Source of the DNA: Candidatus Zhuqueibacterota bacterium
GTDB taxonomy: Bacteria; Zhuqueibacterota; Zhuqueibacteria; Thermofontimicrobiales; Thiofontviventaceae
Assembly (NCBI GenBank): GCA_016931935.1
Contig: JAFGDW010000369.1
Location: 1 to 64,000 of the forward strand
DNA length: 64,000 bases
Direction of reading: 5' to 3'
Shown here: piece after piece, positions 1 to 64,000 of the stretch
Position numbering within the stretch: position 1 is the stretch's first letter
Layout of the letters: each line of letters begins with the position of its first letter
Translations under genes and position numbers: made by a program
The notes under the pieces: generated by a model
The model's database searches: none
What the model saw: only the letters and a program-made list of their open reading frames with translations
What the model was told of the DNA's origin: nothing

Positions 1-30
1 CAGGAGACTGTTGCCTTCGACACCGTTCGT

Positions 31-48
31 GTTCCGATGCATCGGAAC
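31..48. repeat. Perfect 18-bp palindrome GTTCCGATGCATCGGAAC within a dispersed repeat
   Basis: Direct reading; flanked by GTTGCC...CAGGCTCAGGCAACGGT. Confidence 0.8.
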
Positions 49-143
49 GGTACGCCGGTGCGAGACGGCAGGCTCAGGCAACGGTTTGGCTGAAATATGT
101 TCATAATCATATAACATTTTATGAAGATAAGCTTTAGGGGCTA

Positions 144-1217
144 ATGTTGCGTGTTTTAAAATGGGTATTCGTAGTTATTCTGTTTATTTCTTTATCGATG
201 GTGATATTTTTCTGGATTACTACTTTCCATCCACCGGAAGTAAAACATATAGAAATATTTTGTGATAAGGAAGCTCCTTCGTTAAAAGCTGGTCAATCAT
301 TAAAAATAGTAACCTATAATATTCAATTTTTAGCGGGTAAAAATTATCTTTTTTATTATGAAATGCCCAACTATGCCGGGCCGGATGAACGGCCTTCGTC
401 AGAAGATATTGGGATTACGCTAAATGAATTAGTTCGAGTTATCAAGGATGAAAATCCCGATATCCTTCTGCTGCAAGAAGTTGATGATGGCGCAAAACGC
501 ACGGATTATAAAGATCAATTAAAGCTTATCCTGTCAAAACTGCCACCTGAGTATTGTTGTTATACATCTGCTTTTTATTGGAAAGCTAAATTTGTGCCTC
601 ATAAGCGAATTATGGGAGCGGTCGGTATGAAGTTAAGTGTTATATCAAAATATAAAATTGATAGCGCTACTCGCCATCAATTAGCTCCCGTGCCTGGAAA
701 TCCTATTGTTAATTTGTTCAAATTAAGAAGAGCAATTCTGGAAACGCGATTGCCGGTTGAAGGAAATAATTACTTGTCAATTTTTAATGTTCATTTAGAA
801 GCATTTCCTGAAACAAGTAATGTGATGGAAAAACAAACGAAGCACCTTGATTCGTTATTGACTATTAAAAATATGAATACTAGCTGGGTCGCAGGTGGTG
901 ATTTTAATTTAACGCCTCCTAAAAATCTTGATGCTGATTTGGACACTGATAAAAAATCAAATAAAAATGAAAACCTGATGAATATATTTTATGATAAATA
1001 CCAGGTCATTCCAAAATTATCGGATGTTAACAGCGCTCATTCTAAAGACTGGTTTACTTATTTTCCAAATAATCCTAAGATAAATGCTCCAACTAAAACG
1101 ATTGATTACATTATATTTTCAGATCAAATTCAACTTGTGGATTACTATGTTCGTCAACATGATACATTGAAAATTTCAGATCATCTACCAGTATGTGCTA
1201 TTATTGAAATTAGATGA
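144..1217 (+). CDS. Endonuclease/exonuclease/phosphatase (EEP) family protein, N-terminal membrane anchor
   Basis: Motifs IVTYNIQFL, PDILLLQEVD, GGDFNLTP, SDHLPVCA typical of the EEP fold; hydrophobic N-terminus. Confidence 0.85.
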   Translation: MLRVLKWVFVVILFISLSMVIFFWITTFHPPEVKHIEIFCDKEAPSLKAGQSLKIVTYNIQFLAGKNYLFYYEMPNYAGPDERPSSEDIGITLNELVRVIKDENPDILLLQEVDDGAKRTDYKDQLKLILSKLPPEYCCYTSAFYWKAKFVPHKRIMGAVGMKLSVISKYKIDSATRHQLAPVPGNPIVNLFKLRRAILETRLPVEGNNYLSIFNVHLEAFPETSNVMEKQTKHLDSLLTIKNMNTSWVAGGDFNLTPPKNLDADLDTDKKSNKNENLMNIFYDKYQVIPKLSDVNSAHSKDWFTYFPNNPKINAPTKTIDYIIFSDQIQLVDYYVRQHDTLKISDHLPVCAIIEIR

Positions 1218-1325
1218 TCGAATGCAACCGACCAACCTTGCGAAGGTTTATGACGCTAACTAAGTTAATATATTTATTTAGTATGAAAATAAAGTGTCCT
1301 TTCAATATTGGTTGGTTATGTTGAC

Positions 1326-1373
1326 TTCGACAAGCTCAGTCAACGGTATGTTCCGTACCCTTAGCTTGTCGAA
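1326..1373. repeat. Inverted repeat TTCGACAAGCT / AGCTTGTCGAA
   Basis: 11-bp perfect arms, 1326-1336 and 1363-1373. Confidence 0.85.
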
Positions 1374-1544
1374 AAGTACTCTCTCCATCATTTATTGAAC
1401 GGATACAAAATAATCACCAATAATTTGTGTTATCTAAAACCTTCGCAACGTTTGTTTCTCAGTTAAGGCAATATAAAACGCGTTGACGTTAAAACGAAAT
1501 GAATTACTGCTAATCGAAACCGAAAACGGAAACGAATATTCGAA

Positions 1545-2882
1545 ATGGACATTTTTAAAATCTTTCGCCAGGTGCCACCAATTATGCCGATTTCGGCTGA
1601 TGCGGATACGTTGAAACAGGAATATCGATATTGGCGGACGCGAATATTGTACTCAACCATGATTGGCTATGCGTTATTCTATTTTGTCAGAAAAAATATC
1701 TCAATCGCGATGCCCGTTATGGAGAGCGAACTGGGCATTTCCAAAGCTGATTTGGGTTTATTTCTAACGCTCAGTGGCGTGTTATATGGCGTATCAAAAT
1801 TTATAAATGGTTTCATTGGTGATCAGGTCAATCCTCGATATTTCATGGCAGTCGGATTATTGTTATCTGCATTAATGAATTTTATGTTCGGCCTGAGTCA
1901 CGCCGTTGTAACGTTTGGACTGTTCTGGCTCTTTAACGGTTGGTTTCAGGGCATGGGATTTCCGCCATGTGCGAATAGTCTAACGCATTGGTTCCGGCCA
2001 AGCGAACGCGGGGTAAAGTTCGCGATATGGAATACATCACATTCTGTTGGCGCCAGCCTTGTGTTGGTGCTTACCGGTTATTTGGTGAGCTATAGCTGGC
2101 GGCTGGTATTTTTCGTTCCGGGATTATTAGCAGTTCTCGGGGCCTTGTTCATTATCAATCGAGTACGCAACACACCGGAATCACTCGGACTGCCGCCGAT
2201 TGAGAAATTTGGCAATGATTCGGAACATGTGTCAGAAAACACATCTGAGTTATCAGACATCGAGTTTAAACAATTTATCAAAAAATATGTTTTCAGGAAT
2301 CCATACATCTGGATACTCAGTGTTGCCAATTTTTTCCTATATACTGTACGTTATGTCATTCTTGATTGGGGGCCAACATTTCTAAAGGAGATGAAAGGCG
2401 TTGAATTGCACCATGCCGGATGGATTGTTGGAGGATATGAGGTTTTTGGCATTTTAGGAATGCTGGCCGGTGGATGGATTATGGATCATGTTTTTAAGGG
2501 CCGCGGCGGACGTGCGTGCTTCATCTATATGATGACCTGCGCTTTAAGTATTGTCATTTTTTGGAAGTTGGATACTCAATCGATGCTCATCAATGCTGCG
2601 TTGCTCTGTCTGATTGGTTTTTCTATTTATGGACCCCAAAGCATGGTTGGAATTATCGCAGCAAACCTGGCGACAAAACGTGCCGCCGCAACAGCTATTG
2701 GAGTTACCGGCTTTTTCGGCTACGCCAGTACTGTCCTGTCTGGCTGGGGGCTTGGGTATCTAGTCGACCATGGCGGATGGAATATTGGTTTTCTTGCATT
2801 ATCCATCTCTGCAACCGTGGCGACCGTTCTATTTGCATTCACCTGGAATGCCCGGTATTTCCAATACAAAAAAAATGCGTAG
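1545..2882 (+). CDS. MFS transporter, organophosphate:phosphate antiporter-like (GlpT/UhpT type)
   Basis: About 12 hydrophobic segments; GYALFYFVRKNISIAMP near N-terminus and WFRPSERGVKFAIWNTSHSVGA resemble the OPA family. Confidence 0.8.
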   Translation: MDIFKIFRQVPPIMPISADADTLKQEYRYWRTRILYSTMIGYALFYFVRKNISIAMPVMESELGISKADLGLFLTLSGVLYGVSKFINGFIGDQVNPRYFMAVGLLLSALMNFMFGLSHAVVTFGLFWLFNGWFQGMGFPPCANSLTHWFRPSERGVKFAIWNTSHSVGASLVLVLTGYLVSYSWRLVFFVPGLLAVLGALFIINRVRNTPESLGLPPIEKFGNDSEHVSENTSELSDIEFKQFIKKYVFRNPYIWILSVANFFLYTVRYVILDWGPTFLKEMKGVELHHAGWIVGGYEVFGILGMLAGGWIMDHVFKGRGGRACFIYMMTCALSIVIFWKLDTQSMLINAALLCLIGFSIYGPQSMVGIIAANLATKRAAATAIGVTGFFGYASTVLSGWGLGYLVDHGGWNIGFLALSISATVATVLFAFTWNARYFQYKKNA

Positions 2883-2939
2883 CAGAATTAAACTGTTTGC
2901 CAATATCTAATTTCAAGTAAGATTCGAGGGTGATCTCTT

Positions 2940-4253
2940 ATGGTAACGAGTTATATCAGAGAAAGCAGTTTTAATCCCTATGATATTTCAAGGATTGATT
3001 ATCGCATCCGGAGCGAAAAGGATCGACGAAAAATCCGTGATCTTGCAAAGATTGTGAAAGAGATTTCACAGTACCCAATGATGCAGGATCGAACAAAACA
3101 GTGGAAAGCGCACAACTCTCTTAAGAGCCGGCAGCCGCTTGTACTGGTTTTCCCCGAAGGAAGTTGGCGCGAATTACTGCCTGCATCCAATTTGACATGT
3201 GAAGCAGATAACGCGCGATGCATAGAGTGGGAGCTGCGAAAACGAATATACAAGTATGAAAATATTTATGATGATACTGTGTTTGAAGATAAGTGGATTG
3301 TGACAAAAAGTATCGCTGACACCGGCTGGGGATTGGCGCCAAAACGGATCGTGTTAGATGAAAACGAAAAACCAGGAAGAATGCAAACAGCCTATCGTTA
3401 TGAACCGCTTATTCATGTACCAGCAGACTTGAAGAAGTTGAAATATCCCGAAGTCGTTTATGACGAGAAAGACAGCATCCAACGATATGAAGCCGCACAG
3501 GAGCTGTTCGGGGATATTCTCAATGTCGAAGTAAGAGGAACAGGGCAACTATCTTTTTGCTATACGCCATTATATTCAAAACTGCGGGGATTATCTCAAG
3601 TGATGCTCGATATGTTTGAAGAACCAAATATGCTTCACGATGCGATGGCGTTCATGGAACAGGGTTATGAGAAGCTGATTGAACAATATGTTCAAATGAA
3701 TTTGCTTTCACTCAACAATGACAGCACATATCATAGTTCCGGCGGTATTGGATTTACCGATGAACTCCCAAAAGATGGATTTGATCCTGAAAATGTACGT
3801 CCGCAAGATATTTGGGCAAGCGCGCAATCTCAGGAAATGTCGGGTGTTTCCCCGGAGATGCATTATGAATTTATCATGAAACATGAAATTAAATCCTTAA
3901 GGCATTTCGGGCTAAATGGTTACGGCTGCTGTGAAAACCTGACCCAAAAAATGAAATATGTCTTTGAAATTCCCACTATACGACGCATTTCCATTTCACC
4001 CTGGGCTGATGTTGAAGAATGCGCTGATAATTTGAAGGACAAGTATATTTATTCCTGGAAACCGAATCCTGCATATTTGGCGGGGAATGATTTTGACGAA
4101 GTATTTATTCGAAATTATATTCAACACACACTTGAAGCAACGAAGGATTGCGTTTTAGAAATTATCCTTAAAGATACGCACACCTGTAGAAATGAACCCG
4201 AACGAATTACAAAATGGACCCAAATTGTCCGGGATGCTATTGAAAAGAGTTGA
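2940..4253 (+). CDS. Uroporphyrinogen decarboxylase/cobalamin-independent methionine synthase-like protein
   Basis: Fold-family motifs including FGLNGYGCCENL and C-terminal ...ILKDTHTCRNEPERI; no signal peptide. Confidence 0.7.
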   Translation: MVTSYIRESSFNPYDISRIDYRIRSEKDRRKIRDLAKIVKEISQYPMMQDRTKQWKAHNSLKSRQPLVLVFPEGSWRELLPASNLTCEADNARCIEWELRKRIYKYENIYDDTVFEDKWIVTKSIADTGWGLAPKRIVLDENEKPGRMQTAYRYEPLIHVPADLKKLKYPEVVYDEKDSIQRYEAAQELFGDILNVEVRGTGQLSFCYTPLYSKLRGLSQVMLDMFEEPNMLHDAMAFMEQGYEKLIEQYVQMNLLSLNNDSTYHSSGGIGFTDELPKDGFDPENVRPQDIWASAQSQEMSGVSPEMHYEFIMKHEIKSLRHFGLNGYGCCENLTQKMKYVFEIPTIRRISISPWADVEECADNLKDKYIYSWKPNPAYLAGNDFDEVFIRNYIQHTLEATKDCVLEIILKDTHTCRNEPERITKWTQIVRDAIEKS

Positions 4254-4291
4254 ATTTTAAATTGAAATTAACTCTAAAAACAGGAGTAGGT

Positions 4292-5728
4292 GTGATAAGA
4301 TATTTGACAAAAATATTGCTATTCCACTTTTTAATAACAGTAGTAGGTTGTGAAAAAGAGAATAGTAATCCGACCAAACCCGTTAATCACATACCGGAAA
4401 TTGTTTCAATATCTGCTTCGCCTTCTGCTATAGGCAAGAATCAAAAAAGCAGGTTATCTGTTGTGGCAATTGATGAGGATGGTGATGCTCTTCAATATAA
4501 TTGGAGTACTACCGGTGGAGTATTTCTTGATGGAACTGAAAGCAAACTTGCAACATGGAAAGCGCCTGATGTGCTTGGTAGTTATGAATGTAAAGTTGTT
4601 ATCAGCGATGGAGTGGATACTACGGCAGCTATGGTAAATATCGATGTTGTGGAAGTTGCGATTTTAAAAATTGCTGATGAACCACTGGATTTTAGCTACG
4701 ACTTAACGTCAGGTAAATTCTTAATTGAAAATTCGGGGAAAGTTGATTTGCACTGGAAAGTAATTCCAAAAGCACATTGGATTAAGGTGGAGCCCGGTGA
4801 AGGCAGCACAAATACAGAAATTGACGAGGTAGAAGTAGCGATTGATAGAAAGGGATTTGCAGCCGGGGAATATAATGGTCTAATCGGAGTAGAATCGAAT
4901 GGTGGTAATATTGATATTTTAGTGACATTCACTACACTCATTACGCCAGAAATGGTATTAATTCCTGCAGGTGAATTCACAATGGGGAGCAATTCAGGCT
5001 ATCAGAATGAGTTGCCCATACATAAAGTCTCTTTGGATGCATATTGGATTGATAAATATGAAGTGACAAATCAGGAATACGTTGATTTTTTAAATGCATT
5101 GTATGAAAATGGAGAAATTAATATTGATGTCTCAGGTGATGGATATGCTGCATATAAAGACGGTAAACAACTTATTAAATTTTTTAGCAGAGTCTTAACG
5201 AATCGTGGAATAGACTGTGTTATAAATTTTGATGAGAACAACTTTATTGCGGAGAGAGGAACTGAAAACTATCCAGTTTGTTTTGTGACCTGGTACGGAG
5301 CACTGGCATTTGCAGAACATTTTAATAAACGCCTTCCCACAGAGGCTGAATGGGAGTATGCTGCCCGAGGCGTAGGAGACCGAAAATACCCTTGTGGTAA
5401 TTTAGAGCCAACGCAATTTGATTGTAACTATACAATGAATATCGGTCATCCTTTGATGGTAGGGTTATACAGTCCGCTGGGTGATAGTCCATTCGGATGT
5501 GCTGATATGGCAGGAAATGCGTGGGAATGGTGTAGTAGTTTGCTCAAAGATTATCCATATGATTCTCAAGATGGCCGGGAAAATTTGTCGGCTGAAGGGT
5601 GTCGTATAGTACGTGGTGGAGGATGGGATTCACTTACCCAATCACTAAGGTGCGCTGCTCGCACTTGCTTTTATCCGGCTGATCAGTATCCAAGTTATGG
5701 ATTTAGATGTGCGAAATCAACTGATTAG
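4292..5728 (+). CDS. Surface lipoprotein with PKD/Ig-like and BACON-like domains and C-terminal formylglycine-generating-enzyme (SUMF1) domain
   Basis: GTG start at 4292 preceded by AGGAG and followed by lipobox ITVVGC; SUMF1 motifs MVLIPAGEFTMGS, RLPTEAEWEYAARG, GNAWEWC, RIVRGGGWD, GFRCAKS. ORF-track start at 4250 (TTG) overlaps the upstream stop. Confidence 0.85.
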   Translation: MIRYLTKILLFHFLITVVGCEKENSNPTKPVNHIPEIVSISASPSAIGKNQKSRLSVVAIDEDGDALQYNWSTTGGVFLDGTESKLATWKAPDVLGSYECKVVISDGVDTTAAMVNIDVVEVAILKIADEPLDFSYDLTSGKFLIENSGKVDLHWKVIPKAHWIKVEPGEGSTNTEIDEVEVAIDRKGFAAGEYNGLIGVESNGGNIDILVTFTTLITPEMVLIPAGEFTMGSNSGYQNELPIHKVSLDAYWIDKYEVTNQEYVDFLNALYENGEINIDVSGDGYAAYKDGKQLIKFFSRVLTNRGIDCVINFDENNFIAERGTENYPVCFVTWYGALAFAEHFNKRLPTEAEWEYAARGVGDRKYPCGNLEPTQFDCNYTMNIGHPLMVGLYSPLGDSPFGCADMAGNAWEWCSSLLKDYPYDSQDGRENLSAEGCRIVRGGGWDSLTQSLRCAARTCFYPADQYPSYGFRCAKSTD

Positions 5729-5763
5729 GAATCTTTAACAATCAACTAAAAAAGGGAAGATGT

Positions 5764-7236
5764 ATGCACGGAATCGATATGTTTATTGTTATCTCCTATT
5801 TGGTAGCAATCCCTGCATTTGGATTCTATTTCAAACGATTTATTAAAACTGGACAAGACTATTTTTTAGCTGGCCGCATGCTCCCGTTCTGGGTAATCAG
5901 CATGTCCATTATTGGTACTCAAATCGGCGCGACTGATTTCGTCGGAGCTGCTGGAGGGGCGTATCGCTTCGGCATTGCGCAGGCGCATTTCGAATGGATC
6001 GGCGCGTTGCCTGCAATGATGATCTCCGCGTTGCTATTTATTCCATACTATTGGAAAGCGGGGGTCTATACGGTACCCGAATTTTTAGGCAAGCGTTACA
6101 ATCTCACAGTGCGGATTATGCTCGCTATATTATGGGTTTTCTGGATGATCTTTTTTCTGGGCGTCTTATTTTGGACAGCCGGTTTAATGCTCAACGAATA
6201 TCTTGGCCTGCCCATTTGGCTATGTTTAGTTGCGACAGCTTTAATTGTCGGTATTTATACAATTACCGGGGGACTTGCAGCCGTAGCTATGACAGACGTC
6301 ATCCAGACAGTTGTCATGTTCATTGGTGGAATTGCGCTCTCTGCGTTGGGAGTGTGGGCGTTAGGCGGATGGACTCCAATGGTCGAAAAAATCATCCCAA
6401 CGAATCCACAACATTTCCATCTGTTTTTACCGGTGGATCATGATACCTATCCCTGGACCGGTGTATTATTTGGCCTTGCGTTCGTGATGTCGCCGGCCTG
6501 GTGGTGCTGCAATCAGGCGATGATTCAGCGTGCATTAGGCGCGCGCAGTGAATGGGATGCCAAAGCCGGAATGGTGTTCGCCATGTTCCCGAAAATGTTG
6601 ATTCCATTCGTGACGGTGTTGCCCGGCTTGATTGCGTTAGCCATGAATCCCAATTTGCTTGGCGCGAACATGGACAAAGCGTTTCCCTGGCTCATCAAAA
6701 ATCTGTTACCGACAGGTTTAGCCGGGCTTGTCTTTGCGTCATTTATGGCGGCGCTCATTTCCAGCGTGGATTCGATTCTTAACTCTACGGCAACGCTGCT
6801 CACACGTGATATATATCAACGGTTGTTTGTTCGCGACAAGCCAGACAAACACTATCTGGATGTCGGCCGGATTTTGACGTTAGTTTTCATTATTCTGGCC
6901 ATCATTCTTGCCCCATTGACTAAACTTTTCCCCGGCATTTTTGTGGCAGGCGCGACCATGTTATCGCTTTTTCAAGGGCCTACGTTTGGAATTACATTGC
7001 TTGGAATATACTGGAAACGAGCAACGCGTTGGGGCGGCATGTTCGGACTGATCGGCGGTGTCATTTGTTCAAGCATATTATTTTGGGGACTGCATTGGAA
7101 ATTTCTTGATATCGCCTGGTGGTCATTTATGACTTCTGTGATTTTAAACATCGTCATTAGTTTATTAACACCAGCAGAGCCGGTGGAAAAGTTAAAAAAT
7201 CTCGTTTATGGGTTAGTAATGACGGGTGACGAATAG
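5764..7236 (+). CDS. Sodium:solute symporter (SSS) family protein
   Basis: GQDYFLAGRMLPFWVISMSIIGTQIGATDFVG and GLVFASFMAALISSVDSILNSTATLLTRDIY motifs. Confidence 0.9.
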   Translation: MHGIDMFIVISYLVAIPAFGFYFKRFIKTGQDYFLAGRMLPFWVISMSIIGTQIGATDFVGAAGGAYRFGIAQAHFEWIGALPAMMISALLFIPYYWKAGVYTVPEFLGKRYNLTVRIMLAILWVFWMIFFLGVLFWTAGLMLNEYLGLPIWLCLVATALIVGIYTITGGLAAVAMTDVIQTVVMFIGGIALSALGVWALGGWTPMVEKIIPTNPQHFHLFLPVDHDTYPWTGVLFGLAFVMSPAWWCCNQAMIQRALGARSEWDAKAGMVFAMFPKMLIPFVTVLPGLIALAMNPNLLGANMDKAFPWLIKNLLPTGLAGLVFASFMAALISSVDSILNSTATLLTRDIYQRLFVRDKPDKHYLDVGRILTLVFIILAIILAPLTKLFPGIFVAGATMLSLFQGPTFGITLLGIYWKRATRWGGMFGLIGGVICSSILFWGLHWKFLDIAWWSFMTSVILNIVISLLTPAEPVEKLKNLVYGLVMTGDE

Positions 7237-7271
7237 ACAACGTAATGTAATAATTTCAGGAGAACGTAATT

Positions 7272-7475
7272 ATGGCAGAATGGCTAGCAAATATACCGCT
7301 GTATGTGCCAAAAATAATTGCCGTGCTTGTATTTGCAGGCGGCATGATCTGGACCTGGAGACGTCCGAAAAGCTTTATTTATAAAGATGCGCCAGATCAC
7401 AAACGTTGGCGCGATTTACGAATTTGGATTACATTTGTGATGATATGCCAAATTGCAGTTTATTTGTATTTTTAA
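7272..7475 (+). CDS. Small two-TM membrane protein downstream of SSS symporter
   Basis: 67 aa, ribosome-binding site CAGGAG, two hydrophobic segments. Confidence 0.6.
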   Translation: MAEWLANIPLYVPKIIAVLVFAGGMIWTWRRPKSFIYKDAPDHKRWRDLRIWITFVMICQIAVYLYF

Positions 7476-7548
7476 AAATAGGTATGAAATAAGGATAAGG
7501 TATCAATTACACTAATTTTGAATTAAAAATACTAAACTAGAGGCAAAT

Positions 7549-7797
7549 ATGGATGAGAGCGCTTCAACAGGTAAAAGCGAACAAGTTTTTGATCCGTTAA
7601 GAATCATGGGTATTTTTTGGGCCGCGTTTGGCACAATCGTGTTGAGCGCCACTGCTTTTATTAGAGTAACTCCGCGGGTGCCGTTGTTTCAAGGCGTAGT
7701 GACCAATCTAATAGCAGGGGGCATTTTGCTCGCAGCCGGGGTGCTTTGTTTATTAAAGGCCAAATCGAATAAGCAAAAAGAAAGCACCAAATCTTAA
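7549..7797 (+). CDS. Small two-TM membrane protein
   Basis: 82 aa, AGAGG upstream, two hydrophobic segments separated by RVTPRVPLFQG. Confidence 0.6.
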   Translation: MDESASTGKSEQVFDPLRIMGIFWAAFGTIVLSATAFIRVTPRVPLFQGVVTNLIAGGILLAAGVLCLLKAKSNKQKESTKS

Positions 7798-7826
7798 TGA
7801 TTGAAAACGAGTGATAGGAGATAACA

Positions 7827-9263
7827 TTGATCAATTCTCAAATAAAAATTTGGACAGTCATGTTGCTTTCATGTCTGGCGCTTTTGGGCTTCGGATGTAA
7901 TAAAAAAGTCGCACCGCATATGCCGATTCCGACGCCTCAACAGCTTGATTGGCAAGAGGCCGAATTGCTTATGTTCATTCATTTTGGTATTAACACATTT
8001 ACCGATCGTGAATGGGGGGATGGCACAGAAGATCCGTCGCTTTTCAACCCCGTAAAATTGGATGCACGACAGTGGGTTAGCATCGCCAAAGAAACCGGAT
8101 TTAAATATATCATTCTCACCGCCAAGCATCACGACGGTTTTTGCTTATGGCCGAGTAAATACACAGAACACTCAGTGAAAAATAGCCCCTGGAAAGACGG
8201 CAACGGCGACGTAGTTCGTGAGTTTGTCGATGCTTGTCACGAAGCAGGTATTAAAGTTGGATTGTACCTGTCCCCCTGGGATCGAAACGCCCAGTGTTAT
8301 GGGGACTCGCCAAAATACAATCAGTTTTACAAAAATCAATTGACAGAGCTATTGACCAATTATGGCGATGTCGCTGAAGTTTGGTTCGATGGCGCTTGCG
8401 GTGAAGGACCAAATGGTAAAAAACAGGAATACGATTGGCAGGGCTATTTTCAAGTTATCAGAACGCTTCAACCCAAAGCGCTGATCGCTATTTCCGGTCC
8501 GGATATTCGCTGGGTGGGTAACGAAGATGGTGTGGCCAGAGAAACAGAATGGAGTGTGCAGCCACCACATCCGGTTCGTCATTTTGGGATTAAAGACGAT
8601 GTCTGGAATCCAGCCGAATGTGATGTTTCGATTCGACCCGGTTGGTTTTGGCATGAAGCAGATGATTCAAAGGTAAAATCACTGGATCACTTGCTTGATA
8701 TTTATTATAAATCTGTCGGCCGTAATAGTGTGATGTTACTGAATGTACCGCCAAATAATCAGGGATTATTTGCTGAAGAAGACATTCAACGCCTGAAAGA
8801 ACTGCGGGCAGTACTGGATGAATCGTTCAAAGTTAATTTAGCTGCCGGCAAGCACGTTCAGGCCAGCTCTGTCAGAGCTTCAGGGAAAAAATATAGCGCG
8901 CAGAATATTGCCGATGAAAATCCAGCTACATTTTGGACGACTCACAACGAAGTGACAAACGGGTGGCTTGAAATAGATTTTGGAGAAGACATTCAATTCA
9001 ACGTTGTAAAAACCGAAGAAATGATTTCTTTGGGACAACGAGTGGAATCATATCGAATTGACATTTGGAATGGTACTGATTGGCAAACCATTAAAAACGG
9101 CACGACAATCGGGCATAAAAAGCTTGATCGTGTCGAACCGGTAACAACAAGCAAAGTCCGATTTGTTATTGAAAAAGCACGCGCATGTCCGATAATTCGG
9201 GAATTCGGTTTATATCTCGCATCAAATACTGGGGGAGGCGCAACAGAATTCCATAAGAAATAA
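7827..9263 (+). CDS. Alpha-L-fucosidase, GH29, with C-terminal F5/8-type C (discoidin-like) domain; lipoprotein
   Basis: WQEAELLMFIHFGINTFTDREWGDG, AKHHDGFCLWPSKYTEHSVKNSPW, EVWFDGACGEG; lipobox LLGFGC; TTG start after AGGAG. Confidence 0.92.
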   Translation: MINSQIKIWTVMLLSCLALLGFGCNKKVAPHMPIPTPQQLDWQEAELLMFIHFGINTFTDREWGDGTEDPSLFNPVKLDARQWVSIAKETGFKYIILTAKHHDGFCLWPSKYTEHSVKNSPWKDGNGDVVREFVDACHEAGIKVGLYLSPWDRNAQCYGDSPKYNQFYKNQLTELLTNYGDVAEVWFDGACGEGPNGKKQEYDWQGYFQVIRTLQPKALIAISGPDIRWVGNEDGVARETEWSVQPPHPVRHFGIKDDVWNPAECDVSIRPGWFWHEADDSKVKSLDHLLDIYYKSVGRNSVMLLNVPPNNQGLFAEEDIQRLKELRAVLDESFKVNLAAGKHVQASSVRASGKKYSAQNIADENPATFWTTHNEVTNGWLEIDFGEDIQFNVVKTEEMISLGQRVESYRIDIWNGTDWQTIKNGTTIGHKKLDRVEPVTTSKVRFVIEKARACPIIREFGLYLASNTGGGATEFHKK

Positions 9264-9350
9264 AGGATATTCCTGACAAACGAACGAAAAAATGTTCGAT
9301 TGATGCGCACACGAATTCAATTTAATTTTACTTAAATTGGAGAAATAATT

Positions 9351-11153
9351 ATGAGAAAAATAAGTTACTGGTTGATCGTTGTTTCACTTGTCTTAATCGC
9401 AAACAATATTTGGTCCCAGGAAATGACCTACTTTGAAGTTATAGATAATACAAGTGTTGGATTGACAGTAACCCCTTTCGAGAAAGGGGGATTGGCCTTG
9501 GCAGATATTGATCGAAATGGTTACCCGGATATCTTTTGCCTGTGCTGGCATGAACCGGGATACAGTCGAATTTATATTAACACGGATGGATATTTTCAGG
9601 ATATCACTGATCAAAGTCCTCTGCAACAAATTGAAAGTAATGAAATTGGAACATGCACTACTTTGTGGGTTGATTTTGATAATGATGGCGATAAAGATCT
9701 GTCGATGGCGACTAAAGAAACCATTCATTTACTGCGTAACGATGATAATGTATTTAATGAAGTTTCCGAAGAAATGGGTTTCGTAGCGCCAAAACCGCCC
9801 GGATGGATTACAGAATGGGATTGTAATACCTGTGGCTGGGCTGATTATGATGTAGACGGCGATCTTGACTGTGTGATCAGTCAGCTAAACAATCCAAATC
9901 TGTACTTGTTTCGAAACGATGGTGATCATTTCACAAATGTTGCAACTGAATCTGGTCTTGATGCCGTCACGGAAGATGAAGAGTTATGGCGGTCTGTTTT
10001 TACAGATTTTGATCTTGATGGTGATCCGGATTTGGTAGGCAGGAGACGCATTATGCGAAATGATGATGGCTATTTTATAGATATTACCGGAGAGCTTGGG
10101 CTTCCCGAAAACGGAAACTACTGGTACAGAAGATTTTTCGATTACGACAATGATGGCGACCTCGATTTTTTTAAGGCATCCAGAAGCGTTGAAGAAGATA
10201 CTGAATTTGATGAACTTTGGGAAAATCAAGATGGTGTGTTTGTTAACGTAAGCAATGAAGTCGGATTTATTTCTCAGAATTTACGGCATCGTGGAATGAC
10301 ATTTGGCGATTTCGATAATGATGGCGATCAGGATATTTTTATGGATGGCGGCACTGCTGCTGGTTACGACAACCTGTTTATTAATGATGAAGTGGCGCCG
10401 GGCGAGCGCGGTTTTGCAGATGTTGCCGAGTTCGCTGGAATCGCAAAAACAGGTGATCGCAAAGGCTGTGGATTCTTCGACTATAATCGTGATGGATTCC
10501 TGGATATTTACATGCCTTCGGCTGAGTTTAATCACATTTTATACCAGAATTCAGCGGATAACGGAGCAAACTGGGTGGGATTTATCCTGGAAGGAACAGT
10601 ATCGAATCGTGATGCCGTGGGCAGCCTGGTGACGTTATATACACCGGAAAAGACGCAGATACGATTAACACGCTGCGGGGATAATCATTACCATCAATAC
10701 AATCCCTGGGTGCATTTCGGCATTGGTTACGAGACGGCAATCGATTCGGTGGTCATTCGCTGGCCGCTTGGAGAAAGGCAGACGTTGACGGATGTGGCAA
10801 TTAATCAATATCATGAAGTAAAAGAAGGGGAAGAGACTGCAGTTGAACGGATAAAAGACGAAACGACGCCAACCTCATTTCGATTGAAGCAGAATTATCC
10901 CAATCCGTTCAATCCGGTCACCACTATCCAATATGACATCATCAATGATTCACACGTCTCCTTGACAATTTATAATTTGCATGCAGATGAAATAGCCTCG
11001 TTAGTGAACGATCGTTTTCAACCAGCAGGAAGCTACAGTGCAACATGGAATGGAAAAGATAGCAACGGAAATGTCGTTTCTTCCGGAATTTATGTCTATC
11101 AGTTGCGAACTGTTAACTCTTTGGAAATGAAAAAAATGACGCTTATTAAATAG
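9351..11153 (+). CDS. VCBS/FG-GAP repeat protein with ASPIC/UnbV domain and T9SS-type C-terminal sorting domain
   Basis: Repeated D-x-D-x-DGD motifs; GTVSNRDAVGSLVTLY (ASPIC); NYPNPFNPVTTIQYDI...GIYVYQLRTVNSLEMKKMTLIK. Confidence 0.9.
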   Translation: MRKISYWLIVVSLVLIANNIWSQEMTYFEVIDNTSVGLTVTPFEKGGLALADIDRNGYPDIFCLCWHEPGYSRIYINTDGYFQDITDQSPLQQIESNEIGTCTTLWVDFDNDGDKDLSMATKETIHLLRNDDNVFNEVSEEMGFVAPKPPGWITEWDCNTCGWADYDVDGDLDCVISQLNNPNLYLFRNDGDHFTNVATESGLDAVTEDEELWRSVFTDFDLDGDPDLVGRRRIMRNDDGYFIDITGELGLPENGNYWYRRFFDYDNDGDLDFFKASRSVEEDTEFDELWENQDGVFVNVSNEVGFISQNLRHRGMTFGDFDNDGDQDIFMDGGTAAGYDNLFINDEVAPGERGFADVAEFAGIAKTGDRKGCGFFDYNRDGFLDIYMPSAEFNHILYQNSADNGANWVGFILEGTVSNRDAVGSLVTLYTPEKTQIRLTRCGDNHYHQYNPWVHFGIGYETAIDSVVIRWPLGERQTLTDVAINQYHEVKEGEETAVERIKDETTPTSFRLKQNYPNPFNPVTTIQYDIINDSHVSLTIYNLHADEIASLVNDRFQPAGSYSATWNGKDSNGNVVSSGIYVYQLRTVNSLEMKKMTLIK

Positions 11154-11179
11154 CAACTTAGATTGGGACAAATCTATCG

Positions 11180-12400
11180 ATGAATAGCAGCAGAAGACAA
11201 TTTTTGAAATTAATGGGAGCCGGTTTAGCTTGCGGGACTGGCTCCATTAATGCACTATCAGCCACTCTATCTTCAGATAAATCCGCAAACCAACGCGACA
11301 TGATTTTTGGATGGACAACCTGCCTGACATATCAAACCGAAAACAGGAAATTGGGCTACGATTATTTCAGCAGCCTGCTGAATGAAATGAAAACACATGG
11401 CATGACGCGATTAATTGTGATGATGGCGAGTCATGGTTATTTTTCTCCGGGAAATCATGGGCTTGCATGGCCGGTTAAAAATCCAAAATTGAAACCGCAA
11501 TTGGACGAAAATGCAGTGAATGCTAATGAACAGACTGAGTTCTTTTCAAGGATCATTGAGAAAGCACATCAATTGGGCATTCAGGTGTTTATCGAAATCA
11601 AATATCTTGGGATGATCGGTGTTCGAGAAGGCTATCCGGGAATTGAATTCCTGACCAAACAAAATGGTGATTACACATCCAAAATTCCGCAGGACGCCAG
11701 CGAATATGAGCGGAATGCTATCGAAACCCTTCATATCTGCTGCGATAGCGAACCGGCGCATCAATACATGCGCGATAAGATTCAGGATGTTTTGGAGCGT
11801 TACATTAATCTTGATGGTATTGTGCTGGAACATCCATCCTACACCGGAGAATCATGCTATTGCCAAAGTTCACAACAGAAGCTAATCCATGATACCGGAA
11901 AAGACAGAGATACGATTGATAAAGAATCGCTGATCGAATGGAAAAGTTTTCGTATTCGCGATCGCTTGATTGATCTAAAAAAATTGGTAAAAAGCATTAA
12001 TCCGAAGTTTCACTTTGGTTTTTATACCGGTGTGCCTTCAACCGATGGAGATATTGCCGGGTATCAAAATAACCGGGGACATCGCACCGAAACATTGTCT
12101 GAGGTCGGTTTCGATTTTGTATTGCCGTATTGTGAAGGCCGCAATCGTGATAAAGAGCCGGAAATGATTCAAAAGGTGATTGATCATTTGGCACCACTGG
12201 ATATTTATATGCATACAACAATCCGTCGGGATATGCCGCGCCATTATAACCTTCCACCCAAAGGACCGGAATACGTGAAAAACATCATCAAATGGGCAAA
12301 GGAATTTCACAGGAATAATGCGCGGTTTCTGGGAATGAGTTTCTTCAATGAAGTGAAAATTCCGGAAGAAAACAGGCAAGCGGTTTATGATTCGATCTGA
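11180..12400 (+). CDS. Tat-exported TIM-barrel protein, putative glycoside hydrolase-like
   Basis: Twin-arginine start MNSSRRQFLKLMGAGLACG; barrel-like segments; no confident family. Confidence 0.6.
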   Translation: MNSSRRQFLKLMGAGLACGTGSINALSATLSSDKSANQRDMIFGWTTCLTYQTENRKLGYDYFSSLLNEMKTHGMTRLIVMMASHGYFSPGNHGLAWPVKNPKLKPQLDENAVNANEQTEFFSRIIEKAHQLGIQVFIEIKYLGMIGVREGYPGIEFLTKQNGDYTSKIPQDASEYERNAIETLHICCDSEPAHQYMRDKIQDVLERYINLDGIVLEHPSYTGESCYCQSSQQKLIHDTGKDRDTIDKESLIEWKSFRIRDRLIDLKKLVKSINPKFHFGFYTGVPSTDGDIAGYQNNRGHRTETLSEVGFDFVLPYCEGRNRDKEPEMIQKVIDHLAPLDIYMHTTIRRDMPRHYNLPPKGPEYVKNIIKWAKEFHRNNARFLGMSFFNEVKIPEENRQAVYDSI

Positions 12401-12473
12401 AATAATTAAATTACAAAAATCATAAAACTTATAATTGAATTTCGAAAATTAATAAAAACAACAGGCCACTTTC

Positions 12474-14831
12474 ATGAAAAAAATAATCTTTTTACTAATT
12501 GTAAGTATGTGCTGTTCCTGCTCAAAAATATTAATAAAGCAAAATGAAAACATTATGTCCAAAATAAATTTAGTTCCAAAACCGTTGCTCATTGAAGAAA
12601 AAGACGGCGATTTTTATCTCAGTTCTGAAACGCGATTAATAATTAAATCATCTTTGCCGGAAGCGGCAGAAGTGGGGAATTATTTAGCAGACAAGATTCA
12701 AACTTCCACAGGAATCGTTTTAAAAACCGGCAATGCGGTGAATGATTCTGACCAAGAAAAAGTTATCACGCTCTACAGCGAAGTTAACGATGAAACCGTG
12801 GGCGATGAAGGATACATACTGGATGTTCATCCAACTCAAATAACAATTCGAGCCAGGCATCCAGCCGGATTGTTTTATGGTGTCCAAACCCTGCTGCAAT
12901 TGTTTCCACCGGAAATCTACATTAGTGAACGTGTTAAATCACCGATTACCTGGAAGGCGCCCGCTGTTCATATTGTAGACAAGCCTCGATTTTCCTGGCG
13001 TGGAATGCATCTGGATGTATGCCGGCATTTCTTTCCAAAGGAGTTTGTAAAAAAGTACATCGATTACCTGGCCTATCACAAGATGAACACATTTCACTGG
13101 CATCTTACCGATGATCAGGGCTGGCGGATCGAAATTAAAAAGTATCCGAAATTGACGGAAATCGGCGCCTGGCGTGCGGATCGGCCAGGAATATCATGGA
13201 ACAAGTGTGAGCCACAACAGCCAAATGAAGAAGCGACCTATGGCGGATTTTATTCGCAGGATGATGTAAAAGAAATAATCGAATACGCCCGCCTGCGGTT
13301 TGTTACAATTGTTCCTGAAATCGAGATGCCCGGGCATGCAATTGCCGCGTTGGCTGCCTATCCGCAATATTCGTGCACAGGCGGCCCGTTTACTGTGGCC
13401 ACTGGAAGTGTCGACTGGACAAATGCTAACATATTTTGTGCCGGAAATGACAGTACGTTTGCATTTCTGGAAAATATTTTGAGCGAAGTGATTGATCTGT
13501 TTCCGGGAAAATATATCCATATTGGCGGCGATGAAGCTGGCAAAGCCAAATGGAAAAATTGTCCGAAATGCCGGCAACGTATTGCCGATGAAGATTTGAA
13601 AGACGAACATGAGCTTCAGAGCTATTTTATAAATCGTATTGGAAATTTTGTCGCATCAAAAGGTAAGCAAATTATCGGTTGGGACGAAATTCTCGAAGGC
13701 GGCCTGGCTACCGGCGCGACAGTCATGTCGTGGCGCAGTGTTGCAGGAGGTATTCACGCCGCTCAATTGGGTCAGTATGCGGTTATGACGCCAAAAACAC
13801 ATTGTTATTTCGATTACTATCAACGTGATGCACAGTTGGAACCAGAAGCGATTGGCGGTTTCCTGCCATTGGAAAAAGTAATTGAGTTTGAAGCTGTTCC
13901 GAATGAATTAAACGCAGAACAGGCAAAATTCATTCTGGGAGGACAGGGCAATCTGTGGAGTGAATATATTGCTACGCCGGAACATGCTGAATATATGGCG
14001 CTCCCGCGTATGTGCGCGTTGGCCGAAGCAGTTTGGACGACAAAGGAACAGCGAAATCCAAACGATTTCATGAATCGGATAATGTTCCATTACCTTCGGC
14101 TGGATGCCCTTAACATCAATTATTGTGAACCGCCGTTGTCCGGTTTCGATACCCAAAACGCATTTATCAATGAAGCTAGTGTTGAAATCAGAAATCCCCG
14201 GCCTTATGGCGTTATCCATTACACGCTGGACGGCTCCGATCCCAACGAACTTTCGCCGGTTTACACTCATCCGATCAAGTTAACAAATACAACGACCATG
14301 AAAACAGCGCTCATCTCCCCGAGTGGGAAGCGAAGTAATATTCAGACGGCCTTCTTTGAAAAGCAGGTACCTCGCAAATCCGCTCAACAAGTAGAGCTTA
14401 AGCCCGGATTAAAATTCAAATATTATGATTTGGAGTCGCGAATACAATCAACCGCAGACCTGGAAAAGTATTCAATTTCGCAGACTGGAACGATCAGCCA
14501 ATTCATTTTTCCTCCTATTAATAAGCTAATCAATTTTGGCGTTGTTTATTCCGGTTATATTGAAATTCGCTCGACAGGTGTGTACAAATTTACGACAACA
14601 TCGGACGATGGCAGCCGATTGTTTATCGGAGACAAATTAATCGTGGACAATGATGGTGATCATGGCGACACTGATCGACATGGGGAGATCGCACTGGAAA
14701 AGGGGTGGCATCCGATTCGGGTTGAATTTTTTCAGGCTGGTGGCGGCAAAACGTTGGTCGTTTCTTATGAAGGCCCGGGAATTCCAAAAAGTGAAATACC
14801 TGCGGATGTATTATCGCAAACCAGTAACTAA
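12474..14831 (+). CDS. Beta-N-acetylhexosaminidase, GH20, with C-terminal PA14-like domain
   Basis: GMHLDVCRHFFPKEFVKKYIDYLAYHKMNTFHWHLTDDQGWRIEIKKYP and HIGGDEAGK catalytic pair; C-terminal YKFTTTSDDGSRLFIGDKLIVDNDGDHG. Confidence 0.95.
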   Translation: MKKIIFLLIVSMCCSCSKILIKQNENIMSKINLVPKPLLIEEKDGDFYLSSETRLIIKSSLPEAAEVGNYLADKIQTSTGIVLKTGNAVNDSDQEKVITLYSEVNDETVGDEGYILDVHPTQITIRARHPAGLFYGVQTLLQLFPPEIYISERVKSPITWKAPAVHIVDKPRFSWRGMHLDVCRHFFPKEFVKKYIDYLAYHKMNTFHWHLTDDQGWRIEIKKYPKLTEIGAWRADRPGISWNKCEPQQPNEEATYGGFYSQDDVKEIIEYARLRFVTIVPEIEMPGHAIAALAAYPQYSCTGGPFTVATGSVDWTNANIFCAGNDSTFAFLENILSEVIDLFPGKYIHIGGDEAGKAKWKNCPKCRQRIADEDLKDEHELQSYFINRIGNFVASKGKQIIGWDEILEGGLATGATVMSWRSVAGGIHAAQLGQYAVMTPKTHCYFDYYQRDAQLEPEAIGGFLPLEKVIEFEAVPNELNAEQAKFILGGQGNLWSEYIATPEHAEYMALPRMCALAEAVWTTKEQRNPNDFMNRIMFHYLRLDALNINYCEPPLSGFDTQNAFINEASVEIRNPRPYGVIHYTLDGSDPNELSPVYTHPIKLTNTTTMKTALISPSGKRSNIQTAFFEKQVPRKSAQQVELKPGLKFKYYDLESRIQSTADLEKYSISQTGTISQFIFPPINKLINFGVVYSGYIEIRSTGVYKFTTTSDDGSRLFIGDKLIVDNDGDHGDTDRHGEIALEKGWHPIRVEFFQAGGGKTLVVSYEGPGIPKSEIPADVLSQTSN

Positions 14832-14887
14832 TAAATTGTGGCTTAAGGATAAATGCACTTCAGACAGAAATAGAGTAGAGTTTTGCT

Positions 14888-15982
14888 ATGGATTCCAGGG
14901 AACGCGTTTTTAAAACATTATCACATCAGGAACCGGACCGAATTCCAATCGACTACTGGGCAGCGAATGAAGTAAACGCTACATTGCTTAAACATTACGG
15001 CTTTTCCACACGGGACGAGTTGCTTGATCATTTTGATGTTGATTTTTGGTACATCGACGGACCCAAATATGTCGGCCCGAAATTAGGCGTGCGATCGGAT
15101 GGTTCACAAGAAGATCACTTTGGCGTTCCCAGGAAAACGGTTATCTATGGCGATGGCCCAAATACCGGCGAGTACAAAGAAGTAGTGGATTTTCCGTTGG
15201 CAAATGCAACTTCGGTTGATGAAATAGAGAACTACACAAAGTGGCCAACAGCGGAGTGGTTTGATTATGAGTGTGTCCGGGCGCAGGCGCGAGAAGCGAT
15301 GGAAAAAGGGAAAGTAGTTATGTTTATGGGGGATCGTCTCAATCGTTGCGCTCAGTTAAAGCCTGCGATGTATGTTCGGGGCGTCGAGCAAATTTTAATT
15401 GATACATTGATGAATCCGGAAATTGCAGAGACCATTATCAGGCGGATAAATGAATTTTACGTGGAATATTGCAAACGCACGCTTGAAGCTGGCGAAGGAA
15501 ATATCGACATTTTATTCACGGGCGACGATTTTGGAACGCAAACCAACACGTTTGTTTCAGTTGACGCCTGGCGTCAGTTCCTGCGTGACGGATTTAAACG
15601 ATTCATCGATATTGGCCATCAATTTGGCTGCCAGGTAGCGCATCATACATGTGGAAGCGTTTATCCACTGATTCGGGATTTTATTGAATGCGGGCTGGAT
15701 ATTCTAAATCCATTGCAGCCGTTTGTTACGAATCTGGATCATGCACAAGTGAAACGAGAGTTTGGCGATCAGCTTTGTTTTCATGGCGGCGTATCGATTC
15801 AGAAAACAATGCCGCAGGGTTCACGAGATGATGTACTAAATGAGGTCCAAAATCTGGCGCGCAATCTGGCGCCAGACGGGGGATATATATTTTGCACTGC
15901 CCATAATATACAGGTGGACACGCCATTACAAAATATCGAAACATTGTTTCGTGCATACAGAGAGTTTGGCATTTATCACTAA
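14888..15982 (+). CDS. Uroporphyrinogen decarboxylase-like family protein
   Basis: MDSRERVFKTLSHQEPDRIPIDYW start and VAHHTCGSVYPLIRDFIECGLDILNPLQP typical of UroD/methyltransferase-type proteins. Confidence 0.88.
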   Translation: MDSRERVFKTLSHQEPDRIPIDYWAANEVNATLLKHYGFSTRDELLDHFDVDFWYIDGPKYVGPKLGVRSDGSQEDHFGVPRKTVIYGDGPNTGEYKEVVDFPLANATSVDEIENYTKWPTAEWFDYECVRAQAREAMEKGKVVMFMGDRLNRCAQLKPAMYVRGVEQILIDTLMNPEIAETIIRRINEFYVEYCKRTLEAGEGNIDILFTGDDFGTQTNTFVSVDAWRQFLRDGFKRFIDIGHQFGCQVAHHTCGSVYPLIRDFIECGLDILNPLQPFVTNLDHAQVKREFGDQLCFHGGVSIQKTMPQGSRDDVLNEVQNLARNLAPDGGYIFCTAHNIQVDTPLQNIETLFRAYREFGIYH

Positions 15983-16021
15983 TTATTCAATTTAACTTTG
16001 ATTAGCAAAAAGGAGCCGTTA

Positions 16022-16816
16022 ATGAATTTTGCATTTTGTTTAGAGATGTTGTATTCAGACCTGCCTTTTATCGACAGGTTGGCCCAGGCTAAAAAGGATG
16101 GCATTAATTCAATTGAATTTTGGGATTGGCGAAACAAAGATTTGAGAGCATTAAAAGATGAAATGCAAAAACTGGAAATGAAAGTTTGCAACATCAGCGG
16201 CAATCGTAATTTCGGAATGATCGATCCACATGAAAAAAATGATTTTCTAAATGAAGTAAAACAAACGGCAGTTGCAACGAAAGAACTGGATTGCCCCACG
16301 CTCATGTTACTCGTGCAAAAATTAGAACAACCCGACAATCGCGGAAAACTTCCTTCTGTTGCGCTTTCATATGAAGAAATTGAAGCAAACATAATTACTA
16401 TCGGAAAAGAAATCGGGAAAATTGCGGATGAATTGAATTTGAATATAGTGATTGAGCCATTGAATGACGCGCTCGATCATCACGATTACTTGCTTAATTC
16501 TTCGGCAATGGGCTTTCGTATTATTAAAGCAATAAACCATCCCCGCGTGAAATTGCTGTACGACATCTACCATATGGCGATGCAGGATGAGGATATCTTT
16601 GGAGACGTTGAGAACAATCTTCAACAAATCGGGTATTTTCATATCGCCGACAAGCCCGGACGTAATGAACCTGGCACCGGTGAAATAGATTATACGAGAA
16701 TGCTTGAGGTATTAAAACAGAAGAATTACCAGGGAACAGTGGGTTTTGAATTAGCGCCGCGTTATGATACCGATCGCGCGGTAAAAGCTATTTTTAAACT
16801 TATCAATCATGTATAG
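16022..16816 (+). CDS. Sugar isomerase/epimerase TIM-barrel (hydroxypyruvate isomerase-like)
   Basis: MNFAFCLEMLYSDLPFIDRLAQAKKDGINSIEFWDWRNKD; VIEPLND; LLYDIYHMAMQ; HIADKPGRNEPGTGEIDY. ATG 16022 preceded by AAAGGAG. Confidence 0.85.
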   Translation: MNFAFCLEMLYSDLPFIDRLAQAKKDGINSIEFWDWRNKDLRALKDEMQKLEMKVCNISGNRNFGMIDPHEKNDFLNEVKQTAVATKELDCPTLMLLVQKLEQPDNRGKLPSVALSYEEIEANIITIGKEIGKIADELNLNIVIEPLNDALDHHDYLLNSSAMGFRIIKAINHPRVKLLYDIYHMAMQDEDIFGDVENNLQQIGYFHIADKPGRNEPGTGEIDYTRMLEVLKQKNYQGTVGFELAPRYDTDRAVKAIFKLINHV

Positions 16817-16864
16817 CTGAATGTCAATAAGTTAAGATTAAATTATGGTATTCGTGGAAAATTT

Positions 16865-16931
16865 CACCCTTCGACTTCGCTCAGGGTGAAGTCTGCGACA
16901 GCTTCATACTGAGCGAAGTCGAAGTATGAAG
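16865..16931. repeat. Hairpin-pair element, copy 1 (TTCGACTTCGCTCAG family)
   Basis: CTTCGACTTCGCTCAG (16869-16884) / CTGAGCGAAGTCGAAG (16909-16924), each arm inside its own local stem. Confidence 0.85.
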
Positions 16932-17027
16932 CTTGACAAGACTTTTGATACAGCCCCGCAGGTCAGAATTAGATGGATGTTCGAAGGTGGGTATATAATT
17001 TCCACTACTATTTTGAATAGGATTGAA

Positions 17028-19343
17028 ATGAAAGCAATAAAAATGTACCTGATCGTTGTTTTTGCTATCTATTCATCAAGCGCGTGTTGGAGTCAAACAG
17101 AAACCGCCCAATTAAATTTCACAATTCTGGATAAAGACAGCCAGCAGCCAATTCCAGCCAAGCTTGTATTCACTCAAGGAGAAAATGATAACATTGATCT
17201 TGGCATTCCTGAAACGTTCGCACTGGCGCCTGAAGGCAACGGTTTTTATACTGCTTTGGGAAAAGGGGAAGTCAATATTCCGGTTGGCGAATATACGATC
17301 TATGTATCGCGGGGAATGGAATATTCAATTGATAAGAAAACGATCAATTTTGAAAAGAACGCCGTGATAAATCAAATATGGACAATTGAACGTGAGATTA
17401 ATCCGCCTGGTTTTGTTGGCGCGGATGTACATATGCATACGACGAACAGTGATGGGCATTGCTCCCCTGAAGAGCGCGTTTCATCACTAGTTGGTGAAGG
17501 CGTTGAATTTGCGGTGGCAACGGATCATAATTTTGTCACTGATTTTATGCCTGAAGTCGAGAAACTAAACGTCGGTAAATATCTAACTACATGCCCAGGG
17601 AATGAACTATCAGCAAGTATTGGACATTTTAATATTTACCCAATTCCGCCAAATACAAAACCCTTTGATCACAGCCCGCAGGATGCACACGTGCTGTTTA
17701 GTTATCGGGATAATTTGCCTGCTCCCACAGTGAATCAAGTCAATCATCCTCGCCGGGGCGATTATTATTTTGCAAAAATGAAAATTGAACCTGTAACAGG
17801 TAAAAGTTCAAATCCATTATTTTCGGATAATTTTGAAGCGCTGGAGATAATGAACAACACATACGGCTGGGGATTGTTTACCGGCCCCCCCAATAAGATA
17901 TCTGTTTGGGACGAATGGTTAAACTACTTAAACAGCGGATTCCGGTTTACTGGTGTTGGGAATACTGATACCCATCATCTGCTAAGCATGCCTGTTGGGA
18001 CGCCCAGAAATTATATTGCCAGCCCCACCGATGATCCAGCGCAACTAGATCCGTATTTAATGGCGGGAAATATTATCAAGCATAAAGTGACCGTCGCCCG
18101 CTATGTTTTTGTTAATTTATCGGTAAATGAGAAATGGCCGGTTGGCTCTGATGTTATCGATACGGATGGCGCTGTGGACATCCGAATTGAAATGGCCGCT
18201 CCCTCCTGCGCAAAGGTCGATGAAGTGACGCTTTACGGCAACGGTCGTGAAATATGGACGGAGGAAATTCCAGCCTATGAAGGGACTTTAGATTATAGTA
18301 AAAAAATCACTATCGAACCAGCGCTCGACACCTGGTATGTGGTAAAAGCCGAAGGAAGTCAATCCTTGTGGCCAATCGTCCCGGATCAGAACGGCCTTGC
18401 TGTTACTCCTGTCGGTTTTACAAATCCTGTATGGATAGATATCGATGGAAACGGTTTTGAGACGGAGCGTGATCGGGCAAAGCAATTTGTTGAAAAACAT
18501 ACAAAAGATCCGGATGATTTTAGATCCGCTTTACAAAATACGGACTGGTGGCTTCAGCGACAAATTACGGCGATCCTGCCAAAAGACAGTGAATTTGAAT
18601 CGATAATGATCGAAACATTTCTGCTATCGAAATTCAAGATTGCGCGGCAATATGCATATTCACGGCTGAATGAAAAAGCGGACATCAGCAACATCGCGTT
18701 GCTAAAAAATGCGAAACAGCATATTAGTGACGAGAATGAACGAATGCTGGTGGACACATACATCGCACAGTTAGGTCCGAAAACTGAATTGATTGATTTC
18801 ATGTTCGATCATGTCATTAATTCGGCTTCGGACCTCCGCATGGAACAATGCAACATATTAGCGACGAACACATATCCAACACAATGGCAAGTGGTTGGAC
18901 CATTCAACAATGAAGGCACCGCTGGTCTGAATGTATCACACGCGCCTGAAGATAGAATTGATTTTGGTGAATCATACAATGGCAAGGGGGGAGCGCCGAT
19001 TCAATGGCGGCATGTAAAGGCTGTAAAAAATGGTTATATCGATTTCACACTATATATTTCAGATAAAGATCACTCACTTGCTTATGCATACGCCCGGATT
19101 CAAAGTTCCGAAAAATTTAAAACTGTATTATGTTTTGGGAGTGATGATGGCGCAGCAATTTGGCATAGCGAAAAAGAAATTTATCGAAATTTAAACAGGC
19201 GGAGCGCTAAGCGTTGTAACGATGTTATTCCTGTTGAATTGGAACAAGGCGAAAATGAATTTCTCGTAAAGGTTGAGAACGGCACGGGCGGCTGGGGATT
19301 TTATTTTGAGATATTTGATCCGCTTGATTATGTGGTTCACTAA
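17028..19343 (+). CDS. CehA/McbA-type PHP metallohydrolase with C-terminal PA14/sugar-binding-like module (copy 1, signal peptide)
   Basis: GADVHMHTTNSDGH, ATDHNFVTD, CPGNELS, GNTDTHHLLS; start moved to ATG 17028 (MKAIKMYLIVVFAIYSSSACWSQ) because the longer start at 16926 lies at the edge of a repeat. Confidence 0.85.
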   Translation: MKAIKMYLIVVFAIYSSSACWSQTETAQLNFTILDKDSQQPIPAKLVFTQGENDNIDLGIPETFALAPEGNGFYTALGKGEVNIPVGEYTIYVSRGMEYSIDKKTINFEKNAVINQIWTIEREINPPGFVGADVHMHTTNSDGHCSPEERVSSLVGEGVEFAVATDHNFVTDFMPEVEKLNVGKYLTTCPGNELSASIGHFNIYPIPPNTKPFDHSPQDAHVLFSYRDNLPAPTVNQVNHPRRGDYYFAKMKIEPVTGKSSNPLFSDNFEALEIMNNTYGWGLFTGPPNKISVWDEWLNYLNSGFRFTGVGNTDTHHLLSMPVGTPRNYIASPTDDPAQLDPYLMAGNIIKHKVTVARYVFVNLSVNEKWPVGSDVIDTDGAVDIRIEMAAPSCAKVDEVTLYGNGREIWTEEIPAYEGTLDYSKKITIEPALDTWYVVKAEGSQSLWPIVPDQNGLAVTPVGFTNPVWIDIDGNGFETERDRAKQFVEKHTKDPDDFRSALQNTDWWLQRQITAILPKDSEFESIMIETFLLSKFKIARQYAYSRLNEKADISNIALLKNAKQHISDENERMLVDTYIAQLGPKTELIDFMFDHVINSASDLRMEQCNILATNTYPTQWQVVGPFNNEGTAGLNVSHAPEDRIDFGESYNGKGGAPIQWRHVKAVKNGYIDFTLYISDKDHSLAYAYARIQSSEKFKTVLCFGSDDGAAIWHSEKEIYRNLNRRSAKRCNDVIPVELEQGENEFLVKVENGTGGWGFYFEIFDPLDYVVH

Positions 19344-19362
19344 TTCAATTATTAGACATTCT

Positions 19363-19430
19363 CATGCATCGACTTCGCTTAGCATGAAGTTTCGCTATTA
19401 TTTCACACAGAGCAAAGTCGAAGTGTGAAA
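19363..19430. repeat. Hairpin-pair element, copy 2 (diverged)
   Basis: CATGCATCGACTTCGCTTAGCATG and TTTCACACAGAGCAAAGTCGAAGTGTGAAA. Confidence 0.8.
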
Positions 19431-19478
19431 TTAAACCATAATTTTTACTTTTTAAGAATATAAAAATTGGAGTTTGCT

Positions 19479-21794
19479 GTGAAGATCAAACATATTTTAA
19501 TCTACCTTATATTGTTAACATTAGTCCTGTCATGCTCTTTTATGGAAAGCGGAACGTCGCAGCTCAATTTTATGATTGTTGATGAAGCGACTCAGCAGCC
19601 CATACCGGGGAAGCTCGTTTTTACAAAAGGGGAGAATGATCAGATTGATCTCAACATTCCGGAAACCTTTGGTCTAGCTCCGGAAGAAAACGGTTTTTTT
19701 ACTGCATTTGGCAAAGGAGAAGTGAGCGTCCCTGCCGGAACATATACGATTTATGCATCCCGTGGAATGGAATATTCCATTGATAAGAAAACGGTGAAAT
19801 TGAAGAAAAATACGGTGGTCGAACAGAAATGGATCATTAAACGGGAAATTGACCCGACCGGATATATCGGAGCCGATTTACATATGCATACTTACAATAG
19901 CGATGGCCATTGTAATGAGCAGGAACGCGTAACCGGACTGATTGGTGAGGGGATTGAATTTGCAGTCGCCACGGATCATAATTTTGTGACGGATTATGAC
20001 ACCGCTGAACAAAAACTTGATGTCAGTAATTTGATTGCAACATGTCCGGGAAATGAATTGAGCACACCAATCGGGCATTTCAATATTTATCCATTACCAG
20101 TCGGCACGGAACCGTTCAATCACAAAGTCCATGACGGTAATGTTGTCATGAGCTATCGGGATGGTTTACCGAGTCCGGTGATTAATCAAGCCAACCATCC
20201 ACGTTGGGATGGCATTGATTATTTTGGACATCTGGGTGTGGAGCCAATTACCAGCGAAACCACAAATCCTTTGTTTTCATGGGATTTTGAAGCCATGGAA
20301 ATCATGAACGAAACGATCGGATGGGGATTGCTAACTGGTCCCGGCAACAAACTTTCGGTTTGGGATGACTGGTTCAACATGTTAAATAAAGACTTTCGCG
20401 TAACAGGCGTGGGCAACAGCGATAGCCATGTGCTGCTTTCGATGCCCGCAGGCTGGCCGCGCAATTACATTGCCAGCGCTACTGAAAATCCGGGTGAATT
20501 AGATTCCTATGCGCTAACAGAAAACATTATCCAACACAAGGTCTCAGTAGCACGCGGCGTTTTTGTTAATCTGTTGGTGAATGGACAACCGATTGGCTCT
20601 CAAGTCGTTGACACCGATAGTGCGATAGATATCCACATTGAAGCATTGGCGCCATCGTGGGTGAAAGTTGATAAAATTACACTCTATGGAAACGCCCGGG
20701 AAGTTTGGTCAGAGGAAATTGAAGCCCAGGAAGGCGCGTTAAAGTATAGCAAAGACCTGCAACTCAAACCCGAAGTGGACGCCTGGTACCTCGTGAAAGC
20801 GGAAGGCAGTCAATCGTTATCGCCAATTATCCCTGATCAGTATGAAATTCCGGTGACGCCGGTTGGTTTCACCAATCCTGTCTGGGTGGATATCGATAAA
20901 AATGGCTTTGAAGCTGAGCGCTACCGAGCGAAGCGATTTATCCAGCAATATGGAAATGACGCTGAAAGTTTCAAATCTGCATTGTCGAACGCTGATTGGT
21001 GGCTGCAACGGCAAATTCTGGCGCTGGTGCCCAAAGACAGCGATTTGGAATGGGTAATGATCAACAATTTTCTTTCATCTGATAAACAATTGGCGCGCAA
21101 ATTCGCCTACGCCCGCATCGATGAAATAGCCGATACCAGCAACATTCAACTATTAAAATCGATCCGAACTGATATTATGGATGAAAATGAGCGGCTATTG
21201 TTGGACACGTACATTGCGAAAATGGGTCGAAGGTCGGCGCTGATGGATTTTATGTTTAAGCGGATTATTAATTCTGAAAAGCCGTTGCGATCGGAGCAAT
21301 GCAACATCCTGTCAATGGAGCAATATCCGAAGGAATGGCAATTGATTGGCCCGTTCGAAAATGAAGGCGACGCCGGGCTAAATATCGCTTATGCGCCGGA
21401 ATTAAAACTCGGCGCGCTTGAATCGTGCGTCGGCAAACGCGATAACGACGTGCATTGGCAAACACAGACGACGCAGGCCGACGGCTTTGTCGATTTTACG
21501 ATGATTACCAATGATGTCGACAACTCGCTTGGGTACGCCTGGGGTAGTATTCAAACCGCCGAATCATTTAAAACGGTCCTGTTTTTTGGCAGCGACGACG
21601 GCGCGGCCATCTGGCACAATGGGAAGGAAATCTACCGGAAATTGATCCGCCGCGGCGCGCATGAATACGATGAATGTTTACCAATTACGCTCGTTAAAGG
21701 CGAAAATAAGTTCCTCGTAAAAGTCGAAAACAGACGCGGCACGTGGGATTTCCATTTTCAGCTTTTTGACCCGTTGAATAAATTGACTCAATAG
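19479..21794 (+). CDS. CehA/McbA-type PHP metallohydrolase with C-terminal module (copy 2, lipoprotein)
   Basis: Collinear paralogue of the preceding gene; GADLHMHTYNSDGH, ATDHNFVTD, GNSDSHVLLS; GTG 19479 start followed by lipobox LVLSC. Confidence 0.85.
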   Translation: MKIKHILIYLILLTLVLSCSFMESGTSQLNFMIVDEATQQPIPGKLVFTKGENDQIDLNIPETFGLAPEENGFFTAFGKGEVSVPAGTYTIYASRGMEYSIDKKTVKLKKNTVVEQKWIIKREIDPTGYIGADLHMHTYNSDGHCNEQERVTGLIGEGIEFAVATDHNFVTDYDTAEQKLDVSNLIATCPGNELSTPIGHFNIYPLPVGTEPFNHKVHDGNVVMSYRDGLPSPVINQANHPRWDGIDYFGHLGVEPITSETTNPLFSWDFEAMEIMNETIGWGLLTGPGNKLSVWDDWFNMLNKDFRVTGVGNSDSHVLLSMPAGWPRNYIASATENPGELDSYALTENIIQHKVSVARGVFVNLLVNGQPIGSQVVDTDSAIDIHIEALAPSWVKVDKITLYGNAREVWSEEIEAQEGALKYSKDLQLKPEVDAWYLVKAEGSQSLSPIIPDQYEIPVTPVGFTNPVWVDIDKNGFEAERYRAKRFIQQYGNDAESFKSALSNADWWLQRQILALVPKDSDLEWVMINNFLSSDKQLARKFAYARIDEIADTSNIQLLKSIRTDIMDENERLLLDTYIAKMGRRSALMDFMFKRIINSEKPLRSEQCNILSMEQYPKEWQLIGPFENEGDAGLNIAYAPELKLGALESCVGKRDNDVHWQTQTTQADGFVDFTMITNDVDNSLGYAWGSIQTAESFKTVLFFGSDDGAAIWHNGKEIYRKLIRRGAHEYDECLPITLVKGENKFLVKVENRRGTWDFHFQLFDPLNKLTQ

Positions 21795-21907
21795 AAGCAC
21801 GAATTGTGAATCGGCGCGGTGTTGATGGTCATATTCCGGATTTCGGTTTGTGTTAATAGCAAAAAATGTCTTTCGAAAAGCGGGAACTCGTTCATCAGGG
21901 AGATTTA

Positions 21908-23296
21908 ATGATTTTCAAAACTTTCAAACTTATTTTGATTTCACTAGCACTGTTTTCATCCGCCGTATTCGCCAATTTCCCGGCATACGTGGAATTGAAT
22001 GTCGGCGAGTCCGTCAAAATTGATAATTACCCGGAAATAACGCTGGTTTCCAAACGAGTCGTTTATTTTGATTCCACGCACAACCGGATTGGCGCAGCGG
22101 ACATCACGCTGAAGGTCGGCAACGAAACGGTTGTCGCCCCGGTTGGATATGAAAGTCCCGATGTCATTGCGCGAAACGCTCGTATCGGAGCGGAGCTCGT
22201 CAGCGACTATGAAAAGGATTTTACAAACCAACGCTTTCATCTTATTAAGGATGCCCGCATCAGGATTTCAAACGCGAACGAACCGCTCATGCCGAAAAAT
22301 TCGCATGTCTATCCATTAGACACGCCGTGGAACAGCGGATTCCGGACGCAGGGATGGTTGTGCGTCTGTTTCAATATAAACATTCTCGAAGGCAATGAGG
22401 AAATGAAAGCGCAGCGCTATCACGATGGCTGGGATATCGGCGTATGGGAAGGACAATTGGTGCGGTCGGTCTGCACCGGAACTGTCGTATCCCCGGATGA
22501 TTATCCTGATTTTATTGAGACCGGATTGCTCTACAACAAAAACGACGCCCGGGTCGGTCCCAATCCGTTTTTGGTTAAGCCAGACAATGCGCCGGTTCTC
22601 TATTATTACACGCACATGAGCGGCCTGGCCCGGGATTTCAAAGCCGGCGACATCATTAAAAAAGGCGAGCCGCTCGGTTACGCCAGCTCGCGCGGCAGTT
22701 CGGGCGGCTGGTACCATTTGCATTTCAGCATCATTCATCTGGAAAAAAAAGTGCATGTAAATCCGTATCCATATCTTAAAGAGTGGTACGAAGAGTCGCA
22801 ACCACAGAATCAGGATTTTATGAATGAATTTGATGTTTACTATCATCCGGAATTGAGCGCTGAAAAGGAGCAATTCGAACAAAATGTAGTCGCCAATAAA
22901 ATAGAGCCGACTCGTCACTTCCGAAGCGATGTGCACGGCGTTGTCCATGTCAGAGAAGCGGTCGCCAAAGCGCCGCACGCGGGTTTGAATCATGTTATTT
23001 TCTATCAATTCGCGGTATTGAAGGGACAGTTTAAGGTTGACGATGCGATGGATGGCGAATTGTGGTTTGGGCATACGGGAAAGGCGCGCGTTTATCTGAA
23101 TGGAACGAAAGTATACGATGGTGAAAATAATAATCCGTATCATCGCAGTAAGCAGCCGTTCCAATGGGACTCTGTAATGATGCAGGTGCAATTCAATCAA
23201 GGCTTAAATGAAGTGATCATCGCGATTGAACAAACAAATCCATTCTGGTCATTCTCAATCCGGCCGCGCAATCGCTTGGGAATTCCATTAAATTAG
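21908..23296 (+). CDS. Secreted M23 family peptidase with C-terminal sugar-binding-like module
   Basis: HDGWDI and HLHFSI zinc motifs with GYASSRGSSGGWYH; signal peptide MIFKTFKLILISLALFSSAVFA; ATG 21908. Confidence 0.8.
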   Translation: MIFKTFKLILISLALFSSAVFANFPAYVELNVGESVKIDNYPEITLVSKRVVYFDSTHNRIGAADITLKVGNETVVAPVGYESPDVIARNARIGAELVSDYEKDFTNQRFHLIKDARIRISNANEPLMPKNSHVYPLDTPWNSGFRTQGWLCVCFNINILEGNEEMKAQRYHDGWDIGVWEGQLVRSVCTGTVVSPDDYPDFIETGLLYNKNDARVGPNPFLVKPDNAPVLYYYTHMSGLARDFKAGDIIKKGEPLGYASSRGSSGGWYHLHFSIIHLEKKVHVNPYPYLKEWYEESQPQNQDFMNEFDVYYHPELSAEKEQFEQNVVANKIEPTRHFRSDVHGVVHVREAVAKAPHAGLNHVIFYQFAVLKGQFKVDDAMDGELWFGHTGKARVYLNGTKVYDGENNNPYHRSKQPFQWDSVMMQVQFNQGLNEVIIAIEQTNPFWSFSIRPRNRLGIPLN

Positions 23297-23306
23297 AAGG
23301 ATTGTC

Positions 23307-25481
23307 ATGAAGTATCAAAAAATATTGATAACGATTATCTGTCTACTCATTATTTTTTCGACATGTGTATTAGCCCAGGATGAACCGGAGAATTTAAACG
23401 TCCTGGATCGTTGGCTCGTGTGGAGCAATAGCCACAATTTACTCGAACTCGAATTGTATAAACAGGCGTGTGTTTATCTCGATCAGAGAGAAGTAGATAT
23501 TGCCAAATTGGAGACGCAAGCGGATTGGCAGCAGCGGCAGCAAAAGGTTAAAGATACCCTGATGGAAATTGTGGGACCCTTTCCGGAAAAAACACCATTA
23601 AATCCACAAATTACTGAAATCGCGCAACGGGACGGATACCGTATTGAAAAAGTTATCTTTGAATCGATGCCCGGTTACTATGTTTCCAGTTGTTTGTTCG
23701 TTCCGAATGGAATTACAGAGAAGACACCAGCGATATTGAAAGTCAGCGGCCATTCGATTCTTTCCTTCCGCCGAGAAGCCTATCAGCAGGTCATTCTCAA
23801 TCTTGTCAAAAAAGGTTTCATCGTATTCGCCATCGATCCAATGGGGCAGGGCGAGCGCATTCAATATACCGATGAAGAGAAGACGACGGTTGGCATTCCG
23901 ATTGATAAACCGACTCACGAACATTCATTTGCCAATAATCAATGCCTGTTGTCAGGTTCGTGTGCAGCCAGATACTGGATTTGGGATGGCATGCGCGCTA
24001 TTGATTACCTCATGACACGTGATGAGGTCGATACATCACGAATCGGCGTTACCGGTCTTTCCGGCGGCGGCACACAAACTGCTTATATTGCTGCGTTTGA
24101 TGAACGTGTGAAAGCGGCAGCTCCGGCAGGCTATATTTGCGGCTACAGAAAATTATTGGGCATGATCGGGCCGCAAGATGGGGAACAGATTTTTATCGAT
24201 GGTGAAGCACGCGGTTTGGATCACGCGGATTTAATCGAGGTTTTTGCGCCCAAGCCATATTTAATTGTAGCGACCACGCGGGATTATTTTAATATCGACG
24301 GCGCGCGTGCGACATTCCGTGAAGCGGGACGCGCATATCAGGCGTTAGGCAACGCCGAAAATCTGCAGATCACTGTGGATGATTTTAAGCATGGCTACAC
24401 CAAAAAGAATCGGGAAGCTGTGTATGCATTTTTCATGAAGGCATTTCAGGTGCCAGGCAACGCTTCGGAAGAAGATGTCGAATATCTGACTGTGGAAGAA
24501 TTGAATGTGACGCCGACCGGCCAGATCGCTTCCTATTTAGATGCGGAGACAATATCGAGCGTGAATAAATCCGAAACGGAATTGCTTGTTCAAAATCTGG
24601 AAGAAAACAGAAAACAGATGGAATCTCATCTCCAACGTGTCAGAGCAAAGGCGAAAGAGTTGTCCGGATTTATTGCGCCGTCGGGAGACATACAGATCAC
24701 TTTTCGTGGACGCTATCACCGCGATGGCTATTCGGTCGAGCTGTACGCCATTCACGGCGAGGGCGATTATGTGATTCCCATCCTGCTGATGGTCCCGGAT
24801 GGCGAAGGCTCCTTTCCGGCTGTGGTTTATCTGAATCCCGAAGGAAAAGCTCGGGACGCGGCGCCGGGCGGACGGATTGAACAGATCGTAAAACAGGGAA
24901 TGATTGTCGCGGCGGCGGACGTGATCGGTGTAGGCGAGACGTCAATTGATTCTGATTATCCCGGCAGACCGTCGTACGGCGCTGTTATTCTGGGCCGAAG
25001 CATTGTCGGCATTCACGCGGGCGACATTGTGCGCGTGGTAAATATGTTGAAAAGCAAGGACAATGTCGACGCGGCAGCCATCAACGCGGTGGCGTACAAT
25101 GAATTGTGCCCGGCTTTACTGCATGCAGCCGTGTTTGAACCAGCGATCCATAAAACAGCATTGATTGGCGCGCCGCTGTCGTATCAGGAAATCGTTAGCC
25201 AGAGAATTTATTGCTACAGTCTCGGTTTCCAATGGGGCGTCCCCAAAGCGTTAACGGCGTATGATTTTCCAGATTTGATTGGCTGTGTGGCGCCGCGAAA
25301 ATTGCTATTGGCCGACTTAAACGATTGTAAAAAAGAATCGGCCTCGGCGCAACTTGTGAAACGGGAATATACATTTCCTCGTGCGGTGTATGCTCAAACG
25401 GGCGTTTCCGGTAATTTAAAAGTCGAAAAGTGGACTGCTGACAGAAATATAAATGAAATTATTGAATGGCTGGTGAAGTAG
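23307..25481 (+). CDS. Secreted two-domain alpha/beta-hydrolase (acetylxylan esterase-like)
   Basis: GVTGLSGGGTQTAY nucleophile elbow, TTRDYFNIDGAR and FKHGYTKKNREA in domain 1; a second hydrolase-like domain follows. Confidence 0.82.
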   Translation: MKYQKILITIICLLIIFSTCVLAQDEPENLNVLDRWLVWSNSHNLLELELYKQACVYLDQREVDIAKLETQADWQQRQQKVKDTLMEIVGPFPEKTPLNPQITEIAQRDGYRIEKVIFESMPGYYVSSCLFVPNGITEKTPAILKVSGHSILSFRREAYQQVILNLVKKGFIVFAIDPMGQGERIQYTDEEKTTVGIPIDKPTHEHSFANNQCLLSGSCAARYWIWDGMRAIDYLMTRDEVDTSRIGVTGLSGGGTQTAYIAAFDERVKAAAPAGYICGYRKLLGMIGPQDGEQIFIDGEARGLDHADLIEVFAPKPYLIVATTRDYFNIDGARATFREAGRAYQALGNAENLQITVDDFKHGYTKKNREAVYAFFMKAFQVPGNASEEDVEYLTVEELNVTPTGQIASYLDAETISSVNKSETELLVQNLEENRKQMESHLQRVRAKAKELSGFIAPSGDIQITFRGRYHRDGYSVELYAIHGEGDYVIPILLMVPDGEGSFPAVVYLNPEGKARDAAPGGRIEQIVKQGMIVAAADVIGVGETSIDSDYPGRPSYGAVILGRSIVGIHAGDIVRVVNMLKSKDNVDAAAINAVAYNELCPALLHAAVFEPAIHKTALIGAPLSYQEIVSQRIYCYSLGFQWGVPKALTAYDFPDLIGCVAPRKLLLADLNDCKKESASAQLVKREYTFPRAVYAQTGVSGNLKVEKWTADRNINEIIEWLVK

Positions 25482-25539
25482 ATTGAGCCGATATTCTCGG
25501 AAGTATTTAGAAACCGAAGCGAAATCACGAGACAAATTA

Positions 25540-28470
25540 ATGATTCAAATCAACAAGAAAATAGCCGCTGTTGTCTGGGCAACCTTCTTCATATTCGAGT
25601 GCGTCACTCTGCATGCACGTGTTGATAATTTTATTGCGCACAAATATAGCGAGGGTGATTTCAGACTTGTTGATCAGCAAAAATCGGCTGTAATTTATTT
25701 CGACCAAAACGATTATAAAGTCGTGGATATCGCTGTGCATCTGTTGGCTGACGATATTCGGAATGTCACGGGAATTACTCCTCAATTGACTGCCAATTGG
25801 GATGAAGTTAATTCCAATGTTGTGATCATTGGTACAATTGGCCGTAACGACATCATTGATGACCTTATTAAAACGGGTAGGATAGATGCATCGAGGATCG
25901 ATGGTCAATGGGAAAGTTATGCGCTGCAGGTTATTGAAAGTCCAACTACGAAAATTCAGTCAGCATTAGTCATTTTCGGTAGCGACAGGCGGGGAACGGC
26001 GTACGGTGTATTCGAACTGTCGAAGCAAATAGGTGTTTCGCCCTGGTATTGGTGGGCAGATGTTCCCTTTCTACAAAAAGATAGGCTTATTATTGAGCAC
26101 GGATTTTACTCCGATGGCCCGCCATCTGTAAAGTTCCGTGGCATTTTTATCAATGATGAAGATTGGGGATTAAAGCCCTGGGCCTCCAAAACATTCGATC
26201 CCGGCCTTGGCGACATTGGTCCTAAAACGTATCGGCGCATATTTGAACTGCTGTTGCGGCTAAGAGCGAATCATTGTTGGCCGGCGATGCATGAATGCAT
26301 CAAACCGTTCAATTATTATCCGGAAAATAAACAAATCGCTGATGATTATGCGATTGTCATGGGCTCAGCCCATTGCGAGCCATTGTTGTTCAATAACGCT
26401 ACGGAATGGAACTCAAATACGATGGGCGAGTGGCGCTATGATACCAATAGTGAGTCAATTTGTGATGTCCTGGACAGGCGTATAGCTGAAAATGGAAAAT
26501 TCGAAAATGTGTATACTGTCGGCATGCGGGGATTGCATGACGCGGCAATGCGTGGTAATCTGAAACTTGAACAACAGGTAACGCTGCTGGAACAGGCGAT
26601 TGCGGATCAACGCGGCATCCTGACAAAACATATCAACAAGAAAATTACTGACATTCCACAAGTTTTCATTCCTTATAAAGAAGTGTTAAAACTTTATAAC
26701 AACGGATTAAAAGTTCCCGATGATGTCACGCTTATGTGGGTGGATGATAATTTCGGATATATCCGCCGTTTAAGCAATCCGATAGAACGGGACCGATCCG
26801 GAGGCAGCGGCATCTATTATCACCTTTCCTATTTGGGACCGCCGCATGAATATCTATGGATATCTTCAACCGCGCCCGCGCTAATTTGGGAAGAAATGAC
26901 GAAAGCCTATCAGTTTGATGCCAGGGAAATCTGGGTCGCCAATGTCGGGGATATTAAGCCATGCGAATATGCAATGTCCTTCTTTCTTGATTTGGCCTGG
27001 GATATTAATATGGTTAATCATTCCAATATCTCCTCGCATTTATTGCAATGGTTGACATCTATCTTTAGCGATGAATTTTCAATGGACATCTTTGACATCA
27101 TGCATGAATTTATTGCATTGTCCTTTGAGCGAAAAGTAGAGCATTTGGCTTTCGGTGAAGAATTTAGTTTTAGTGATAAAACGGAGCTATGGGAAGATAC
27201 GGAATACAGTTTTGTAAACTATCGTGAAGCAGAAAAGCGTCTGATGCGATTTCAGGCCATTAGTAAACGCGCCGTTGAGCTGTCGACGAAAATGCCGGAA
27301 TTGCTAAAACCAGCATATTTCGAATTAGTTTATTATCCGATCGTTGCCGGGAATTATATGAATGCGAAAATTCTATTGGCACAGCAGAACCGCTGGTATG
27401 CAAAACAGGGCCGAAATATGACAAACCAGCTCGCCAGGCAATCGCAGGCCTACTACGACAGTGTTTGTATTATTACTGACGAATATAATAAGTTGCTAAA
27501 CGGAAAATGGAAATACATGATGTCCTGGCAACAACATCCGGCGGGGGTTTATTATAAAATGCCGCCGTTGAGAAACATTACTCTCGACAAAAACGCTGGA
27601 ATGGGCGTGCGGGTTGAGGGGCAGCATATTACTCAAGGCATTAATAAAAGTCAGGCATTGCCCTGTTTTAATTCGCTTTATAATGAAAGTCACTATGTTG
27701 AGATTTTCAATAAAGGAACAATGCCATTTACATGGGAGGCATCAGCAAATCAGGACTGGATTCAACTGAGTAAATCAACGGGAACCACTGCTGCTGAAGA
27801 ACGCATTTGGGTAAGCATTGACTGGAGTCAGGCTCCTGCAAATGATAGCAACGGAGAAATCAAAATTCAGGGAGCCGGACGGGAAGAAATAATTGATGTG
27901 TATGCATTTCATCCGAGCTCACCGGCCAAGGAAGATCTGTTAGGTGTGTTTGTGGAAAACGCCGGGGTTATTTCCATCCCCGCTGAAAATTACCACCGGA
28001 AATTAGAATCCGAAGGGATTACATGGGAAACCATTCCTGACCTGGGACTAACTGGCAGCTCAGTGACTATGTTTCCGGCGACAGTTGAGCACGGGGGCGG
28101 CAATCATCCTGATGCGCCGCATTTGGAATATGATATTTATACATTTAATTCCGGCATTATTGAAATTCACACGTTTGTGTTGCCCGTGTTTCCAATCAAT
28201 GGTTTTCGATGGGCGCATTATAGCATCTCCATCGATGACGGACGGCCGCAGAAAAGGGACATCAGCGTCCCTGAAAAAAGTTCGGAATGGGCGGACAATG
28301 TCCGGCGGAATGCGTCCAAAAATATTACTCGGCACTATCTTGACAAACCGGGCAAACATACGGTCAAATTGTGGAAAGTAGATACCGGGCTTGTTTTCGA
28401 TAAAATTATTATCGATTTCGGCGGGCTAAAACCGTCATATCTTGGACCGGATGAAACGATTATCAAATAA
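25540..28470 (+). CDS. Glycoside hydrolase family 115 (alpha-glucuronidase-like)
   Basis: VKFRGIFINDEDWGLKPWASKTF, LLLRLRANHCWPAMHECIKPFN, LMWVDDNFGYIRRL; BACON/Ig-like segment near C-terminus; likely start ATG 25540 with signal peptide. Confidence 0.9.
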   Translation: MIQINKKIAAVVWATFFIFECVTLHARVDNFIAHKYSEGDFRLVDQQKSAVIYFDQNDYKVVDIAVHLLADDIRNVTGITPQLTANWDEVNSNVVIIGTIGRNDIIDDLIKTGRIDASRIDGQWESYALQVIESPTTKIQSALVIFGSDRRGTAYGVFELSKQIGVSPWYWWADVPFLQKDRLIIEHGFYSDGPPSVKFRGIFINDEDWGLKPWASKTFDPGLGDIGPKTYRRIFELLLRLRANHCWPAMHECIKPFNYYPENKQIADDYAIVMGSAHCEPLLFNNATEWNSNTMGEWRYDTNSESICDVLDRRIAENGKFENVYTVGMRGLHDAAMRGNLKLEQQVTLLEQAIADQRGILTKHINKKITDIPQVFIPYKEVLKLYNNGLKVPDDVTLMWVDDNFGYIRRLSNPIERDRSGGSGIYYHLSYLGPPHEYLWISSTAPALIWEEMTKAYQFDAREIWVANVGDIKPCEYAMSFFLDLAWDINMVNHSNISSHLLQWLTSIFSDEFSMDIFDIMHEFIALSFERKVEHLAFGEEFSFSDKTELWEDTEYSFVNYREAEKRLMRFQAISKRAVELSTKMPELLKPAYFELVYYPIVAGNYMNAKILLAQQNRWYAKQGRNMTNQLARQSQAYYDSVCIITDEYNKLLNGKWKYMMSWQQHPAGVYYKMPPLRNITLDKNAGMGVRVEGQHITQGINKSQALPCFNSLYNESHYVEIFNKGTMPFTWEASANQDWIQLSKSTGTTAAEERIWVSIDWSQAPANDSNGEIKIQGAGREEIIDVYAFHPSSPAKEDLLGVFVENAGVISIPAENYHRKLESEGITWETIPDLGLTGSSVTMFPATVEHGGGNHPDAPHLEYDIYTFNSGIIEIHTFVLPVFPINGFRWAHYSISIDDGRPQKRDISVPEKSSEWADNVRRNASKNITRHYLDKPGKHTVKLWKVDTGLVFDKIIIDFGGLKPSYLGPDETIIK

Positions 28471-28510
28471 ATGTGGGTGGTACTAATTCATAAAGCGAGG
28501 GAATTTTTTT

Positions 28511-30622
28511 ATGACTATTTTGGGTCTTCACATTCTTGATGCGATGCTGATACTTGGCTACTTTATCGCGCTGATTCTGATTGGCGCGATTGTCTCCAAA
28601 CGAATAAAAAATCAGGAAGATTTTTTAATGGGCGGGCGTACGATCGGCACGGTGTTGCAAACATTTATGAATTTTGGCATGGCGACGGGTTCCGATGTTC
28701 CGGTCGGCGCGGCGCGCGAGACGTTCCGCCAGGGCATGGCCGGCATTTGGGTGCATCTGTTTACGCTGTTCGCCACACCGTTTTACTGGATCACCACCGT
28801 CTGGCAACGAAGGCTCAGAATAAGTTCGATGGCGGAAGTGTTCCGGTTGCGCTACGAAAGCCGCGCGCTGGAGGCGCTGTACGCGATAATCGGCATATTT
28901 TTCTTAATTGCATCGATTAGCATGGCGATGGTTGCGCTTCAGAAAACTGTTCAAATAATCATGCCTAAGGAAGTGTTTCAATTATCAATTGCTGAAAAGC
29001 AAATGATTGAAAATTTTGATCGAATGCATATTTTGGACACACAAAAGCAGGATCGTGAATTAAATGATGTTGAAAAAAATGAATATAAAAAACTGCAGGC
29101 CCTTAATTCGATAGGCAAAGTAAAATCCAGTATTTCAGTCATCAATCCGACAATATTTTTGCTCTCGCTATCGCTGATCTTGCTGTTTTACACGGTCGCC
29201 GGTGGCATCATTGCCGCGGCAATTACCGACGCATTTCAGGGGGTGCTGCTGATTGTGCTGTCTGTTTTGTTGCTGCCATTCGGGCTTATTAAAACAGGTG
29301 GATTTTCAGGCTTGCATGATATCGTGCCGGCGTCGTTTTTTAATTTATTTGGCACGTTGGCGACCAGTGAATATCCCTGGTATTACGTCGCATCATTAGT
29401 AGTTATCGGATTGATTGTATTTGAATCATCACCGCAAAATCCACAGGTGATGGGGAGCGCTAAAGACGAAGAATCATCAAGAATGGGGCGAATTACCGGC
29501 AATATGATGAAACGCGTTACGATTGTGATGTGGGGATTCACCGGCGTGGTCGGTTATGCGTTGTACCGTAATAATATTTCCGATCCTGATATGTTGTGGG
29601 GATACATGTCGCGCCAGTTGCTTGGCCCCGGCCTGATCGGATTAATGGTCGTCTGTCTGCTGGCGGCGTTGCAATCGTCGGCATCGGCGATGATGGTGTC
29701 GTCCAGCGCGTTGTTTACACGGACAATTTATGAACCGCTGTTCCCCAACCGGCCGGAGAAAGAATTGATTCTGGTCAATCGCATCGTGACAGTGTTTGTT
29801 CTGGTAGCGTCTATTTTCATCACGCTGTATTTTCAGGATTTCCTGCGCGTGTTTAAATTGATGCTGTCAATCGGCCTGGTGTTCGGTCCGCCGTTCTGGA
29901 TTGCCATTATCTGGCGCAAGGCCACGTCAAAAGCCGTTTGGGCGGCGATCATTTACGGCTTTCTCTTCACTGTGATGTTGGGCAATTTCGGCTCTGATTT
30001 TACGACATTTTCAAAGTCTGATTATTTCTGTCAAAAAACCAATGAACGAACGGTGTTGGTAAACGCAGGAGCGACGGAAGAAGATGTTGAAATGGGAAAA
30101 GCGGATCAGGTTGGACAGGTCATTAAGAAAGAGATGACGATTGAACCCAGGGGCGTTTACTTCGAAAATATTGTCAGGGAATTTCCCGATGATGCCAATT
30201 CACCGCTGATCGGCAAAGGCCGTTTGCGCATCAGTCTTATCTTTCCAAGTCTATTGGGAATTAATATGAAAAATCTCGGCGTTGGTGATTTAAACGCGTT
30301 GGGATTTTATCTGGACATACTCGTGCCATTCCTGCTTATTATCGTTCTGTCATTTTTTACACGAAAAAACACGAAAGAAGGGTTGGATCAATTTTATGGC
30401 CGGCTTCATACGCCTGCGCGGGGAACGCCGGAAGACGACGCCAGAGAAATGGAGCTTACCCGCAAGGATCCGACGCGGTTTAAACAGAATAAATTGTTCC
30501 CCAATAGCAGCATCGAATTGCTGAAACCGACGCGACGAGATACCGTTGGTTTTCTGACGATTTGGGGAGTTGCATTGCTGGTTGTGCTGTTTCTGTTTTT
30601 GTTGACGAAAATTGGCAGTTGA
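28511..30622 (+). CDS. Sodium:solute symporter family protein, long form with two hydrophilic insertions
   Basis: NQEDFLMGGRTIGTVLQTFMNFGMATGSDVPVGAARE; QSSASAMMVSSSALFTRTIYEP; 703 aa. Confidence 0.88.
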   Translation: MTILGLHILDAMLILGYFIALILIGAIVSKRIKNQEDFLMGGRTIGTVLQTFMNFGMATGSDVPVGAARETFRQGMAGIWVHLFTLFATPFYWITTVWQRRLRISSMAEVFRLRYESRALEALYAIIGIFFLIASISMAMVALQKTVQIIMPKEVFQLSIAEKQMIENFDRMHILDTQKQDRELNDVEKNEYKKLQALNSIGKVKSSISVINPTIFLLSLSLILLFYTVAGGIIAAAITDAFQGVLLIVLSVLLLPFGLIKTGGFSGLHDIVPASFFNLFGTLATSEYPWYYVASLVVIGLIVFESSPQNPQVMGSAKDEESSRMGRITGNMMKRVTIVMWGFTGVVGYALYRNNISDPDMLWGYMSRQLLGPGLIGLMVVCLLAALQSSASAMMVSSSALFTRTIYEPLFPNRPEKELILVNRIVTVFVLVASIFITLYFQDFLRVFKLMLSIGLVFGPPFWIAIIWRKATSKAVWAAIIYGFLFTVMLGNFGSDFTTFSKSDYFCQKTNERTVLVNAGATEEDVEMGKADQVGQVIKKEMTIEPRGVYFENIVREFPDDANSPLIGKGRLRISLIFPSLLGINMKNLGVGDLNALGFYLDILVPFLLIIVLSFFTRKNTKEGLDQFYGRLHTPARGTPEDDAREMELTRKDPTRFKQNKLFPNSSIELLKPTRRDTVGFLTIWGVALLVVLFLFLLTKIGS

Positions 30623-30682
30623 TGAAGATATACGATATTGTATACACGAATGACTTGTGTCATGTCAATTAATAATTTATGG

Positions 30683-30720
30683 TTCGACAGGCTCAGCATA
30701 CGTTCACTGAGCCTGTCGAA
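30683..30720. repeat. Inverted repeat TTCGACAGGCTCAG / CTGAGCCTGTCGAA
   Basis: 14-bp perfect arms with 10-bp spacer. Confidence 0.9.
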
Positions 30721-30800
30721 AGGAACATTCGAACGACATAATAAAGATGACATGGCGCTAGTAGAAATTTTAACTAATAAAACATGGATTTTCTGAGAAT

Positions 30801-30828
30801 GTAGTGGACGTACATGTACGTCCACTAC
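30801..30828. repeat. Perfect 28-bp palindrome GTAGTGGACGTACATGTACGTCCACTAC
   Basis: Direct reading; equals its own reverse complement. Confidence 0.95.
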
Positions 30829-30915
30829 GGCGCAATAACAATAAAAACAAATATTCTGAAAAATCAAATGGCCATTCATATTCATTTATAAATAAAAAAT
30901 CAAGGACTATAAACT

Positions 30916-32691
30916 ATGGACATAAAATCACCGCTTATCATCAATGTAGACAACCGAAAAAAGGTGAGTCTCAATGGCAAATGGCAGACAATTGTGGATT
31001 TGTATGACACGGGGTATTACGATTCACACATGGCAATCGAAAAAAACGGCTTCTTCAAGAATGAAAAGCCCAAAGACAAGAGCGATCGGGTGGAATATGA
31101 ATTTACGCCGGCCGACAATCTGATGGTGCCCGGCGACTGGAATACGCAGCGGGAAAAATTGTACTACTACGAAAGCACGGTCTGGTACAAAAAGGATTTC
31201 GATTATGCGTTGCCCAAGGGCCGTCGGCTGTTCGTGTATTTCGGCGGCGCCAATTATATCACAAACGTGTACTGCAATGGCGAGCCGCTTGGCGATCATG
31301 AGGGCGGTTTTACGCCGTTCAATTTCGAGCTCACCAGTCATGTAAAGGAGCAGGATAACTTTATCATCGCCCGGGTGAACGCGGCGCGCAGTTACGATGC
31401 CGTGCCGATGGGCATGACTGATTGGTACAATTACGGCGGCATCACCCGGCGCGTGATGCTGATCGATGTGCCGGAAACATTCATACAGGACTATTTCATT
31501 CAGCTTGAAAAAGGCTCGTTCGACAAAATTTCCGGCCGGATTCAATTGAATGGGACAAAGGCGTCGCAAAAACTAACCATCGGGATTCCCGAAGCCGGAG
31601 TCAGTCACACAATCATGACAAATGATGATGGATACGCGGCGTTCGAATTCACGGCCGAACTGGAATTATGGAGTCCTGAAAATCCGAAACTGTATGATGT
31701 GATTATCAAGGCGGAAACCGATGAGGTGCATGATCAGATCGGATTTCGTTCGATCGAAACAAAGGGGCGGGATATTCTGCTAAATGGAAAATCGATATTT
31801 TTGCGCGGCATCTGCTTTCATGAAGAGAGTCCGTTCCCCAATCAGGGGCGCGCCAGCCGGATGGACGAAGCGGAAATTCTGTTTGGTTGGGTCAAAGAGT
31901 TGAATTGCAATTACGTACGGTTGGCGCACTACACCCATAACGAAAATATGACGCGCGCCGCCGACCGGCTTGGTATTCTGCTCTGGGCGGAAATTCCCGT
32001 CTACTGGAATATGGCCTGGAGCAATAAGGCGACATGTGAAAATGCCAAAAATCAACTGAAGGAAATGATCCACCGCGACAAGAATAAGGCGTCGATCATC
32101 CTGTGGTCGGTCTCCAATGAAACGCCGGTGAGCCTGAAGGAACGCGACGATTTCCTGCTGGAACTGGTAAACATCGCCAAAGGTATCGATCCGACGCGAC
32201 TCACCACCGCAGCCTTGCACACCGGGCATCCCACGGTTTTTACCGACACGCAGACCAAATTCAAAATGGAAGACACCATGGGCCAGCATTTGGATGTCGT
32301 GGCGTTCAACCGCTACATCGGCTGGTACGACGCGTTGCCCGATCACTGTGACAGCGTGGAGTTTGACACGATCTACCCGGACAAGCCGCATATTGTCAGT
32401 GAATTCGGCGCGGGCGGATTGGCCGGACATCACGGTGATAAATTAACGCGCTGGACCGAGGAGTTTCAGGAATACTCGTACGAGAAGCAACTGGCGATGT
32501 ACAAACGCGTGCCGTTTTTACGTGGCTTGTCGCCGTGGATTTTGAAAGACTTCCGCACACCAAAACGACTGCTGCCCGGTATACAAGATGATTGGAACCG
32601 GAAAGGTGTCGTGTCGAATCAGGGCGAGAAGAAGAAAGCGTTTTACGTGTTGCAGAAGTTTTATGCTGAATTGAAGGCGAATTTTAAATGA
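30916..32691 (+). CDS. Glycoside hydrolase family 2 (beta-glucuronidase/beta-galactosidase-like), no signal peptide
   Basis: NGKWQ...; GDWNTQREKLYYYESTVWYKKDF; ILWSVSNETP acid/base and PHIVSEFGAGG nucleophile. Confidence 0.92.
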   Translation: MDIKSPLIINVDNRKKVSLNGKWQTIVDLYDTGYYDSHMAIEKNGFFKNEKPKDKSDRVEYEFTPADNLMVPGDWNTQREKLYYYESTVWYKKDFDYALPKGRRLFVYFGGANYITNVYCNGEPLGDHEGGFTPFNFELTSHVKEQDNFIIARVNAARSYDAVPMGMTDWYNYGGITRRVMLIDVPETFIQDYFIQLEKGSFDKISGRIQLNGTKASQKLTIGIPEAGVSHTIMTNDDGYAAFEFTAELELWSPENPKLYDVIIKAETDEVHDQIGFRSIETKGRDILLNGKSIFLRGICFHEESPFPNQGRASRMDEAEILFGWVKELNCNYVRLAHYTHNENMTRAADRLGILLWAEIPVYWNMAWSNKATCENAKNQLKEMIHRDKNKASIILWSVSNETPVSLKERDDFLLELVNIAKGIDPTRLTTAALHTGHPTVFTDTQTKFKMEDTMGQHLDVVAFNRYIGWYDALPDHCDSVEFDTIYPDKPHIVSEFGAGGLAGHHGDKLTRWTEEFQEYSYEKQLAMYKRVPFLRGLSPWILKDFRTPKRLLPGIQDDWNRKGVVSNQGEKKKAFYVLQKFYAELKANFK

Positions 32692-32737
32692 TAAAAGCTG
32701 AACAAATTTGTCCGGGAATATTGACGGAGAAATGCCA

Positions 32738-34438
32738 ATGAAACGAATTGTATTCATGGCGCTCATCATGTTATCGATATATGTGATTGCGGTAGCGAAG
32801 CCAACGTCCGGCCTGCAAATAACTTCCGTGGGAGACAGATCCGTTGTCATTGCCAATAAAAAACAACCGTCGGAAAAAATTAGTTTCGTTCTGAATGAAC
32901 AGACGCCAGTTCGTTGGGGCGATGTTCCATTGTCGACTCGTGAGGCAAACCTCGACACCGCGCGGTTGTCAATAATGATCCGTGATTTACAGGCGCACCC
33001 GAATGTGATTGTGAAACAATTCGACATTCCAAAAAACAGAGAGTTGCCGCATTTGCGCTGGACACTTTTCATGAATTCAGTTGACGACGGCGTTGACATC
33101 ACCTGGCTGATTGAAACATTTCGCGAAGGATTGCCTGAATTTTACGGCGTTCAGCCCGGCCTTCTGTTGAGTGAAAGCCAATTCGCGGGGAAAAAGCAAT
33201 CCCGCGTCGCTTCAGCTCTCCGGGACGGTCAATGGCGCGCTATTCCTGCGCAACAGCAATCCGTCGCCGCCCCGACGCCGCTCGGGCTGGCTGTTGATGC
33301 TCTCATGGCCGATGAAAATGTGAACGGATTACAAGGCGCTGTTCAGATTAGTCCGGTCGATTGCGGTTTGATTGCGAAGAAGGCTGCTAATGAAAAAAAT
33401 GTCTGCGCAATGTATTGGGAAAATACATCGCATGTAATTGCTGAGTCGTCAACCGAAAGTTTGAAAGCAATTGTGAATATCGGTAACATCCCGCCGTTTG
33501 TCAAACGCGTGGTACGCGGGAAAATATATTGGGTGGATGGAACAGCGGATGATGTAATGGATCATTTTATCGGTGATTTTAAAGGCGAGCGTCTTAAAGG
33601 TAAACTGCGCGTTGCCACCTGTCAATTTCCCATTTCATTTGATATTAAAAAAAATGCAGCGTGGATAGCGAAACAGATGCGGATCGCCAAATTGCAAAAT
33701 TGCGACATCGCCCATTTTGCCGAAGGCGCGCTGTCGGGCTACGCCAAAGCAGACTTCGACAGTTTCGCTGGTTACAATTGGGAACAGCTATGGGCAGAAA
33801 CAGATTCGATTTTAGCATTGGCCAAAGAGTTGAAATTGTGGCTCGTTTTAGGAAGCGCGCATAAACTCAGCGGCGCGAACAAGCCGCACAATTCGCTGTA
33901 TGTAATCAATCCCGATGGAGAGATTATCGACCGTTACGACAAACGATTCTGCACCACCGGCGATTTGAATTTTTATTCGCCGGGCAATCATTTTACGACA
34001 TTTGAAATTAACAACGTCACATGCGGGCTGCTCATCTGTTACGATTTGCGCTTCCCGGAACTGTATCGGGAATACGTCAAACTTAATACGGATGTCATTT
34101 TTCATTCGTTCAACAATTCGCGGCACAGCATCGATTGCATTCATCCGAAAATTATGCCAATCACCGCGCAAACGCGCGCCGGGACGAACGGCCTGTATAT
34201 TTCAATCAATAACTCGTCGGCGCCGTACGGTTGGCCCAGCCAATTTATTACACCTGATGGTCTGGTCAATGGCAAGCTGGAAGCCAATAAGCCGGGTATT
34301 CTGATTTCGGATGTTGATACATCGATTGATTTCTATGACGCCAGTAAACCCTATCGGTTGGATGCGATTAACGGGAAATTGAACAGCGGGGAAACGGTGA
34401 AAGATGAGCGGTCGGAGAATAGAAGGATATTCAGATAG
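32738..34438 (+). CDS. Secreted carbon-nitrogen hydrolase (nitrilase fold) with N-terminal extension
   Basis: Glu HFAEGALSGY, Lys YDKRFCTTGD, Cys GLLICYDLRFPELYR triad motifs; hydrophobic signal MKRIVFMALIMLSIYVIAVA; start 32738 at good spacing from GGAG. Confidence 0.85.
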   Translation: MKRIVFMALIMLSIYVIAVAKPTSGLQITSVGDRSVVIANKKQPSEKISFVLNEQTPVRWGDVPLSTREANLDTARLSIMIRDLQAHPNVIVKQFDIPKNRELPHLRWTLFMNSVDDGVDITWLIETFREGLPEFYGVQPGLLLSESQFAGKKQSRVASALRDGQWRAIPAQQQSVAAPTPLGLAVDALMADENVNGLQGAVQISPVDCGLIAKKAANEKNVCAMYWENTSHVIAESSTESLKAIVNIGNIPPFVKRVVRGKIYWVDGTADDVMDHFIGDFKGERLKGKLRVATCQFPISFDIKKNAAWIAKQMRIAKLQNCDIAHFAEGALSGYAKADFDSFAGYNWEQLWAETDSILALAKELKLWLVLGSAHKLSGANKPHNSLYVINPDGEIIDRYDKRFCTTGDLNFYSPGNHFTTFEINNVTCGLLICYDLRFPELYREYVKLNTDVIFHSFNNSRHSIDCIHPKIMPITAQTRAGTNGLYISINNSSAPYGWPSQFITPDGLVNGKLEANKPGILISDVDTSIDFYDASKPYRLDAINGKLNSGETVKDERSENRRIFR

Positions 34439-34496
34439 ATTTATTTTGAGATGATAAGATTTGTCAGTTTAAAAAGCAATTATAGTTAGTCCTTGC

Positions 34497-36335
34497 ATGG
34501 TTGTAAAATTGTATTTAGTGATTACAATGGGGATTAATAGGATGCTTTTAAAAATAAGAATTATTTTGTTGATGATAACTTTTCTACAAATATCAAAAAT
34601 GAATTTACTTTTTTGTCAAGATTTAGGCTGGTATGAACAGATTAGCATTGCAACAGTTGGTTTAACCTATGCTCCATTTGACAAGGCAGGTTTGGCAATT
34701 GCGGATATTGATGGCAATGGGTGGCAGGATATTTTTTGCCTACGAGAAAATGTGGATAGTTATAGCCGAATTTATTTGAATGAATACGGCCTTTTTAGAG
34801 ACATAACCGGTCAAAGCTTATTCAGGCAATTTGAGCAAGGATTTGAAAAAGCAGAAAACCAATCAGTGATCCTGGTTGATTATGACAACGATGGTGATAA
34901 AGATATAAGCATGAGTGGGGGAAGCGCGCTTTATTTATTGCGTAATGATAACAACAGATTTACAGATGTCTCCCAAAAAATGAAATTTATTGGCAAAAAA
35001 CCGGAAGGGATTATTGCTGACTGGATCTATAACGTCGGCGGCTGGGCTGATTATGATTTGGATGGCGATTTGGACTGTGTGGTGAGTCAGGAAAACAATC
35101 CGAACCTCTATTTGTTTCGCAATGATGGCGTCTGTTTTACCGATGTTGCGGCGGAAGCCGGGCTGGATAGCTGCCCATTGGCCGAATATCAGTATGTATC
35201 ATGGACAGATATTGATGTGGACGGTGATCCGGATTTATTTGGCGGCAACGTTTTTATGGATAATGCTAATGGATATTTTCGTGATGTAACAGATTCAATC
35301 GGTTTTGGCGAACTTGAAGAAGCGACTTTCAGCGAATTCTTTGATTATGATAACGATGGTGATCTTGATTTTTTAAAACTCCCGGGTCCACCGGGTGGTT
35401 CGGATGCTGTTGAACTTTGGGAAAATAGAAACGGATTTTATGAGCTTACAGAATTAATACTCTTTATCCCAGAATACGGTAGTTACTCCGGTCTATCAAC
35501 CGGTGATTTTGAAAATGACGGTGATTTGGATATTTTCTTGCCATTAAATGAAAGTAATTTGCCCGATATATTAATGTATAATGATGAAATCATCGCCGGG
35601 GAACGAGTTTTTCATGATGTTGCGGAATTCATAGGAATAGCTAGTCAGGGTGATCAAAAAGGCGGAGGCTTTTTTGATTACGATAACGATGGATATCTGG
35701 ATATCTATTGCACATCCACAGAATTTAGTCATTTCCTTTATCATAATTTGGCGCTAAGCATGGGGAATTGGGTAGGATTTATTCTGGAAGGTACCCGATC
35801 AAATCGTGACGCCATGGGAAGTTTAGTGACATTATATTATACAGGAGAGAGAAGACAAATACGATATACAAGCTGCGGTAATGATTTTATCAATCAGGAC
35901 AATCCCTGGGTTCATTTCGGAATTGGTTTTGAATTAAGCGTAGATTCGGTGGTAGTGCGTTGGCCGCTTGGCTATAAGCAAGTGCTGACAGATGTTGAAA
36001 TCAATCGATATCACAAAATTAAAGAACCGGAGTTGACAACGGTTGATGCAATATCAAATGAATTATTGCCATGTGATTTCAAACTTGAACAAAATTATCC
36101 AAATCCATTCAACCCAGCCACCGAAATCGTGTACTATCTTCCGAACCGGCAGCATGTCCGTTTGGAGGTGTTTTCAACACTCGGCCAACACGTGGCTACG
36201 TTGGTTGATGGAGAGCAGAGCGCGGGCGAGCATAAAATTCATTTTAATGCGGGCTACTTAGCCGCGGGCGTGTATTTCTACCGGTTGACGACAGATGCAT
36301 TTTCACAGCTAAAGAAGATGATATATTTGAAGTAA
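34497..36335 (+). CDS. VCBS/FG-GAP repeat protein with ASPIC/UnbV domain and T9SS-type tail
   Basis: Close paralogue of 9351-11153; GTRSNRDAMGSLVTLYY; NYPNPFNPATEIVYYL...GVYFYRLTTDAFSQLKKMIYLK; start could be 34542. Confidence 0.9.
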   Translation: MVVKLYLVITMGINRMLLKIRIILLMITFLQISKMNLLFCQDLGWYEQISIATVGLTYAPFDKAGLAIADIDGNGWQDIFCLRENVDSYSRIYLNEYGLFRDITGQSLFRQFEQGFEKAENQSVILVDYDNDGDKDISMSGGSALYLLRNDNNRFTDVSQKMKFIGKKPEGIIADWIYNVGGWADYDLDGDLDCVVSQENNPNLYLFRNDGVCFTDVAAEAGLDSCPLAEYQYVSWTDIDVDGDPDLFGGNVFMDNANGYFRDVTDSIGFGELEEATFSEFFDYDNDGDLDFLKLPGPPGGSDAVELWENRNGFYELTELILFIPEYGSYSGLSTGDFENDGDLDIFLPLNESNLPDILMYNDEIIAGERVFHDVAEFIGIASQGDQKGGGFFDYDNDGYLDIYCTSTEFSHFLYHNLALSMGNWVGFILEGTRSNRDAMGSLVTLYYTGERRQIRYTSCGNDFINQDNPWVHFGIGFELSVDSVVVRWPLGYKQVLTDVEINRYHKIKEPELTTVDAISNELLPCDFKLEQNYPNPFNPATEIVYYLPNRQHVRLEVFSTLGQHVATLVDGEQSAGEHKIHFNAGYLAAGVYFYRLTTDAFSQLKKMIYLK

Positions 36336-36380
36336 GATAAAAGAAATCTGAAGTAATTGGTACTAATCAGGGATAGCAAT

Positions 36381-37637
36381 ATGTTCAAAAAATACTTAAA
36401 TATCACAATTTTAATTACGGTCATCGTTTATTCACTAAATTCGTTCACACTGCTTTACCCGCAGCAGGTTGGCGACGAAATATCGGAATGGTCGCAAGGT
36501 TATCTCGATATCCATTTTATCAATATCGGCAAAGGCGAATGTGCGCTTTGCATTCTGCCGGATGGAACCACGCTGCTGATTGACGCCGGCGTTGTGACCG
36601 GGGAAAAACGGCGCATCGTTGAGACGCGTCCCAGTGATTCACGCACGCCCGGTGAATGGATGGCCAGATATATCCAACGGATGCTTGCATTCAAATCCCA
36701 ACAAAAGATTGATTACTTCGTGTTGAGCCATTTTCATGACGACCATATGGGCTATGTGGATGAGACGATGCGTTTGTCCAGCTCCGGCGACTATCGATTG
36801 TCCGGGATTACCGAGGTTGCCGAATATGTGAAAATCGATAAAATTATCGATCGCGGTTGGCCGGATTACAGTTATCCGATCCCGGATCCTTCGGAGATGG
36901 TGGAGAATTACCGGCGTTTTTTAAAGTATCAACAATCTGCAAATAAGGTCAGGATTGAACGGTTCAAACCCGGACTCAACGACCAGATAACGCTATTAGA
37001 AATGCCGGAGAAATATCCGAATTTTGAAATTCGAAATGTTGCCGCGAATGGGGAGATTTGGACTGGCGTCGCCCAGAATACACGAAAACACTTCCCGCCG
37101 CTGGCGCAGCTTGACGAACGGGATTTCCCATCGGAAAATATGTGCAGCATCGCCATTCGAATGAGTTATGGCGCGTTTGATCTTTTTAGCGGCGGTGATT
37201 TGTCCGGTGTCTTTGATGAAGGAGAGCCGATATGGCATGATGTGGAAACGCCGGTTGCTCAAGCAGTCGGCCCCGTGGAAGTGAATGTACTGAATCATCA
37301 TGGCGCCATGGATAGTCAAAATGCCTATTTCCTAAGCGCGCTGCGGCCGCGCGTTCATATTTTACAAGCGTGGTCGTCCGATCACCCAACCTTGCGCACG
37401 CTGAAACGTCTGCTTTCGGAGCGTATTTATCCGGGGCCGCGTGATATTTTCGCGACCAACATCATGGAAGCCAATAAAATCGTTATTGGCAATCGGCTAA
37501 AGGAATTAAAAAGCGATCAAGGGCATATTGTCGTGCGGGTGAATCCGGGAGGCGAACGTTATCGCGTTTTAATTCTCGATGATTCTGAAGAAAGTTATCG
37601 GATCAATGCAATTCACGGGCCATATCAATCGAGGTAG
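36381..37637 (+). CDS. Secreted metallo-beta-lactamase-fold hydrolase (ComEC/Rec2-like MBL)
   Basis: LSHFHDDHMGYVDE; DLFSGGDLSG; VNVLNHHGAMDS; ATG 36381 with signal peptide. Confidence 0.85.
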   Translation: MFKKYLNITILITVIVYSLNSFTLLYPQQVGDEISEWSQGYLDIHFINIGKGECALCILPDGTTLLIDAGVVTGEKRRIVETRPSDSRTPGEWMARYIQRMLAFKSQQKIDYFVLSHFHDDHMGYVDETMRLSSSGDYRLSGITEVAEYVKIDKIIDRGWPDYSYPIPDPSEMVENYRRFLKYQQSANKVRIERFKPGLNDQITLLEMPEKYPNFEIRNVAANGEIWTGVAQNTRKHFPPLAQLDERDFPSENMCSIAIRMSYGAFDLFSGGDLSGVFDEGEPIWHDVETPVAQAVGPVEVNVLNHHGAMDSQNAYFLSALRPRVHILQAWSSDHPTLRTLKRLLSERIYPGPRDIFATNIMEANKIVIGNRLKELKSDQGHIVVRVNPGGERYRVLILDDSEESYRINAIHGPYQSR

Positions 37638-37668
37638 TAGTCGTGTCTATTGCTGATTTGATTATTAA

Positions 37669-37761
37669 TTCGACGCTGATTATTTAGGCTCAAGTGTGTA
37701 TTTCTACCGGTTGATGGCAGACGCATTTGCACAGCAAAGGAAAATGATATATTTGAAGTAG
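37669..37761 (+). pseudogene. Orphan fragment of a T9SS C-terminal sorting tail
   Basis: Frame beginning at 37669 reads FDADYLGSSVYFYRLMADAFAQQRKMIYLK*, matching the tail of 34497-36335 (FNAGYLAAGVYFYRLTTDAFSQLKKMIYLK*); no ORF upstream. Confidence 0.85.
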
Positions 37762-37793
37762 GACGTTAATTAAATGAATACAGGGAGCGCAAC

Positions 37794-38837
37794 ATGGCAA
37801 TTGTTCGATCACCACGCAATCCTATCATTTCACCCGCGGATGTAAAACCGAGCCGCGACGATTTTCAGGTCGTCTGTGTGTTTAACGCTGGCGTCATGCG
37901 ATTTCAAGATGAAGTTATCTTGGCGCTGCGAGTTGCCGAGAAGCCTATCAATTCCAATCCGGATGTTGAACTGGTGCCTGTTTATGATGTGACGGCTGGC
38001 AACGTTGTTGTCAAACAATTTGACCGCAATGATCCCAAAATTGATGTCTCGGACTCGCGCTTCGTCCGAACACCAACAGAGCAATACTTGAGTTCGCTCT
38101 CTCACATCCGGTTGGCGCGGAGTAAAAACGGCGTACAATTCGAAGTTGAAGCCGCACCGGCGCTGGCTCCGGCTAATGAATATGAAATCTATGGCATTGA
38201 GGACCCGCGCATTACATCTATCGATGATAAGTACTATATCAGCTACAGCGCCATATCGCCGATGGGCTCGGCGATATGTCTGGCTTCGACTCACGATTTC
38301 AAAACGTATCAGCGGCACGGGGTCATGTTGTGCCCGGATAACCGGGATGTGGAAATCTTCCCGGAACGAATTCATGGTAAATATTTTGCGCTGCACCGGC
38401 CCAATTCGGGCGAGTACGGCCGGCGTGATATCTGGATTGCCGAATCGACCGATCTTGTCAACTGGGGCAATCATCGCTGGGTCATGGGCGCGCGGGAAAA
38501 TAGCTGGGATAACGGCCGCGTCGGCGGCAGCGCGATTCCATTTCGCGTCGACGGCGGTTGGCTGGAAATCTATCATGGCGCCAGTAAATCCGATCGTTAC
38601 TGCCTGGGCGCCGCGCTGCTGGATGCAAACGAGCCCTGGAAAGTATTGGCGCGAAGCAAGACGCCAATCATCGAGCCGGAGATGGATTATGAAACGCAAG
38701 GTTTTTTCGGGAATGTCATTTTTAATTGCGGCGCACTCGTGGAAGATGGCAAGGTGAAACTATATTACGGGGCCGCAGACACGCACATGTGTTATGCGGA
38801 AATTAAGTTGGAAGAAATTATTAAAAATCTTGCATGA
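37794..38837 (+). CDS. Glycoside hydrolase/phosphorylase family 130-like
   Basis: PRNPIISPADVKP, VFNAGVMRFQDEVILALRVAE, YGIEDPRITSIDDKYYISYSA, WLEIYHGA, KLYYGAADTHMCYAEI. Confidence 0.9.
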   Translation: MAIVRSPRNPIISPADVKPSRDDFQVVCVFNAGVMRFQDEVILALRVAEKPINSNPDVELVPVYDVTAGNVVVKQFDRNDPKIDVSDSRFVRTPTEQYLSSLSHIRLARSKNGVQFEVEAAPALAPANEYEIYGIEDPRITSIDDKYYISYSAISPMGSAICLASTHDFKTYQRHGVMLCPDNRDVEIFPERIHGKYFALHRPNSGEYGRRDIWIAESTDLVNWGNHRWVMGARENSWDNGRVGGSAIPFRVDGGWLEIYHGASKSDRYCLGAALLDANEPWKVLARSKTPIIEPEMDYETQGFFGNVIFNCGALVEDGKVKLYYGAADTHMCYAEIKLEEIIKNLA

Positions 38838-38865
38838 TGATGGTGGTTGTTGTACGCATTAAGAG

Positions 38866-39023
38866 CCTATCCGAAAACCTATTAGAAATGGTTTTGAAAA
38901 CCGCTGAAGCGGTTGGTCGATTCGTTGTGTTGTAAAAACACCCGGATTAATCCGGGTGCTCTGACAAGAATTGAACAAATAGAGCCGTTTCAACGGCTTT
39001 CCGTACGTGGGTTTTCGGATAGG
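38866..39023. repeat. 158-bp multi-branched palindromic element (possible MITE/REP-like)
   Basis: Outer inverted repeat CCTATCCGAAAACC (38866-38879) / GGTTTTCGGATAGG (39010-39023) enclosing three further perfect stems. Confidence 0.85.
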
Positions 39024-39056
39024 TACTACGCTGAAAATTATGACTAAAGGATTGAG

Positions 39057-40547
39057 TTGATGAAAAGCAGTCTGGACTGGATCGTTGTTGCCATTTACGC
39101 TATCGGGATGCTCGCTATCGGCGTCTATTTTCAACGCAAGACGAAGACAACCGACGATTACATGCTGGGCGGCCGGCAAATGAAGTCATGGAGCGTTGGT
39201 CTGTCATTGTTTGCCACGCTGTTCAGTGCCATCACCTATTTGGCGATGCCGGGCGAAATGATCAAACACGGCCCGATGATGTGGAGCAAAATTGCCAGTC
39301 TGCCGCTTGTTTATGGCGTGGTCGGTTGGTTCTTAATCCCGCATATCATGAAACTTCGGGTGTCGAGCGCATACGAGTTGCTGGAGCTGCGGCTCGGCGT
39401 GAAAATCCGCACACTGGCGTCGCTGTTCTTTCTCACCATGCGCTTGATCTGGATGGCCGTTATCATTTTTATGGTCGCGGAAAAAGTAATGGTCCCCATC
39501 ATGGGCTGGTCGGACGAAACCGCGATCTGGGTCAGCGTGGCGCTTGGCGTCATTACCATCGGTTACACCTCACTCGGGGGATTGCGCGGCGTTGTGTTAA
39601 CAGATGTCATTCAGAGTTTCATTCTGTTTGGCGGAACGATTTTGGCGATTATTCTCATCACCAGTCACTTCGGCAGCGTCGCGGCGATTATTCCAACCGA
39701 ATGGCCCGGTCACTGGGCGGAATGGAAATTTTTTGATATGAATGCCAGAGTGAGTTTTATGACAATGAATATCACCATATTCGGCATGTACGTATGCACC
39801 GCCGGGTCGGACCAGATGTCGATTCAACGCTATTTATCCACGCGCGACGCCCGCGCCGCGCGCAAGGCGTTCCTGACATCATTGCTTGCCAACGGAATAG
39901 TTTACATCATGCTGGCTGTGCTGGGAATCGCGTTGATGTCCTATTATCAGGCCAATCCGGGCTTGCTCATGAATGGCGAGTCGTTGACGTCAGCCGCTGA
40001 TTCACTCTTGCCCTATTACATTGTCAATGGTTTTCCGGTGGGAATCTCCGGCCTTGTTTTTTCCGGCCTGCTTGCGGCGGCGATGTCCAGCCTCTCGTCG
40101 GGCATTAACTCATCCAGCATGGTCGTGATTAACGATTTTATTATTCGCTTCAAACAAGATAAATTATCAGAAGAGTTGCAGGTAAAATGGGCGCGCGTTA
40201 TTTCGGTAATCATCGGTTTCGTTGCCATACTTTTAAGTCTTGTCATGGGAAATGTGAAAGGCAACCTGATCGAAATTACCTTCAAAACCGTGAACCTGTT
40301 GGTCGCGCCGCTGTTTGTACCGTTTTTTATGGCGCTGTTTGTCAAGCGATCGAGTGAGCGCGCGGTCGTGATCGGAACGATCGCCAGCGCGTTGACGGCG
40401 ACATGTATCAGCTTTTCCAGCGAACTGTTTAATAGTGTCATTTCATTTTTATGGATAATTCCGGCGTCGTTTGCTGTCGGGGCGTTGACAAGTTATCTGT
40501 TGAGCTATGTCTTGCCGAAGCCAACAACCGGAATTGCAGGGAATTAA
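39057..40547 (+). CDS. Sodium:solute symporter family protein
   Basis: TTDDYMLGGRQMKSWSVGLSLFATLFSAITYLAMPGE; GLVFSGLLAAAMSSLSSGINSSSMVVINDF. Confidence 0.92.
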   Translation: MMKSSLDWIVVAIYAIGMLAIGVYFQRKTKTTDDYMLGGRQMKSWSVGLSLFATLFSAITYLAMPGEMIKHGPMMWSKIASLPLVYGVVGWFLIPHIMKLRVSSAYELLELRLGVKIRTLASLFFLTMRLIWMAVIIFMVAEKVMVPIMGWSDETAIWVSVALGVITIGYTSLGGLRGVVLTDVIQSFILFGGTILAIILITSHFGSVAAIIPTEWPGHWAEWKFFDMNARVSFMTMNITIFGMYVCTAGSDQMSIQRYLSTRDARAARKAFLTSLLANGIVYIMLAVLGIALMSYYQANPGLLMNGESLTSAADSLLPYYIVNGFPVGISGLVFSGLLAAAMSSLSSGINSSSMVVINDFIIRFKQDKLSEELQVKWARVISVIIGFVAILLSLVMGNVKGNLIEITFKTVNLLVAPLFVPFFMALFVKRSSERAVVIGTIASALTATCISFSSELFNSVISFLWIIPASFAVGALTSYLLSYVLPKPTTGIAGN

Positions 40548-42836
40548 ATGGAACATACCAGGTCAGATAGTCAGGGACGACACATTCAGACGGAAAGCTC
40601 CGAACGCTTCGATTTGGTGGTATGCGGCGGCGGCCTGGCTGGCGTCTGCGCGGCAATTTCCGCCAGCCGACTCGGGCTCAACACCGCGTTGATTCAGGAC
40701 CGGCCGGTGCTTGGCGGCAATAGCAGCAGCGAAATCCGCGTGTCGTTAGCCGGTGCGGCGAATGGCAATCCCTGGGCGCGTGAAACCGGCATTATCGAGG
40801 AGCTGACGCTTACCGAACGTTACAATAATTTTACCGCCCGCCGCGAGAGTCAAATTAACGATGTTTGGGATCTCGTGTTGTACGATGCATGCCGTCGGGA
40901 AGAAAATCTCACATTGTACTTGGACACCAGCATCCGTCGGGTGAAGGCCGAAAAAGGGCGAGTGAGTTCGGTATTTGCCAGTCAATTGGCCAGTGAACGT
41001 GAGCTGGAAATTAAAGGGGACCTGTTTGTCGATGCCACCGGCGACGGGACGATCGCATTTCTCGCCGGGGCAGAGTATCGAATCGGCCGCGAAGGCAAGG
41101 ATGAGTTCGGCGAAATGTGGGCGCCCGACAAACCGGATATGGGCATCATGGGGAGTACGATTTATTTTGCCGTCAAGGACGTAGGGAAACCAGTGCATTT
41201 TAATCCGCCGCCCTGGGCGGAAAAATATCCCGCCGACAGCGTGGTGATGAAAACGAGATTTCATCATCGCATCCCGGGCCACTGGTGGATTGAAGTTGGA
41301 TTCCCGTTTCACACGATTCATGATAACGAAAAAATCCGCGCTGAACTGATGCGCCACGTGATGGGCGTCTGGGATCATTTGAAAAATCAGGACGATCATG
41401 GTTTTGCCAATTACGCGCTGGACTGGATCGGGAAGATTCCCGGCAAACGGGAGAGCCGGCGGATTATCGGCGACTATATCCTCACCGGAAACGATATGAT
41501 GCATGGCCGTATTTTCCCGGACGCGGTGGCACACAGCGGTTGGTATTTCGACTTGCACACGCCCGGCGGCATTTTGGCACAATCGGAGTTTCCGGAACCG
41601 ACGTATGGCGACGCTTCCCTGGTGGACTTATGTGACGTTCCGGTCTATTCAATCCCATTGCGCAGCTTGTATTCAAAAGACATCGAGAATTTATTCCTGG
41701 CAGGCCGGGATATTTCCGTCACCCACGTTGCGCTGGGAAGCATTCGCCTCATGAGCACCTGCGCGGCGATGGGCCAGGCGGTCGGCACATGCGCATGGAT
41801 CTGCAATCGATATGGATTGCTACCCGGGCAAGTCCAGCCTGAAAAAATCGACGTCCTGAAGCAACAACTTCTCAAGGACGATCATTATGTTCCCGGCGCA
41901 CGGAACGAAGATATGGCTGACCTGGCGCGCCATGCAAAAATATCGGCAACCAGTTCAGCGCCGTTGCTGTTTCCGGAACCGGCAGCTCCCCAAAAATTGG
42001 ACATTCCGCTCGGCGTATTATTTCCGGTAACAAGCGATAGGTTGGAGTGCATAGGCATCTTGATGGAATCAAGCAAGGACACTGAAGTAACATTGCATTT
42101 ACGATCGACAACCAGAACCTGTGATTTTGTGGATGAGTCCGATGTGGCGCGAGTATCGTCGCCAATAAAAGCCGGCGCGAAAACCTGGGTGGATTTTAAA
42201 CTGTCGGCGAAAACCAAGCCCACTAGCCTTTATTGGATCGCCTTGGACGCGAACCCGGATGTGGTCGTTTTCGGGAGTGGACAGTCGGCGCCAACCGGGA
42301 CTGTTTCGATTCATAAACCATTTAAAAAATGGCATTATTTGAAGCCGGGCATCACCTGGCACAATCTGGAACCTGTTCATCAGCAGTGGATTCTTTGCCC
42401 CAGGTTGGAGCCAGCGCAATATCCATACGAAGCTGAAAATATACTTTCGGGCGTCACCCGTGCTGATTATTGGACAAACCTGTGGATTTCGCATCCCGGC
42501 CAGGCATTGCCGCAATCGGCACTTATGGAATTCGAGTCGGCTATTTCGTGTGACACGATATATGTGACGTTTGATACAAATCTCGGACTTTTTCCCAATC
42601 TGCACCTGCCCAATTGGAGGGCGCCGGATGAAACGGCGCGCGATTACCGAATCTGGGCTCAAATAAATGGAGCATGGAAAGAACTCGGTCTGTTCAGGGA
42701 TAATTTTCTGCGGCGACGAGTGCATCAGTTTAAAAGAATAAAGGTGGAAAAAATAAAAATAGACGTGTTATCCACCTGGGGCGATCCTTCGGCGCGAATA
42801 TTTGAGATCAGGCTGTACGATGAAAGTTCAATGTAA
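40548..42836 (+). CDS. FAD-dependent oxidoreductase with C-terminal beta-rich extension
   Basis: FDLVVCGGGLAGVCAAISASRLGLNTALIQDRPVLGGNSSSEIRV dinucleotide-binding start; ENLFLAGRDISVTHVALGSIRLMSTCAAMGQAVGTCA. Confidence 0.87.
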   Translation: MEHTRSDSQGRHIQTESSERFDLVVCGGGLAGVCAAISASRLGLNTALIQDRPVLGGNSSSEIRVSLAGAANGNPWARETGIIEELTLTERYNNFTARRESQINDVWDLVLYDACRREENLTLYLDTSIRRVKAEKGRVSSVFASQLASERELEIKGDLFVDATGDGTIAFLAGAEYRIGREGKDEFGEMWAPDKPDMGIMGSTIYFAVKDVGKPVHFNPPPWAEKYPADSVVMKTRFHHRIPGHWWIEVGFPFHTIHDNEKIRAELMRHVMGVWDHLKNQDDHGFANYALDWIGKIPGKRESRRIIGDYILTGNDMMHGRIFPDAVAHSGWYFDLHTPGGILAQSEFPEPTYGDASLVDLCDVPVYSIPLRSLYSKDIENLFLAGRDISVTHVALGSIRLMSTCAAMGQAVGTCAWICNRYGLLPGQVQPEKIDVLKQQLLKDDHYVPGARNEDMADLARHAKISATSSAPLLFPEPAAPQKLDIPLGVLFPVTSDRLECIGILMESSKDTEVTLHLRSTTRTCDFVDESDVARVSSPIKAGAKTWVDFKLSAKTKPTSLYWIALDANPDVVVFGSGQSAPTGTVSIHKPFKKWHYLKPGITWHNLEPVHQQWILCPRLEPAQYPYEAENILSGVTRADYWTNLWISHPGQALPQSALMEFESAISCDTIYVTFDTNLGLFPNLHLPNWRAPDETARDYRIWAQINGAWKELGLFRDNFLRRRVHQFKRIKVEKIKIDVLSTWGDPSARIFEIRLYDESSM

Positions 42837-42880
42837 TAAACTAGGGGAATAAAAATAATTCTAATTTTAGGAGGCAAGTT

Positions 42881-44722
42881 ATGAAGGCGCTAATTACGCA
42901 AAACAGGAGAATCCGGATGTACATCGGCTGTTTCATGGTTTTCGCATTAATGAGTACATCATACGGACAGGTGACATTCAAACACAATTTTGAAATCGCG
43001 GTGGAATTTGAGAATTATCCCAACAGTTCAGCGTGGGGCGACATCGACAATGACGGTGATTTGGACGCTTATATGTCAGTCGGTTCGAGCGTCGGCTTTG
43101 ATATTATGTTCAACGATTTAGCGAACTCCGGCATTTTTGTCAAGGCGGACACGCTTCTCGGCCATGTTGTGGATACCGCGGGACCACGCTCCGTGCTGGT
43201 TGTTGATATAGACAACGATGGCGATCAGGACTTACTGGCTGTGGGGCAAGACTATCAAATTTGGTTAAAACTGAACCAACTCATCGAGGCGGATTCTTTA
43301 TACTTTGTCGATGTAAGCGAAGAAACCGGGGTTGCCCATATCGAGGAAGCCTATTACTGCGCGACCATGGCTGACTACGATAACGATGGGAAGCTCGATA
43401 TAGTCATAACCGGTTTGTGCGCGAATGGCTGGTTTCCAACATTGCTGTTCAGGAACACCACGCCGGAAGGCGGGCCAATTTCGTTTGAGGAAACGGCTGA
43501 TATTGCCGGCATTCTATCGACAAATGGAATGAACTCGTGCTGCGCGTCCTGGGCGGATTACGACGATGACGGCGATCAGGATGTCCTTATCGGCACGATG
43601 GGTAATTGGCCGGAGTTCCTATATCGCAACGAAGGGGATGGTACATTTACAGATGTAACGCTGGATATCGGTATGGAAAATGCCATCGGCGAAACCCGCT
43701 CTGTCGTTTGGGGCGATTACGACAATGATGGCGATCTTGATGTTTTCATCGGACGGCGTCCCAATCCAGACTATGCAGGCATGGATGTCTGTCAATTTTA
43801 TCGCAACGATGGCGGCGTTTTTTCCGACGTGGTAGCGGCCCAGATTACCGGCTATATGACGTACGGCGTTGCAGCGGGCGATTATGACAATGACGGCGAT
43901 CTCGATCTGCATATATTGGATTTGGAAGGCCCCGATTTAATGCTGCGAAATGACGGAAATTTTAATTTTACCGATGTCACGGCGGAAGCCAAATTATTGA
44001 AAGCAGCAAGTTCATCCGGCTGGGGAGAACTAGATATTAACGACCGCGGCGGCCAGACCTGGGCCGATTGGGACGCGGATGGCGATCTGGACTTATTGTT
44101 ACCAAGCGATAGCGGGATAAAACCTTACTTAATGCGAAACGATGGCGGCAACGCCAACAATTGGCTCGAGGTTCGGTTGGAAGGGACAAATAGCAACCGG
44201 TCCGCAATTGGCGCGCGTGTGACGGCAGTCGCATCGGATTTATCACAGATCCGCGAAGTTGTAATGGGAAGCGGTTACCTGTGTGGTCCGGCAACGGATA
44301 TGCATTTTGGGCTTGGGCAACTTACGACAGTGGATAGCCTCATTGTAAAATGGCCAAGTGGTCTGATTGAAGTAATGACAGACATAGACGCTAACCAGTT
44401 GGTTAATATCCGTGAAGGTGTACTGTCGGATGTTGAACAAAGGATAAGTGATAGACCAACCGATTTTTCGTTGTTGCAAAACTATCCGAATCCATTCAAT
44501 CCAAATACGCATATTTCGTATAAGTTGGCCAAACCAGCGCATGTTCGAATGGAAGTGTACTCGACATTAGGTCAACATCTATTGACGCTTGTTAATGGAT
44601 ATGAAACAGCCGGAGATTATACGGTTGATTTCGATGCGAGCAATCTCGCTGCTGGCGTCTATATCTATCGTATTACAGCAAATAATATGACTCAACAGAA
44701 AAAAATGATTTTGTTGAAATAA
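42881..44722 (+). CDS. VCBS/FG-GAP repeat protein with ASPIC/UnbV domain and T9SS-type tail
   Basis: Repeated DYDNDGDLD motifs; LEGTNSNRSAIGARVTAV; NYPNPFNPNTHISYKL...GVYIYRITANNMTQQKKMILLK. Confidence 0.9.
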   Translation: MKALITQNRRIRMYIGCFMVFALMSTSYGQVTFKHNFEIAVEFENYPNSSAWGDIDNDGDLDAYMSVGSSVGFDIMFNDLANSGIFVKADTLLGHVVDTAGPRSVLVVDIDNDGDQDLLAVGQDYQIWLKLNQLIEADSLYFVDVSEETGVAHIEEAYYCATMADYDNDGKLDIVITGLCANGWFPTLLFRNTTPEGGPISFEETADIAGILSTNGMNSCCASWADYDDDGDQDVLIGTMGNWPEFLYRNEGDGTFTDVTLDIGMENAIGETRSVVWGDYDNDGDLDVFIGRRPNPDYAGMDVCQFYRNDGGVFSDVVAAQITGYMTYGVAAGDYDNDGDLDLHILDLEGPDLMLRNDGNFNFTDVTAEAKLLKAASSSGWGELDINDRGGQTWADWDADGDLDLLLPSDSGIKPYLMRNDGGNANNWLEVRLEGTNSNRSAIGARVTAVASDLSQIREVVMGSGYLCGPATDMHFGLGQLTTVDSLIVKWPSGLIEVMTDIDANQLVNIREGVLSDVEQRISDRPTDFSLLQNYPNPFNPNTHISYKLAKPAHVRMEVYSTLGQHLLTLVNGYETAGDYTVDFDASNLAAGVYIYRITANNMTQQKKMILLK

Positions 44723-44745
44723 AGACGCTTCGTCCGACCAAAATA

Positions 44746-44800
44746 CGTGACCTGTAGTTGCCTGGTCGCAGTCGCATTGCACGATGCATTACAGGTCACG
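44746..44800. repeat. Inverted repeat, 11-bp arms; possible terminator-like or REP-like hairpin
   Basis: CGTGACCTGTA (44746-44756) / TACAGGTCACG (44790-44800). Confidence 0.7.
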
Positions 44801-44897
44801 ATATGGCGCTTTTATCTCAATTGCGGAACTATCAATTATTCATAACCAGACGTGACCAACGTGGCGACTGATTGGCGCTTCTAAAACAGGAGTTAGA

Positions 44898-46211
44898 ATG
44901 GACGACACATTTGTGAAGAATCCGAAATATGAATTCTGGCGATGGCGTATCTTCGGCATAACGTGGTTGTCGTATGTGGGATTCTATTTAACGCGATCAT
45001 CATTTTCGGTGGCGAAAATCGGGATTGGCCGGGATCCAAATATTCAGATGAGTCCGGAGCAGATGGGGATGATTGACGGTTTGTACCTGACAGCGTATGC
45101 AATCGGTCAATTTGTCTGGGGTATGCTGGGCGACAAAAAAGGCACCCGATTGGTAGTTATGATCGGATTGTTTTCATCGGTGCTGGCAGGATTCGCTATG
45201 GGCGTTTCTTCGATTGTGCTTGCGTTCGGTGTATTCTCATTTATACAGGGCCTGAGTCAATCGACAGGCTGGGCGCCGTTGGCGAAGAATATCAGCAACT
45301 GGTTTTCGTTGCATGAACGAGGCGTCGTAATGGGGTGGTGGTCGACAAATTATGCCATTGGCTCATTAATCGCAGCGCCGTTTGCCGGGTATATGGCCGA
45401 CCGTTTTCTTAACTGGCGTTTTGCATTTTTTATGCCCGCGCTGGCGTTATCAGTAGTCGCCATCCTTTTCATATTCTTGCAAAGAAATCGCCCAAAAGAC
45501 GTTGGGTTTCCGACAATTGAAGAATATCATCATGAGCCTGTATCAACATTATATGTCGATGGAAAACCGGAAGACGAACCTGAAGAAGGCTCCTGGAAAG
45601 CAATTCTGATTGTTGCAAAAAATCCGATGGTGATTTTGTTGGCAGTCGTTTATTTTTTCTTGAAACCCACGCGCTACGCGATACTGTTTTGGGGTCCGCT
45701 TTATATCAATGAAACGCTCAATACCGGGATGACCGAATCAGCCCTAATCAGCGTCTCTTTCTTTCTTGCTGGTCCGCTTAGTGTGTTAGTTGCCGGATAT
45801 ACTTCAGACAAGCTGTTCAAGTCACGGCGAATGCCATACAGCATTATAGCTTTATTTTTGCTTGCGATTGTTCTTTTCTTTTTTAATGACATTGCGGTTA
45901 TGCACAATAAAGCCGTTATAGCCGGACTTTTATTTATCATTGGATTTCTGCTCTATGGGCCGGACTCATTAGTCAGCGCCACTGCAGCATTGGATTTTGG
46001 CACCAGCAAAGGCGCATCCACAGCATCCGGCTTGATAAACGGATTGGGTTCTATCGGAGCTATTGTCGGAGGAACAATTCCCGGATTTTTTAAAGAAAGC
46101 TGGGGCTGGGGAGGCGTTTTCACTTTTCTTTCGGTTTCTGTATTAATAGCAAGTGTTATCATGATGCCAAAATGGAATGCGCTTCCTATAACAAACAAGA
46201 ATGGAAAATAA
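44898..46211 (+). CDS. MFS transporter, organophosphate:phosphate antiporter-like (second copy)
   Basis: WLSYVGFYLTRSSFSVAKIGI, GWAPLAKNISNWFSLHERGVVMGWWSTNYAIGSLIAAP. Confidence 0.85.
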   Translation: MDDTFVKNPKYEFWRWRIFGITWLSYVGFYLTRSSFSVAKIGIGRDPNIQMSPEQMGMIDGLYLTAYAIGQFVWGMLGDKKGTRLVVMIGLFSSVLAGFAMGVSSIVLAFGVFSFIQGLSQSTGWAPLAKNISNWFSLHERGVVMGWWSTNYAIGSLIAAPFAGYMADRFLNWRFAFFMPALALSVVAILFIFLQRNRPKDVGFPTIEEYHHEPVSTLYVDGKPEDEPEEGSWKAILIVAKNPMVILLAVVYFFLKPTRYAILFWGPLYINETLNTGMTESALISVSFFLAGPLSVLVAGYTSDKLFKSRRMPYSIIALFLLAIVLFFFNDIAVMHNKAVIAGLLFIIGFLLYGPDSLVSATAALDFGTSKGASTASGLINGLGSIGAIVGGTIPGFFKESWGWGGVFTFLSVSVLIASVIMMPKWNALPITNKNGK

Positions 46212-46297
46212 CATGATTTTGAATTATATAATATCCTTATTCGAATTTGATTATTACTATAATCTGTTCATCCTATTAATTGAGGGAGTTAGTTGAT

Positions 46298-47839
46298 ATG
46301 AAAAGTCAAATAGATGTGAGCGGAAGAATTTTCTACGAATGGCCGGATGAAGGATGTAGAAAAGAAATGCGGTTCTCCGACCCTTCTCAACTTGCAGAAG
46401 AACCATATGATGTTGTTATTATAGGAGCCGGGGTTGTTGGCAGCGCTTTAGCCTATAAGTTATCGCAATACAAACTGCGGCTTCTTCTTGTCGATAAAAA
46501 TTATGATGTCGGAGAGGGAACGAGCAAAGGCAGCAGCGCAATCATCCATACAGGTTTCGACGCGGCTGTTGGCACGCTGGAATCTCAACTGGTTACTAAA
46601 GCTTCAATAATGTGGCCTGAGCTTATAGAAAACTTAAAAATTCCCTTCCAACAATGTGGCGCTGTACTAATAGCTGTTGATAATGAACAATACAATCAGC
46701 TTGAAAAAATTCATCAAAAAGCAATTGATAACGGCGTGACAGATGTAAAAGTTTTAACTTCCGGCGAAGTAAAGGAACTTGTGCCCAATGTCAGTCCTGA
46801 AGCGCGCGGTGGAATGTCTATCCCACGTGAATCCATTATCGATGCCTTTTCAATTCCGATTGCATTTTCGGAAGTTGCCCTTGCAAATGGAACTGATATT
46901 TTACTGGGTGTAGAAATTGTGGATGTTGAAGATGCCGATAAATCCATCAAAAAAATTGTCACTGCCAGCGGAAAAAGTATCCCTACCAAATTAATCGTCA
47001 ACGTCGCCGGATTAGGGAGCAGTAAAATTACCCCAAAATATAACGGTAAATTTTTTGATTTGAATCCCAGGCGTGGCCAATTTATTATCTACGATGAATT
47101 CAGCCGATCGATGGTCGATAAAATTCTACTGCCAATTCCAACAGCCCAAACAAAAGGGGTCCTGGTAATTCCCACGATTTCGGGAAATTTGCTGGCGGGA
47201 CCAACCGCGGAAGATTTCCCGCTTGACGATGAAACTGCCGCAGACACAACAATTGATGGATTAGAGTTAATGTTAAAAGGAGCATCTCGCTTGATGCCAT
47301 CATTAAAGGATTTGCCGAGAATTGGTTCGTTTGCTGGCATCCGATGCGCATGTAGCCAAGGAACATATCAAATCCGTTACAATGATGGACATCCGGGAAT
47401 TTTGACGGTCTCTGGAATTCGTTCGACAGGCGTTACGTCAAGTCCCGCTTTGGCTGAATATCTTGTTGAAGGATTGGCAAAAGAATGCGGTTTGTCGCTC
47501 GTTAAAAATCCTGAAGCGACAGATAGTCGCCCTGAAAACCGCTGGCCAGGTTGGTGGAAACGTCCGTATGAAAACAATGGGGCGGTTAAAAATCGTCCCG
47601 AATATGGACGGATCATTTGTAATTGCGAAAATATTTCACAAGGAGAAATTATCGACGCTTTAAGCTCACCGCTTCAGCCATTTACACTAGACGCGATAAA
47701 ACGGAGAACCTGGACGCAAACAGGCCGCTGCCAGGGATTTGATTGCATGGCAAAAATTGCAAAAATAATATCTGAACATTGTAATATACCGTTGAACAAA
47801 ATCACAAAAAAAGGTCCTGGCAGTGAAATCGCCTGTTGA
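46298..47839 (+). CDS. NAD(P)/FAD-dependent oxidoreductase with C-terminal BFD-like [2Fe-2S] domain (GlpA/glycerol-3-phosphate dehydrogenase-like)
   Basis: YDVVIIGAGVVGSALAYKLSQYKLRLLLVDKNYDVGEGTSKGSSAIIHTGFD; C-terminal IICNCENISQGEI...TGRCQGFDC; ATG 46298 after GAGGGA. Confidence 0.88.
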   Translation: MKSQIDVSGRIFYEWPDEGCRKEMRFSDPSQLAEEPYDVVIIGAGVVGSALAYKLSQYKLRLLLVDKNYDVGEGTSKGSSAIIHTGFDAAVGTLESQLVTKASIMWPELIENLKIPFQQCGAVLIAVDNEQYNQLEKIHQKAIDNGVTDVKVLTSGEVKELVPNVSPEARGGMSIPRESIIDAFSIPIAFSEVALANGTDILLGVEIVDVEDADKSIKKIVTASGKSIPTKLIVNVAGLGSSKITPKYNGKFFDLNPRRGQFIIYDEFSRSMVDKILLPIPTAQTKGVLVIPTISGNLLAGPTAEDFPLDDETAADTTIDGLELMLKGASRLMPSLKDLPRIGSFAGIRCACSQGTYQIRYNDGHPGILTVSGIRSTGVTSSPALAEYLVEGLAKECGLSLVKNPEATDSRPENRWPGWWKRPYENNGAVKNRPEYGRIICNCENISQGEIIDALSSPLQPFTLDAIKRRTWTQTGRCQGFDCMAKIAKIISEHCNIPLNKITKKGPGSEIAC

Positions 47840-47860
47840 ACCCAATTGGAGAATAATAAT

Positions 47861-48838
47861 ATGAATTCTGAAAATCATGTTAAAGTTGCGATTATAGGAG
47901 CTGGTCCCTCCGGGATTGGCCTTGCATTAGGTTTGGCGAAACGCGGCGTAAAATCCGTGTTACTGATTGACCGTAATGAAGAAATTGGCGGCATCCCTTC
48001 CGTATACAAAAAAAAGCAGGGAGGCGTGCGTACATTTATAAATTTGATAAGAGGCCGTGTCGTTTTTGGCGAACAATATACCCAGTGGTTAGCGGGAAAA
48101 TTGGCAAAAGCCGAACCTGCTATTTGGCTAAAAAGTAAAGTAATTGAAGTCGAACCATCGGAGAAACGAATTACATTAATAAATCCCGATCAGGGGAAAG
48201 TCCATGTGACGGCTAATGCTGTTGTTATGGCGTGCGGTGCGCGGGAAAATTCATCCATTGAATTGGGCTGGCTCAGCGGCACCCGAACCGGAAGAACGTT
48301 CTTTTCCAAAACATTGTTAGAGCTTATGGATCACCACAATGTGTTGCCAATTAAACAACCTGTAATTGTCGGCTCTGACTTGAATGCATACGCGGCTGCG
48401 GCAAAATTAAGAACCATGGGCGCTTCAAATGCAACAATATTAGATACCCGGAGTCGTCCGAAAAGTCCGCTATATTCACGCATCTATTTTCAACGATGGA
48501 AGAGCTATCCAAAGTATCACGGTAAAGTAAAATCTGCCAGATTTATTGGCAATGGTGCAGCTTCAGCAATTGAAGTAAATAACAGCATGACCATCCCATG
48601 CGACGGGATTGTTTTAAGCGGTGATCTAATTCCCAATAGCGAGCTCGCTATGCTAGCGCATATGAATGTTGAAGTTCATTCCAGGAAGCCTGTTGTTAAT
48701 TCTGACTATCAACTATCTGAACCGGGTTGGTTTGCAACAGGTAATATATTAGGTGGTTTTCACAGTGCTGAATGGTGTTATCTTCATGGTAAGCGGGTCG
48801 CAAAGTTTGTTGCAACTTATTTGAAAAATAATAAATAG
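47861..48838 (+). CDS. FAD/NAD(P)-dependent oxidoreductase
   Basis: VKVAIIGAGPSGIGLALGLAKRGVKSVLLIDRNEEIGGIP; C-terminal GWFATGNILGGFHSAEWCYLHGKRVA. Confidence 0.88.
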   Translation: MNSENHVKVAIIGAGPSGIGLALGLAKRGVKSVLLIDRNEEIGGIPSVYKKKQGGVRTFINLIRGRVVFGEQYTQWLAGKLAKAEPAIWLKSKVIEVEPSEKRITLINPDQGKVHVTANAVVMACGARENSSIELGWLSGTRTGRTFFSKTLLELMDHHNVLPIKQPVIVGSDLNAYAAAAKLRTMGASNATILDTRSRPKSPLYSRIYFQRWKSYPKYHGKVKSARFIGNGAASAIEVNNSMTIPCDGIVLSGDLIPNSELAMLAHMNVEVHSRKPVVNSDYQLSEPGWFATGNILGGFHSAEWCYLHGKRVAKFVATYLKNNK

Positions 48839-48859
48839 ACAATTTCTCTGAGAAAAATT

Positions 48860-51800
48860 ATGCGTAAACTGAAATATTTGATAGTTGCTTGTATTATATT
48901 TTCAGCGCATCAATTACTGGCGCATCCAAACGGCAAGCTTATTGAAGACTGGCTTGTGCTCGGTTCGTTCAAGTGTGATACGATTGATCAGGCGCTCGAT
49001 ATAACGTTTGTAGAGAACGAACCGCATATCTATCCGGATGAAGGAATTGTCGATCATCCGTCCGGCGATAGATGGAAACGTTATTCTGTAAATAACAACG
49101 GACAATTGGATTTTTTAAAGTTAAAATTGTCCTACTCGACATTTTGTGTCGTTTATACGGCAGTTTATATTTATTCGCCAATTGAAAAAAATATTAAATT
49201 ATTAGTCGGTAGCGATGACGGAATTGGCATGTGGATGAATGGCAATTTAATTCATCACAATGTCAAATTCCGTGGCTTAAACCGTGCGGAAGATATCGTA
49301 CCGGCTCGCTTATCTCCGGGGTGGAATCGCCTGTTAACTAAAGTATTTACGGGCAGCGGACAATTTGCTGTGATCGCCGAAATTGTCAATCAAAATGATT
49401 CCTTCCCTGAAGATTTGGTGTTTTCATGTAACAAACCGGATACCTTTAAGCCGAAGGGAGTTTCTTCCTATCCATTTCTTTCCGGCATAAGTCTGGGGAA
49501 TAGCTATATTTCAAATGAATCCAAACAGCGATTGTTTCCCGTTGATGTGACAATTCGAAATTTAGGAAAATCAACGACGGATAAATGTAGCGTGCTATTT
49601 GAATGGGGCCAGAATCAATCAACAAGGTTGACGTTTGATCTTCAACACATCACATCAATTGTGGCGTCGTTAAATTCAACCGATATTGGCGATGCATTAA
49701 CAACCGGAATTAGCGTAAAATCGTTTATCGGTGACAAAAACTATGATGAAAAAATAATGCGCCTAACATCGGAAGATATTCTCGAAAGTATTTTTTCATC
49801 GGAATTTATACCTGCCGAAGCTGAGAGTTTAAGGACATTGGCAGGCAATTTTATTGAAAATATGAATTGGTATTCCTATTTTACAGGTAAGAATATCGAA
49901 CATCAAACTGAGTTCTTAACAGAAGGCACGAAAGCAATTTTAGCTGAAAATTGGGATGCTTTTCTGCATATTTATGATGAAAATACCCGTGAGCTTAATG
50001 GATTTTCAAAAGAGATTAAAAAAGACACATTGCATCTGATCGGTCAATCGCATATTGATTTGGCCTGGAGATGGCGTTGGCCGGAGACGATTGACGTTTG
50101 CCGCCGCACATTTCAATCCGCAATAAATTTCTTTGGTGAAGTCCCGGAATATAAATATGTTCAAAGTCAGGCCATCGCATTTGTCTGGATGGAAGAAAAT
50201 TATCCTGAATTATTTAAAGCGATTCAACAGGAAGTGCAGGCAGGACGATTTTTCTTAACCGGCGGAATGTGGGTCGAGCCTGATTTAAATGTACCGAATG
50301 GTGAATCGTTGGTGCGGCAATTCCTGTACGGCAAGCGCTATTTCAAAGAGAAATTTGGCGTGGATTGTGTTGTGGGTTACACGCCGGATACATTCGGATA
50401 TACGTGGACACTGCCGCAAATTCTGTCGAAAGCCGGCTTCAAATATTTTGTCACTTCAAAAATTCACTGGAACGACACGACCGAATTTCCATACAGTATT
50501 TTTTGGTGGGGCGCGCCTGATGGTTCAAAAGTTCTGACATGCTTTCCACCCACGCTTAATTTCGATCTTGATCTGGACAAAAGCGCACAATATGTAAAGG
50601 ACTATGAAAAACAGAATCTTTCCGATGTCCCGCTGCTTTATGGCGTCGGTGACCATGGCGGCGGACCGACCAGAATGCACTTCGAGCGCGCGAAAAAAAT
50701 GGAAAGCCTGGCTGCTTATCCGGCGACCTTTCATAACGATTTGCGGTCGTATATGGAACGTATCGATAGAAAGTACCACGACTTGCCGGAATGGGATAAT
50801 GAATTGTATCTTGAATTTCATCGCGGAACCATTACGACTCAGGGATTGATCAAAAAACGCAATCGAAGAAGCGAAGTGTGGTTGGAAGAAGCGGAAAAAT
50901 TATCCGTTTTTTCGGAGATAGATTATCCACAATCTGCGCTTGAGCACGCATGGAAAGATGCACTGTTCAATCAGTTTCATGATATTTTGCCCGGCTCCAG
51001 CATTCCCGAGGTCTACATCGATGCAAATGAAATGTATGATCACGTGGAAGACGCGACGCAAACAATGATTAGCTCTGCGATGCAGGCAATTGCCGCCAAC
51101 GTCAACACATCGGGTGATGGTGTGCCGGTTCTCGTATTTAATCCGCTTTCATGGATGCGAACAAATTTGGTCGAGATTTCAGTTCCGGATGGAATGGAAA
51201 TTTCAGAAATAGTCGATTCAAAGAACAATCAGGCTATATTTCAACAACGGGGAGATCAAATTCATTTTGTTGCTATCGATGTTCCCGCAAACGGATACAA
51301 GACATTCTGGTTGCATGAAGGTCAACCGAAACAAAGCAAAAACGAATTAAAAGTCACAGAAACTATTCTTGAAAATTCATTCTTTAAAATAGAAATCAAT
51401 CGTGATAATGGTAATATACGCCGCATGTACGATAAACGAACTAATCACGACGTTTTTGCCAACGAGCAAGAAGGCAACGTGCTTCAGTTTTTCGAAGACC
51501 TGCCAGCACGATACGACGCATGGAATATTGGTTATACTGGAAATCAGTGGCAAGCGGATACGGTTGAAAAGATTGAAATTGTTGAAACCGGGCCAGCGCG
51601 GGCAATCCTTCGTTATATTCGAACTTTTCAAAACTCAACGTTCGTTCAGGATTATATCATTTATCAGGATATCCCACGCCTGGATATTCGAACCAAAGCC
51701 GATTGGCAGGAACATCATGTTTTGCTGAAAGCAGCGTTTCCGGTAAACGTGCAGGCGGATATGGCTACTTATGATATTGCCTATGGCAGTATTCAACGTC

Positions 51801-52420
51801 CCACAAATCCAATAACAGATGCAGAAAAGGCTAAATGGGAAGTTTCGGCTCATAAGTTCGTTGATCTGTCTGAATCAAATTTCGGTGTTAGTCTTTTAAA
51901 TGATTGTAAATATGGCCATGACATCGTAGGCAATATGATGCGTATCACCTTGTTGCGTTCGCCGCTAACCCCGGATCCAATCGAGCTTCCCAAAGACTAC
52001 GAAGCACCGTTTGCAGATATGGGCAAACATGAATTTGTGTATTCTTTGTATCCGCACTCGGGTAATTATCAACAGGCGTTTTCGTATCATAAAGCTTATA
52101 ACATTAACTATCCATTGATTCCACAACTGACGGAATCACATAAAGGCAAACTTCCAGCAGAACAATCATTTGTCACGCTTGTGCCGGATAATCTTGTTTT
52201 AACCGTTATTAAAAAGGCTGAGGATTCGAATAGCACAATATTTCGTGGTTATGAAATCCACGGAAAGTCTGCTGAGGCAAAGTTAAAATTTAATCGAACA
52301 ATAAAAAACGCATGGGTAACAAATCTATTAGAAGAACGACAAAATCAACTTAAAATTCAAAAAAACAGTGTCACGTTTAAAGTGAAACCATTTGAAATTT
52401 TTACAGTTGAAATCGAGTAA
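48860..52420 (+). CDS. Alpha-mannosidase, GH38, with N-terminal sugar-binding-like module
   Basis: LIGQSHIDLAWRWRWPETIDVCRRTF, GYTPDTFGYTWTLPQIL, FNQFHDILPGSSIPEVY. Confidence 0.93.
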   Translation: MRKLKYLIVACIIFSAHQLLAHPNGKLIEDWLVLGSFKCDTIDQALDITFVENEPHIYPDEGIVDHPSGDRWKRYSVNNNGQLDFLKLKLSYSTFCVVYTAVYIYSPIEKNIKLLVGSDDGIGMWMNGNLIHHNVKFRGLNRAEDIVPARLSPGWNRLLTKVFTGSGQFAVIAEIVNQNDSFPEDLVFSCNKPDTFKPKGVSSYPFLSGISLGNSYISNESKQRLFPVDVTIRNLGKSTTDKCSVLFEWGQNQSTRLTFDLQHITSIVASLNSTDIGDALTTGISVKSFIGDKNYDEKIMRLTSEDILESIFSSEFIPAEAESLRTLAGNFIENMNWYSYFTGKNIEHQTEFLTEGTKAILAENWDAFLHIYDENTRELNGFSKEIKKDTLHLIGQSHIDLAWRWRWPETIDVCRRTFQSAINFFGEVPEYKYVQSQAIAFVWMEENYPELFKAIQQEVQAGRFFLTGGMWVEPDLNVPNGESLVRQFLYGKRYFKEKFGVDCVVGYTPDTFGYTWTLPQILSKAGFKYFVTSKIHWNDTTEFPYSIFWWGAPDGSKVLTCFPPTLNFDLDLDKSAQYVKDYEKQNLSDVPLLYGVGDHGGGPTRMHFERAKKMESLAAYPATFHNDLRSYMERIDRKYHDLPEWDNELYLEFHRGTITTQGLIKKRNRRSEVWLEEAEKLSVFSEIDYPQSALEHAWKDALFNQFHDILPGSSIPEVYIDANEMYDHVEDATQTMISSAMQAIAANVNTSGDGVPVLVFNPLSWMRTNLVEISVPDGMEISEIVDSKNNQAIFQQRGDQIHFVAIDVPANGYKTFWLHEGQPKQSKNELKVTETILENSFFKIEINRDNGNIRRMYDKRTNHDVFANEQEGNVLQFFEDLPARYDAWNIGYTGNQWQADTVEKIEIVETGPARAILRYIRTFQNSTFVQDYIIYQDIPRLDIRTKADWQEHHVLLKAAFPVNVQADMATYDIAYGSIQRPTNPITDAEKAKWEVSAHKFVDLSESNFGVSLLNDCKYGHDIVGNMMRITLLRSPLTPDPIELPKDYEAPFADMGKHEFVYSLYPHSGNYQQAFSYHKAYNINYPLIPQLTESHKGKLPAEQSFVTLVPDNLVLTVIKKAEDSNSTIFRGYEIHGKSAEAKLKFNRTIKNAWVTNLLEERQNQLKIQKNSVTFKVKPFEIFTVEIE

Positions 52421-52697
52421 AAAAATCGGTTGCATAGTGTCGACAGACATGGCCTATCCGGTTTCATTAATTTAGATGAACTAATGTCAACGGACTGAAT
52501 GTATTTACAACTTCAAATCAAAAAATCAGTTTAAAATTGTATGTCTACGGTCATCTATTTAGCTCTGTAAACCGCGGATCATCATTTCGTCCGCGACCTG
52601 TCGGACGGAATGCAGCTTCGTTGCTCAACGACGAGGCTGTAATTATTTTAATAAAATAAATTATGTCATCCCTCAATCAATATAGAAAATTAGGACT

Positions 52698-52741
52698 GGA
52701 CGCAGAGCGTCCGTGCTGAATTCCGCCGGAGACCGGCGGAA
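52698..52741. repeat. Two consecutive perfect hairpins
   Basis: GGACGC-AGA-GCGTCC (52698-52712) and TTCCGCCGG-AGA-CCGGCGGAA (52721-52741). Confidence 0.85.
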
Positions 52742-52950
52742 CTATGTAATAAAAGTTGTCTGAAATATGTTGAGCTTTCCACTAAAAAAACTGTTGATTC
52801 CCGACTAAATGGAGCATTCGAAGATAATAATGTGAATGAAATTTAGTGTAATGATAAATTACCGTCAAGTATTCTGTCTTCAGATTTGTAATTGCAATTT
52901 GTGTCTTCCTCCTCCCTTTAAATCCGCTTAAAAACACATTTGGAGCATTG

Positions 52951-55221
52951 ATGAGATTAATTAAGCAATTCGTATTTATATTGATATTAATTATACTGCC
53001 TGTTATCCTGATTGCTCAGTTTGTCGAGGTTGAGCCAAATAATTCGATTGCACAGGCGAATCTGCTTACATTGACCGATTCATCACGAATTAGGGCTGAA
53101 TTTAATCCTGCCGGAGATGTTGATTATTTTGTCATGCACTGGCAAAAAAATTGTATGTATTATTTAACAAGCATTGAAAGTGGAACTGATATTTCACCCA
53201 ATATTGAAATCTATTTGAATGGAAATTCAAATAGTATTTTGAAATCGGATGTTGGCGGCCGCAATGGGAACAATAATTTCAGGTTATCCGGGTATGTGCC
53301 CGAAACAACGAATTCCTATTATGCGAAAGTGTTTAACGAGAACGATACGCAGGGACTATATACAGTTCGATTCGCCGGCGGCAGAAATCAAACTCAATTA
53401 GCCGTCCATGAGCCGGATAACACGGTTCGGACTGCATCACAATTAAACTACTTGACAGAGGCCGACACGATTTATGGGGCGATTTATCCGGCGAACGATA
53501 TCGATTATTACAAAATTCATGGTACGGTAGGCTACAAATTTACAATTGGAACATGCCCGATTTTCGACCTGGAAATTCGGGATACGGATACGTTCATTGC
53601 CCTGCATGATGGATGGGGGAGCAATATTCTCGAGAACGATGATATTGGAACTATAACGACACCCAGCGGAAATACGAATTGTACTTTTTCCAGAATGACC
53701 GGCATTTTTGCTTACACAGGCGACTATTATATCTCAGTCAGAAGTTATTATAATGAAGACTTTGGCCAAACAATTAATGAAAATCGACCTCCGATGGGAG
53801 AATATGGCATCTATTTTATTCAGGAACAACCAGGTGTATTTTCACGATATCCTCACATTGAAATTCCTACAACCAACTCTGTGCTTGTGCAATGGAATAC
53901 CAGTATTCCACAACCGACATATTTACGGTGGGGAAATGAAGAAACTTGTGTAAATATTATTCAAAAACCTGAATTGGTAAACGATCATTTGGTAAAGATC
54001 GATAGTCTACTGCCCGAGAGCAAGTACTATTATCGAGTTATTGCAAGTAACGATAGTTCGGATTGTGAATATTTTTATACCGTTAAACCTGAAGAAACAA
54101 AACAAGTGAATTTCTTTATTATTGGTGATAGCAGTCCTTATACAGGATTTGGGAGTTCACCGGAGCAGATAGAAATTGCCCGACAAATTTTAAAAACCAA
54201 TTATGATTTTGGACTTCATGCCGGCGATATAAATCAACATCACGGAGAAGAATATGATCTCGTTTTTTATGAACCATATCGTGATATATTAAAAAGTGCT
54301 CCTATTTTTCCATGTATCGGGAACCACGACTCAATTTACGATAGCGCTCGGACATATTTGGCTTCATTCAATCTGCCTCATAATAATCCTGACAGCACCG
54401 AGCGGTACTATTCGTTCAATTATGGAAATGCCCATTTCATCTCATTAGACACGAATTCTCCATATAATCCTGATAGTCCGCAATATACCTGGTTAGTTAA
54501 TGACTTAAAATCGGAAATGCGGAACAATACGCTGTGGACATTCGTTTTGTTTCATAAGCCACCATGGAGCGAAGGATGGCCTGATTATCCCGGAGAGTTG
54601 GATGTGCGGGAGCACCTGGTTCCGATTTTTGAACAGTTTAATGTCGATATGACATTTAGTGGCCATACACACGATTATGAACGTGGATTTATAAATGAAA
54701 TTTATTATATTATAACCGGAGGCGGCGGATGCACATTAGAAGAAGGAATTCACGCATACGATTATGAGCATGTAACTGTCTGGATTAATCAGCATCACTT
54801 TACGTATGTTCAACTTAAAGATAATGTACTGGAATTAAAAGCAATTAACATAGATGGGGAAGTCATTGATGAGTTTGTTGTCGAAAAAATAACAAGTGAT
54901 ATGAATGAAAGCTTGTTACAACAATCACAGCAGCCGCTTCCTGCAACGTATTGTCTGCATCAAAATTTTCCAAATCCGTTTAATTCCACAACTCAAATTA
55001 GGTTTGATGTCAAAAAACAAACGCGCCTTAATCTGACAATTCACAACATAGAAGGCCGCACCGTAAAAAGTTTAGTAAATGGTCTGGTGGAACCAGGAAG
55101 ACATCAGATGGAATGGAAGGGAATGAATGATTCCGGGGAAATTGTCAGCAGTGGAGTTTACCTTATTAAATTTCAAACGCCACAATTTAAGCAAATTCAG
55201 CGAATTGTTATTTTGAAGTAG
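52951..55221 (+). CDS. Purple-acid-phosphatase-like metallophosphoesterase with N-terminal beta domains and T9SS-type tail
   Basis: FFIIGDSSPY, LHAGDIN, IGNHDS, TFSGHTHDYERG; NFPNPFNSTTQIRFDV...GVYLIKFQTPQFKQIQRIVILK. Confidence 0.9.
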   Translation: MRLIKQFVFILILIILPVILIAQFVEVEPNNSIAQANLLTLTDSSRIRAEFNPAGDVDYFVMHWQKNCMYYLTSIESGTDISPNIEIYLNGNSNSILKSDVGGRNGNNNFRLSGYVPETTNSYYAKVFNENDTQGLYTVRFAGGRNQTQLAVHEPDNTVRTASQLNYLTEADTIYGAIYPANDIDYYKIHGTVGYKFTIGTCPIFDLEIRDTDTFIALHDGWGSNILENDDIGTITTPSGNTNCTFSRMTGIFAYTGDYYISVRSYYNEDFGQTINENRPPMGEYGIYFIQEQPGVFSRYPHIEIPTTNSVLVQWNTSIPQPTYLRWGNEETCVNIIQKPELVNDHLVKIDSLLPESKYYYRVIASNDSSDCEYFYTVKPEETKQVNFFIIGDSSPYTGFGSSPEQIEIARQILKTNYDFGLHAGDINQHHGEEYDLVFYEPYRDILKSAPIFPCIGNHDSIYDSARTYLASFNLPHNNPDSTERYYSFNYGNAHFISLDTNSPYNPDSPQYTWLVNDLKSEMRNNTLWTFVLFHKPPWSEGWPDYPGELDVREHLVPIFEQFNVDMTFSGHTHDYERGFINEIYYIITGGGGCTLEEGIHAYDYEHVTVWINQHHFTYVQLKDNVLELKAINIDGEVIDEFVVEKITSDMNESLLQQSQQPLPATYCLHQNFPNPFNSTTQIRFDVKKQTRLNLTIHNIEGRTVKSLVNGLVEPGRHQMEWKGMNDSGEIVSSGVYLIKFQTPQFKQIQRIVILK

Positions 55222-55238
55222 GAGGTAGGTACAATCAA

Positions 55239-56804
55239 ATGAATGTAAGATTTTATAATCAATTCAGTTTTGCTATTTTGCTAGCAGTGTTGGTCTCTAT
55301 TGGAATATTCTGCAATGTAAGCTGTTCGAAAAGAGCAGAAACCGACCAGCCAATCGTTGCATCGGTGGGTGATAAAAGTATTACGGCGAAAGATTTTCGT
55401 TATAATTATGAATTTGGATTCCCACATTTGAAGCAAGGGGATGATCCAAAGCGAACTTATTTGGAATTTATGATCAATGAAGAGCTGCTCGCGTTGGCTG
55501 GGTATCAACAAGGGCTGGATCGGTCGGAAAGTGTAAAAAAATTAGAAAGCGAATTGACCGAAGAATTATATGTCGAAGAACTGTTTAAGAAGGAAGTCAG
55601 CGATAAAATAGAAGTTTCAACGGAAGAAATAAGAGATGCAATCACCAAAGCATCTGTTAAATGGAAATTAAGATATTGGGTGGAGCCAACGCTTGATTAT
55701 GCCAATAGTGTATGTCAGGCAATGCGGAAAGATGGGTATGCCGCCGTTGTCGATCGTATATTGAAAAGTAATCCGGAAGTCAAAATGAAACAGGAAGATT
55801 TCAATACCGATTATTTGACCTGGCTTGACGTACCCCCGGAAGTGCTAGATAAAATTAAAGACCTTCCGGCAGGCGAAATTTCTGATCCGGTTGAAATGAA
55901 TGATGCATTTTTTCTGTTTCAGATTGTCGATATACGACGTGAGCCATTGTCAGAATATGATATTCAAACCCAAACGGATAAATACCGGAAAATATTGTCA
56001 TCAAGAAAAGAAAATGAAAAAACAAAGCAATTTGTTTCTCAGTATATGACCCCCAAAGATGTGGTAACTAAAGGCTATGCGTTTAGAATATTAGCTAACG
56101 CGCTGGTCGAGTGGAATAAAAAATACAAAAAATTGGACAAAAGTTTTGTTGATGGTGTTCAATCAGAAGAAAATGAAAATTCACCGCTTTATATTTTGAA
56201 TAAAGAGAAGAACAACATTTTAATCACATTTAATGGGGGAAAATGGACAATAGAGGATTTCATTAAGCGATTTAATGAAAATTCCATTCAGTTGGATTCC
56301 ACGGATGTTGCCAGTTATCATAGAGCATTGAACCAACAAATCGCCTTGAAAATTCGGAATTATTTCTTCAGTCAAGAAGTCAAAACGAGAGGTTTGGATA
56401 AAGCGCCAACCATCAGAAAACAATTGGAGCTGTGGCGTGATAAATGGGTTTATGAACAAATGCGTAAACAGTATACTAAAAATTTAGTTATTGATGATGA
56501 TGACGCCAGGCAGTATTTTAATCGGCACAAGGATGATTTTAAAAATCAGGGAGGCGAAAAACCGACATTTAGCGAATTCGCGATGGATGCAAAAAATGAT
56601 ACGCTTTTGAAAAGCCTCCAGTTTACATTGGCTCAAAAAATCGATTCGCTCCGAAAAATTTATCCGGTGGTAATTAATGAAGCAGTGTTGGATACGATTC
56701 ATGTACTTGAGTCCCAAAAGTCGAAGGGGATAAATATGCAAGTTTATAAACGCAGCTCAAATCGTTTGTCGCGACCAATTGTCGATCCTACCTGGGATTT
56801 TTAG
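55239..56804 (+). CDS. Parvulin/SurA-like peptidylprolyl isomerase lipoprotein
   Basis: Lipobox CNVSC; VASVGDKSITAKDFRYNYEFGF; LPAGEISDPVEMNDAFFLFQIVDIRRE. Confidence 0.75.
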   Translation: MNVRFYNQFSFAILLAVLVSIGIFCNVSCSKRAETDQPIVASVGDKSITAKDFRYNYEFGFPHLKQGDDPKRTYLEFMINEELLALAGYQQGLDRSESVKKLESELTEELYVEELFKKEVSDKIEVSTEEIRDAITKASVKWKLRYWVEPTLDYANSVCQAMRKDGYAAVVDRILKSNPEVKMKQEDFNTDYLTWLDVPPEVLDKIKDLPAGEISDPVEMNDAFFLFQIVDIRREPLSEYDIQTQTDKYRKILSSRKENEKTKQFVSQYMTPKDVVTKGYAFRILANALVEWNKKYKKLDKSFVDGVQSEENENSPLYILNKEKNNILITFNGGKWTIEDFIKRFNENSIQLDSTDVASYHRALNQQIALKIRNYFFSQEVKTRGLDKAPTIRKQLELWRDKWVYEQMRKQYTKNLVIDDDDARQYFNRHKDDFKNQGGEKPTFSEFAMDAKNDTLLKSLQFTLAQKIDSLRKIYPVVINEAVLDTIHVLESQKSKGINMQVYKRSSNRLSRPIVDPTWDF

Positions 56805-56821
56805 TTTATGGAGATGAATAC

Positions 56822-57478
56822 ATGATACCGGAAGTTGTTTTTTTTGATATGGATTACACGATTTTAAAGAATGATTGCGATGTGCTATGGAAAAATTTTC
56901 TTGCCGATATGAAAGTCGCGCCCGAATCAGCACGCGAGCGCGCCAATTACTATCTCGACCTTCATCATAAGGGGGAACTGCCTGTTGCTGAATATATTGA
57001 TTTTCAGTGGAAAGAGTTTGCAGGGAACACTCCGGATATAATGCAGTTATTATCACAAAAGCATTATGAAGAGTATGTGCAAAAATACATTTATCCCGAC
57101 GCAGTAAAAGAAATAGAAAAATACAGAGAACAGGATATTCCGATTGTGATTATTACCGGGACAAACCGGATTATCGCAACTCCAATTTCTGTGGCTCTGC
57201 GCGCAGAGTTAATTGCTTCTGATCTTGAAATTAAGAATGGCAAATTTACTGGCAAAATAGATGGGCCGTTCATGATAAAAGAAAATAAATTGAAGTTGGC
57301 ACAGGAGTATTGTCAAAAACGACAAACGAGTTTTGACAAGGTGGTTTTTTATGCGGATAGCATCAACGACGCTGAGTTGCTTGATATGGTAGGGCAAGCG
57401 ATTGTTGTAAATCCTCATGATAAATTATTGGAATTAGCACACGCTAAAAATTGGCGAATAGTGAGTTGGTCGCTTTAA
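56822..57478 (+). CDS. HAD-superfamily phosphatase (subfamily IB, SerB-like)
   Basis: FFDMDYTILKNDCDVLW; VIITGTNR; FYADSINDAELL. Confidence 0.88.
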   Translation: MIPEVVFFDMDYTILKNDCDVLWKNFLADMKVAPESARERANYYLDLHHKGELPVAEYIDFQWKEFAGNTPDIMQLLSQKHYEEYVQKYIYPDAVKEIEKYREQDIPIVIITGTNRIIATPISVALRAELIASDLEIKNGKFTGKIDGPFMIKENKLKLAQEYCQKRQTSFDKVVFYADSINDAELLDMVGQAIVVNPHDKLLELAHAKNWRIVSWSL

Positions 57479-57493
57479 CGCCAATAAGAAAAC

Positions 57494-57563
57494 ATAACGT
57501 CGATTGAGCTTGTCGAAGCTGACACGTGCACCCTCGTTACCTTTGCCAGGCTCAGGCAACGGT
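57494..57563. repeat. Dispersed repeat copy carrying GAGCTTGTCGAA and CAGGCTCAGGCAACGGT
   Basis: 17-bp CAGGCTCAGGCAACGGT (57547-57563) is identical to 69-85; GAGCTTGTCGAAG matches the complement of 1325-1337. Confidence 0.75.
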
Positions 57564-57642
57564 GATATTTAACAATGAAAATTGTCCGATAGTTATAAAT
57601 ATTTCTAATAGAAACGTAAGCATTGTAAATTGGTAGAATGAA

Positions 57643-58470
57643 ATGGCAGACATCCGGAATAAAATAGGAAAAGAGAAGTGTGCAGAGCTGTTAAATGCGT
57701 CACTGGAAATCGCTGATGAAATTCGCGAAATTGTATTGGCTAAAATAATATCCGGCTTTGAGGTTCAGGTTAAATCGGATAATACTGTTGTAACTGACGT
57801 CGATATGGAAGTCGAAAGTTTGTTTCGACAGCGAATTCATGAAAAATATCCGGATCACGGTATTATCGGAGAAGAATTTGCAGTAGAAAATAAAGACGCA
57901 GATTTTCAGTGGCTCATTGATCCGATAGATGGGACTGAGGAATTCATTCACCATATTCCAACTTACGGAACGATCATTGGACTCAACTATAAAGACAGTC
58001 CAATTGTTGGAATGATGGATCACCCTACGTTGAATGCAAGAATTTATGGTGCATATAAGGCTGGCGCTTTCTATAACGATAAAAAGATTTTGATGAGTGA
58101 GAATAAAACCGCTGAATTACTGGCCGGAAGAGAGCGTATTTTTGTTCCGCCGTTCGCCAGCTTTTTAAAATGGTCAGATGAAGGTAATTTATTCGATCGC
58201 GTTGTCCGCTCATTTCCTAATATTCGGATTTTCCACGGATGTTACGCTTATACACTTGCTATCACCGGTGGCGCTGCCGCAATGGTGGAATACAATGTGA
58301 AAATATGGGATTTGGCGGCTAGTCAGATATTGGCGGAAGAAGCTGGGGGAGCATTTCAACTCATTCAACGGCAGCCCCGGCCTAATGGAATTGTCTCCTA
58401 TGGCGCTGTGTTTGGTAGAAAGGAAATTGTTGAAAAATTAGTGAAACTATTTCCAGAAATGAATGCGTGA
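57643..58470 (+). CDS. Inositol monophosphatase family (histidinol-phosphatase-like)
   Basis: IIGEEFAVENKDADFQWLIDPIDGTEEFIHHIPTYGT; VKIWDLAASQILAEEAGG. Confidence 0.92.
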   Translation: MADIRNKIGKEKCAELLNASLEIADEIREIVLAKIISGFEVQVKSDNTVVTDVDMEVESLFRQRIHEKYPDHGIIGEEFAVENKDADFQWLIDPIDGTEEFIHHIPTYGTIIGLNYKDSPIVGMMDHPTLNARIYGAYKAGAFYNDKKILMSENKTAELLAGRERIFVPPFASFLKWSDEGNLFDRVVRSFPNIRIFHGCYAYTLAITGGAAAMVEYNVKIWDLAASQILAEEAGGAFQLIQRQPRPNGIVSYGAVFGRKEIVEKLVKLFPEMNA

Positions 58471-61266
58471 CTATTCTTTTTCAATTTTCAATATTCCACC
58501 TGTAATATCTCCTTCGATACGCAAATCAATGCTCAATGTCCCCTCTGCAAAATATTTAGCTTCCAATTTTTTGTTATTCCAGAAAACGTTATATTTGTAA
58601 TCCGGATTCATGCACGCCACAACCGAGCAGAATGGATTATTATTTTCATCAAAAATGCTTAATTCTGCAGTCATGCTGCTATGCTCGCTGTTGGATTCCT
58701 GATTTTGAATCCAGATATTGTATCCGGTTGTCAAATTTCCGGGACGAAAATATGCGGCATACCACGAAAGAACGGGCGCGGACAATCCGCTGAATTCGTG
58801 CCACCCGGCGCCGCGACCGGATTCAATTTCAAAATGCTCCATGCAGTTGTAAGTTGTCGCAACTTCTTTTTCCCATAACTCCAGCGCTGTGGATGCAATT
58901 TTATATGCAAAATCTGACTCACCGAGATCGAGCATTGTTTTCCAGAAAAACCATTGATGCGGCATCCAGACTGTGCCGTTCCAATAACCTTCAATGCTAT
59001 AATATGGCGCTGATTGATCAACGGCGGTCAGGCCAATGTGCGACCATATGTGTTTGTCCGACTTCAATCGCTTCAGGATGATTGACTTTTGTTCCTGAGA
59101 ACAGATGCCGGCAAACAGAGGATAGCAACCGTCTAATCCCATATTGAAATTAACACTATCATTGTATTTTAAAATGTGCAACGGATTGCCATTGTCATCA
59201 TGTACCACATAGCCGAAATATTGTGATTCTTCATCCCAGGAATATTTTTGAAGAGCCTCGGTCAGGATTTTTATGTCTTGATCGTAAGCCGGAATATCCT
59301 CTTCCTTGCCTGAATTTGCGGCCGCCATTTTTAGTATTTTTGCCATACGAATGCAATGTGCAGAATTGATGACGGGCGCCACAGTGGCGGTTAATTTATT
59401 TTCATCAACATATTTTTGAGGTGGGTAATCATCCCAACCACCGGAATTATAAAAATAGTCCCATGTGCGAATTATATTTGATTTCAAGTTTCTGGTCGTC
59501 GAGCTTCCTAATCGTCCAGCTAAAAATTCATGATATTGCTTCATCCGTGGGTAAAAATAGTCCAGGAGCGCTTTCGATTGCGTTCTATTCCACAGTGACA
59601 AAAACAGATACTGCTGAACCGGCAAGGGAGTGCCATGATGCAGAAACGCAGATTGTGCGCCCGGTTTCATTGTGTAGGTGTTTAGCGATTCTATCGCGCG
59701 TTGGGTGTTTAGCTCCAGCAGGCCTAAGCCAATAAATCCTGAATCCCACGTATAAAGGCAATCCCAATATCGGCCGGGCGTGCCGTGCCGTATGTATGAC
59801 CGCTGTGTGTAGACAGGATATACGACGTCGCACAAAGTCGTCGCTGCCATTCGCTTTTGACTGAATGCATACCGTTCGCCAGCGCCTCTTAGGTCAAAAT
59901 CAACGAGGTGCGTTTTTGCTTCATTGTTAATATTTTCATATGTTTCAGGAGTCTGTTTTAAGTTGGCCAATTTTGATTCGACTTCTTCTTTCCCGCCACT
60001 GCACACGATTCCATAAAATATTTGCATGGACTTTGGCGCCAGATTAATTGGTCTAAGAAATACGTTTGTAAAATGACCTTCGCCTTCTCCCCGAAGAATG
60101 GTGCGCGTATGGTTGTTTGTCATTCGACGAAAGAATCCATCCAAGTCCCTGCAAAACCATTGCCGAACGATAAAATGATCATAATCCCATCGTATGCCAT
60201 AATACGTGTCAATGTCTTCGTATTTCAGAATAATAGACTTGTCATCAGGCCCATCCAGAATTTCAGGGACAGGATGCCATTCTGTATTTATTATTTTGAT
60301 TTTTGAGACATCCTTTGAATTAATGAAGGTAAATCCATCGAATTCAATTGGAGCGCCTCCATTGGACACAAATTTAATTTGATGAGAGCCAGCGGCGATC
60401 TTTCCTACTTTTATTTGCTTAACGCTCAATTCACCCGTGCCTGTAAATGTTACACCTGTACCAACAAGTCCGGTAAGTTCAAATTTAATTTCAGCATTTT
60501 TCTCCATTTTGTACCTGAAATAAAGGATTGCATCCGATATATCTTCATCATTGGAAACGTTATAAACAACAAAATCGCCTTTGTCCTTACCGAAGTTTTG
60601 CCCCAGACCTGCTCCGTTAATAAAACCACTTTGCCTAATTTCACCGCGGAATTTGCCATCATAAACGAGGTTATCTGATGGTCTGACTTTCGCAAATCGC
60701 ATATCTTTATAATCCAGCGCATCGATCCAGTGATAGGACGCCGGCAGTTCGATGATCCCCGGATAAATAGGGGTGTAAGGACTGTATTCTTTTATTGGGG
60801 GAAAGTGAATCGATGCAATGAAATGCAGGGCAATACTTTGATTGATTTCCGTATTATTGACACACTCAATTCGAACAAGTCGTGAATTCTCATCAATGTA
60901 TGAATACGAAATATCCGCATAAACCCGATCCTTCCACTCAATTTCATGTCTGAATGAAAAGTATTCATATTGAGGCGACGCTTCCCATGGATGATATTCA
61001 TTCTCGAAAAACACATTTGGAACATCAATTTTTCTGCGATAGAATCCCGGGAATACGCTTAAATCAAAACGAATGCCTTGCTGCACATCGGGGATATGCG
61101 ATATGCCAATATATTTTTTTGTGTACGGCCCCCAGGCTGGCAGGCTGATAAGATCGTGTGTATCGCTTAGACTTTCAAATACTGATCCTTTTAAAGGTTC
61201 TTGAGCAAGCATTGGCGCGGGAATATACGCTAATGAAATTATGAGTAGATAAATAATTGATTGCAT
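58471..61266 (-). CDS. Secreted GH63/MGH1-like (alpha/alpha)6-barrel glycoside hydrolase
   Basis: WDCLYTWDSGFIGLGLLEL, SIEGYWNGTVWMPHQWFFWKTMLDLGE, YNCMEHFEIESGRGAGWHEFSGLSAPVLSW; likely start ATG 61266 since the GTG at 61275 lies in AGGTG. Confidence 0.8.
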   Translation of the reverse strand: MQSIIYLLIISLAYIPAPMLAQEPLKGSVFESLSDTHDLISLPAWGPYTKKYIGISHIPDVQQGIRFDLSVFPGFYRRKIDVPNVFFENEYHPWEASPQYEYFSFRHEIEWKDRVYADISYSYIDENSRLVRIECVNNTEINQSIALHFIASIHFPPIKEYSPYTPIYPGIIELPASYHWIDALDYKDMRFAKVRPSDNLVYDGKFRGEIRQSGFINGAGLGQNFGKDKGDFVVYNVSNDEDISDAILYFRYKMEKNAEIKFELTGLVGTGVTFTGTGELSVKQIKVGKIAAGSHQIKFVSNGGAPIEFDGFTFINSKDVSKIKIINTEWHPVPEILDGPDDKSIILKYEDIDTYYGIRWDYDHFIVRQWFCRDLDGFFRRMTNNHTRTILRGEGEGHFTNVFLRPINLAPKSMQIFYGIVCSGGKEEVESKLANLKQTPETYENINNEAKTHLVDFDLRGAGERYAFSQKRMAATTLCDVVYPVYTQRSYIRHGTPGRYWDCLYTWDSGFIGLGLLELNTQRAIESLNTYTMKPGAQSAFLHHGTPLPVQQYLFLSLWNRTQSKALLDYFYPRMKQYHEFLAGRLGSSTTRNLKSNIIRTWDYFYNSGGWDDYPPQKYVDENKLTATVAPVINSAHCIRMAKILKMAAANSGKEEDIPAYDQDIKILTEALQKYSWDEESQYFGYVVHDDNGNPLHILKYNDSVNFNMGLDGCYPLFAGICSQEQKSIILKRLKSDKHIWSHIGLTAVDQSAPYYSIEGYWNGTVWMPHQWFFWKTMLDLGESDFAYKIASTALELWEKEVATTYNCMEHFEIESGRGAGWHEFSGLSAPVLSWYAAYFRPGNLTTGYNIWIQNQESNSEHSSMTAELSIFDENNNPFCSVVACMNPDYKYNVFWNNKKLEAKYFAEGTLSIDLRIEGDITGGILKIEKE

Positions 61267-61329
61267 GATGTTCACCTGTTATTAAAATTTTCATTTTTAA
61301 TTATTCAATACGAACAAGGTGAAGAAATA

Positions 61330-62163
61330 TTATTTTTTTGTTGAAGGGCTGACTGGAGCAGATTTATCCAAATGGATTTTTGCCAGCTCTTCGTAACATT
61401 CGTGAATCACAAGTTCCAGCAGCGCAAGTTGGGTGATGCGAACCTGACATGAGTAACCGCCTAATTGTATATCAGGGACACTTGTCATTAAGGTGATGTC
61501 TGCTGTATTTGCAAGCGGCGATGGAGAGAAATTCGTAAGACCGACTGTGAAAATGCTATGTTCCTTGGCTGTATTCAACGCTGACACGACTTCTTCGGTT
61601 TCGCCGGAATAGGAAATTCCGATAACAATATCATTGCTGTTGAGAAGTGGGACCAAATTATGAATCAGTGACGGATCAGTGGGACAGATGCAGTACAAGC
61701 CCAGACTACAGAGTGAATCGCTTAAAATATGGGCCACACCTGCTGATCCGCCGAAACCAATACAAATAATTCTGCCTGCATTTGTCAATCGCTTTGATAT
61801 TTGCTGTACATCATCGTAGTTACAATTGCGAATGGTGGAATCGATCCGCTCCTGGAAGGTTTTCAGGTATTGATCCTTTTTGCTATGCGGCTCCAGTTCA
61901 GGATCGATCTCGAGCTTGGTCTTGCGTCCATATTTCAGCAATATTGTAACCAGCGCTGTTTTAAAATCGGAAAATCCGAAATATCCCAATGATCTGCAAA
62001 AGCGCAGTACTGTCGCGTCACTGGTGGCGCACTTTTTTGCCAGCCCCTGAATGGACAAGGTGATCACTTCGTCAGCGTTCTCCTGGACGAACTTGGCCAC
62101 TCGTTTCTCTGATGTACGAAAAGACTTGTAGCGTTTGTTGATAAGATCAATCGGATCCTTCAT
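61330..62163 (-). CDS. MurR/RpiR family transcriptional regulator (HTH + SIS)
   Basis: HTH segment LAKKCATSDATVLRFCRSLGYFGFSDFK; SIS segment IICIGFGGSAGVAHILSDSL...VIGISYSGETEEVVSAL. Confidence 0.93.
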   Translation of the reverse strand: MKDPIDLINKRYKSFRTSEKRVAKFVQENADEVITLSIQGLAKKCATSDATVLRFCRSLGYFGFSDFKTALVTILLKYGRKTKLEIDPELEPHSKKDQYLKTFQERIDSTIRNCNYDDVQQISKRLTNAGRIICIGFGGSAGVAHILSDSLCSLGLYCICPTDPSLIHNLVPLLNSNDIVIGISYSGETEEVVSALNTAKEHSIFTVGLTNFSPSPLANTADITLMTSVPDIQLGGYSCQVRITQLALLELVIHECYEELAKIHLDKSAPVSPSTKK

Positions 62164-62175
62164 GCTGGTTACGCC

Positions 62176-63036
62176 TTATTTTTGGGCATTGGGTACAACA
62201 ATTTTATTCAGCCAATTTACAAATTCAAGCTGTCGGATGGAGTCAACAAGCAGATCATCGCCAATTGCCAACTGCCAGCGCAGGTCTTTTCTATCCGGAT
62301 TTGCTGCCAGCGTCTTGAGTTTTTCAACGTATTGAATCATATCATCATGATTTTGAAATAGGCCCTGCTTTATCAGCCGCGCTTCTCTGGCGACAATCAA
62401 ACATGCCACTTCATGAAGATTGTATTCAGGGTGATATTGCGTCGCCCAGAACACACCATTTTTATGTGTCACTGCCACAGCCTGAACATTAGTAAAATCG
62501 TTAGATGCAAGATGCAACGCGCCATTCGACAGTTGCGTAATTTCATCATCATGACTAATAAATCCCTCAAACGCCTGCGGTTTGCCTTCAAACATCGGAT
62601 GCTTTCGTCCGTTGTCCGTCAGGAATATTTTTCTGGCGACACCCATTTCTCTGCCTTTGGGATTGGGCTTTACTTCTCCGCCAGCGACGTAAACCGCAAC
62701 CTGCGCCGCCCAACAACTGCCAAATTGGGGGACGCCAAGTTCATAACCCAATTGGGCTACTTCTAACATTGTTGTGACGCGCTTGTCGTCAGTATGATAG
62801 ACCGTCAGATTGCAACCGGGCCACAAAATGGCGTCATATTCCTTTACGCCATCGCGATCTGGCGCAACAACGCCAGGGTCGCTAGTGTAGAAAATGTCAC
62901 ACTGCGCATCAGGCAAATGCTGGCATGTCATGTCAGCATAAAGCTGCCCTGCGAGCGTCATGCCAACGGTATCAAATTGTTCTCTACTCGCTTCGGGATA
63001 TCCATCAAGAATTAAGAATCGTAAAGGTTTTGACAT
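62176..63036 (-). CDS. Class I glutamine amidotransferase-like protein
   Basis: VPQFGSCWAAQVAVYVAGG with nucleophile Cys; VFWATQYHPEYNL. Confidence 0.88.
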   Translation of the reverse strand: MSKPLRFLILDGYPEASREQFDTVGMTLAGQLYADMTCQHLPDAQCDIFYTSDPGVVAPDRDGVKEYDAILWPGCNLTVYHTDDKRVTTMLEVAQLGYELGVPQFGSCWAAQVAVYVAGGEVKPNPKGREMGVARKIFLTDNGRKHPMFEGKPQAFEGFISHDDEITQLSNGALHLASNDFTNVQAVAVTHKNGVFWATQYHPEYNLHEVACLIVAREARLIKQGLFQNHDDMIQYVEKLKTLAANPDRKDLRWQLAIGDDLLVDSIRQLEFVNWLNKIVVPNAQK

Positions 63037-63053
63037 ATTACTTTCTCAATATT

Positions 63054-63815
63054 TTATTTGTTGTTCAGGTTATCAATAATCTGTTCAAGTTTGCTGTAAT
63101 CGCTAAACCTGGCATCGGCTTTTGTATGCTCACTGCCACGATTGATTGCAGCCGTGCACAGTACAGCGCGAGCGCCCAGCCTTTTGGGGCCGAGAATATC
63201 GTTATGTTCTCTATCACCAATATGGACAATCTCGCCGGGTTCAACATTCAGTTTCTGACAAACCGTTTCAAAAACAATTGGCTCGGGTTTCGAATGACCG
63301 ACTTCATCGGAGAATACAAAAACATCAAAATAGTCCAGCAGTCCTTCGCCTTCGAGTAGAGTGCGGAGCGCGCGGCCGGGGCTGAAAATGGCGTCGGAAA
63401 TAACGGCCAATCTGTATTTTTTCGCCAATGCTTTTATCGCATTGTGCACTCCGTTGACAAAATCAGGCCGGAATTCAAGCTCCATCTCTTCGTGCAGTCT
63501 GATCAATTCCTGCATCTCGAAATCGGGGAGAGTTTTACCCAAACCCTTGAATAAAATTGCTAACCTTGCTTGCACAGACCAAGTGACGAATTGATCGTGC
63601 CACACTTTGCGGAATGCGGCGTCCGCGGTGTCATATGCGGTGCATACTGTTTCGTATGAGATTGGCTCATGTTTGTTTATAAATTGATGGACAAGTTTTC
63701 GGCGTTCAACACGCTTGGGCGGTCGTCCGGCTTGCTTACGTTTCGGTTCATCTGAATCGTCAATGAAAACGGTGTCCCACAGGTCGAATGTGATCACTTT
63801 TATGATGTTGGACAT
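63054..63815 (-). CDS. HAD family hydrolase
   Basis: VITFDLWDTVFIDD; LAVISDAIF; VGHSKPEPIVFETVCQKL; VHIGDREHNDILGPKRLG. Confidence 0.9.
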   Translation of the reverse strand: MSNIIKVITFDLWDTVFIDDSDEPKRKQAGRPPKRVERRKLVHQFINKHEPISYETVCTAYDTADAAFRKVWHDQFVTWSVQARLAILFKGLGKTLPDFEMQELIRLHEEMELEFRPDFVNGVHNAIKALAKKYRLAVISDAIFSPGRALRTLLEGEGLLDYFDVFVFSDEVGHSKPEPIVFETVCQKLNVEPGEIVHIGDREHNDILGPKRLGARAVLCTAAINRGSEHTKADARFSDYSKLEQIIDNLNNK

Positions 63816-63836
63816 TGGTTGGCGTTCCTCTTTCTT

Positions 63837-64000
63837 TTATAATAATTGTTGAATGATTTTCAATACATCTCCCTTTTCCACTTTACGTGGATTCAGCGGA
63901 CAGCACGGATCTTCGAGTGCATAATCTTCGATACGTTGCGCATCAATTGCCGGAATGGAAAAGCTTTTCAAATTTACCGGCATATTGAGTGAAATTAGCC
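63837..64000 (-). CDS. Partial 3' end of iron-containing alcohol dehydrogenase-like protein (truncated by window end)
   Basis: Reverse strand reads ...LISLNMPVNLKSFSIPAIDAQRIEDYALEDPCCPLNPRKVEKGDVLKIIQQLL*, matching the Fe-ADH C-terminal pattern D-C-C/T-P-x-NPR. Confidence 0.6.
   Translation of the reverse strand, partial: LISLNMPVNLKSFSIPAIDAQRIEDYALEDPCCPLNPRKVEKGDVLKIIQQLL

Follow-up and report, generated by a model that had tools for sequence, protein, structure and literature searches.

A probable composite MITE in Candidatus Zhuqueibacterota: an IS5-type frame around a three-hairpin, REPIN-like core

In the genome of a Candidatus Zhuqueibacterota bacterium, we identified a 164 bp intergenic element that we interpret, with a probability of roughly 0.83, as a composite (nested) MITE, in which an IS5-type outer frame surrounds a three-hairpin core and two known kinds of genomic parasite are thereby nested. 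The element occupies positions 38863–39026 of the window, the 64,000-nucleotide stretch of DNA that was analysed, and was delimited by its terminal-repeat pair and by a second copy elsewhere in the host genome. It lies downstream of a gene for a GH130 glycoside phosphorylase (37794–38837, plus strand; PF04041, 210 bits) and upstream of a sodium:solute symporter (SSS) gene on the same strand (39060–40547, ATG at 39060; PF00474, 138 bits). The gap between the GH130 stop codon at 38837 and the SSS gene is filled almost wholly by the element, leaving 25 and 33 bp. The open reading frames of the element include no credible gene.

The original prediction described a 158 bp element at 38866–39023, which is present, although its extent was slightly underestimated. 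The proposed 14 bp perfect terminal inverted repeat, CCTATCCGAAAACC, was confirmed (38866–38879 against 39010–39023, 14/14), and extends to 17 bp, the left arm being the IS5-type end GAGCCTATCCGAAAACC (38863–38879, plus strand; an exact match to the end family) and the right arm GTACCTATCCGAAAACC on the minus strand (39010–39026), with two mismatches. The bases directly inside the left arm, TATTAGAAATGGTTT (38880–38894, plus strand), are common to the copies on host contigs C59 and C285. The three internal stems are likewise where they had been placed. The left REP-like hairpin is AACCGCT-GA-AGCGGTT (38899–38914; 98.4% of alignment cells paired), and the right one, AGCCGTT-TC-AACGGCT (38983–38998), is inverted relative to it (92.1% of cells paired, with changes on both sides in three pairs). 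Between them, the 20 bp palindrome CACCCGGATTAATCCGGGTG (38939–38958) forms the centre of a longer palindrome, TTGTAAAAACACCCGGATTAATCCGGGTGCTCTGACAA (38930–38967), with approximately 84% pairing and both-side changes in 10 of 17 pairs among nine copies; in the sister copy it is perfect over 38 nt.

The 158 bases of the original prediction fold with a minimum free energy (MFE) of -37.5 kcal/mol as DNA (z -7.3) and -68.2 kcal/mol as RNA (z -7.7), and none of 200 shuffles equalled either value, which excludes a chance origin of the stems; by our own estimate, 500 bp would contain about 5e-4 perfect inverted pairs of 14 bp by chance. The lowest-energy fold retains the first hairpin and the central stem and partly re-pairs the right hairpin, so that a four-stem clover is not the only predicted fold.

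The ends of the element assign its outer layer to a known kind of element. Within two mismatches, GAGCCTATCCGAAAACC ends occur 20 times in the host genome and 108 times in G006, a relative from the same order, compared with three occurrences of a reversed-pattern control in each search. In the host genome, in G006 and in several phyla, these ends form inverted pairs 62–191 bp apart with TTA or TAA outside. The MITEs so framed in G006 and in several phyla measure 68–182 bp, with TTA/TAA usually present on both flanks. The same ends, with TAA on both sides, bound an 898 bp IS in an Oculatellaceae cyanobacterium (L111), whose two overlapping ORFs, DUF4096 (PF13340) and DDE_Tnp_1 (PF01609), both exceed the curated cut-off of NCBIfam NF033580 transpos_IS5_3. 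Additionally, G006 contigs C202 and C306 start in the 3' end of a transposase, ...HLACADITRRATEVFG-stop (EVFG-stop), with the stop codon inside the terminal repeat; the bases GTT TTC GGA TAG, encoding the transposase C-terminus (VFG-stop), form part of that repeat. The outer layer is hence the frame of an IS5-type MITE: its ends are also those of an IS5-family IS, and the terminal repeat contains the last transposase codons. The conservation of this end across phyla likely reflects the fact that part of it encodes the transposase C-terminus.

On two further G006 contigs, C276 and C392, this end stands as far from the contig start as it does on C202 and C306. All four contigs (L062, L185) begin just inside an IS5 end, which suggests that a multicopy IS5 was probably collapsed or lost at contig breaks. 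The host draft genome (381 contigs, 92% complete) yielded no IS5 transposase with such ends.

The window copy is flanked by candidate target-site copies TAA (38860–38862) and TAC (39027–39029), the left one following the TTA/TAA rule of the end family and the right one being imperfect relative to it; the sister copy has TTA/TTG. At the level of the family, 33 of 68 distinct end pairs have the same three bases outside both ends, and 38 have TTA/TAA (TWA) on both sides. The insertion that gave the window copy is probably old, given the imperfect TAA/TAC flanks and the lack of a detectable cognate transposase in the draft genome. An empty-site comparison was precluded by divergence, the nearest GH130 relatives being approximately 42% identical or less and too divergent for synteny. 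Like IS5-family MITEs (NF033580 transpos_IS5_3), the element has IS5-family ends, belongs to an end family with 3 bp TTA/TAA flanks and 62–191 bp between paired ends, is non-coding and has dispersed copies; unlike them, its interior is an unrelated dispersed hairpin repeat, and one frame is used by several different cargos.

The proposed search of the host genome for other copies revealed a second full copy on a different contig (G000:C59:14205–14375), 91% identical over query positions 6–176, with similarity stopping near the element ends, as well as partial copies of the interior only. The host genome contains two copies of the composite that are clearly full and one that is degenerate, and both ends are clearly preserved in two only. 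We considered whether two independent insertions could have produced the arrangement, with solo IS5 ends or deletion remnants flanking a resident core by chance. The core does exist without this frame at other loci, but the C59 copy, at an unrelated place, has the same spacing, ends, subterminal bases and core, which indicates that the composite was duplicated as a unit, and core identity is 0.76 within the window copy's frame compared with 0.64 and 0.57 between frames. We regard separate insertions as highly improbable.

From the nature of the ends, the best-supported route of mobilization is transposition in trans. The outer layer would represent the two ends of an IS5-family IS of the two-ORF (DUF4096 + DDE) type, inserting at TTA/TAA, and the cargo a lineage-specific REPIN-like repeat (a central palindrome between two inverted REP-type hairpins) that was presumably captured by the frame. 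A DDE (IS5) transposase, probably once present in the host genome and now lost or unassembled, would have recognized the ends, and most likely moved the whole 164 bp unit at least once within that genome.

The core (38895–39002) spans approximately 100 nt, comprising a hairpin, ~25 nt, a palindrome of up to 38 nt, a further ~25 nt and an inverted hairpin. Our covariance model of the core, R1, matched it with 105 bits (E 1.9e-18), a score obtained with the window sequence itself among the training sequences; this locus is the only R1 match in the window. Alignment of nine core copies showed 86.7% paired cells compared with 81.1% in shuffles, and 14 of 31 core pairs had changes on both sides, a figure reached by none of 500 shuffles; the pairing score dropped clearly when the pairing was slid. 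These results support conservation of the core stems, without amounting to proof alone, as they derive from nine sequences and 500 shuffles with relatedness uncorrected. Compensatory substitutions had been proposed as a sign to look for in aligned copies, and a single copy lacking them as the opposing outcome; what we found is a second copy together with 14 changed pairs.

Covariation and a strong predicted fold would also be expected of a structured regulatory RNA (an attenuator, stabilizer or processing site) under selection in a GH130–SSS mRNA, and a location with same-strand genes on either side, 25 and 33 bp off, is compatible with that function. However, hairpin DNA elements give covariation too, copies of the element adjoin unrelated genes, and the element is nearly symmetric and similarly structured on both strands. 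No terminator-like tail is present on the plus strand, and no Rfam family reached its gathering score in the window; at a relaxed threshold, the best match (E 0.015) was to a microRNA model and fell far below the cut-off. The structured RNA that had been envisaged between the two genes is therefore unsupported, and we judge it decidedly improbable. A terminator or promoter role was rejected separately, the sole matches being at shuffle expectation and on the minus strand. For the composite MITE, insertion between the GH130 and SSS genes was most likely neutral or mildly polar; were the two genes cotranscribed, their mRNA would contain the hairpins.

R1 matches were found in at least 11 of 12 genomes of the order and, among the matches listed, in at least two of 48 class-level genomes beyond the order, with one weak match; both counts are lower bounds, 64 candidates per genome having been scored. 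The core thus appears specific, or nearly so, to this bacterial order among the related genomes searched. The central palindrome also serves as a usable marker, occurring at 11 places in the host genome with up to three mismatches compared with none for the control. Single AACCGCTGAAGCGGTT 16-mer hairpins, at the same tolerance, showed no excess over the control (125 versus 116) and are unusable as a marker alone. Tandem core-like units with a spacing of 168–171 bp and alternating hairpin orientation were observed at positions 2350–2911 of one G007 locus (L229, G007:C447), and several gene gaps of another genome (L228, G001:C320) contain relatives of the central palindrome next to GACATGYCGTGCCTGACGGCA and GTCGCATTAGCGACGATATGTC hairpins.

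In REPINs, or REP doublets, two inverted hairpins enclose a structured spacer, show compensatory changes and lie between genes, sometimes in tandem (PMC3116915). The core shares this architecture of inverted hairpins at fixed spacing with covariation, and differs in its three hairpins, its long central palindrome, its lack of a RAYT (REP-associated tyrosine transposase) neighbour and the terminal repeats of a DDE-type transposon around it. One could argue that a RAYT moved the element, which would then be a REPIN whose structure the outer repeat merely extends: the doublet, structured spacer and compensatory changes are those of a REPIN, the core is dispersed intergenically and forms tandem clusters in G007, and Y1_Tnp domains do occur in the host genome and its relatives. 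Against this, the 29 loci around Y1_Tnp matches (10 genomes, 82 kb) contained no hairpins of the core type, and the core model found one good neighbour only (L341). The five Y1 matches of the host genome include two, the strongest, that are interrupted by stops, and a third that is partial and adjoins a stop. Furthermore, the outer repeat has an existence independent of this cargo and a DDE transposase of its own. Mobilization by a RAYT thus seems unlikely, and the Y1-type link put forward in the original prediction was not borne out. As the defining RAYT association was sought and not found, we do not file the core as a REPIN. The interior is a REP/REPIN-like dispersed repeat and not a shrunken IS5, so that of the proposed label, a non-autonomous MITE/REP-like element, the first term applies to the ends and the second to the interior.

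The core is also found apart from its IS5-type frame. Cores without these ends occur at no fewer than nine other loci in the host genome, and terminal repeats of at least three other kinds, one of them IS701-type, enclose the same core. On host contigs C302 and C250, it is framed by TTCTACTTTGTCAnATTA with YTAR flanks (TTAG/TTAG and CTAA/CTAA, respectively); both ends of this type of frame are degenerate on C319, and the right end is recognizable on C306, C147 and C269. That right end is a repeat family in itself in the host genome (42 occurrences versus three for the control), and on C135 it includes the final codons (NLTK-stop) of an IS701-type transposase, a near-threshold call on a partial protein with one end found (NF033540, 145 bits against a cut-off of 150). 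The IS701-family MITE frame resembles the present case in holding the same core in the host genome, in TTCTACTTTGTCA frames with YTAR flanks, but differs in transposase family and target, and the window copy does not lie in such a frame. Cores are enclosed by GGCGTCAACCTAAG repeats in G005 and by a fourth terminal-repeat pair in G007.

Frames also hold other cargos. The GAGCCTATCC frame carries an unrelated cargo built from TTGCCTGAGCCTGTCGAAGGC hairpins in the host genome and a TCATTCCCGC-type cargo in G006, and a KSB1 record (L083) has the same MITE cargo as G006. Across several phyla (L067–L146), GAGCCTATCCGAAAACC frames were observed around many cargos, often hairpin-rich, of the GTCATTGCGAGCGAAGC, GTCATTCTGAG and CAGGCTTTATGCCTG types; a folding z below -2 was obtained for 33 of 68 framed interiors, those of G000 and G006 among them. 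Within the window itself, a possible second framed element lies at 1231–1455, with inverted ends ACCAACCTTGCGAAGGTTT and AAACCTTCGCAACGTTTGT (89%, 187 bp apart) and a TTCGACAAGCTCAG hairpin inside (1326–1373). TTCGAC..CTCAG-type hairpins, a motif that is also a cargo of GAGCCTATCC frames in the host genome, are present at 16852–16941 and 30683–30720, and a perfect 28 bp palindrome, GTAGTGGACGTACATGTACGTCCACTAC, at 30801–30828.

With frames assigned by eye, core identity was 0.76 within frame 1, that of the window copy (a set that includes C31, with end remnants only, and C285, with subterminal bases only), and 0.81 within frame 3; frame 2 was more mixed (0.68), and values between frames ranged from 0.52 to 0.64. 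The most economical interpretation is a small number of core captures, each composite then spreading as a unit. More tentatively, and with rather less than even confidence, we suggest that the core is an independent parasite that has repeatedly hitchhiked into the frames of unrelated DDE transposons (IS5, IS701 and at least two others in the order), cargo and frame being freely recombining modules and not one element lineage.

The six diagnostic strings from the ends or core had no occurrence in the literature searched. The nearest precedents are GTAG/CGTC-tagged REPs, for which some REP dimers lie inside longer palindromes (PMC3733652), and BrickBuilt of Porphyromonas gingivalis, a MITE with a tandem minisatellite inside (PMC4596501). 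The former set a precedent for REP dimers within a larger palindrome, whereas the enclosing sequence here is a transposon frame common to other cargos; the hairpins of the element bear no GTAG or CGTC tag, their adjoining bases being TTTTGA/GGTC and ATAG/TTCC. BrickBuilt similarly holds another repeat class within a MITE, but its cargo is a tandem minisatellite, and that of the present element a dispersed three-hairpin repeat with copies elsewhere.

REP-like hairpins and MITEs are the two main classes of small bacterial repeat, and this element is a concrete example of one physically enclosed in the other; one hairpin cargo occurs in the frames of different transposases, and one frame surrounds different cargos. 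The spread of hairpin repeats that lack a dedicated transposase was raised earlier as a question for CGTC REPs (PMC3733652); if the arrangement described here is general, such repeats could be dispersed within MITE frames.
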